Positions 1 to 32,589 of a DNA stretch of 32,589 nt are shown piece by piece (position 1 is the stretch's first letter; every line of letters begins with the position of its first letter). Under the pieces are notes generated by a model. That model was not told the origin of the DNA and did no database searches. It saw only the letters and a list, made by a program, of their open reading frames with translations. The position numbers and the translations under genes are program-made. This DNA is from Acidobacteriota bacterium (GTDB lineage: Bacteria; Acidobacteriota; Terriglobia; Acidiferrales; UBA7541). The stretch lies in assembly GCA_003223325.1 (NCBI GenBank), contig QHYS01000147.1, positions 1-32,589 of the forward strand, written 5' to 3'.

Positions 1-186
1 GGGGCGCGGTTTGCCAAGCCGGCTCCCGCCGTGCCGAAACCCGCAAGCGCTTCGCGTTAAGCCCGCCGCGTCGCCGCGGCAGATCGCCGCCAAACCTGTC
101 CCTGCCGCAAGTGAGCGTAAGTAGAACCTTTTCGGCTGAAGCGGCTCGCCGAGCTTCATGATTTTCCTGTGGGTTATGATTGAGTC

Positions 187-1236
187 TTATTTCGCCCGGC
201 CCTTATATCCCTCCGGTATGGTGCGGATGCGATAGACCACGCCGCGTCCCACGACATACAGATAGTGCTTATCGGGTCCGGCAAAGCCACAGTTCTGCGG
301 AGGCATCTCGTAAGGCGCTTCAATGTTGCCCAGGTGCTCGCCCTTAGAATTGAACACCTGAACTCCCGCCGGAGTAGTGGCGTAGAGATGGCTCTGGCTA
401 TCGATGCACAGCCCGTCGGCTCCGCTGACCGCTCCGTGGTCGGTCTCCTGTTTGAGGTCGTATTTGCCGAAATTCTTGCGGTTCTTCAAGGTTCCGTCGG
501 ATTGCACATCGTAGGTGAGCAGGTAGGCGCCATCCCAATCGTTAATGTAGAGGATCTTCTCGTCGGGACTGAGCGTAATGCCATTCGGCCGACTGATGTC
601 GTCGGCCACCCGCGTGACCTTCTTGCTGTTGGGAGCGATGTAGTAGACCGCCTGCGGCAAATCATCGGATGATTTCTTCGCGCCAACCTGGTAGCAATCG
701 GTGAAATAGACGCCACCTTTTTTGTCCACCACCAAATCGTTGGGACGGATGTACGGTTTGCCATCGAAGCTGTCGGTCAACGTCTCGGCGTTGTCTTTGG
801 GATAGATCAGGCTGACCTTCTTGCTGTATTGGGCCGCAAACACGCGGCCCTTCGAGTCCACCGCTAAACCCGCGCCCTGCTCGTCGTTTTCGATAAGCGT
901 AGTCACATTCCCGTCAACGTCCACTTTGTTCAGCCCGCCATTAGCCGTCACCAACAGGCTGCCGTCGGGCATACCCACTCCGCCGTCCGAGCCGCGCAAA
1001 CCATTTTTCACGATTTCAATCTTTGTTCCCGCCTTCACCACTCCAGGAATGTCCGGCGTAACCTTGTCGGTGGCGACCACAGTCTCCTGTTGCTGCCCTC
1101 CGCCCCGGCCCTCGGCGCGGCCTTGGCCCCGCCCCTGACCGCGGCCCTGCCCACTGCCTTGGGTGCCCTCCTGGGCGAACATTGCCACCGAACAAAACAG
1201 GAAAACCATCACCACGGAAATCGCTTTCGACTTCAT
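187..1236 (-). CDS. Exported SMP-30/gluconolactonase-type beta-propeller protein
   Basis: The 349-residue product starts with a signal peptide (MKSKAISVVMVFLFC, then AMFAQ) and continues into a low-complexity stretch of four GQGR-like units and GGGQQQ. The rest is a six-bladed propeller of the SMP-30/gluconolactonase/LRE family, shown by motifs such as RPNDLVVD, YFTDCY, RPNGITLSPDE and GADGLCID. Such proteins are Ca-dependent lactonases or sugar-lactone hydrolases; the substrate here is unknown. The open frame extends 13 codons further upstream, but the ATG at 1236 is preceded by a strong GGGAGG ribosome site about 7 nt away, so I chose it. It lies downstream of the dihaem cytochrome gene on the same strand (about 140 bp apart), so it may serve a periplasmic oxidation pathway. 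The family call is firm; the reaction is not. Confidence 0.88.
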   Translation of the reverse strand: MKSKAISVVMVFLFCSVAMFAQEGTQGSGQGRGQGRGQGRAEGRGGGQQQETVVATDKVTPDIPGVVKAGTKIEIVKNGLRGSDGGVGMPDGSLLVTANGGLNKVDVDGNVTTLIENDEQGAGLAVDSKGRVFAAQYSKKVSLIYPKDNAETLTDSFDGKPYIRPNDLVVDKKGGVYFTDCYQVGAKKSSDDLPQAVYYIAPNSKKVTRVADDISRPNGITLSPDEKILYINDWDGAYLLTYDVQSDGTLKNRKNFGKYDLKQETDHGAVSGADGLCIDSQSHLYATTPAGVQVFNSKGEHLGNIEAPYEMPPQNCGFAGPDKHYLYVVGRGVVYRIRTIPEGYKGRAK

Positions 1237-1375
1237 GACATGTCCTCCCCTGGTAGTCCGCCTCGCCCTGACCACCTATTCGGAAATAATCTCTGCCTCT
1301 TCAGAGGCGGAAGAAGACAAATGTAGAAGCGAGTCGCCGAAGCGCCACGAATCAGCCTCAAACCATTTACGGTCG

Positions 1376-2422
1376 CTAGCGGCGCGCGGTCGTGATTTCC
1401 TTTTTGTCAGCGCTTACCGGACGCGAAGAGACGTACGCAGCAATCGCCAGCATATCGTCTGTTGTTAACTTGGCGACGACCGGCTTCATCAACTCCGTCC
1501 AAATGCCGTGGCGATCGCCCTGCTGCATGTCATAGAGCTGACGAACGAGATAGCTGGGCGAACGGCCACCAATTCCCGGCACAGGGCCAAGGCCCTGCAG
1601 ATCCGCGCCATGGCAGTTTGCACAGGCAATCGTTTTGCCGCCGCCACCGCTGACCAGCGCCTCGCCTTTCTTCAAGCTTCCCATAGGCACGTACGCGGTG
1701 AAGCCGGAGTGCGAGTCGCGCAGCAGTTCCGTACCCTCGGTGTTATCTGGAGCTTCGATGATGCGCTTGCCGATGGGCTCTTTGTCATTCCCCTCGAGAC
1801 GCAGAAACATGCCTCCCTGAATGCGCGTCTTGGGCACAGTGTTCGTCTCGACCACGTGGATCCACGTTGTCCACTTCATGGAGCTAAAGTAACCCGCGGC
1901 AGCCTTGATCTCGTCGTCGGTCATGGCCTTGGCGAAGTTGATCATCAAATTCGTATTGGCCTTTCTCGTATCGGCGCTCTTCCTCGCGCCGTTTTTGAAA
2001 TCCTCCATGGTCTGTATGAAGTAACTATAAGGAAGCCCAGCGACGCCGGCGTTTTCCGGACGGCCTTTGCCGTTGGGGTAGTGGCACAGGCTGCATGCAA
2101 AAACCATCGCTTCCTTCCGGCCGTGCGCCACGATCGGCGGCATCGGAGGATGGTCGCCGGGATACCAGTCTGCCGGACCTGCGTTATCACGAATCTGCGT
2201 CAATGTGAACGACAGCGTGCTGCCGGGCAGATGTCTCTGTGTGCCGTCGTCCTTGACCGGCGCAGCCGCTGGAGGAGCGCTCGGCTGTTCGCTGGGCGGA
2301 GTGGCGAATCCATAAGCCCATGGCGGAGGTGGCTCCGTTGCAGCGATGAGCACGCCGATGGTAACGACGCAGGCCAAACCCAATGCCAAACCCAAGTTCA
2401 TAGCACCGCGGGAAATTTTCAT
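1376..2422 (-). CDS. Exported dihaem cytochrome c family protein
   Basis: The 348-residue product has an uncleaved-anchor or signal-like hydrophobic N-terminus (about residues 8-28) and a Pro/Ala-rich linker (31-57). Two class-I cytochrome c domains follow, each with a CxxCH haem site: C110-x-x-C113-H114 and C267-x-x-C270-H271. The second domain has the usual GADLQGLG and distal-Met style sequence near its end. It is probably a periplasmic electron carrier or the electron-accepting partner of a periplasmic dehydrogenase. The start at 2422 is supported by GGAGGCG about 6 nt upstream. The next gene on this strand is the SMP-30 propeller, which may be its partner. Nothing in the sequence fixes the donor. 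Confidence 0.9.
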   Translation of the reverse strand: MKISRGAMNLGLALGLACVVTIGVLIAATEPPPPWAYGFATPPSEQPSAPPAAAPVKDDGTQRHLPGSTLSFTLTQIRDNAGPADWYPGDHPPMPPIVAHGRKEAMVFACSLCHYPNGKGRPENAGVAGLPYSYFIQTMEDFKNGARKSADTRKANTNLMINFAKAMTDDEIKAAAGYFSSMKWTTWIHVVETNTVPKTRIQGGMFLRLEGNDKEPIGKRIIEAPDNTEGTELLRDSHSGFTAYVPMGSLKKGEALVSGGGGKTIACANCHGADLQGLGPVPGIGGRSPSYLVRQLYDMQQGDRHGIWTELMKPVVAKLTTDDMLAIAAYVSSRPVSADKKEITTARR

Positions 2423-2891
2423 AGCTCGCCTCCGGATTGTTCAGCACGCGGCAGCACAGAAAAGCGGCATGGTGCCGCCAGTCGTTGCCGGATATGCTAG
2501 CACGTCTGGCATTGGCGCGTCACGGTTCCAGAAGACTATTTAGGGTTCTCCGCGGAGGGCCGCAACGAGGACAAGAGAAAACAGATAAATCAGCAGGCCC
2601 ATCCGGACTAAGGGTGCCGCCGCCAGGAAAACGAATACAACAAAAGCTAGCGGATGAAACACAGAAGGCTGGTGACTTCGGCGATCAAACCCAGAGTGAT
2701 CAGAGCGCTCGAACGCGGAGACCTGGAATGGATTGCTGGGGCTCATCATTTTCCCGAAGAGCCATTCTCGGGACGCTGGCGGGCACGGCGGGCACGGCGG
2801 GCCACTAGGTTAGTGCTTCCTTCCAAGTTGGGGTAAACTCCCCCTCGTCTCTATTCAGACAAAACTAATGCGCTCTTTTTGACATCACCGA
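2423..2891. other. Intergenic stretch between divergent cytochrome c and aldolase genes
   Basis: These 469 bases must hold the promoters of the leftward cytochrome c gene and the rightward aldolase gene. Apart from the weak 69-codon frame, the only structure I see is a short tandem run of GGGCACGGC-like units near 2777-2805. I could not pick a convincing promoter or terminator. Confidence 0.5.
2540..2749 (-). CDS. Possible small membrane protein of unknown function
   Basis: This 69-codon frame has a polar N-terminal third and then two hydrophobic stretches (about residues 32-47 and 50-66) separated by an Arg, which would fit a two-helix hairpin in the membrane. I do not recognise a family. 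No good ribosome site precedes the start, which has tandem ATG codons at 2749 and 2746. It sits 117 bp upstream of the cytochrome c gene on the same strand. It could equally be a chance frame in GC-rich intergenic DNA. Confidence 0.22.
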   Translation of the reverse strand: MMSPSNPFQVSAFERSDHSGFDRRSHQPSVFHPLAFVVFVFLAAAPLVRMGLLIYLFSLVLVAALRGEP

Positions 2892-2906
2892 ATGGGGCAA
2901 GGGCCG

Positions 2907-3881
2907 ATGACAAAAGTTATTCTTGTTCGATCGTGTCTCTTAGCGAACCCCTTGCGACATCTCACTGCGCGAGCGTTTTCTCACCGTCTGTTGGCCGCGA
3001 TGATCGTATTCGTCGCGTTCCTTGTTGTCCTTGTTACGTCCGCGAGGATCGTGTGGGGCCAACAGGCGCCGCTACACCTTAACCCCGCCATTGAGAAATT
3101 GGCGCACGGACAGTCCATCATCGGTACGCAAACCGACGATATGTCGCTGCAGAATTGCCACTCGCTGGCCCGTCTCGATTTCGACTACGCGTATGTCGAT
3201 ATGGAGCATGGGCCGCTGAATCTCGATGGCCTGGCCTATTGTGTGGCCGCCATGGTCGATAAGGCCGCCATTCTCAAGAAGGGCAACGCACAGCCAAATG
3301 TGGCGCTCTTTGTACGATTCCCCGCTTACGGGCGCGACCTCGAGAGTAACGACTGGATCGTTAAGCAGGCGCTGGATATGGGTCTGATGGGAATCATCTT
3401 CAATGGGGTCGACAACAAGGAGCAAATGGCGCGCCTTGTTCAATACATGCGGTATCCGCAGCAGAGAACGTCGAAGTACCAGCAGCCGCCCGGACTGCGT
3501 GGCTACGCTCCGGGGAATGCAACCTTTGCATGGGGCATCTCAGCGGCTGAGTACGAGCGGCGCGCCGACGTTTGGCCCCTCAATCCGGAAGGAGATCTGC
3601 TCGCGATCCCAATGATAGAAACGGCAGAAGGCCTAAGGAACGTCAACGAGATTGCCGCCGTGCCGGGCGTCGGCGCCATCTTCATCGGTGCGGGAGGAGA
3701 CCTGCACCAATATCTCGGCGTACCGCAAGATTCTCCCGAAGTCGAACAGGCCCGTCAAACGATCCTGGCAGCATGCAAGGCGCACAACGTCGCTTGCGGC
3801 ATAACAGCGCTCACCAAGGCTGACGTAGATAAAAGGCTCAAAGAAGGATGGAAGATGATCAGAACGGGGCGTGGAGAGTAG
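2907..3881 (+). CDS. HpcH/HpaI aldolase/citrate lyase family protein with N-terminal membrane or signal segment
   Basis: The product (324 residues from this ATG) is a TIM-barrel aldolase of the HpcH/HpaI type, which cleaves or forms hydroxy-keto acids with a divalent metal. Visible family signatures are DYAYVDMEHGPL, the substrate-binding Arg in FVRFPAYGR, the metal-binding Glu in PMIETAEGL, and GVGAIFIGAGGDL with its Asp. Unlike textbook cytosolic members it carries a strongly hydrophobic segment before the barrel (MIVFVAFLVVLVTSA, ending WGQQA), so it looks exported or anchored. The start is uncertain. ATGs at 2892, 2907 and 3000 are all in frame, and only 2907 has a purine-rich stretch (GGGGCAAGGG) at a reasonable distance. 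The C-terminus stops soon after the conserved GRG, shorter than many homologues. Confidence 0.82.
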   Translation: MTKVILVRSCLLANPLRHLTARAFSHRLLAAMIVFVAFLVVLVTSARIVWGQQAPLHLNPAIEKLAHGQSIIGTQTDDMSLQNCHSLARLDFDYAYVDMEHGPLNLDGLAYCVAAMVDKAAILKKGNAQPNVALFVRFPAYGRDLESNDWIVKQALDMGLMGIIFNGVDNKEQMARLVQYMRYPQQRTSKYQQPPGLRGYAPGNATFAWGISAAEYERRADVWPLNPEGDLLAIPMIETAEGLRNVNEIAAVPGVGAIFIGAGGDLHQYLGVPQDSPEVEQARQTILAACKAHNVACGITALTKADVDKRLKEGWKMIRTGRGE

Positions 3882-3891
3882 CCCCGATCAA

Positions 3892-3909
3892 ATCAGGCGT
3901 GCGCCTGAT
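3892..3909. terminator. Hairpin between convergent genes, possible bidirectional terminator
   Basis: ATCAGGC pairs with GCCTGAT around the tetraloop GTGC, a perfect 7-bp stem in the 64-bp gap between the aldolase (+) and the amidohydrolase (-). A second stem, CGGGGC/GCCCCG, overlaps the aldolase stop codon (3865-3870 with 3881-3886). Neither has a T tract, so termination is inferred from position only. Confidence 0.35.
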
Positions 3910-3945
3910 ACTCCGGCATTCCCGAAGCAACGTGTTCGCGCCGCT

Positions 3946-5268
3946 CTAGTGCCCGGCGACGTCGTTCCGGATGACTATGCCGCCCTTCATCACAAAACGC
4001 ACGCGCTCCATTTCGGTCACGTCTGCGAGTGGATTTCCGGAAACAGCGATGATGTCGGCGAATTTGCCTTTCTCAACGGTGCCGATGTCTTTCTCGATGC
4101 CGTAATTTAGCATGTGGGCGGCATTCATATAAGCCGTTTGCAGCGCCTGCGCCGGCGTCAATCCCCACTTCACGTAATAGGCAAATTGGTTCGCCTGCTT
4201 GCCGTGTGGGATTGAGGGCGAGGTGGCGCCGCTGCCGAAGACGATGGGGACGCCGGCTGCGATCGCGCGCCGGAACGCTTGTTCGGCGAGCTTCAAGCGC
4301 GAATTGCGTCCGCCGGTCGCCTCCAGATCTTCCTTTTCCAGCCCGAGCAGGTCGTCGAGCGTCACCTCGAAGGGAAGCTTCTTCTCCAACAGAACCTTGA
4401 TCCCGGCCTGGTCGAGTTCGAGCAGATGATTGGGCGCGTCCACACCCGCGTTGATGCAGCTGGCCATGCCTTCGCCACCATAGGTGTGGCACGCGACTTT
4501 GAGGCCGAGCCGATGGGCTTCATCGACGATCGCCTGCACTTCCTCGAACGTTAGCGAGGGCGAGTTGACAAGCTTGGCATCGGGTGTCCACATGTGCATG
4601 GTGCCGACGAAATCCTGCGTTGTGTAGATTTTTACCCAATCGACGCCGTGTAGCTTCGCCTCGCGCACGGCTGCACGCGCGAGCCACGGGCCGTTGACGT
4701 TCTTATCCTCGATGAAGCCTTCTTGGAAGCGTCCCGGTCGAATGTCCGGATAATAATTGGTCGCTCGAGGATTGAGCGATTGTCCCACCACTTGCATGCG
4801 GGGGCCCTGCACGCGACCGGAGTTGATCTGGTCGCGGATGTCGACGGTGTTGTAGCCGCCACGCGAATCCATATCGAGGACCGTGGTGAAACCGGCGGCC
4901 AAGTCGATCTGGGCGTTGGCGAGTGCGATCAATGTGCGTTGGGCCTCGGTGTCCCCCCCTGTGTTGACGTGGACATGGGCGTCGACCATGCCGGGCATGA
5001 CCGTCGCATTCGATAAGTCGATCACGCTCGCGCCTGATGGAATGGCGACGCCGGGGCCGACATCGACGATACGGTCGCCGCGTACGAGCACCACTTGATT
5101 GGAGAGCATCATCCCCGAACGCGCGTCGAAAAGGTGCCCGGCGCGGATGGCCACAACCTGGTCTTTAGACGCGAGATATTTTCCCGCCGTCTGAGCCCGG
5201 GCGGCAGGAGCTGCGAGTGCCGCAATTGCGGCGACGAATACAGCACAGAGATTCAATTGCCACTTCAT
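3946..5268 (-). CDS. Exported amidohydrolase (imidazolonepropionase-like)
   Basis: The 440-residue protein has a cleavable signal peptide (about residues 1-25, ending ARAQT). The rest is a metal-dependent amidohydrolase with the small N-terminal composite domain (residues 35-90) and the TIM barrel opening with the metal-binding H98-x-H100 (VDAHVHV). Later landmarks are DWVKIYTT (candidate carboxylated Lys), ACHTYGGEG (metal His), the VFGSGATSP strand, and the C-terminal GTVEKGKFADIIAVSGNPLAD typical of the imidazolonepropionase/prolidase-like subgroup. Secreted members hydrolyse amide or ester bonds of peptides or xenobiotics; the substrate here is unknown. The start at 5268 has a GGGAGG ribosome site. 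It converges on the aldolase gene. Confidence 0.9.
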   Translation of the reverse strand: MKWQLNLCAVFVAAIAALAAPAARAQTAGKYLASKDQVVAIRAGHLFDARSGMMLSNQVVLVRGDRIVDVGPGVAIPSGASVIDLSNATVMPGMVDAHVHVNTGGDTEAQRTLIALANAQIDLAAGFTTVLDMDSRGGYNTVDIRDQINSGRVQGPRMQVVGQSLNPRATNYYPDIRPGRFQEGFIEDKNVNGPWLARAAVREAKLHGVDWVKIYTTQDFVGTMHMWTPDAKLVNSPSLTFEEVQAIVDEAHRLGLKVACHTYGGEGMASCINAGVDAPNHLLELDQAGIKVLLEKKLPFEVTLDDLLGLEKEDLEATGGRNSRLKLAEQAFRRAIAAGVPIVFGSGATSPSIPHGKQANQFAYYVKWGLTPAQALQTAYMNAAHMLNYGIEKDIGTVEKGKFADIIAVSGNPLADVTEMERVRFVMKGGIVIRNDVAGH

Positions 5269-5467
5269 GGAATCCTCCCACTAGTCTCCAGCGTGATCGT
5301 TGGTACCGGCCAGGCATTCTATAAGAAATTCGTGGGAACCGCGTTATTCAGAAAGAGCAGCTTCGAGGCAAAGTGAGTTACCATCTGAGTAGCTGGAAGG
5401 CGAAAGTGCAAAATTCCGTTCAAAGCCTGCCACCGTCGCCACTGCCTTCCCGAGAAGGAGGCTGCTT

Positions 5468-5929
5468 ATGCCCAAATATGAGTTTCGAGTCAATGGGCGC
5501 GCCGTATCGGTCAATTCCTGGGACCCCGGCCAGCCGCTCCTCTACATCTTGCGAAATACGCTTGGTCTGCATGCGGCGAAATTCGGTTGCGGTCTGGGCC
5601 AATGTGGGGCATGCACGGTGCTGCTTGAAGGCAAGCCGGTGCGCTCTTGCGTGACACCGGTTCAGCAGGTCACGGGCCACGCGGTCACTACACTCGAAGG
5701 GCTCGGGACGCCGGAGAAGCCCGACCGGGTCCAGGCAGCGTTCATTGCCGAACAGGCTGCACAGTGCGGTTACTGCACCAACGGCATGATCATGGCGACC
5801 ACCGCCCTGTTGCACCAGACGCCTCATCCCACACCCGGCGAAGCCAAGCACGCCCTCAGCGGCAACCTATGCCGGTGCGGCACGCACACGCGCATTCTCG
5901 CAGCCGTCATTCGGGCGGCGAAGGCGTAA
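5468..5929 (+). CDS. (2Fe-2S)-binding small subunit of a xanthine dehydrogenase/isoquinoline oxidoreductase type enzyme
   Basis: The 153-residue protein carries the two iron-sulfur sites of the molybdenum hydroxylase small subunit. The plant-ferredoxin type site is C41, C46, C49 and C61 (CGLGQCGAC). The helical-domain site is C100-GYC103 and C135-RC137 (CRCG). It passes electrons from the molybdenum centre in the partner subunit to an external acceptor. The start has an excellent AAGGAGG site. The Mo-subunit gene follows 10 bp later with its own AAGGAGG site, so the two are co-transcribed. No FAD (CoxM-like) subunit gene is nearby, which matches the two-subunit IorAB/aldehyde-dehydrogenase group that donates to cytochromes. 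Confidence 0.95.
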   Translation: MPKYEFRVNGRAVSVNSWDPGQPLLYILRNTLGLHAAKFGCGLGQCGACTVLLEGKPVRSCVTPVQQVTGHAVTTLEGLGTPEKPDRVQAAFIAEQAAQCGYCTNGMIMATTALLHQTPHPTPGEAKHALSGNLCRCGTHTRILAAVIRAAKA

Positions 5930-5939
5930 GGAGGCAGCC

Positions 5940-8177
5940 ATGGCCAAAGCTTCTCAGGGTCGTTGCGTTTCACGGCGTGATTTCCTCTTGACGGGCGGGG
6001 CAGTGGTGGTTGGTTTTAGCCTTCGCTCCTCCCTCCCCAAGTTTGTTCTCGCGCAGGGTGCCCCTTCAACTTCTGATCTCCGCAACCCGCTTGATCCGCG
6101 TCAAGTCGACAGCTTTCTCGCGTTTCGTGCCGATGGCTCAGTCACGATTTACACAAGCAAAGTGGATGTCGGCACGGGCCTACGCATCGCTATGAGTCAG
6201 ATGACTGCCGAAGAGCTCGGCATCGCGGTCGACAGTGTCTCGATCGTAGAAGGCGATACGGCGCTAGTGCCCGATCACGGCGGGACAGGCGGCAGCTCAG
6301 GAATCCCCCGCGGCGCGGTGGACGTGCGGCAGGCTGCAGCAACAGCACGGCAGGCCATCCTTGGTCTCGGAGCCGCGCAACTGAAGCGCCCGGCCAACGA
6401 ACTCACCCTCGCGGGCAGCATGGTTCGCCCGTCGGCGGGCGGCGTGGGCATCAGCATCGGCAAACTGATTGGCGGCAGGCGTCTGAACCTTCAGGTTGAC
6501 GGGAAGGCGCCGTTGAAAGATCCGGCGACCTACACCATCGTCGGCAAGCCGCTTCTGCGGCCTGACGTTCCGGCAAAGTGTACCGGAAAGTGCGAGTACG
6601 TGCAGGACCATACCGTCCCGAACATGCTGCACGGGCGCGTGATCCGACCGCCGGCTATCGGCGCGAAGCTCGTCTCCATCGATGAGTCTTCGATTCGTGG
6701 CATTCCCGATGTCCGCGTCGTGCGCATCGAGAGTTTTCTGGGCGTGGTTGCGCCCGACGAATGGGCTGCGGTGTGTGCTGCGCGGGAGTTAAAAGCTACT
6801 TGGACAGAGTGGGAGGGACTGCCCGGCAGCGATGACCTGGAACACTACGTTCGGGAGAGCGCTGTCGATCACGACGAAACGGTCGCCAGCAAAGGCGGCG
6901 ACCCGAAGGCTGCGTTTTCGTCGGCGGCGAAGCAACTATTCGCTACCTACGCTTGGCCCTGCCAGAGCCACGCTTCACTTGGCCCGTCCTGCGCGGTCGC
7001 CGACGTGCGCGAGGATGGTGCCACCGTCTGGACCGCGTCTCAGGGGAGTTATGGCCAGCGCGCGCAACTCGCGAAGGTTTTTGGGATGCCGGAAGAAAAG
7101 CTGCGCGTGATTTTCCTCGACGGCTCGGGCTCCTACGGCGGGAACGGCAACGACGACGTAGCCGCCGACGCGTTTCTACTATCTCGCGAAATGAAACGGC
7201 CCGTCCGCGTGCAGTGGATGCGCGAGGATGAGCATGGCTGGGATCCTAAGGGTCCGCCGCAGGTTCTCGAGTTGCGAGGCGGCCTCGACGCCCAAGGACG
7301 CATTGTGGCATGGGATACGCAGATGTGGATTCCGGTTACGGTTCCCGGGAATCGCCCGTTGCTCGCTGCCGACGCTGCAGGCATTCCTCAAGCGCATGGC
7401 CAGGGTTCCGGCGCGATCTCCCAGAATGGCGATCCGCCTTACGCCGCGGAAAACGTGAGGGTAGTGGCGCATTGGCTTAAGCAAACGCCGCTGCGCCCGT
7501 CGAATCTCCGCGCCCCGGGCAAGATCGCCAATGTCTTCGCTGTGGAAGGCTTCGTTGACGAGATGGCGGCTGAGATGGGTGTAGACGCGGTCGAACATCG
7601 CCTGCGTGGCCTCAGCGATCCGCGCGCCATCGACGTGATCAATCGCGCGGCGCAGATGATCGGCTGGCAGACCCGGCCATCTCCGATGCCACGGCCAGCG
7701 CAAGGCGGCTTGCTCGTCGGACGCGGCTTCGCGTACATGCGTTACAAGCAGGCGGAAAACTACGTTGCGACGGCGATGGAAGTTGCTATTGAGCTGGAGA
7801 CTGGGAAAGTCGCCGTGCGGCGGGTTACATGCGCACACGACTGCGGGCTGATCATCAATCCAGATGGGTTGCGCAATCAGATCGAGGGTTCCATCGCGCA
7901 AACGCTTAGCCGGGCACTGCACGAAGAGGTGAAGTTCGACCGTTCACGGGTCACGAGCGTCAATTGGGCGAGCTATCCGATTCTGACGTTCTCGGAAGTG
8001 CCGCCTATCGAAGTGGCGCTGATCGATCGGCCCACGCTGCCACCGTTTGGCGCTGGCGAGGCCGCGACCGCGCCCGTCGCTGCATCGCTGGCAAACGCCA
8101 TTTTTGACGCTACGGGCGTACGGCTGCGCTCAGTGCCCTTCACTGCGGCGCGCCTGAAAGGCGCGCTGAAGAGCTAG
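5940..8177 (+). CDS. Tat-exported molybdopterin-binding subunit of the xanthine dehydrogenase family (IorB-like)
   Basis: The 745-residue catalytic subunit begins with a Tat signal (SRRDFLLTG followed by a hydrophobic run), so the enzyme with its folded cofactors is periplasmic. Family landmarks are GGTGGSSG near residue 115, GSGSYGGNGNDD (Mo-pterin binding), FAVEGFVDE, and the C-terminal PFGAGEA, whose Glu (about E707) is the catalytic base of molybdenum hydroxylases. The likely reaction is hydroxylation of an aldehyde or N-heterocycle with water. It pairs with the iron-sulfur subunit just upstream. Length and Tat signal fit the isoquinoline 1-oxidoreductase beta-subunit group rather than cytosolic xanthine dehydrogenase. 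The substrate cannot be read from the sequence. Confidence 0.93.
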   Translation: MAKASQGRCVSRRDFLLTGGAVVVGFSLRSSLPKFVLAQGAPSTSDLRNPLDPRQVDSFLAFRADGSVTIYTSKVDVGTGLRIAMSQMTAEELGIAVDSVSIVEGDTALVPDHGGTGGSSGIPRGAVDVRQAAATARQAILGLGAAQLKRPANELTLAGSMVRPSAGGVGISIGKLIGGRRLNLQVDGKAPLKDPATYTIVGKPLLRPDVPAKCTGKCEYVQDHTVPNMLHGRVIRPPAIGAKLVSIDESSIRGIPDVRVVRIESFLGVVAPDEWAAVCAARELKATWTEWEGLPGSDDLEHYVRESAVDHDETVASKGGDPKAAFSSAAKQLFATYAWPCQSHASLGPSCAVADVREDGATVWTASQGSYGQRAQLAKVFGMPEEKLRVIFLDGSGSYGGNGNDDVAADAFLLSREMKRPVRVQWMREDEHGWDPKGPPQVLELRGGLDAQGRIVAWDTQMWIPVTVPGNRPLLAADAAGIPQAHGQGSGAISQNGDPPYAAENVRVVAHWLKQTPLRPSNLRAPGKIANVFAVEGFVDEMAAEMGVDAVEHRLRGLSDPRAIDVINRAAQMIGWQTRPSPMPRPAQGGLLVGRGFAYMRYKQAENYVATAMEVAIELETGKVAVRRVTCAHDCGLIINPDGLRNQIEGSIAQTLSRALHEEVKFDRSRVTSVNWASYPILTFSEVPPIEVALIDRPTLPPFGAGEAATAPVAASLANAIFDATGVRLRSVPFTAARLKGALKS

Positions 8178-8247
8178 AGGGGCTGGCGAGTTCGTAACTT
8201 AGCTCCAGACAAGCTGGGTCCTCCGACTTCGGATGATCATCGACAAT

Positions 8248-8598
8248 TCAGGGGTTCGGGAGTTTCCGTTCCAGCGGCTCGACATCAATCTGGCGCGCAG
8301 CATCGTCAACTCGCTTCCATTTCCGATATACGTTGGCAACCGCAAGGGTCCAGAAGGGAACCAGATCGAGGCCAGGAAGTAGCTCGGCGATGAACGATGG
8401 TAGGAACTCCCAGTGCCAACCAATGAGCCGAAACAAAGTTACCATCACGACTAAATCTAGGATGTCATCGAGCGGCGATATCGCGCCCTCTGCGAATAAA
8501 GGAAAAATGACAATCTGCGCAGCGTCAGCCGCTATGGCCAACACCATGGCCGCACGGAAGCGCGAACGCGGTGACTTCAGGAAGGAATCATCGAGCAT
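8248..8598 (-). CDS. Small hypothetical membrane protein
   Basis: The 116-residue protein has hydrophobic stretches at about residues 17-40 and 45-62 and a third, weaker one at 75-90 with ELLPGLDLVPFWTLAV. A basic tail (YRKWKRVDD) follows. The pattern LPGLDLVPFWTLAV is one I associate with small uncharacterised inner-membrane proteins, but I assign no function. The ATG at 8598 is preceded by a modest GGCGG. It converges on the molybdenum-hydroxylase operon and has no partner gene on its strand. Confidence 0.6.
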   Translation of the reverse strand: MLDDSFLKSPRSRFRAAMVLAIAADAAQIVIFPLFAEGAISPLDDILDLVVMVTLFRLIGWHWEFLPSFIAELLPGLDLVPFWTLAVANVYRKWKRVDDAARQIDVEPLERKLPNP

Positions 8599-8897
8599 AG
8601 CGACACCGCCAAGTAGACGATTGGATGCAGGTTGTGGAAATTCTCCGAAGAAGGATCATAAGACAAAGCGCTGGCCTGGACCGGCATATATACATCTGCT
8701 TTTTTGCAAATCGATCTATCGCTGCGTGAGCTGTTGATACGCATTTCCATTCCCTTAGAGCTGCGTCGGCCTGCGGAGCGTATCACTTCACAAGGATAGC
8801 GGGTACGAACAGCAGTTTGCGAAGGTTTGGGATCTACCTCAAAGGCTTGTTCCGAAACGATGCTCTCACATTAACAAGGATTTGGATAGCGGCGTTT
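8599..8897. other. Intergenic DNA upstream of the DUF3179 gene
   Basis: About 300 bases between the small membrane protein gene (-) and the recognisable part of the DUF3179 gene (+). In the DUF3179 frame it is open from 8730 up to the UGA at 8898, but it lacks an ATG or GTG with a ribosome site. Its translation does not contain the region I expect before the CxxC site in full-length DUF3179 proteins. It could be a diverged N-terminus or unrelated sequence joined by a deletion. Confidence 0.4.
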
Positions 8898-9647
8898 TGA
8901 CCGGCGTGCAACACAGGGACCAGTTTGGTCCCCAACATCGATGGCAAGTTGCACCACTTCAGTAACGCGGGCCTCTACGATGGGCTCTTCGTGACGCAGG
9001 ACGCGGAAACGAAGACGCTGTGGAACCACATTACTGGCGGGGCGTTGTACGGCCCTTTGGTGGGTCGTAATCTCGGCCCAGTGGGAAATCTGCTGCAGAT
9101 GAATGTCAAGGAAGCCTTGGCGATGGATCCCAAGATGCAAGTCGCCATCTCCGACCGGATCTACTTCGCCGGCGGCCGGCAGTTTGGGTCAGCCGGATCG
9201 GTTGTAGCTGGCCTTGCAAACTGTCGCGGCAATGAACCTGATCCAAACACCCAGATGAGTGCTCTCTTCGTACGGACGCTTGGCAAAGAAGACGAGCGGC
9301 GTCCCCGAATGGAGCTTGGGCTTGGCATGTGGGCAAGCGCCACTCGCAGATACCATCCCATGACGCGGATTCGGGAACGTGGTCGAGCATTTATCGATCA
9401 ACTCGACGGACGGAGAATCCTCATCTACATTGATCCCGAGACCCATACTCCTGCTACGCTCTTCGGCGGCGCGTCGTCGGCCAAGATGAAGGATAACGAG
9501 GTCCATCTCGATAATGGAGTTGTCTTGCGCGATAGGTACTTTTCGACCGCGGAGGTAAGTGCGACAGATGAGCATCCGCAGCAGGTTTTCACGCGCTGGT
9601 ATGTTTTTGCGTTGACCTTTCCCGGATGCGAGATTTTCGGCGAGTAA
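8898..9647 (+). CDS. DUF3179 family protein, candidate UGA-encoded selenoprotein, 5' end unresolved
   Basis: From the codon after the UGA at 8898 the frame reads PACNTG, then VPNIDGKLHHF, GLYDGLFV, WNHITGGAL, NLLQMNVKEAL and GGRQFGS, and ends with FALTFPGCEIF. This is the core of a DUF3179 protein. Family members normally have Cys-x-x-Cys (as in CPLCNTG) where this gene has UGA-Pro-Ala-Cys, so the UGA stands at the first Cys. A perfect hairpin follows at SECIS distance. The alternative is translation from the TTG at 8925, but that would omit the hallmark CNTG and has no ribosome site. The family N-terminal portion is not recognisable upstream, so the gene may be truncated. The porin gene starts 40 bp downstream. 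Family call firm; Sec reading is inference. Confidence 0.7.
8916..8932 (+). promoter_or_regulatory. Candidate bacterial SECIS hairpin in the DUF3179 gene
   Basis: GGGACC (8916-8921) pairs perfectly with GGTCCC (8927-8932) around the loop AGTTT. The stem starts 15 nt after the UGA codon ending at 8900. Bacterial SECIS elements are short hairpins just downstream of the UGA inside the coding region. The loop closely resembles AAGTTT in the formate dehydrogenase hairpin of this window. SelB recognition cannot be shown by reading. Confidence 0.45.
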
Positions 9648-9687
9648 GATGTGAGATCATGCGCCTCGCGCCCGAGGAAGAGCCGAC

Positions 9688-11250
9688 ATGAATCTTAGAG
9701 CTGTGCTCTTGTCGATCATCTGCGCTCTGTCGATCGGAAGTATTCTGTTCGGACAGCAACGATCCAGCGAAGCCGGCCCTCCCTCTCTTGATGACTCGCA
9801 AAAGCACGACGACTCGCAACCGGGTGAACCTTCATTGGGGAATGCTCAAAAAGCTGACACGAGCTCATCCAACCTCAAAGCACCCTCTATCAAACTGTTT
9901 GGTAGTTGGCGGTTCCGAGCCGAGGCCTGGGACTGGTTCCAGCCCACCGTAGGAGAGAACGCATATGCCTTTGCGCATTCTCTTCTGCGAGCAGGCTTGA
10001 GCCAAACGAGAGAGCGATTCGAATGGCTGGTGGAGGGGGCCCAGGACGCCATTCTAGGACTTCCCGCCAACTCCATCGCGCCGGGTAATCAAGGCCAGCT
10101 TGGGCTTGGTGGGGCCTATTTTATGGCAAACCAGGACCGGCGAAACATTGCGAGCGGTTTCCTGAAGCAAGGCTATCTGGCCATTGGTCTTCCCCTGAAC
10201 GGAAGGTTCACCGTGGGGCGATTTGGTTTTTCTGACGGTACAGAGTTCAAGCCGACAGACGCGACACTCACAGAACTGGTCAACACGCGAGTCGCTCAAC
10301 GGCTGATCGGTGAGTTTAATTTCTCGGCCGTCTTGCGCAGCTTCGATGGCATCAGGCTGCGATTCGATGAGGGAAGGAACAACTTCACATTCGTGGCCGT
10401 TAGGCCTACTGAGGGTGCGTTCCAGGTGGACGCCATGGGAGAACTCAACGTTGACCTCGTTTATGGGGCATACACATTACCGACGGCGTATCGCAGCGGA
10501 GCGGGAGAATTGCGAGTTTTTGCGGCGGGTTACGTCGACCAAAGGCGAGGTGTACATAAAACGGATAATCGGCCGCTGGCGATTAGGGCATCCGATACGA
10601 AGCAGGTTCGTATTGGGACCTACGGCGGCGATTACGTGCAGGTCTTCCACACGTCTGAACACGGGCAGTTCGATTTCCTTGTATGGGGAGCGTGGCAGAA
10701 CGGCAGTTGGGGATCACTGAGCCAGCGCGCCGGAGCTTTTGCAGGCGAAATCGGCTGGCAGCCTCCCATCAAAATCGCGAATCCGTGGTTTAGCCTTGGC
10801 TACTCCTTCGGCAGCGGTGATTCCAACCCAGCGGACAACATTCACGGCACCTTTTTCCAACTCCTGCCGACGCCCCGGCTCTATGCGCGATTTCCATTCT
10901 ATAACATGGAGAACAATGAGGATTTCTATGCTACGGCCGAGTTTCATTTGCCACGATCCGTTCTTTTGCGCACCGAAGGGCACGCACTGCGCCTAACCAA
11001 TGCGCAGGACTTCTGGTATTCAGGTGGCGGCGCCTTTCAGCCTGCGACCTTTGGCTATACGGGGCGGACCAGCGTCGTCGGCCGCAGTTTGGCGAATGTC
11101 TGGGACGCGAGCTTAGATTTTCCGCTGCGCTACGGCTTCAGCGTCACGCTTTACTATGGCTATGCGTGGGGCAAGGGAGTGATCGCCAATGTCTATCCTG
11201 CGGGTACGAGTGCCCAGTTTGGTTATCTTGAGACCAACTTTCGTTTTTAA
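9688..11250 (+). CDS. Outer-membrane beta-barrel protein of the alginate-export type
   Basis: The 520-residue product has a signal peptide (about residues 1-22, ending LFGQQ) and a polar Ser/Asp/Pro-rich linker (25-65). A long run of alternating amphipathic strands follows, typical of an AlgE-like alginate-export barrel. Landmarks are GSWRFRAEAWDWF, FAHSLLRAGL, QGYLAIGLP, TVGRFGFSDG, TPRLYARFPFYNMEN and a final aromatic NFRF, the signature for outer-membrane insertion. Such barrels pass anionic solutes or polymers; the substrate is unknown, and no alginate genes are present. The start has GGAAGAG 6-10 nt upstream. It may be co-transcribed with the DUF3179 gene and converges closely (13 bp) on the YeeE genes. 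Confidence 0.82.
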   Translation: MNLRAVLLSIICALSIGSILFGQQRSSEAGPPSLDDSQKHDDSQPGEPSLGNAQKADTSSSNLKAPSIKLFGSWRFRAEAWDWFQPTVGENAYAFAHSLLRAGLSQTRERFEWLVEGAQDAILGLPANSIAPGNQGQLGLGGAYFMANQDRRNIASGFLKQGYLAIGLPLNGRFTVGRFGFSDGTEFKPTDATLTELVNTRVAQRLIGEFNFSAVLRSFDGIRLRFDEGRNNFTFVAVRPTEGAFQVDAMGELNVDLVYGAYTLPTAYRSGAGELRVFAAGYVDQRRGVHKTDNRPLAIRASDTKQVRIGTYGGDYVQVFHTSEHGQFDFLVWGAWQNGSWGSLSQRAGAFAGEIGWQPPIKIANPWFSLGYSFGSGDSNPADNIHGTFFQLLPTPRLYARFPFYNMENNEDFYATAEFHLPRSVLLRTEGHALRLTNAQDFWYSGGGAFQPATFGYTGRTSVVGRSLANVWDASLDFPLRYGFSVTLYYGYAWGKGVIANVYPAGTSAQFGYLETNFRF

Positions 11251-11263
11251 GTCGGTCACGTAC

Positions 11264-11683
11264 TTAGGGTAAAAATCGGAGCACCAGTCGCTCAATCACA
11301 CCGTGGAAGAGTACCGCGCCGGCGAGAAACCCAACCAGGTAAGCCATCGAGCTTTTGACGCCCTGGGAAGCGAGGACGTGCTGGCGGAACGGGCAGCCGT
11401 TAGCGAGCGTGGAGAAATAACCGACGCCAAAACCGCCGGCGACGGTGAGCAGTATGGTGATCACATCCGAGGAAGCAAACGGACCGGGACGAGAGCCAGT
11501 AAAGAGCCCAAGTATGGGGAACGCCAGCCAAGCCGTCAGGCCAAAAGCGATCAGTCCTCTAAGTAAATAGGTATCTCGTACAAGGATGAAGTCTCGAATG
11601 CCCCCAACGAAGCACATGCGTGATCGCTGGCCTAGATAGCCGAGGATGACCCCAATGACAAGAGTAGCAATTGCCGCTGTCAT
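11264..11683 (-). CDS. YeeE/YedE-family transporter half-protein B
   Basis: The 139-residue membrane protein carries the second-half signatures of YeeE/YedE sulfur-compound permeases: SRMCFVGGIRDF with C24 and NGCPFRQHV with C97, between four hydrophobic helices. In the full-length family these conserved Cys residues line the pathway for thiosulfate or a selenium species. The ATG overlaps the stop of the upstream half (ATGA at 11683-11680), so the two halves are translationally coupled and probably form one heterodimeric transporter. The family is clear. Whether the cargo is thiosulfate or selenium is inferred from the operon. Confidence 0.85.
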   Translation of the reverse strand: MTAAIATLVIGVILGYLGQRSRMCFVGGIRDFILVRDTYLLRGLIAFGLTAWLAFPILGLFTGSRPGPFASSDVITILLTVAGGFGVGYFSTLANGCPFRQHVLASQGVKSSMAYLVGFLAGAVLFHGVIERLVLRFLP

Positions 11684-12195
11684 CTCGTGGCCCTCCAGCG
11701 TAGCCAGAAAGTGCCCAGGATCACTCCCGCAGCCATCCCGGCGAAGCCCATCAGCCCGAGCACTTCACCCGCCGCGGAGCGCAGCAGCAGCCGGATCGAA
11801 CACCCGCCGGCGAGCAGCGCGGAATTCATCACCAGTGCCCCATAAAAGAACGTCTTCAATGAATTATCCGGGCTGCTCCAACGGAATTCTTTGCTGGAGG
11901 TTGATCCAAGCAGCGCGCCCAACAGCACTCCGATGGTGGTGAGCACAGGAAAAACCAAAGAGACCGGTGCAACCGTCAGGTGTGTACCAGCAGTTCGGTT
12001 GACGGTCCAGTTCAACAGATCGCGGGCGTGACATGCCATGCAAATTCCATATGCTTCGGGCGGCCGAACGTCGAAGAACGTGCCCGCTAAAACCGCCAAA
12101 ACGCCTGAGACAATACCGAGTTGCAGGGCCGTCACACGGATAGGGCCTGCTCGCTTCCAGGAACTCCTTGTCGCCGGCGCGGCGGTTATTGCCAT
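11680..12195 (-). CDS. YeeE/YedE-family transporter half-protein A
   Basis: The 171-residue membrane protein has four or five hydrophobic helices. Its conserved thiol sites are GICMACHARD (C52, C55) and AGGCSIRLLL (C132), matching the first half of YedE/FdhT-type permeases. Its C-terminal codon overlaps half B. The CxxCH string here is part of the CMAC-x-RD transporter motif, not a haem site. The upstream DUF3343 gene ends 24 bp before, and the ribosome site is weak, consistent with operon read-through. Selenium-utilising bacteria often carry a YedE permease near DUF3343 and cysteine-desulfurase genes (established association). Its use for selenium here is inference. Confidence 0.83.
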   Translation of the reverse strand: MAITAAPATRSSWKRAGPIRVTALQLGIVSGVLAVLAGTFFDVRPPEAYGICMACHARDLLNWTVNRTAGTHLTVAPVSLVFPVLTTIGVLLGALLGSTSSKEFRWSSPDNSLKTFFYGALVMNSALLAGGCSIRLLLRSAAGEVLGLMGFAGMAAGVILGTFWLRWRATR

Positions 12196-12219
12196 TTCAA
12201 GTGCTCTGCTTAATCGGTC

Positions 12220-12480
12220 TCATCGGCACTCCGCCTGAAAACGATTCCAATCGTCGGTGCGGGGCCGATAGAAATGAACTCCTTCAAACCTCACATTTTT
12301 CGCCGCTAAAAGTGGGAGAACGTTCTCACGCATCGCATAGTCAAATCGAAGCGCGACTCCGCAATTCGGACTTAGATCCTTGGGGCCGGGAATAAGCTGC
12401 GCGGCCAATCCATTGCGTTTCAGGACTGCTTCAGCCCGAATCGCGTGATGCGAGGCAAAAAAACTGATCAGGCCGTCCAT
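12220..12480 (-). CDS. DUF3343 putative Se/S carrier protein
   Basis: The 86-residue protein starts MDGLISFFASHHAIRAEAVLK and has the conserved PGPKDLSPNCG with C40, matching the DUF3343 family, named as a putative Se/S carrier-like protein. I chose the ATG at 12480. The open frame begins 16 codons earlier, but those residues are a Ser/Gly-rich shadow of the preceding gene. The start overlaps the cysteine desulfurase stop by 13 bp, so the two are tightly coupled. It probably accepts or passes a persulfide or selenopersulfide on C40 (inference). Confidence 0.85.
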   Translation of the reverse strand: MDGLISFFASHHAIRAEAVLKRNGLAAQLIPGPKDLSPNCGVALRFDYAMRENVLPLLAAKNVRFEGVHFYRPRTDDWNRFQAECR

Positions 12481-13661
12481 GTTTCCACTGCTTCCTGACG
12501 AGGAACTGTGGCTTCTGTTGCCGCCCATGCCGCGATCTGGCGCAGCGCTTCGAGCCCTTTCTCAACCTCCGCAGGTGTGTTGAACCAGCCAAAGCTGAAG
12601 CGCACCGTTCCTGTGGGAAATGTTCCCAAAGTGCGATGCGCCGAGGGCGCGCAGTGCAGGCCGGTGCGCGCCATAATCCCGAACGACTGATCGAGAATTA
12701 GGCCCACTTCAGAGGGCACCGCACCATCGATAGTGAATGACGCGAGATCACATTGAAGCGCCGCATTCCTCGGTCCGTATAACGTAAGCCCTGAAATCCC
12801 AAAGGCTCCCGCCAGAAACTGTGCAATTAGCTTTTGCTTGTGCGCCCTCACGGCTTCGATGCCGACTTCCAAAACAAAGCGCACCGCAGCACCTAATCCA
12901 GCTATTCCGGCCAGGTTCAGCGTTCCGCTTTCGTGGGCGTCCGGGAGGAATTCGGGTTGTATCTCATGCGCTGAGTCGCTGCCGGTGCCGCCCCGCATAA
13001 GCGGAGCGAGTGCCAAGCCTTCTCGGATGTAAAGACCACCCGTACCAGTGGGCCCGAGCAAACCTTTGTGACCTGTGAAGGCCACGAGATCCACGCCCAG
13101 TGCCTGAACATCGATGGGTATCGAGCCGGCTGTCTGAGAAGCGTCCAGCAAATAAGGTATTTTCGCCTCCCGCGCGAGTGCGGCCAGGTCGGCCACGGGA
13201 TTCAGCGTGCCAGCCACATTCGAAGCATGTGTGGTAACGAGAAGGCTCGTGTCGTGCCGAACGGCGCGCCGCACAGCTTCAGGATCAACCCTGCCGTCCG
13301 GGGTACAGGCCACTACCGTGACCTCGACACCTAGTCCTTCGAAATGCCGCAGAGGACGCATAACCGAGTTGTGCTCCATGCTGGTTGTCAGAACGTGATC
13401 GCCGGGCCGTAGGAGCCCTTGAAGCGCAAGATTTAGCGCATGCGTACCATTGTGAGTGAAAACTATGCGGCTCGGATCGTTGGCACTAAACAAATCAGCC
13501 AGGGCCTCGCGCGCTCTCTCGACAATACGAGCTGCGGCCACGGACATGCGGTGACCAGATCGGCCGGGATTGCCGCCCGCCTCGCCAAAATACTCGTCCA
13601 TGGCGGCGCGGACAGCCGGAGGTTTGGGCCAGGATGTCGCGGCGTTGTCAAAATAGATCAT
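12468..13661 (-). CDS. Cysteine desulfurase family protein (class V aminotransferase)
   Basis: The 397-residue PLP enzyme opens with MIYFDNAATSWPKP. It has the cofactor pocket SMEHNSV, the Asp in LLDASQTAG, the Schiff-base Lys in FTGHKG (about K199 from this start), and a persulfide Cys in ARTGLHCAP (about C337). This matches the stand-alone cysteine desulfurase subgroup that mobilises sulfur from cysteine, or selenium from selenocysteine as in CsdB-like lyases. The frame is open 14 codons further upstream, but those codons overlap the GerMN gene. The ATG at 13661 follows an AGGAG, though 13 nt away. It is coupled to DUF3343 and a split YedE permease. Confidence 0.9.
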   Translation of the reverse strand: MIYFDNAATSWPKPPAVRAAMDEYFGEAGGNPGRSGHRMSVAAARIVERAREALADLFSANDPSRIVFTHNGTHALNLALQGLLRPGDHVLTTSMEHNSVMRPLRHFEGLGVEVTVVACTPDGRVDPEAVRRAVRHDTSLLVTTHASNVAGTLNPVADLAALAREAKIPYLLDASQTAGSIPIDVQALGVDLVAFTGHKGLLGPTGTGGLYIREGLALAPLMRGGTGSDSAHEIQPEFLPDAHESGTLNLAGIAGLGAAVRFVLEVGIEAVRAHKQKLIAQFLAGAFGISGLTLYGPRNAALQCDLASFTIDGAVPSEVGLILDQSFGIMARTGLHCAPSAHRTLGTFPTGTVRFSFGWFNTPAEVEKGLEALRQIAAWAATEATVPRQEAVETWTA

Positions 13662-13677
13662 CGAGCTAGCACTGCTC

Positions 13678-14643
13678 CTACCGTTCGAGCAATCGTTCGT
13701 CATTCAAGAGTTGTGGCCGCGATTGCGGCGTTCGCAATAAATCGCTGCATTGCCCCAAGCCGAGCCGGGTCTGACCCTGAAAGTCGAGTTGCACAGTCCG
13801 TACCCCGGGGAATTCAGTAAGGCTAGCAATCAGTCCTAAGAGCACAAGTCGCATACGTTCGGGCTTATCGAGCGCCAAGGTACGGATGGACGGCGTATAC
13901 GTGAAGTTCAGAGACAGGAAGAGTTTCGATCGATCATAGTTGTAGTTCACGAGCCGAACATCCGTCGGGAAGCCTGTCAATTCCGAATCACCCGGCCCTG
14001 AAAGATAGGCACTGAGCACTGCGCGAGGGTCTGAAGCTGAAACAGGGAGCGCGACCAACCCGTTCGCCGAACCAAAATACAGCAGCGGCATACGAGTTGC
14101 AGGCGTTGCTACTGGTTTCCCTTCAACGCTCAATGCGACCGAACTCACACCCGGCAGTGCGGTCATTGTCTCGATTATCGCCGCTTTCGCTAGATCCGGT
14201 CGGCTGCTCCTATGGAGGAATGCGCCCGAGAGATCGATGCGCGCCACCTCGCCCGCAAGATCGAAGGACCGAATCTCAGTGCCGTATGGAATCCAGCTTT
14301 TCAACGAACTCCTCGCGTCAGGTCCCGCAAGCAAGGCGCGCAACACCGCACTCGGCAACTCGGTATTGACAGGCACACGCCGTGATACTGGGAAAAGTGA
14401 TTGACCGTCAGAAAAATACAACGTAACCGTCGCCGTTCTGGCCCACGGCCACTCAGCGAATGAAAAAGGTGTTTTCCCGGGCGATAGACTCCTTAGCCAA
14501 AATCCTGCTGCGAGCACGGCGAGGAGACCAAAAATCTGAGGAAGGCGCGCCAGTCGATCATTGGCTGTTCCGGAATTTGACGTGGTTCCACGCAGCTGAA
14601 GCGGCCGATCCAAAGTGTCTCCCGGACATGACCGAGTGGCCAT
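13678..14643 (-). CDS. Membrane-anchored protein with two GerMN domains
   Basis: The 321-residue product has a cytoplasmic N-terminus of about 35 residues, one transmembrane segment (IFGLLAVLAAGFWL), and two GerMN-like repeats. The first repeat runs TVTLYFSDGQSLFPVSRRV to LPGVSSVALSVEG. The second runs from LLYFGSANGLVALPV to EFPGVRTVQLDFQG. GerMN modules are known from the GerM spore lipoprotein and from many non-sporulating bacteria, where the role is unclear. The ATG at 14643 has a CCGGAG site; the longer open frame lacks one. Its stop lies 16 bp before the desulfurase start, making it the first gene of the sulfur/selenium operon, although a functional link is only positional. Confidence 0.75.
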   Translation of the reverse strand: MATRSCPGDTLDRPLQLRGTTSNSGTANDRLARLPQIFGLLAVLAAGFWLRSLSPGKTPFSFAEWPWARTATVTLYFSDGQSLFPVSRRVPVNTELPSAVLRALLAGPDARSSLKSWIPYGTEIRSFDLAGEVARIDLSGAFLHRSSRPDLAKAAIIETMTALPGVSSVALSVEGKPVATPATRMPLLYFGSANGLVALPVSASDPRAVLSAYLSGPGDSELTGFPTDVRLVNYNYDRSKLFLSLNFTYTPSIRTLALDKPERMRLVLLGLIASLTEFPGVRTVQLDFQGQTRLGLGQCSDLLRTPQSRPQLLNDERLLER

Positions 14644-14864
14644 CTGTACTCCGGAATTATACGTTCGGCTTAGGATGAAGGAAATACTTGGCGACAGGGG
14701 CCATTTCGAAGTAGCAGCCTCTCCTGTATCTCTGAATCTTTTACGCCAAAGAGCCAATCTCATATGGAATGTCTTGGAGAGACCCAGGTGCAACATCTGA
14801 TTGCCTTCACTGATTGGCCTATTTATACTCGGCGGCAGCCTATCCGACTCTGTTGGAGGAACCG
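14644..14864. promoter_or_regulatory. Divergent intergenic region upstream of two operons
   Basis: These 221 bases separate the leftward GerMN/desulfurase/YedE operon from the rightward cupredoxin/CcdA-like pair and so must carry both promoters. I see no convincing -35/-10 pair or operator by eye. Confidence 0.4.
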
Positions 14865-16577
14865 ATGAAAGCGTATCGCTCCATTGGGCTCGCCATTCTC
14901 GTTCTCTCGGGCGTGACCCTTGCGATGCGACAGGAGCAACAAGCCGCCAGGCCCGCCAAAGAGCAAAACAGGCCGGTCACGCAAGTGCCAGCGACTCAGT
15001 CTGCGCAAGGGCAGGCCGCTCCTGGACCAACCGCCCAACAGGGTGCCGCGGGTCCTACGACCGATCTCTTGAAAATGATGGGCGTGAACCAACCTGATTA
15101 TGGCATCAAAATCACCCAGACATTCGATGCCAGCGGCAAGCCCGCTTATGAAACAAAGGGCGGCGACTTGTTGTTCTTCACCAATGCGAGCGTCAGCTAC
15201 AACTCCACCGCCGACAAGCCGATGATCGTCGTGGTTAACGCCAGGACGCGAAAAATTATCGCCTTGGCTGATATCAATATTCCGTCTACGCCGCACGGGA
15301 TTACGCTCTCTCCCGATGCCCGATACATCTATCTGCCCTCCGGGTTCTCCATTGGCGAAGGACGACGCCGCGTAGGCGCGGCGCCGACTGCAGTCATCGA
15401 CGCAAAAACCTTGAAACTTGCCGCGCTGATTAACACCGGGGGTGAAACCCACCACACGCAGGTGGTCGCTGACAAGTATGTTATGTTCGATTCATTTTCT
15501 GGCCCCTTGCCGATTTTCCTGCTCGATCCCACGACGAACAAAGTAGTACGCGGAATTCCCGCGGGCGATTTCAAGGGCAATCCGTACATCGGGTTCGCCT
15601 CGCCGGACGGCAAATTCATTTATGTGACTGTTCGGCCGGGCATCGCTCGCGATGCCAGCGGCCGGGAGATTGACGGATGGCTTTCCAAAATCAACCTGGA
15701 GACGATGCAACAGGTAGCGACCTTCCCGGTGGGCCCCGGCCCGGTCTGGACGGCGATAACGCAGGACGGGAAAACGGGCTACGTCAGCCTGAGCTTGACG
15801 AATAAGCTCGTGAAACTGGACGTAGATACGGGGAAAATCCTCGGTGTTGCGCCTACGGGCCGGGGGCCGTATGGCATCCGCCTTTCCCCAGACGAGAAGA
15901 TTGCCTATGTCGCGAACAAAGGCGAGGGCCAGGGACAAAGAGGCGCTACTTTCTCGGCTATTGATACGAGCACGATGTCCGTAATTCGGGAGCAGCTCTC
16001 GTGTCCGGATGGACAGTGCCAGGCTGATCACATCGTCCTTTCGCCGGACGGCAAGGAACTGTGGATCAGCAACAATCTGGGCTCGATCACCATTTTCGAC
16101 CGCGAAAGCCTGAAGATGCTCGATACGATTCAAACGCCAAAGCTGGCAGATCCACATGGCGGCACTTTCGTCCTGATCGCACCGGATAATCGCAGCGCCA
16201 AAGTGGTCTCGGATATCGGCGGCCCTCACGGAGGTGTGAACCCTTATGCGGCGTCTGCGCAAACTGCAGCGGCGACGCCGGCGCGGAGGACAGCTCCAAG
16301 CGGCGGAGCTTCCAATATCGTTACAGTTGTCGCCCGAAACGTTAGGTTCGAGCCCGCAACTCTCGACGTGACTGCAGGACAAAAAATCACCTTCGACCTC
16401 GAAAACGCCGATCAGATCGATCACAACCTAATGTCGGCCGAGGTCGGGTTCCAAGAGGTCATCCTTGCAGCCGGGCAGAAGAAGACTGCTGAATGGACCA
16501 CCCCTTCCAAACCCGGCACGTACAAAATCGTATGTACCTATCACCCCGGCATGGAGATGACAGTGAACGTGAAATGA
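14865..16577 (+). CDS. Exported YVTN beta-propeller fused to a C-terminal cupredoxin
   Basis: The 570-residue product has a signal peptide (MKAYRSIGLAILVLSGVTLA) and a Gln/Ala/Pro-rich linker. A seven-bladed YVTN-type propeller follows, with repeated PHGITLSPDARYIY, SPDGKFIYV, PYGIRLSPDEKIAYV and LSPDGKELWI. A Cys pair, CPDGQC, lies in a late blade. The last 85 residues are a plastocyanin-like domain with a full type-1 copper ligand set: H520 (DHNLM), C557, H560 and M563 in VCTYHPGM. It probably acts as a periplasmic copper electron-transfer or oxidoreductase protein. The start at 14865 has GGAGGA 5 nt upstream; an in-frame ATG at 14814 has none. The CcdA-like gene follows 83 bp later. Confidence 0.88.
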   Translation: MKAYRSIGLAILVLSGVTLAMRQEQQAARPAKEQNRPVTQVPATQSAQGQAAPGPTAQQGAAGPTTDLLKMMGVNQPDYGIKITQTFDASGKPAYETKGGDLLFFTNASVSYNSTADKPMIVVVNARTRKIIALADINIPSTPHGITLSPDARYIYLPSGFSIGEGRRRVGAAPTAVIDAKTLKLAALINTGGETHHTQVVADKYVMFDSFSGPLPIFLLDPTTNKVVRGIPAGDFKGNPYIGFASPDGKFIYVTVRPGIARDASGREIDGWLSKINLETMQQVATFPVGPGPVWTAITQDGKTGYVSLSLTNKLVKLDVDTGKILGVAPTGRGPYGIRLSPDEKIAYVANKGEGQGQRGATFSAIDTSTMSVIREQLSCPDGQCQADHIVLSPDGKELWISNNLGSITIFDRESLKMLDTIQTPKLADPHGGTFVLIAPDNRSAKVVSDIGGPHGGVNPYAASAQTAAATPARRTAPSGGASNIVTVVARNVRFEPATLDVTAGQKITFDLENADQIDHNLMSAEVGFQEVILAAGQKKTAEWTTPSKPGTYKIVCTYHPGMEMTVNVK

Positions 16578-16660
16578 CGGACACCTCGATTTCTTTCGTG
16601 TGTTTGCACCATACGTGCGGGGCTAACAGTTACCGAGCTTTGGGGATTGAGTGAACCGAA

Positions 16661-18019
16661 ATGAGAGATGGAATTAGCAGGTTACGGTGGGTTAGGGCAG
16701 CGACGTTGATGCTCCTCGGACTCGTCGCCGCCTGGTCCTGGCTGTTTCTCGTCTCGAAATGGGGACCCGCAAAACGGATCGACATTCTGACCTTCAAAGC
16801 CGGTGTTACTTCCCGAGTGATGCGCACGCTTCTGAGATTCCCAGAATCATCCATACACGAACACGACGCTGCGGGCATGTCCGCCATCTATGCAACGCCT
16901 GAATACTACGCAATGACCGACTTCGAAGACATCCACATGGGCGAACTTCCTGAGGCGCCGCCAACGGCTGCGCTACGCTTAGATAATGGGGAGCAGCTCA
17001 CGGCCGTAGACACCACAGTCCTCAGAGACTCCTACCACCATCGCGTTAGCGTGATTCGATTTCCCAACACCAATGCTCAGGGCAATCCATTAATCAGCGA
17101 GAAGAGGTCCTATTTCGAATTGGTAGCCGAGGAGGCACAGAACCAAGACGGAGAAGCGGTACGTGGCGCCTCCATGATGCAGATGGTGCCCGCAATGGAG
17201 ATGTCCGGCGCACAAGTCATGCGCTGGGATTTGCCGCTCATCTACCCCAAAAATGCGAAGGGAGGCGATCTCTCGCTGTCGACGCTCCTGGCGCTGCTCG
17301 CTGGCCTCCTGGCCGTGCTTTCTCCATGCCTTCTCCAGCTTACGATTTACTATACGTTTGCTTTAGCGGGTATCGGCATGCAACCGACCGCAGCAGGAAT
17401 CGTTGAGGCTCGGTCGCAAGTCATTCGGACCGCTCTGCAATTTATCGCCGGCTTTACAATCGTCTTCACTGCTACGGGATCCCTCGCGGGACTTGCAGGC
17501 GAAAAACTTCACATTTCGGGATGGATGGACAATTGGAATCGGCCATTAGGAATTGCCTCCGGTCTGGGAATGCTGATCGTTGGAGTTTGGGTAGGCCTCA
17601 ATGCTGGAGCGCCGGGACTTTGTCGTCTGCCTGTTCCGGCCGTACTGCGTGCGCGGCGACCTTGGCTGGATAGGCTCAAGGTGATGTTCATAGGGTCAGC
17701 TTTTGCCGTTGGCTGCTCTACTTGTTTCGGGGGCGCGCTGTTTATCTCGTTGATGATTTACGTAGGCACTGTAGGCTCGCCCTTCCTCGGCGCGCTCGCA
17801 CTATTCCTCTTCTCCTTGGGAATTGCGATCCCGTATCTGCTAGCTGCTATCTTCCTTTCCCGAGCCCTACCACTCTTGAGGTCCCTGCACAGGGCGAGGG
17901 CGGCGGGCGTGGTGGGTTTGGTTTGCAGCTTCGTCCTCGTATTTTTCGGCGTGATTTTGATCACCGATAATTTCCACGTGCCGAGCAATCTCTTGTATCG
18001 TCTTTACTTGGGTCTGTGA
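16661..18019 (+). CDS. CcdA/DsbD-like membrane protein with a Met-rich periplasmic domain
   Basis: The 452-residue protein has one N-terminal transmembrane anchor (about 13-32), then a soluble, presumably periplasmic segment (35-200), then six or more helices. The helices carry the thiol-relay signatures of the CcdA/DsbD family: LLAVLSPCLLQLT (C223) and FAVGCSTCFGGAL (C352, C355). Family members move electrons across the membrane to periplasmic thiols for cytochrome c or copper-protein maturation. The soluble segment ends with a cluster of six Met residues (M172, M173, M175, M179, M181, M187) resembling copper-binding Met motifs. It sits directly after the cupredoxin gene, so maturation of that protein is a reasonable inference. 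The ribosome site is poor. Confidence 0.82.
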   Translation: MRDGISRLRWVRAATLMLLGLVAAWSWLFLVSKWGPAKRIDILTFKAGVTSRVMRTLLRFPESSIHEHDAAGMSAIYATPEYYAMTDFEDIHMGELPEAPPTAALRLDNGEQLTAVDTTVLRDSYHHRVSVIRFPNTNAQGNPLISEKRSYFELVAEEAQNQDGEAVRGASMMQMVPAMEMSGAQVMRWDLPLIYPKNAKGGDLSLSTLLALLAGLLAVLSPCLLQLTIYYTFALAGIGMQPTAAGIVEARSQVIRTALQFIAGFTIVFTATGSLAGLAGEKLHISGWMDNWNRPLGIASGLGMLIVGVWVGLNAGAPGLCRLPVPAVLRARRPWLDRLKVMFIGSAFAVGCSTCFGGALFISLMIYVGTVGSPFLGALALFLFSLGIAIPYLLAAIFLSRALPLLRSLHRARAAGVVGLVCSFVLVFFGVILITDNFHVPSNLLYRLYLGL

Positions 18020-18124
18020 AATAGGCTGGCTTGCCAAGATTGCTCCATTTCGAACAGCGAAGTACAGGCGCCTGCCGTCCAATTTGCACAATATTGGTGC
18101 AAACTCTATTTTTCCTCAGAGGTC

Positions 18125-18147
18125 GTTCAGCGTTTCAAACGCTGAAC
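18125..18147. promoter_or_regulatory. Perfect 11-1-11 palindrome, possible operator or hairpin
   Basis: GTTCAGCGTTT and AAACGCTGAAC are exact inverted repeats around a single central C. An odd-length palindrome of this quality suits a dimeric regulator site or, as RNA, a hairpin with a short loop. There is no T tract after it and no gene start close by, so neither reading is secured. Confidence 0.4.
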
Positions 18148-18190
18148 CAAATGAAATGGCGGTTAGAGTGGGTAGGGGCGGTGGGGGGCG

Positions 18191-18275
18191 AAAACAAGAG
18201 CGATCGGAATTTCAGGGACTTACGAGAAATGTGGCGGAGCGCTAAATCACTGAAAATTAGCATAAGGGAATGTGA
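18191..18275 (+). repeat. Direct repeat copy A
   Basis: The first 31 bases match copy B (21136 onwards) with one difference (AAAACAAGAGCGATC, G or A, then GAATTTCAGGGACTTAC). After a diverged middle of about 30 bases the similarity returns in AGCATAAGGGAATGT. Both copies have the same orientation. Differences fall in all codon positions, so I read it as non-coding or decayed rather than a small gene. Weak similarity may extend to a GGCCCAAAT segment about 120-180 bases further on. Confidence 0.7.
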
Positions 18276-18720
18276 AGAAATTCTTATCGCTGCCTTAAAG
18301 CTCCCTCAATTTTCCCGCTGTCCTGGATTTTCACCCACTGCTTCAAGCAACCAGTCGGCTTCGGGCCCAAATTCTGCGGCACGGATGGCAAGCCGACTGT
18401 GTGGACCAGAACTGACCATGCCGTGCGCGGTTGGCCCACGCGGTAGTAGCCAATTTCATGCCATAGAAGTTCGAACGGCCAAAGGAAGCAGGCACCGGCG
18501 CGCCAACGAGGATGCAGTAAGCGGTGGCAAATGTAAGGCGAGAGCACAGTGTTCCCTTCCATGTTTTTTGATGCGCAAAAAGCGCTTCCCTCTGGCTATC
18601 CGCGCTCACGTTTCGTTTTTTTCGTTCGTGTCCATCCCTTCGGATCGGAATGCGGCGAACAGCGGAGAGACTGCTTCAATCTTCACTGGTGACTCGCGTC
18701 AGTTGGATTGCGCGATGTAC

Positions 18721-19302
18721 CTAAGTGGAGGGCCAGGCGTGGCAGGTGGAGCAGACGGTGGGGGCGTTATGGGCCTGATGGCAACTGATGCAGCTACCCA
18801 TCGCGGTCACGCTGGTGTTTTGGGCCATGACCTCGAGCTGGGCGACGTCACCGTGACACATCGTGCACCGCATGCCGGCTTGCAAATGTGCGCGGTGCGT
18901 CCATGTGACGCCGGGAGTCACTTGGTAGACACGCACCCAGGGAATCGCCTGATTGGATTTTTCGAAGTCGGCGAGCTTCATAATCGCAGGCCGGTCTTTC
19001 GCAACGCTCGTGTGGCACATCATGCAGGTGCTCGTGGCAGGAAAAGTCATCTCGCTACCGGGATCGGGATTGGTATGGCAGGTTTGGCATCTCAGGCCCT
19101 GAGCGATGTGTAATTTATGGCTGAATGGGATCGGCTGCTCGGGCGCAGGATGAGGCGCGATGTTGTCCCGAATTTCTTGCCCGGCAGGCTGCGCGCGTTG
19201 CTGGGCTTGTTGGGCGCGCGCTGCGAAGCCAGCGAGGAGCAAGACCGCAACAGCGACGAACAAAGCCGCAGTTCTGCCCGTGCTATGCATCTTTTCTGTC
19301 AC
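18721..19302 (-). CDS. Exported pentahaem cytochrome c (class III/c7-like)
   Basis: The 193-residue product has a signal peptide (about residues 8-30, ending AARAQ) and five CxxCH haem sites: C72-H76, C93-H97, C146-H150, C171-H175 and C184-H188. His residues that can serve as second ligands occur in FSHKLH and WTHRAH, which fits bis-His haems of the cytochrome c3/c7 type. It would carry electrons in the periplasm. Two starts are possible, GTG at 19302 and ATG at 19290; both overlap the end of the upstream flavoprotein gene (stop at 19283), indicating translational coupling. Its partner is therefore probably that flavoprotein. Confidence 0.9.
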   Translation of the reverse strand: MTEKMHSTGRTAALFVAVAVLLLAGFAARAQQAQQRAQPAGQEIRDNIAPHPAPEQPIPFSHKLHIAQGLRCQTCHTNPDPGSEMTFPATSTCMMCHTSVAKDRPAIMKLADFEKSNQAIPWVRVYQVTPGVTWTHRAHLQAGMRCTMCHGDVAQLEVMAQNTSVTAMGSCISCHQAHNAPTVCSTCHAWPST

Positions 19303-20899
19303 CTTTGTTCACTTCCTCAAGACTCGTGCCCAAATCGCTTAACAGAGCGGCGGCGGCGTTGCGGCCGGGGAGAGCGGTGATCGAGCCGCCGGGAGCGGTG
19401 CAGGCGCCGGTTTGGTACAAGCCGGATATGGGCAATTTGTAAGGCACGAATTGAGGCAGGCGCCGGTCGCCATGGTGAGCGCTGCCGCGCCACATGGCAG
19501 GATTCATGCGTTCGATGTCCAGTGGGCTTTCGAGGAATTTGCCAAGAATTTTGTCCGGAGTGAGATTGGGCGCGACGCGAGTGAGCCGTTTGAAGACCGT
19601 CGCGGCAACTTCTTCCTTGATGACGTCCCAATGCTTGGGACCCTCCTTGAGCGCATAAGGCATTGTCCCTTCGATTTTCACCGTATGGTATCCAGCCGGA
19701 GCGCGCGTCGGATCGGCAACTGAAGGGCTCACGATTTGCAGCGGCATATCCTCCAAGAACGGCACGCCGCGCGCGTTGTAATCATTGAGAACGAGAACAC
19801 TTTCCGGATGTTCCATGATGGCGGCTTCAGTAGTGGAGATGGTTTGACCGCCGCCGAGAGGATATTTGGGCGTTTCCGAGCTGGCGTAGTGAAACGAAAA
19901 CATAGCGTGCTCGGGCTGGAAAATCGCGATGTCGCGGTTGAACTCATCGCCCCACAGCTGGCGCGGCGCCATATTGATCAGGTGCTTTACGTGGATTGTG
20001 GAGACTACCGCTTTGATCGCGCGATATTGGCTGCCGTCCACGCATTCCACACCGGCGCATTTGCCACTCTCAATGATCAGGTTGGCGACAGGCTTATTCG
20101 TCAAAACCACGCCATGGTGCGCTTCGATAAACCGCCCCAACGCCACGCTGAGCATGCCGGACCCGCCCTTGGCCATGGGGCGGCCATTCAGCTCAACCAT
20201 CATCGAAAAAGCCTGAGCTCCGGTGCCGATGTCGCCGCCTGGGACTCCACCAAAATGCCCGGTTGAGAGATTCGCGGCCTGCATGTGTTCGCTTTCGTAG
20301 ATTGCCTTGACCGCCTCGTAACCAGACATGGCGGAAAGGCGCTGGATGAATCCGGCTGGAGCACCGCCTCTGCGCGCGCTCTCGCCTCCGGCATTGCGTT
20401 CGCTATTGCGAAATTCTGGCACCAAACGCCGAAACGTCTCGGCATCCTTCTTTGAAATTTTGGCGACTGATTCGCAGGTGCGGTCTACATCCCGCCAGAC
20501 GGTGAGGGATGCACCGTCCAAAAAGGGAATGTGCATGACTGGGTCGGGTTCGAGATACTCGAGGCCGTACTCCTGAAGACTGAGTTCGCGATAAACGGGG
20601 CTATTTCGAATATTGCCGTGCACGCTCGAACAAAGATCCTCTTTGAAACCAGGCAGGCAAACTTCCTGAGTCTTGCAGCCGCCGCCGATGGTCGGCCTAC
20701 CTTCCAGCACGAGCACTCTATTGCCAGCCTTTGCCAAATACGCGGCGCAGACCAGGCTATTGTGTCCGGCACCGGCGACGACGATATCGAAGCGGTCGCC
20801 TGGCGTGGCGGTTCGCTGACCCAACCCCGGAAAAGAAGACAAAGCGAGCGGGGTGAGTGTCGCGCCTTTTACAAATATCCGCCGGCTCATCGGGCTCAT
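19283..20899 (-). CDS. Tat-exported phytoene-dehydrogenase-like FAD oxidoreductase
   Basis: The 538-residue flavoprotein has a Tat-like leader (MSRRIFVKGATL plus a short hydrophobic run). A Rossmann FAD motif follows (VVAGAGHNSLVCAAYLAKAG, then the Glu in VLVLEGRPTIGGG), and it ends with the GLYQTGACTAPGGSI and GRNAAAALL C-terminal FAD segment of phytoene-desaturase/CrtI-like enzymes. Such enzymes dehydrogenate or isomerise hydrophobic substrates. Carotenoid genes are absent here, so the substrate is unknown. The start at 20899 has AAGGAGC at good spacing. The pentahaem cytochrome gene overlaps its 3' end, which suggests that electrons leave the FAD through haem in the periplasm. Confidence 0.88.
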   Translation of the reverse strand: MSPMSRRIFVKGATLTPLALSSFPGLGQRTATPGDRFDIVVAGAGHNSLVCAAYLAKAGNRVLVLEGRPTIGGGCKTQEVCLPGFKEDLCSSVHGNIRNSPVYRELSLQEYGLEYLEPDPVMHIPFLDGASLTVWRDVDRTCESVAKISKKDAETFRRLVPEFRNSERNAGGESARRGGAPAGFIQRLSAMSGYEAVKAIYESEHMQAANLSTGHFGGVPGGDIGTGAQAFSMMVELNGRPMAKGGSGMLSVALGRFIEAHHGVVLTNKPVANLIIESGKCAGVECVDGSQYRAIKAVVSTIHVKHLINMAPRQLWGDEFNRDIAIFQPEHAMFSFHYASSETPKYPLGGGQTISTTEAAIMEHPESVLVLNDYNARGVPFLEDMPLQIVSPSVADPTRAPAGYHTVKIEGTMPYALKEGPKHWDVIKEEVAATVFKRLTRVAPNLTPDKILGKFLESPLDIERMNPAMWRGSAHHGDRRLPQFVPYKLPISGLYQTGACTAPGGSITALPGRNAAAALLSDLGTSLEEVNKGDRKDA

Positions 20900-21343
20900 G
20901 GGGTGCTCCTTTACGACGGTACTCCCGCGTTTTCTGGTGGCTCCTGATGAGCCTACAGCGCGTCGGCAATCGAAAATCTCGTTGCAGACGTCATTTAAAG
21001 TTCATAGCAAATATACATTAAAAGCACACATCGGGTTTTGCTCTCATTGCAGTTTTGCTGACGCCCGTTGCAATTTGACTGACGACCACGTCTATGAACC
21101 TACTCATTTCGTTCGCTTGAACAATCGTAGAGTTCAAAACAAGAGCGATCAGAATTTCAGGGACTTACCGGAAATGCTTAGTGCTCCGTCGCATTTGAAA
21201 ACGAGCATAAGGGAATGTCGGTTTTTCCCACCTTCGGCCCTTACACGGTCGGTTTGAGGCCCAAATGTTTGCGCGTGCGGATAACAGCAGGACTTGGCGA
21301 AAGCTGGAGCCAGAACAAACATTCTCCGCTCATGGTCCCTGTA
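20900..21343. other. Intergenic region with repeat copy B
   Basis: These 444 bases hold the promoter region of the leftward flavoprotein operon and the 3' side of the leftward luciferase-like gene. The part at about 20990-21130 is distinctly AT-richer than its surroundings. Repeat copy B lies at 21136-21221. I found no supported gene. Confidence 0.5.
21136..21221 (+). repeat. Direct repeat copy B
   Basis: Second copy of the repeat at 18191, same orientation, 2945 bp away. The two copies bracket the flavoprotein and pentahaem cytochrome genes. Shared blocks are the first roughly 31 bases and AGCATAAGGGAATGT at the end. Confidence 0.7.
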
Positions 21344-22396
21344 TCAGGCCCCCGCGGGGATAGCAGTGAGCTCCTGATGGATGATGGGCGCGACGCGGGT
21401 GCCCAGGATTTCGATGGATCGTAACATCTTGTCGTGCGGGAGCGTCGAGACGCCCATCTGGAACGTTAGGCGAGAGATGCCGCCGAGGACTTCATTTACG
21501 TACATAATTTTCTCCGCGACCGTTTCGGCATCGCCGATCAACAGCGCACCCGTGGCTCGGCGCTCAGCGTCAAAGTGTGCCCGAGTGGTCGGAGCCCAGC
21601 CGCGTTCCTTTCCGATTTCGGTGAACGTGTGCGCATACCCTGGATAAAAGTCATCCGCAGCCTGCGTCGTACTGTCTCCCAAGAATCCGATGGAGTGGAG
21701 ACCCACAATGAGCTTCTCAGCAGGGTGACCGGCGCGGCGGCCGGCCTCGCGGTAGAGGTCGATCAATGGACGGAATCGTCTGGGTTCGCCACCGATGATC
21801 GCGACCATCAGGGGAAGTCCGAGCACACCGGCGCGTGCGAAGGAGGCCGGAGTCCCGCCGACACCGATCCAAATGGGCAGCGGGTTTTGCAGTGGACGAG
21901 GGTAGACCGCTTGCCCGGTCAGTGGCGCGCGATGCTTGCCAGACCAGTGAACGTCGGCGTTCTCGCGAATCTTGAGGAGCAGATCCAGCTTTTCTGAGAA
22001 AAGCGAATCGTAGTCTTCCAGACGCAAACCGAAGAGCGGATAGGCCTCCACGAAAGAGCCCCGACCGGCGACAATCTCCGCACGACCACGCGAGATCAGG
22101 TCCAGCGTGGCAAATTCCTGGAAGACGCGAACCGGGTCCGCGGCGCTGAGAACGGTAACGGCGCTTGTAAGGCGAATGTCTTTCGTGCGCGTGGCGGCGG
22201 CAGCCAAAATCACGGCCGGGGCAGAATCCAGGAACTCGGCCCGGTGATGTTCTCCGATGCCAAAAACGTCGAGACCGACCCGGTCGGCGAGCTCAATTTC
22301 TTCTAAGAGATTGTGCATGCGCTCGACGGACTTGAGCGCCAGACCCGTGGCCGGGTCGGGTATGGCCGCCGCAAAGCTGTCAACACCAATTTGCAT
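21344..22396 (-). CDS. Luciferase-like (LLM class) flavin-dependent oxidoreductase
   Basis: The roughly 350-residue protein is a bacterial-luciferase-fold monooxygenase. Visible features are MQIGVDSFAA at the N-terminus, DVFGIGEHHRAEF, the RLTSAVTVLSAADPVRVFQEFATLDLIS region, GRAEIVAGRGSF, and PIWIGVGGTPASFARAG in the central barrel. These enzymes use reduced flavin and oxygen to oxidise diverse substrates. I chose the ATG at 22396 because GGGAG lies about 9 nt upstream; an ATG at 22414 is also in frame. It lies 165 bp downstream of cydB on the same strand, so it could be a late gene of that run or independent. Confidence 0.88.
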   Translation of the reverse strand: MQIGVDSFAAAIPDPATGLALKSVERMHNLLEEIELADRVGLDVFGIGEHHRAEFLDSAPAVILAAAATRTKDIRLTSAVTVLSAADPVRVFQEFATLDLISRGRAEIVAGRGSFVEAYPLFGLRLEDYDSLFSEKLDLLLKIRENADVHWSGKHRAPLTGQAVYPRPLQNPLPIWIGVGGTPASFARAGVLGLPLMVAIIGGEPRRFRPLIDLYREAGRRAGHPAEKLIVGLHSIGFLGDSTTQAADDFYPGYAHTFTEIGKERGWAPTTRAHFDAERRATGALLIGDAETVAEKIMYVNEVLGGISRLTFQMGVSTLPHDKMLRSIEILGTRVAPIIHQELTAIPAGA

Positions 22397-22561
22397 CTTT
22401 GCAACTCCCGACATAAGGAATTGGATGATCAGCTTGTGTTTTGGTTGCAGCCGATCGCAGAGATAAGTTTTGAGCTCTTGTTTGACGATTCAAAATAGAT
22501 TCCGAAATCCTGCGTGGTCCTCAGTTTAGTTAGCCGCCGGGCAGGACATTGGTGATAGACT

Positions 22562-23608
22562 TCAGTAGCCTTGCTCTTCCGCCGCAGAACTCACCTTCCC
22601 GGCAAAGCGCCGATAGCTGAACACGGAATAGCCGGTCGCCAGGAACATTCCGATCGCCCACCAGATCAAGCCAATGCGCAGGCCGTACTCTGGAGCTTTC
22701 GCGTTTTCAACCGTCAGGGCATAAGCACTGTTGGTGCTCGCCGGAAGCACGTAGGGGTGCAGGCCGAAGGCTACGCTCGCGAGCATGCCGGCGAGATACG
22801 CGCAGGAACTGCCGAACGCGCGCGCGTCCTTCTTGCGAATCAGGGACCATGCCACGCCCAGCAGTCCCGCCAGAGCAATGACGGGAAAGAGGAAACCCCA
22901 CTGACGCGTCGAAAAATTACCCGGAACAATCCGCTGGATGCGGAACGTTACCGCGGTGACGACGACGGTCAAAATTGCGATGCCGAACCAGGCGAAGCGC
23001 GCAAGCCGCCGCGCGCGCTCGTACACAGCATTTTCCGTTTTCAAGGCGACCCAAAGTGCACCGTGTAGCAGCAGCGCACAAAGCGCCGCAACACCAACAA
23101 GGAGGGTGTACCAGTCGAGGATACCGGTCTCTCGACCGATGCGGAAATCTGTCCACAGCGGCTCGAAGAAGCGCCCTTGCGAATCGAGCGGAACGCCCCG
23201 GACCACGTTGCCGAGAGCGGCGCCGAAGAAAACGGCGAGCAGCAAGCTCGCCAGAGAAAATACGGCATCCCAGAAGCCCGTCCAGATAGGGCCTTCCACG
23301 TGGGTGCGGAACTCCACCGAAATGCCTCGCAGCACGAATAGCCAGAGCACCATCATCAGCGGGAGGTAGAAGCCGCTGAAGCTCGAGGCATAAACCAAGG
23401 GAAAAGTGAAGTAGAGCGTCCCGCCTGCGGCGATGAGCCAGACTTCGTTTCCATCCCAAACCGGGCCGATCGAACGGATCACCTGGCGCCGCTCAGTGTC
23501 GGTCTTTGCAACGAACAAATGAACGGCGCCGGCGCCGAGGTCGAATCCATCGAGCACGACGTACACCATCAACATCAAGGCGACAAGGCAGAACCAGATG
23601 TTCCCCAT
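22562..23608 (-). CDS. cydB: Cytochrome bd-type quinol oxidase subunit II
   Basis: The 348-residue polytopic membrane protein opens with IWFCLVALMLMVYVVLDGFDLGAGAV and GPVWDGNEVWLIAAGG, the hallmark segments of CydB. With CydA it forms the quinol oxidase that reduces oxygen to water with high affinity and does not pump protons. It starts 12 bp after the cydA stop, and its ribosome site AGGAG overlaps the end of cydA, so the two are one transcript. I found no cydX-like small gene directly downstream. Confidence 0.95.
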   Translation of the reverse strand: MGNIWFCLVALMLMVYVVLDGFDLGAGAVHLFVAKTDTERRQVIRSIGPVWDGNEVWLIAAGGTLYFTFPLVYASSFSGFYLPLMMVLWLFVLRGISVEFRTHVEGPIWTGFWDAVFSLASLLLAVFFGAALGNVVRGVPLDSQGRFFEPLWTDFRIGRETGILDWYTLLVGVAALCALLLHGALWVALKTENAVYERARRLARFAWFGIAILTVVVTAVTFRIQRIVPGNFSTRQWGFLFPVIALAGLLGVAWSLIRKKDARAFGSSCAYLAGMLASVAFGLHPYVLPASTNSAYALTVENAKAPEYGLRIGLIWWAIGMFLATGYSVFSYRRFAGKVSSAAEEQGY

Positions 23609-23620
23609 TCTACTTGCTCC

Positions 23621-24955
23621 TCAGGCGCTCTTGGCTTCCAGCGCAGGCCCGCGCTCGATTTCTCGAAACACCAGGAAGAGGAAGAGAATCGCCAGCACGG
23701 TGTACAGCCCCATGAATCCGATCAAAGTGAACCAGGCATTGCCCGCGGAAACTTGCGGCGACACGCCCGCCCGCGTGCGCATCAGGCCAAAGATCAGCCA
23801 GGGCTGCCGACCGACCTCCGCCGTGATCCATCCCGCGGTGTTGGCGATGAATGGAAATGGAAGTGAGAGCAGCAAAGCCCAGAGCATGCCGCGCGATTCG
23901 TAAAGCGTCTTTCGCCAGAGCTTCCACGCCGAGAGCAGCAAGACAGCGATGAACATTGTCCCCAGGCCGACCATCACGTGGTAGCTGTAGTAGAGAAGCG
24001 TGATGTTATCGGGCAAATCCTGCGGCGGGAATTTGTCCATCCCGTCCACCTTCGCAGACCAAACGCGATAAGTTAGGAAGCTCAGCGCTTTCGGGACAAT
24101 CAGGGGATTGTCGAGCCGCCGGTTGACCATATCGGGCTGGCCGAGAATTGCGAGCGGCGCTCCTTCCTGCGTTTCGAAGAGACCTTCCATCGCTGCCAGG
24201 GTGGTCGGCTGGTAGCGGGCAAGCATTGTGCCCTGGCCATCTCCGGTGGGAAAAAGCTGCAGGAAGGCAGCGATGACTCCGACGATCACCGCCAGGCGAA
24301 TGAACAATTGCCCGCAGTCCTCATGCGTGCGCGACAGGAGATAGAAAGCACCCACCGAGGCCATCGTAAAGCTCCCCGTAATTACGGCGCCGAGCATGGT
24401 GTGTGAGTACTGCCAGAGCGCCCACCGATTCAGCACAAGCGCCCAGAAACTGGTGAGCTGGAATTGGCCGTTTGGACTGAGTGCATAGCCCACCGGGTGC
24501 TGCATCCATGCATCTGTGGCCACAATCAAGTAGCCGGAAAGCCAAGACCCCAGGAACATCATCAGGGATGAGACCCAGTGGCCTTTTGGTCCGAGCCGCT
24601 TTTCGCCGAGAAGAAACAGGCCGAAGAATGTGGATTCGAGGAAGAATGAAAACACACCTTCCATAGCTAGCGTCTGGCCAATCACTCCCCCCGCCGCCTT
24701 GGAGAACTCTGACCAGTTCGTGCCGAACTGGAATTCCATCGGGATGCCGGTGACGACGCCGAGCGCAAAGCTGATCCCAAAAATCTTCGCCCAGAAGCGC
24801 GCAGCCCGATTGTAGTGTTCATCGCCTCTGCGTAAGGCAATCGTCTTCAGGAGAAAAATCAACAGCGCCAGACCCATAGTGAGCTGCGGGAAAATGTAAT
24901 GAAACGTAACCGTGAAGGCGAAATGCAGGCGGTGGACCGTCAGGGCGTCTTCCAA
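23621..24955 (-). CDS. cydA: Cytochrome bd-type quinol oxidase subunit I
   Basis: The 444-residue membrane protein carries the haem b595/d ligand region LHFAFTVTFHYIFPQLTMG, EGVFSFFLESTFFGLF, the quinol-site GRQPW and the short loop before NITLLYYSYH. Its length indicates a short Q-loop, as in cyanide-insensitive (CioA-like) oxidases rather than long-loop E. coli CydA. The open frame continues 47 codons upstream, but that part does not look like CydA. The TTG at 24955, read as LEDALTVHRLHF, has an AAAGGAG site 5 nt away and places the conserved His correctly. It follows fdhE by 86 bp, which ties it to the formate dehydrogenase genes. Confidence 0.93.
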   Translation of the reverse strand: MEDALTVHRLHFAFTVTFHYIFPQLTMGLALLIFLLKTIALRRGDEHYNRAARFWAKIFGISFALGVVTGIPMEFQFGTNWSEFSKAAGGVIGQTLAMEGVFSFFLESTFFGLFLLGEKRLGPKGHWVSSLMMFLGSWLSGYLIVATDAWMQHPVGYALSPNGQFQLTSFWALVLNRWALWQYSHTMLGAVITGSFTMASVGAFYLLSRTHEDCGQLFIRLAVIVGVIAAFLQLFPTGDGQGTMLARYQPTTLAAMEGLFETQEGAPLAILGQPDMVNRRLDNPLIVPKALSFLTYRVWSAKVDGMDKFPPQDLPDNITLLYYSYHVMVGLGTMFIAVLLLSAWKLWRKTLYESRGMLWALLLSLPFPFIANTAGWITAEVGRQPWLIFGLMRTRAGVSPQVSAGNAWFTLIGFMGLYTVLAILFLFLVFREIERGPALEAKSA

Positions 24956-25041
24956 AGGAACTCCTTTCCAAGGGCTGCCCGGTGGCCCTAACCAACGACT
25001 CGCAAACTCCTGCGTGCGGCTCTTCCTTGAATGGATCGATA

Positions 25042-25857
25042 CTAAAGTCCAAGCACATTGGTTCGCAGCTTCTGGTAGCTGTGTTCGGCGGCCCACAAGT
25101 CGAGTGGGATGGTCGCAAGCTCGTCCACAACTGGCACGGCGTGGCCATCTTTGGTGAGATCAACTGTCTTAAGATAGCTACGGCAGCTGTCGCAGGCTTC
25201 TACACGGACATGGTTAAATTCCTTCGCGGTGTATATGGCGAGCTTGTGCACGTCTTCTTCGCCGCACGCGGGACACACAATCCGCCGGTACTCCCATTCT
25301 GTTGCACACAGCGAGCAAATTAGTGAACGCGTGGCTCCGTCGCCCTCCGGTCGCAGCGCTCCCACCTGCGGTTTGCCGCCACAGAGCGGACAGAGGGAGG
25401 GCGTGCCTTTGGGCGCCGTCGACTTCGTGTGATCCGCAAGATACTCCGCATAGGGCCGCAAGAACAGCCAGGAGAGTATTGCTTCGAAAGGTTCGGAGTT
25501 CATCTGTCCGCCCGACCCATCTTCCCAAAACCGCACGAGGGTTTGTTGCCAATAGCTGCCGCTTCTCGTGCGGAACTCGCTTGCAAACCGAGCCAGAGGA
25601 ACCGGCGCGATCTCCGTGATGGCAGAGAGGAATGGAGCGAATTGTGGAAGCAGCAGAAAGGTGTCAAATTCCCGCCGCAGCATGGCAGGCGGCCGGTCAC
25701 GTTTCGCTGTACCGCATGCGGCTTCGATTTGACTATAGGCCGACTTGTGGAAGCGAGTAAGGCGCTCGTAGAAGCGCAGCCCTTCGGAAGCGAACGGATA
25801 ATTGACAGCGAGCTTGCGAGCGCGCTCTATCCGCACGTCCCATTTTGCGTTATTCAT
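25042..25857 (-). CDS. fdhE: Formate dehydrogenase accessory protein FdhE
   Basis: The 271-residue cytosolic protein has a helical N-terminal half and a C-terminal rubredoxin-like region with four Cys pairs: CPLCGG, CSLC, CPACGEED and CDSC. This is the FdhE pattern, an iron-binding chaperone needed to mature respiratory formate dehydrogenases before Tat export. Its start is 4 bp after the gamma-subunit stop, so it is co-translated with the enzyme it serves. The C-terminal end, with VPVVDELATIPLDLWA, is also typical of the family. Confidence 0.92.
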   Translation of the reverse strand: MNNAKWDVRIERARKLAVNYPFASEGLRFYERLTRFHKSAYSQIEAACGTAKRDRPPAMLRREFDTFLLLPQFAPFLSAITEIAPVPLARFASEFRTRSGSYWQQTLVRFWEDGSGGQMNSEPFEAILSWLFLRPYAEYLADHTKSTAPKGTPSLCPLCGGKPQVGALRPEGDGATRSLICSLCATEWEYRRIVCPACGEEDVHKLAIYTAKEFNHVRVEACDSCRSYLKTVDLTKDGHAVPVVDELATIPLDLWAAEHSYQKLRTNVLGL

Positions 25858-25861
25858 TTCC

Positions 25862-26509
25862 CTAATGCGGCGCTCGCATCAAGCGATCGTACCAGGCGGG
25901 ATGAAATTTTCTCGCCCAGCCCGCGGAGACGTCTCCGCGAACCATCGAGTGGCATGAGCCTCGTTCCAAAGCTGTACCCATGTAGACATGAATGATGAAC
26001 AAACCGATCGTTAGCAGCGCGGCAACCGGGTGAATGATCACGGCAGCATATCGGAAGTAGCGAAGGCTCCAGGGAATCAGAGGGGGAAACCACAAAATGA
26101 GGCCAGAAAGGAGCAGGAAGATTCCGCACCAGAAGAAGCCCCAGAACAGGACCTTTTGTCCTCCGTTGAAACGATCGGCCGGGGGAACCTCTTCATCTTC
26201 GTTGCGGACGTAATGAGGCAGCGCGCGCCAAAACTCCCTATCCGTCTGCGTCGTGTGCATCTGGTTTGCCCACAAACCATACATGAAACCTACGGCGATC
26301 ACGAATACCAGGCCGGCCCAGGGATGTAACTCACGCGAAACGGTTCCGCCACCGAATAACGTTGCGAGCCAGAAGAGCCACGGCGACCAAAACGCGAGGC
26401 CCGTCAACAGGAGATATAAATAAGAGATGCCGGCGATCCAGTGCACCACTCGTTCTCGGAGCGAGTAGCGGCAAATGCGCCCGTCCGGCAGAACAGCTGA
26501 GGCGCTCAT
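25862..26509 (-). CDS. fdnI: Formate dehydrogenase gamma subunit, membrane cytochrome b
   Basis: The 215-residue protein has four transmembrane helices. His residues in RERVVHWIAG, SRELHPWAGL, VIIHPVAALL and FIIHVYMGT can ligate two b haems. The C-terminal tail SMVRGDVSAGWARKFHPAWY is characteristic of FdnI/FdoI. It receives electrons from the beta subunit and reduces quinone. The ATG overlaps the beta-subunit stop by 4 bp (ATGA) and has an AGGAGGAGAG site inside that gene. It is the link between periplasmic formate oxidation and the quinol oxidase encoded downstream. Confidence 0.94.
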   Translation of the reverse strand: MSASAVLPDGRICRYSLRERVVHWIAGISYLYLLLTGLAFWSPWLFWLATLFGGGTVSRELHPWAGLVFVIAVGFMYGLWANQMHTTQTDREFWRALPHYVRNEDEEVPPADRFNGGQKVLFWGFFWCGIFLLLSGLILWFPPLIPWSLRYFRYAAVIIHPVAALLTIGLFIIHVYMGTALERGSCHSMVRGDVSAGWARKFHPAWYDRLMRAPH

Positions 26510-27384
26510 GGTCTCTCCTCCTCCTCAGGCGGGAGCTTCGGCCCGAAGCGTAAATAGTGCCCCACGACTCCCACCAAGCCCGCGACAATCGCAAGATTTC
26601 CGATCCATTTGAGCGGAGTCTTCCAAAGTTTGACGGTCCACGGAATGCGGGGGTCGTTCGGTAAACCGCCGTACGCTTCCGGATTGGTGGCGTCGTGGAG
26701 CACATAAATGACGTGTGTCCCAGCGATGCCAGCCGGATCATACACGCCGGCGTGGGCAAAACCCGATTCTTGGCGAAGCTGAGCCGCGCGAGTTTCTGCG
26801 AGTGCTTTCATCTCGGGTTTGGTGCCGAAGTGCAGACAACCGGTGGGGCAGGACTTGATACAGGCAGGTTCAAGCCCCTGCGTGACCCGGTCCACGCACA
26901 GCGTGCACTTGAATACTTTGCGCGCCGTAGGGCTGAACTTCGGGATATTGAAGGGACAACCGGTCATGCAGTAGCCGCAGCCGATGCAATGGTCCTGCTG
27001 GAAGTCTACGATGCCGTTTACGTACTGCACGATGGCGCCATCCGCCGGGCACGCCGCGAGGCAGCCCGGCTCTTCGCAGTGCATGCACTGATCTTTGCGC
27101 ATCAGGAGTTGCAAGGTGCCATCGTCGCGCTCGTGCTCGTTGAACTTGATCAAGTTCCAGTAGTTCCACTGCGTTTCGGGCATGGTTTGGTAGGAGTTAT
27201 TGAAGGTCGTTTCGCTGAAGGTGAGACCGTTCCACTCCAGGCAGGCAACTTCGCACGCCTTACAACCGATGCACGTCGTGGTGTCGATTAACTTACAGAC
27301 TTCAAATTCTCGCCTCAGACCAGCGCCCGGAACGGAGCCGGCATGTCCTGAGATTCGTCGAATTTCTAAGGTTGCTTGGCTCAT
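26506..27384 (-). CDS. fdnH: Formate dehydrogenase beta subunit, four-cluster ferredoxin
   Basis: The 292-residue protein has four [4Fe-4S] motifs in order: CIGCKACEVAC (C38-C48), CMHCEEPGCLAAC, CIGCGYCMTGC and CTLCVDR followed by ACIKSC. It ends with a transmembrane anchor (GNLAIVAGLVGVVGHYL), as in FdnH/FdoH. It conducts electrons from the Mo/W subunit to cytochrome b. It starts 12 bp after the alpha-subunit stop and overlaps the gamma gene. Confidence 0.95.
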   Translation of the reverse strand: MSQATLEIRRISGHAGSVPGAGLRREFEVCKLIDTTTCIGCKACEVACLEWNGLTFSETTFNNSYQTMPETQWNYWNLIKFNEHERDDGTLQLLMRKDQCMHCEEPGCLAACPADGAIVQYVNGIVDFQQDHCIGCGYCMTGCPFNIPKFSPTARKVFKCTLCVDRVTQGLEPACIKSCPTGCLHFGTKPEMKALAETRAAQLRQESGFAHAGVYDPAGIAGTHVIYVLHDATNPEAYGGLPNDPRIPWTVKLWKTPLKWIGNLAIVAGLVGVVGHYLRFGPKLPPEEEERP

Positions 27385-27396
27385 ACGGGGCTCGCC

Positions 27397-30300
27397 TCAG
27401 GCCTTTTCAACCTTTACAAGAAAGCCTTTGAACTCCGGGGTATATGCGTTGGGATCGTAAACGGTCGGCGTCAGCAGATTGGCGGGAGTACGTGCGTCTT
27501 TCTCCGCGTCTTCCTGAATGCCGCGGAACCCTTGGTGAATTGGCAAGCCGATCTGATAAACCTTTTTGCCGTCGATGGTCATCGGTTTGATGCGGCGAGT
27601 GACAAATGCCTTCGCGATGTAGGTGCCCCGTGCGCTGGTGACCTTGATTTTTTGCGCGCCACGGATTCCCATTTCATCCGCCAACTCGACAGGAATCTCG
27701 ATGAAGGGCTCGGGAATGAGCTGGACGTTCATAGGATTGTTCTTGGTCCAGTAGTGATAATGCTCGGTCAGACGATAGGTCGTGCATACCACAGTGAAAC
27801 CCTGCTCGATAGTGCCGTACTTGTCCATCGGGGTGTTGAACTTCTTCACGACGGGGTTACTTGACTGATTCGGATGTAAAGGATTTGCAATCGGACTTTC
27901 GATTGGCTCGTAATACTCCGGGAAAGGTCCATCGGCGAAAGCTGCGAGCGGTCCGAAAATGCGGCCGACGCCCTCCGGGTTCATGATGAAAGGACCCATG
28001 TGGTCCTTGGGATTGGAATCGGGTTTGAAGTCCGGGACATCGTTGCCGATCCACTTGTGTGAATCTTCATCCCACCAGATTTGTCGACGGTCTGGATCCC
28101 AGGGCTTTCCAGCAGGGTCACACGAGGCCCGGTTGTACAAGACGCGTCGGTTCGCCGGCCAGGACCACGCCCAGTTCGGATAGATACCCAAGCCTGATGG
28201 ATCTTCGGTCCCGCGCCTCGCTAATTGCGGGCCGGCTTCCGTCCAGCAACCGGAATAGATCCAATTGCCGCAGGACGTGCTTCCGTCATCTCTGAGGAAT
28301 GCGAAGCCGGGTAACTGTTGGCCCGCCCTGATGGTCTGTTTCGTGGCCGGATCAGTTATATCGGCAACGGCCTTTCCGTTAATTTCTTTGGCAAGGTCGC
28401 TAAGCGCTGGATGTTCGGGATCAATGTAGGGCCAAGTCAGATTTAGAATCGGGTCCGGGAATTTGCCGCCTTCTTTCCTATAGAGGTCGCGGACCCGTAA
28501 GAATATTTGCGCGACGATGTCTTGATCAAGCCGGGCCTCGCCTGGCGGAGGCACCGCGGCGTTTTTCCACTGCAGCCAGCGTGCCGAATTCGTCATGCTC
28601 CCGTCTTTCTCGGCGAATCCTGCGCACGGCAGCCGGTACACCGTGGTATTGATCTTCTTCATCTCATCCGCTGTGATGCCAGGGGCACGCCAAAATTCAC
28701 TGGTTTCATCCGGGTAAATCTCGCCCACGACGAGCCAGTCGGCCTTCTTCAGCGCGTCAATATTCTTTTGCTGGTCCGGCCCAATCATTACGCCATTCAT
28801 TCCGAAGGCCAGCATGCCCTTGATCGAGCCGCGATACATGTTGTCCCAGATTTCCACCCACGAATAATTGCGGTCAATCTTTGGCAGGTAGTGAAAGGCG
28901 AAGTCATTCTGTTTGGTTGCGGCATCGCCGTACATGGCCTTCAGAAACGAGACGGCAAATTTTGGCGTGTTGGACCAATAGTTGAAGGAATCCCAAGGAC
29001 CCGGCTTCGAAGACGTTGGGGTTATCCGCTTCAGGTAAGCGGCCAGATCGCTATCAGCAGGCACGGGAACCTTGAGATACCCGGGAAGGTTATCGAAAAT
29101 ACCGGCCATATCGGTGGCGCCTTGAATATTGGAATGGCCACGCAGCGCATTCACGCCGCCGCCAGTCCGTCCGATGTTGCCCATCAGAAGCTGCAGCATC
29201 GCCGCGGTGCGTATGATTTGCGTGCCGAAGGTGTGTTGGGTCCATCCGACCGCGTAGATGATGGTTGCCACTTTTTTAAGGTCGCCATCTTTGCGGACAG
29301 AAGTGAAAAGATCGGCCGCCTTCAGGAACTGCGCCCTCGGGATGCCGGTGATGCGTTCCACAACTTCGGGGGTGTAGCGCGAGTAGTGCTTTTTCAGGAG
29401 CTGCAAGACGCATCGCGGATGCTGCAGCATGAGATCGTAAGCGACGTTGGGCGGCAGCGTCGGTGGCGCCGCTGCGGCCAGAGGATCGCCCTCAGCCACT
29501 TTTCCAGACACCTCGCCACCTGGCTGGTAATTCCACGTAGCCTTGTCATAGGTTTTGGTCGCTTCATCAAATCCGGAATAGAGGCCGTCCTCCGGCAACT
29601 TGAAGCCTTCCTGAATCAGGAAGGGCGCATTCGTGTAATTAATGAGGTATTCCTTGGCAATGCGGTTGTTCTCGAGCGCGTAGTTGATCAAACCGCCCAG
29701 AAAGGCGATGTCTGTGCCGGCGCGAATCTGCAGAAACAGATCAGCAGTGGAAGCTGTGCGGGTAAACCGCGGATCAACCACGATCAATTTGGCATTACGA
29801 TCCCGTTTGGCTTCGATGGCCCACTTGAAGCCGCATGGGTGGTTCTCGGCTGGATTACCACCCATGATCATCATCATGTCGGTGTTCTTGATGTCGATCC
29901 AGCCATTGGTCATTGCCCCGCGTCCGAAAGTAGGTCCCAAACTTGAGACCGTGGGGCCGTGTCAAACACGAGCCTGGTTTTCCAGGTAGCAGACCCCCAG
30001 GCTGCGCATGGTCTTGACGACCAGGTAATTGAATTCATTCGTATCCGTGCAGCCGCCGGTCCAGGCGATCCCTTCACAGCGGTTGACGGTGTGACCCTGT
30101 GCGTCTTTTGCAACGAACGTGTCGTCCCGCGTCATCTTGACCCAGCGCGCGGTCTCATTCAACGCGTCGTCCCAGGAGATGTCCTGCCAATCGGTAGCAC
30201 CGGGGCGGCGCACTTGAGGCCTCAGCAGGCGGCGGTCATTGAGGATGTCCTGTTCGAGCGAAGCACCTTTCGGACAGAGAGTCCCTCGATTGATGGGATG

Positions 30301-30543
30301 GTCGGGATCGCCCTCAACGTGGATCACTTGAGGCGTAACGTTCTTGGCTTTGTCGCCGAGCGTGTAGATGATCACGCCGCAACTTACCGAGCAATAAGGG
30401 CAAGTCGAGCGCGTCTCTGTTGCACGCGCGATTTTCAGTTCACGGAGTTGCGCGTAGGCAGGTCTGAGGTCGAATCCGAAAACAGTCGTGGCCGCGCCCC
30501 CAAACGTTGCGACCTTCAGGAAATCTCGCCGGCTGGTTTCCAT
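27397..30543 (-). CDS. fdnG: Formate dehydrogenase alpha subunit, selenocysteine-containing (UGA at 29964-29962)
   Basis: Reading through the single in-frame UGA gives 1048 residues, close to FdnG. The N-terminus is a Tat signal (SRRDFLKVATFGG). The [4Fe-4S] site is C48, C51, C55 and C90. The active-site segment reads ENQARV-Sec194-HGPTVSSLGPTFGRGAMTN, the exact context of Sec in FDH-N alpha subunits. The Mo/W-bis-pterin domains and a C-terminal dinucleotide-binding domain (YRLTEHYHYW) follow. The enzyme oxidises formate to CO2 in the periplasm. The start has AGGAGG 7 nt upstream. Standard gene calling would split this into a 193-residue frame and an 847-residue frame starting at a TTG. It heads a six-gene run ending with cydB. 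Confidence 0.96.
29933..29964 (-). promoter_or_regulatory. UGA(Sec) codon and SECIS hairpin of the formate dehydrogenase gene
   Basis: On the minus strand the UGA (29964-29962) is followed after 11 nt by GGTCTC (29950-29945), loop AAGTTT, and GGGACC (29938-29933), a 6-bp stem with one G-U pair. Spacing and loop are close to the known E. coli fdnG and fdhF elements, whose stem also starts 11 nt after UGA. This is the SelB-binding signal that directs Sec insertion. Confidence 0.85.
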
Positions 30544-31259
30544 AGCTCAGCCTCCTACGGCAATTCGTCAGCACTTCACACGCGAGATGGCAATAGTGTC
30601 AGATGCCACTGGTCCCTTCCGGTCGATAAGGAGGTTCCAGTATTTTCGTCGGCTGCTGTTTCGATCGCCCGTTCCACGCCATCACAGTCGTTTATGAGAC
30701 CTTATTTGTCAAGTTTCTTCCGCATCAAAGGGTTTGTCTCCTGGCCTCCCATCCCAATTTCCGTCGCCAAACATTCGTTCTACGCTGCCATAAGAGTCGC
30801 ATGAATCCGCTCCGTACATTTTCTTCGAGATTTGGCAGTTCGCTTCAGAGAGGCCTTTGCATATTCCACTGGTCGCTCTTTGACTTTGTCCTCTGCCTCC
30901 GAGGATCAATCCAGGTGGTGATCATGAGAATGTATACGAAGGCTTGTACTCCGATCGCATTATGTTCTGAAAGCAATGTAGCTTTTCCGCGCGTTCGGCG
31001 GTACAAGAGATCGACGCAAGGTTGCTAGTCGCAGGTCAGTGACGTCAAGTCAATATGCGGACGTTCTGTCAACTGTAGGACGCCGCATCGAATTTTCACA
31101 ACGCCATCCTAAACGCCCAACCATTCATAACGCTGAAGACAGGCCGCTAGGCCGCTAGATTAGCTGCCATTGAGTGGAAAGCCGCGTGCATTTTACTGTC
31201 ATGACCGGGAGGCGGTGACGACGACCAGCCAATTTCAGAGGCTGAACAGGAAGGGATCG
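30544..31259. other. 716-bp divergent region upstream of the formate dehydrogenase operon
   Basis: It should hold the promoter of the leftward formate dehydrogenase operon and of the rightward dehydrogenase fragment. A TTGACA sits on the minus strand at 30712-30707 but lacks a matching -10. A short tandem GCCGCTAG pair occurs near 31144-31159. Several small frames cross the region, but none resembles a known protein. Confidence 0.5.
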
Positions 31260-31694
31260 ATGTTACCCGATGAAAAGATCACTCTTCGCAGCCGGTTGGG
31301 ATTCATCGGACTCGGATACCTGGGGTCAAGGATCGCGCGGCGGCTGGTTGCTACCGGTTTTCCAGTGATAGTCTACGATCGGGATCACACAAAAGCCGCA
31401 GAGCTATCAGCCCTGGGTGCCAGAGTTGCGCCAGATCCTGGAGAGTTGGCTAGCGATGTTGATGTGATTTTGTCGTGTCTTTCAGATGACTCCGCCGCGG
31501 AAGCTGTCTACTTTGAAACGGGCAATGTGGTGTGCAGTGCCAGGCCCGGTACTCGGATCGAAACGTCGTTTGAAGGATTGGCAAAGTTTGGCGGGAATTT
31601 ATGGATCCGGTTTTCACTCGTGCCGCCGAATAGATATACACGAACCGCGTCGTTAGGGTTATTTGCCCCTTTTGCCCCCTCGCCAATTTTCTAA
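31260..31694 (+). pseudogene. 3'-truncated 3-hydroxyisobutyrate/6-phosphogluconate-type dehydrogenase
   Basis: The ATG at 31260 has GGAAGGG upstream. The product begins with a good NAD(P)-binding Rossmann domain: LGFIGLGYLGSRIARRL, VIVYDRD, then DVDVILSCLSDDSA and CSARPGTRIE. Homology stops at about 31565, where this family should continue with its substrate-binding MSTVSP-like segment and about 190 more residues. Instead an unrelated tail stays open by chance to a stop at 31692-31694. The NAD domain alone could not catalyse the reaction. The break coincides with the tRNA fragment and DUF4143 fragment just downstream. Confidence 0.8.
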
Positions 31695-31714
31695 GTTTCC
31701 GCCAGCCAAGAAAA

Positions 31715-31754
31715 TGGCTGGTAGGGGTCGAACCCACGACCAACGGCTCAAAAA
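31715..31754 (-). other. 3' half of a tRNA (tRNA-Lys-like), probable attachment-site remnant
   Basis: On the minus strand this reads from an anticodon loop TTTTTGA (anticodon TTT in register) through GCCGT, a 5-base variable loop, and a T arm GTGGG-TTCGACC-CCTAC (five pairs, one G-T) into an acceptor strand CAGCCA. The 5' half (acceptor start, D arm, 5' anticodon strand) is absent from the adjoining sequence. Isolated tRNA 3' halves are typical of att sites left by integrative elements. CGACCAACGGCT (31737-31748) recurs as CGACCAGCGGCT at 31764-31775. Confidence 0.6.
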
Positions 31755-31827
31755 CCTGAAATTCGACCAGCGGCTACAACCCACACCCGTAACCCACAAC
31801 AAGATCAGGGTCAATTCGATCGCAGTA

Positions 31828-32283
31828 CGCCTGCTCGAAACTTCCTTGCTGCTCATTCAAGTCCCGGCGTATTCTGTGAATCGCACTAGGCGCCTCATCA
31901 AGACTCCTAAACTCTATTGGGGTGACGTCGGCCTGGGCCTTCATTTGGCTGGCATTCCCGAACTAAATGGCGCACACCTCGAGAACATCGTGCTGCATGA
32001 TCTGCTGTGCTGGCGTGACGGGCGGACCGAGCAGACGGAAATTCTGTATTGGCGAACGACAACGGGTGAGGAAGTGGATTTCGTCATTGAAGTTGGCGGC
32101 CGGGTTCTACCCATCGAAATCAAGGCCACGTCGCGGCCGCGCCTGGCCGACGCCGCGACGCTGCGCTCGTTCCGGACTGAATATGGCAGAGCGTCCCGAG
32201 CGGGCTTGTTGCTACATACAGGTGAGACGTTCCAGTGGTTAGCACAGGATGTTCTGGCTGCGCCCTGGTGGTCGGTTTGTTGA
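31828..32283 (+). pseudogene. 5'-truncated DUF4143/AAA-type ATP-binding protein, C-terminal part
   Basis: From about 31828 the frame reads RLLETSLLLIQVPAYSVNRTRRLIKTPKLYW, GLGLHLAG, GAHLENIVLHDLL, ILYWRTTTGEEVDFVIE and LPIEIKATSRP, ending LAAPWWSVC. This is the C-terminal DUF4143 domain, with a PD-(D/E)xK-like EVDFVIE...IEIK core, of proteins whose N-terminal half is an AAA ATPase with a Walker P-loop. That ATPase half, expected to be about 230 residues, is missing. The frame upstream of 31828 runs through the tRNA fragment and is not homologous. The residual domain is probably not expressed from a proper start. Confidence 0.8.
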
Positions 32284-32454
32284 GTGAGTGGGTTTCGCCC
32301 TCCCCAGGTGTGGCTTAGTACTCGCCCGGAGCCTAAACCGCAAACGGACCCGTAGAATCCCGCCGATCGAGGCCGGGAAGCAAGATCGAACCGATGACGA
32401 TCTCGTCGGCCGAAGCTCATGGCGGATTTCGATTGAGCTTGGAGTTTTGCGGAG

Positions 32455-32589
32455 ATGCAAAATGTAAATATAGTCGTGACCACACCGGTCGGATTGCCTA
32501 TCCCGGAGCAAGCTGGCGTGAATCGACTTTCACCCGCCAAGGCCAAAATCGCCCTGTTCCGTTCTCTGTTTCGGGGACGAGAGGATGTT
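32455..32589 (+). CDS. N-terminus of a TOTE-conflict-system type primase/helicase protein (runs off the window)
   Basis: The last 45 codons read MQNVNIVVTTPVGLP, then LSPAKAKIALFRSLFRGREDV. The KIALFRSLFRGREDV helix is the segment I associate with the N-terminal region of large proteins annotated as TOTE conflict system archaeo-eukaryotic primase domain proteins, which also carry helicase domains. The start has GGAG about 10 nt upstream. Only the beginning is present, so the call rests on a single motif. Its position beside truncated genes and a tRNA fragment fits a mobile or defence island. Confidence 0.55.
   Translation, partial: MQNVNIVVTTPVGLPIPEQAGVNRLSPAKAKIALFRSLFRGREDV

Follow-up and report, generated by a model that had tools for sequence, protein, structure and literature searches.

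The window analysed here, a 32,589-nt stretch corresponding to one whole contig of a soil Acidobacteriota (gp2) genome assembly (377 contigs, 98.38% complete), contains an in-frame TGA codon at positions 8898-8900 of the + strand. The codon is followed by CCG GCG TGC AAC ACA GGG, encoding PACNTG in the frame of the open reading frame (ORF) 8925-9647, as had been claimed in the original prediction of a UGA at the CxxC position of DUF3179. The segment 8898-9647 (+), composed of the UGA, 248 sense codons and a TAA stop, corresponds to the C-terminal two thirds of DUF3179 proteins. Reading through the TGA raised its score against the Pfam profile PF11376 from 18.7 to 27.0 bits, which is exactly the curated cut-off of 27. 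The match spans profile positions 65-233 only and does not amount to a full-length domain, the N-terminal part present in relatives of the same genus (congeners) being absent, and an NCBIfam search with the window copy gave no match. By its alignment to the profile, the window copy is therefore best classed as a truncated relative of DUF3179 and not as an intact member. A gene for an alginate-export-like outer membrane protein (9688-11250) begins 40 nt past the DUF3179 stop codon and was not seen beside the copies of the congeners.

A perfect 6-bp stem, formed by GGGACC (8916-8921) and GGTCCC (8927-8932) around the loop AGTTT (8922-8926), starts 15 nt after the TGA, just as originally described. 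The published criteria for a bacterial SECIS (bSECIS) comprise a loop of 3-9 nt, a stem of 4-16 bp, a G within the first two nucleotides of the loop, a loop located 16-37 nt after the UGA and a minimum free energy of at most -7.5 kcal/mol (PMC13188914). The hairpin at 8916-8932 (+) satisfies these constraints, with its apical loop beginning 21 nt past the UGA and a fold energy of -13.4 kcal/mol for a 45-nt fold.

The same window encodes, on the minus strand, the alpha subunit of formate dehydrogenase-N (TIGR01553, 1352.7 bits over 1048 residues when read through), with a single selenocysteine (Sec) codon at 29964-29962. The AAGTTT-loop hairpin that had been attributed to this gene is real: it lies after the TGA at 29950-29933 (-), with the stem GGTCTC/GGGACC and one G-U pair. 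The two genes thus have in common a Sec-UGA followed by a short hairpin with a very similar loop, although the proteins are unrelated, the formate dehydrogenase hairpin is nearer to its UGA and the formate dehydrogenase gene is intact.

The organism had been presumed to insert Sec, and its own genome encodes SelA (544.9 bits), SelB (348.5 bits, joined) and SelD (367.9 bits). An Rfam search of this genome for tRNA-Sec returned only Leu/Ser and other tRNAs, and none was found by a pattern search or around selA and selB. By using the tRNA-Sec gene of a congener for comparison, we could show that the gene is cut at a contig edge: its first 30 nt lie at the end of contig C156, with 100% identity to the congener's tRNA-Sec. 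The gene is intact in three congeners. The genome also carries a second DUF3179 gene (G000:C358:2882-3769; L001, L003), which is full length and contains an in-frame TGA at the corresponding UxxC site, in the motif USYCNTA. It scored 205 bits when read through, and its hairpin differs in sequence from that of the window. A selenium-metabolism neighbourhood was observed at 11264-13703 (-) of the window, with two ORFs jointly matching the putative selenium transporter YedE, a PF11823 protein of the Se/S carrier-like type and a cysteine desulfurase (TIGR01977) related to the Sec lyase SclA.

Homologues of the DUF3179 gene were then sought in related genomes. A first scan of genome contigs with the window protein alone gave no match. 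A search with the post-UGA protein retrieved orthologues in two genomes of the same genus (G297 and G299, 74% identity) and in one from another family of the class (G398, 51%). A profile scan of named genomes returned the same two congener contigs, which belong to isolates AA83 and AA84 of Acidobacteria gp2, together with members at a greater distance, of which one carries the label Gemmatimonadetes. The upstream homology that had been proposed as a check does exist in these relatives: the G297 and G299 genes are full length, with an intact N-terminus and a signal-peptide-like start, and carry TGA at the same codon. Over the whole segment that comprises the TGA and the hairpin, the DNA of the window, G297 and G299 is identical except for one synonymous T/C difference in G299. 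TGA was likewise found at this position in five further relatives, which are 49-64% identical to a congener; it is hence present in 8/8 members of the subfamily, the window copy included; no Cys member was found among the eight. The intact subfamily members scored 57-59 bits against PF11376 (57.1 bits for the orthologue L044).

These data bear directly on whether the UGA could have arisen from a Cys codon by nonsense mutation, or by chance where a deletion joined two sequences. TGC or TGT is one step away from TGA, and Cys occupies this position in many DUF3179 proteins. Close homologues with TGC and no hairpin would have spoken for such an origin; the orthologues with intact N-termini were found to have TGA and the same hairpin, which rules this explanation out and leaves it with virtually no probability. 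The original proposal of a genuine Sec codon in a Sec-x-x-Cys pair was in this way supported by descent, and we regard the TGA at 8898-8900, the first position of U-P-A-C, as an inherited Sec codon on the strength of these alignments and of its presence in many other DUF3179 genes. Sec would accordingly be expected to be inserted at the UGA of genes of this type.

The hairpin is conserved along with the codon. Its sequence is identical in the two congeners and changes in a compensatory manner in more distant members, so that the stem is kept in 8/8 subfamily members, with pairing in 48/48 cells (100%), in line with the expectation of conserved downstream hairpins in homologues. Two pairs have changed on both sides: AU replaces GC in three sequences, and UA replaces CG in one. 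When the partner strand was slid by 1-3 columns as a control, stem pairing dropped to 21-67%. As to synonymous constraint, in three congener comparisons 0-1 codons differed among the 11 following the UGA versus 36-44 among the next 85 (Fisher p = 0.002-0.03, to be taken as indicative only since the compared congener pairs share ancestry). Because the post-UGA codons are nearly unchanged across congeners and the stem is kept throughout the subfamily, the association of UGA and hairpin is more than chance.

We have also investigated the region upstream of the UGA, where the earlier caution about an absent N-terminal portion proved justified: close relatives have this portion and the window copy is without it. 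The missing part amounts to about 115-120 N-terminal residues of the congener proteins, signal peptide included, or the front third of the gene. Searching for the congener N-terminus by tblastn gave no convincing match in the vicinity of the gene and no noteworthy one anywhere in the own genome, which ruled out an N-terminus that is present upstream in another frame. The blastn matches to the congeners begin at window positions 8875 and 8883, and homology stops about 20 nt 5' of the UGA. Upstream, homology to the congeners ends with the stretch 8875-8897 (+), in which the alignments show one extra base some 12-15 nt ahead of the UGA. This stretch is preceded by a junction stretch (8651-8874, +) in place of the roughly 115-120 missing codons. 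The flank at 8248-8649 matches, at 85%, another G297 contig, where it lies beside unrelated genes and no DUF3179 gene adjoins. Because this flank matches a different G297 locus, the window copy would sit at a lineage-specific junction.

A junction of this kind could also be an assembly artefact, in which a misjoin somewhere between about 8650 and 8877 conceals a gene that is really full length. The assembly is indeed fragmented into 377 contigs, and the left flank and the gene match different G297 loci. Against this, the missing N-terminus was found nowhere else in a genome that is 98% complete, and a misjoin would not account for the small indels within the conserved part and immediately ahead of it. 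We thus consider a misassembly unlikely.

The window copy shows signs of both decay and retained constraint. Relative to the congeners, nucleotide and protein alignments revealed small deletions at 9533-9590 (+) with a net length that is a multiple of three, corresponding to a compensated frameshift. Of 79 columns without variation among the seven other subfamily members, 9 are changed in the window copy, compared with 2/72 otherwise invariant columns in each congener (p = 0.011). The nonsynonymous count per lineage was, by itself, not significant (21:23 vs 22:45, p = 0.16). Over its 248 codons the C-terminal frame has remained open, and the pairwise omega between the window copy and the congeners is about 0.19-0.20, close to the 0.17 obtained between congeners. 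The open frame and this omega indicate that the decay is recent or that the rest of the gene is still selected.

Alternatively, the truncated gene could still be expressed as a shorter Sec protein without signal peptide, from an alternative start such as the TTG at 8850. Apart from the UGA, no stop interrupts the frame from 8850 until it ends at 9647; both the UGA and its SECIS have been preserved, with omega at about 0.2. However, no promoter-like site was found for the window copy, the signal peptide and the N-terminal domain are absent, the changed columns suggest relaxed constraint, and most codons 5' of the UGA in such a protein would be non-homologous to the congeners. Continued expression in this form therefore seems improbable. 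The window copy is most likely a 5'-truncated remnant of a gene for a secreted seleno-oxidoreductase, and the loss of the N-terminus, the changed invariant columns and the compensated frameshift suggest that it is probably at an early stage of decay, as the original prediction had allowed.

Taken as a whole, we put at about 0.8 the probability that an inherited DUF3179 Sec gene has lost its N-terminus by an upstream rearrangement and that the remaining copy is decaying. The intact form, represented by the two congeners, would be a secreted or periplasmic protein made with an N-terminal signal peptide. Insertion of Sec at its UGA would presumably depend on SelB and tRNA-Sec, bound to the hairpin that lies a short way downstream. 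Sec typically sits in redox sites, and the resulting Sec-x-x-Cys pair most likely constitutes a redox centre. In the own genome, the rearrangement upstream of the site would have removed the signal peptide and the N-terminal domain, leaving the UGA, the SECIS and the C-terminal part, and a working protein is most likely no longer produced from the window copy. This copy would exemplify the early decay of a selenoprotein gene, in which the recoding signals are still intact after the signal peptide has been lost.

A literature search on DUF3179 found no tested function, and we have examined the predicted fold of an intact orthologue (pLDDT 85.6, pTM 0.81). The model matched mostly Rieske domains, with Z up to 7.0 and an rmsd of 2.5-2.9 over 91-95 residues; this Z is below the level the tool considers reliable, and Rieske-type matches at such values may mean only a common arrangement. 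Foldseek with the same model gave no match at E <= 0.001, and a sequence search against solved structures gave none either. That intact DUF3179 proteins consist of tandem Rieske-like domains, with the Sec-x-x-Cys loop at or near the former cluster site, is a very doubtful possibility. If true, Sec would belong to a secreted metal or redox centre of an undescribed kind, of which the all-Sec subfamily would be the specialised form.

The occurrence of Sec in DUF3179 had been implied to be new. The family, with the motif UxxC/T, is already listed among selenoproteins in two reviews (PMC9312934 and PMC13188914), and both credit it to the 2007 study of an Olavius algarvensis symbiont by Zhang and Gladyshev. 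The window gene shares with these selenoproteins the Pfam family, the UxxC site and the downstream bacterial SECIS; it differs in belonging to a divergent subfamily from Acidobacteriota gp2 and in lacking the N-terminus. It is thus a new, truncated member of a selenoprotein family known since 2007. Cys-form DUF3179 proteins (CPLC, CTLC) belong to the same family and have Cys for Sec at the same column, mostly without a strong hairpin after the codon.

In 297 genomes of the phylum Acidobacteriota, DUF3179 gave about 140 matches. As counted from the table of matches, about 61 of these contain exactly one TGA; TAA or TAG occurs in none of the matches. Annotation pipelines that treat UGA as a stop would consequently split or lose many Acidobacteriota DUF3179 genes. 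The alternation of Sec and Cys codons proposed as a check was observed at the UGA column in the wider family, where many members have Cys, whereas Cys replacement of Sec was not seen in the subfamily of the window gene, with its clear SECIS covariation. In a simple scan of the wider family, a stem of 7-9 pairs was present in 27/28 UGA genes vs 3/30 Cys genes, with mean simple stem scores of 18.5 and 10.0, respectively (p = 9e-10). Most of the UGA genes have UxxC; two have UxxT (L019, L069) and six have UxxA. The latter are UPLA genes (L025, L026, L028, L056, L060, L063), in which a UGA and a SECIS-like hairpin occur with Ala replacing the second Cys, a motif beyond the UxxC/T of the reviews.
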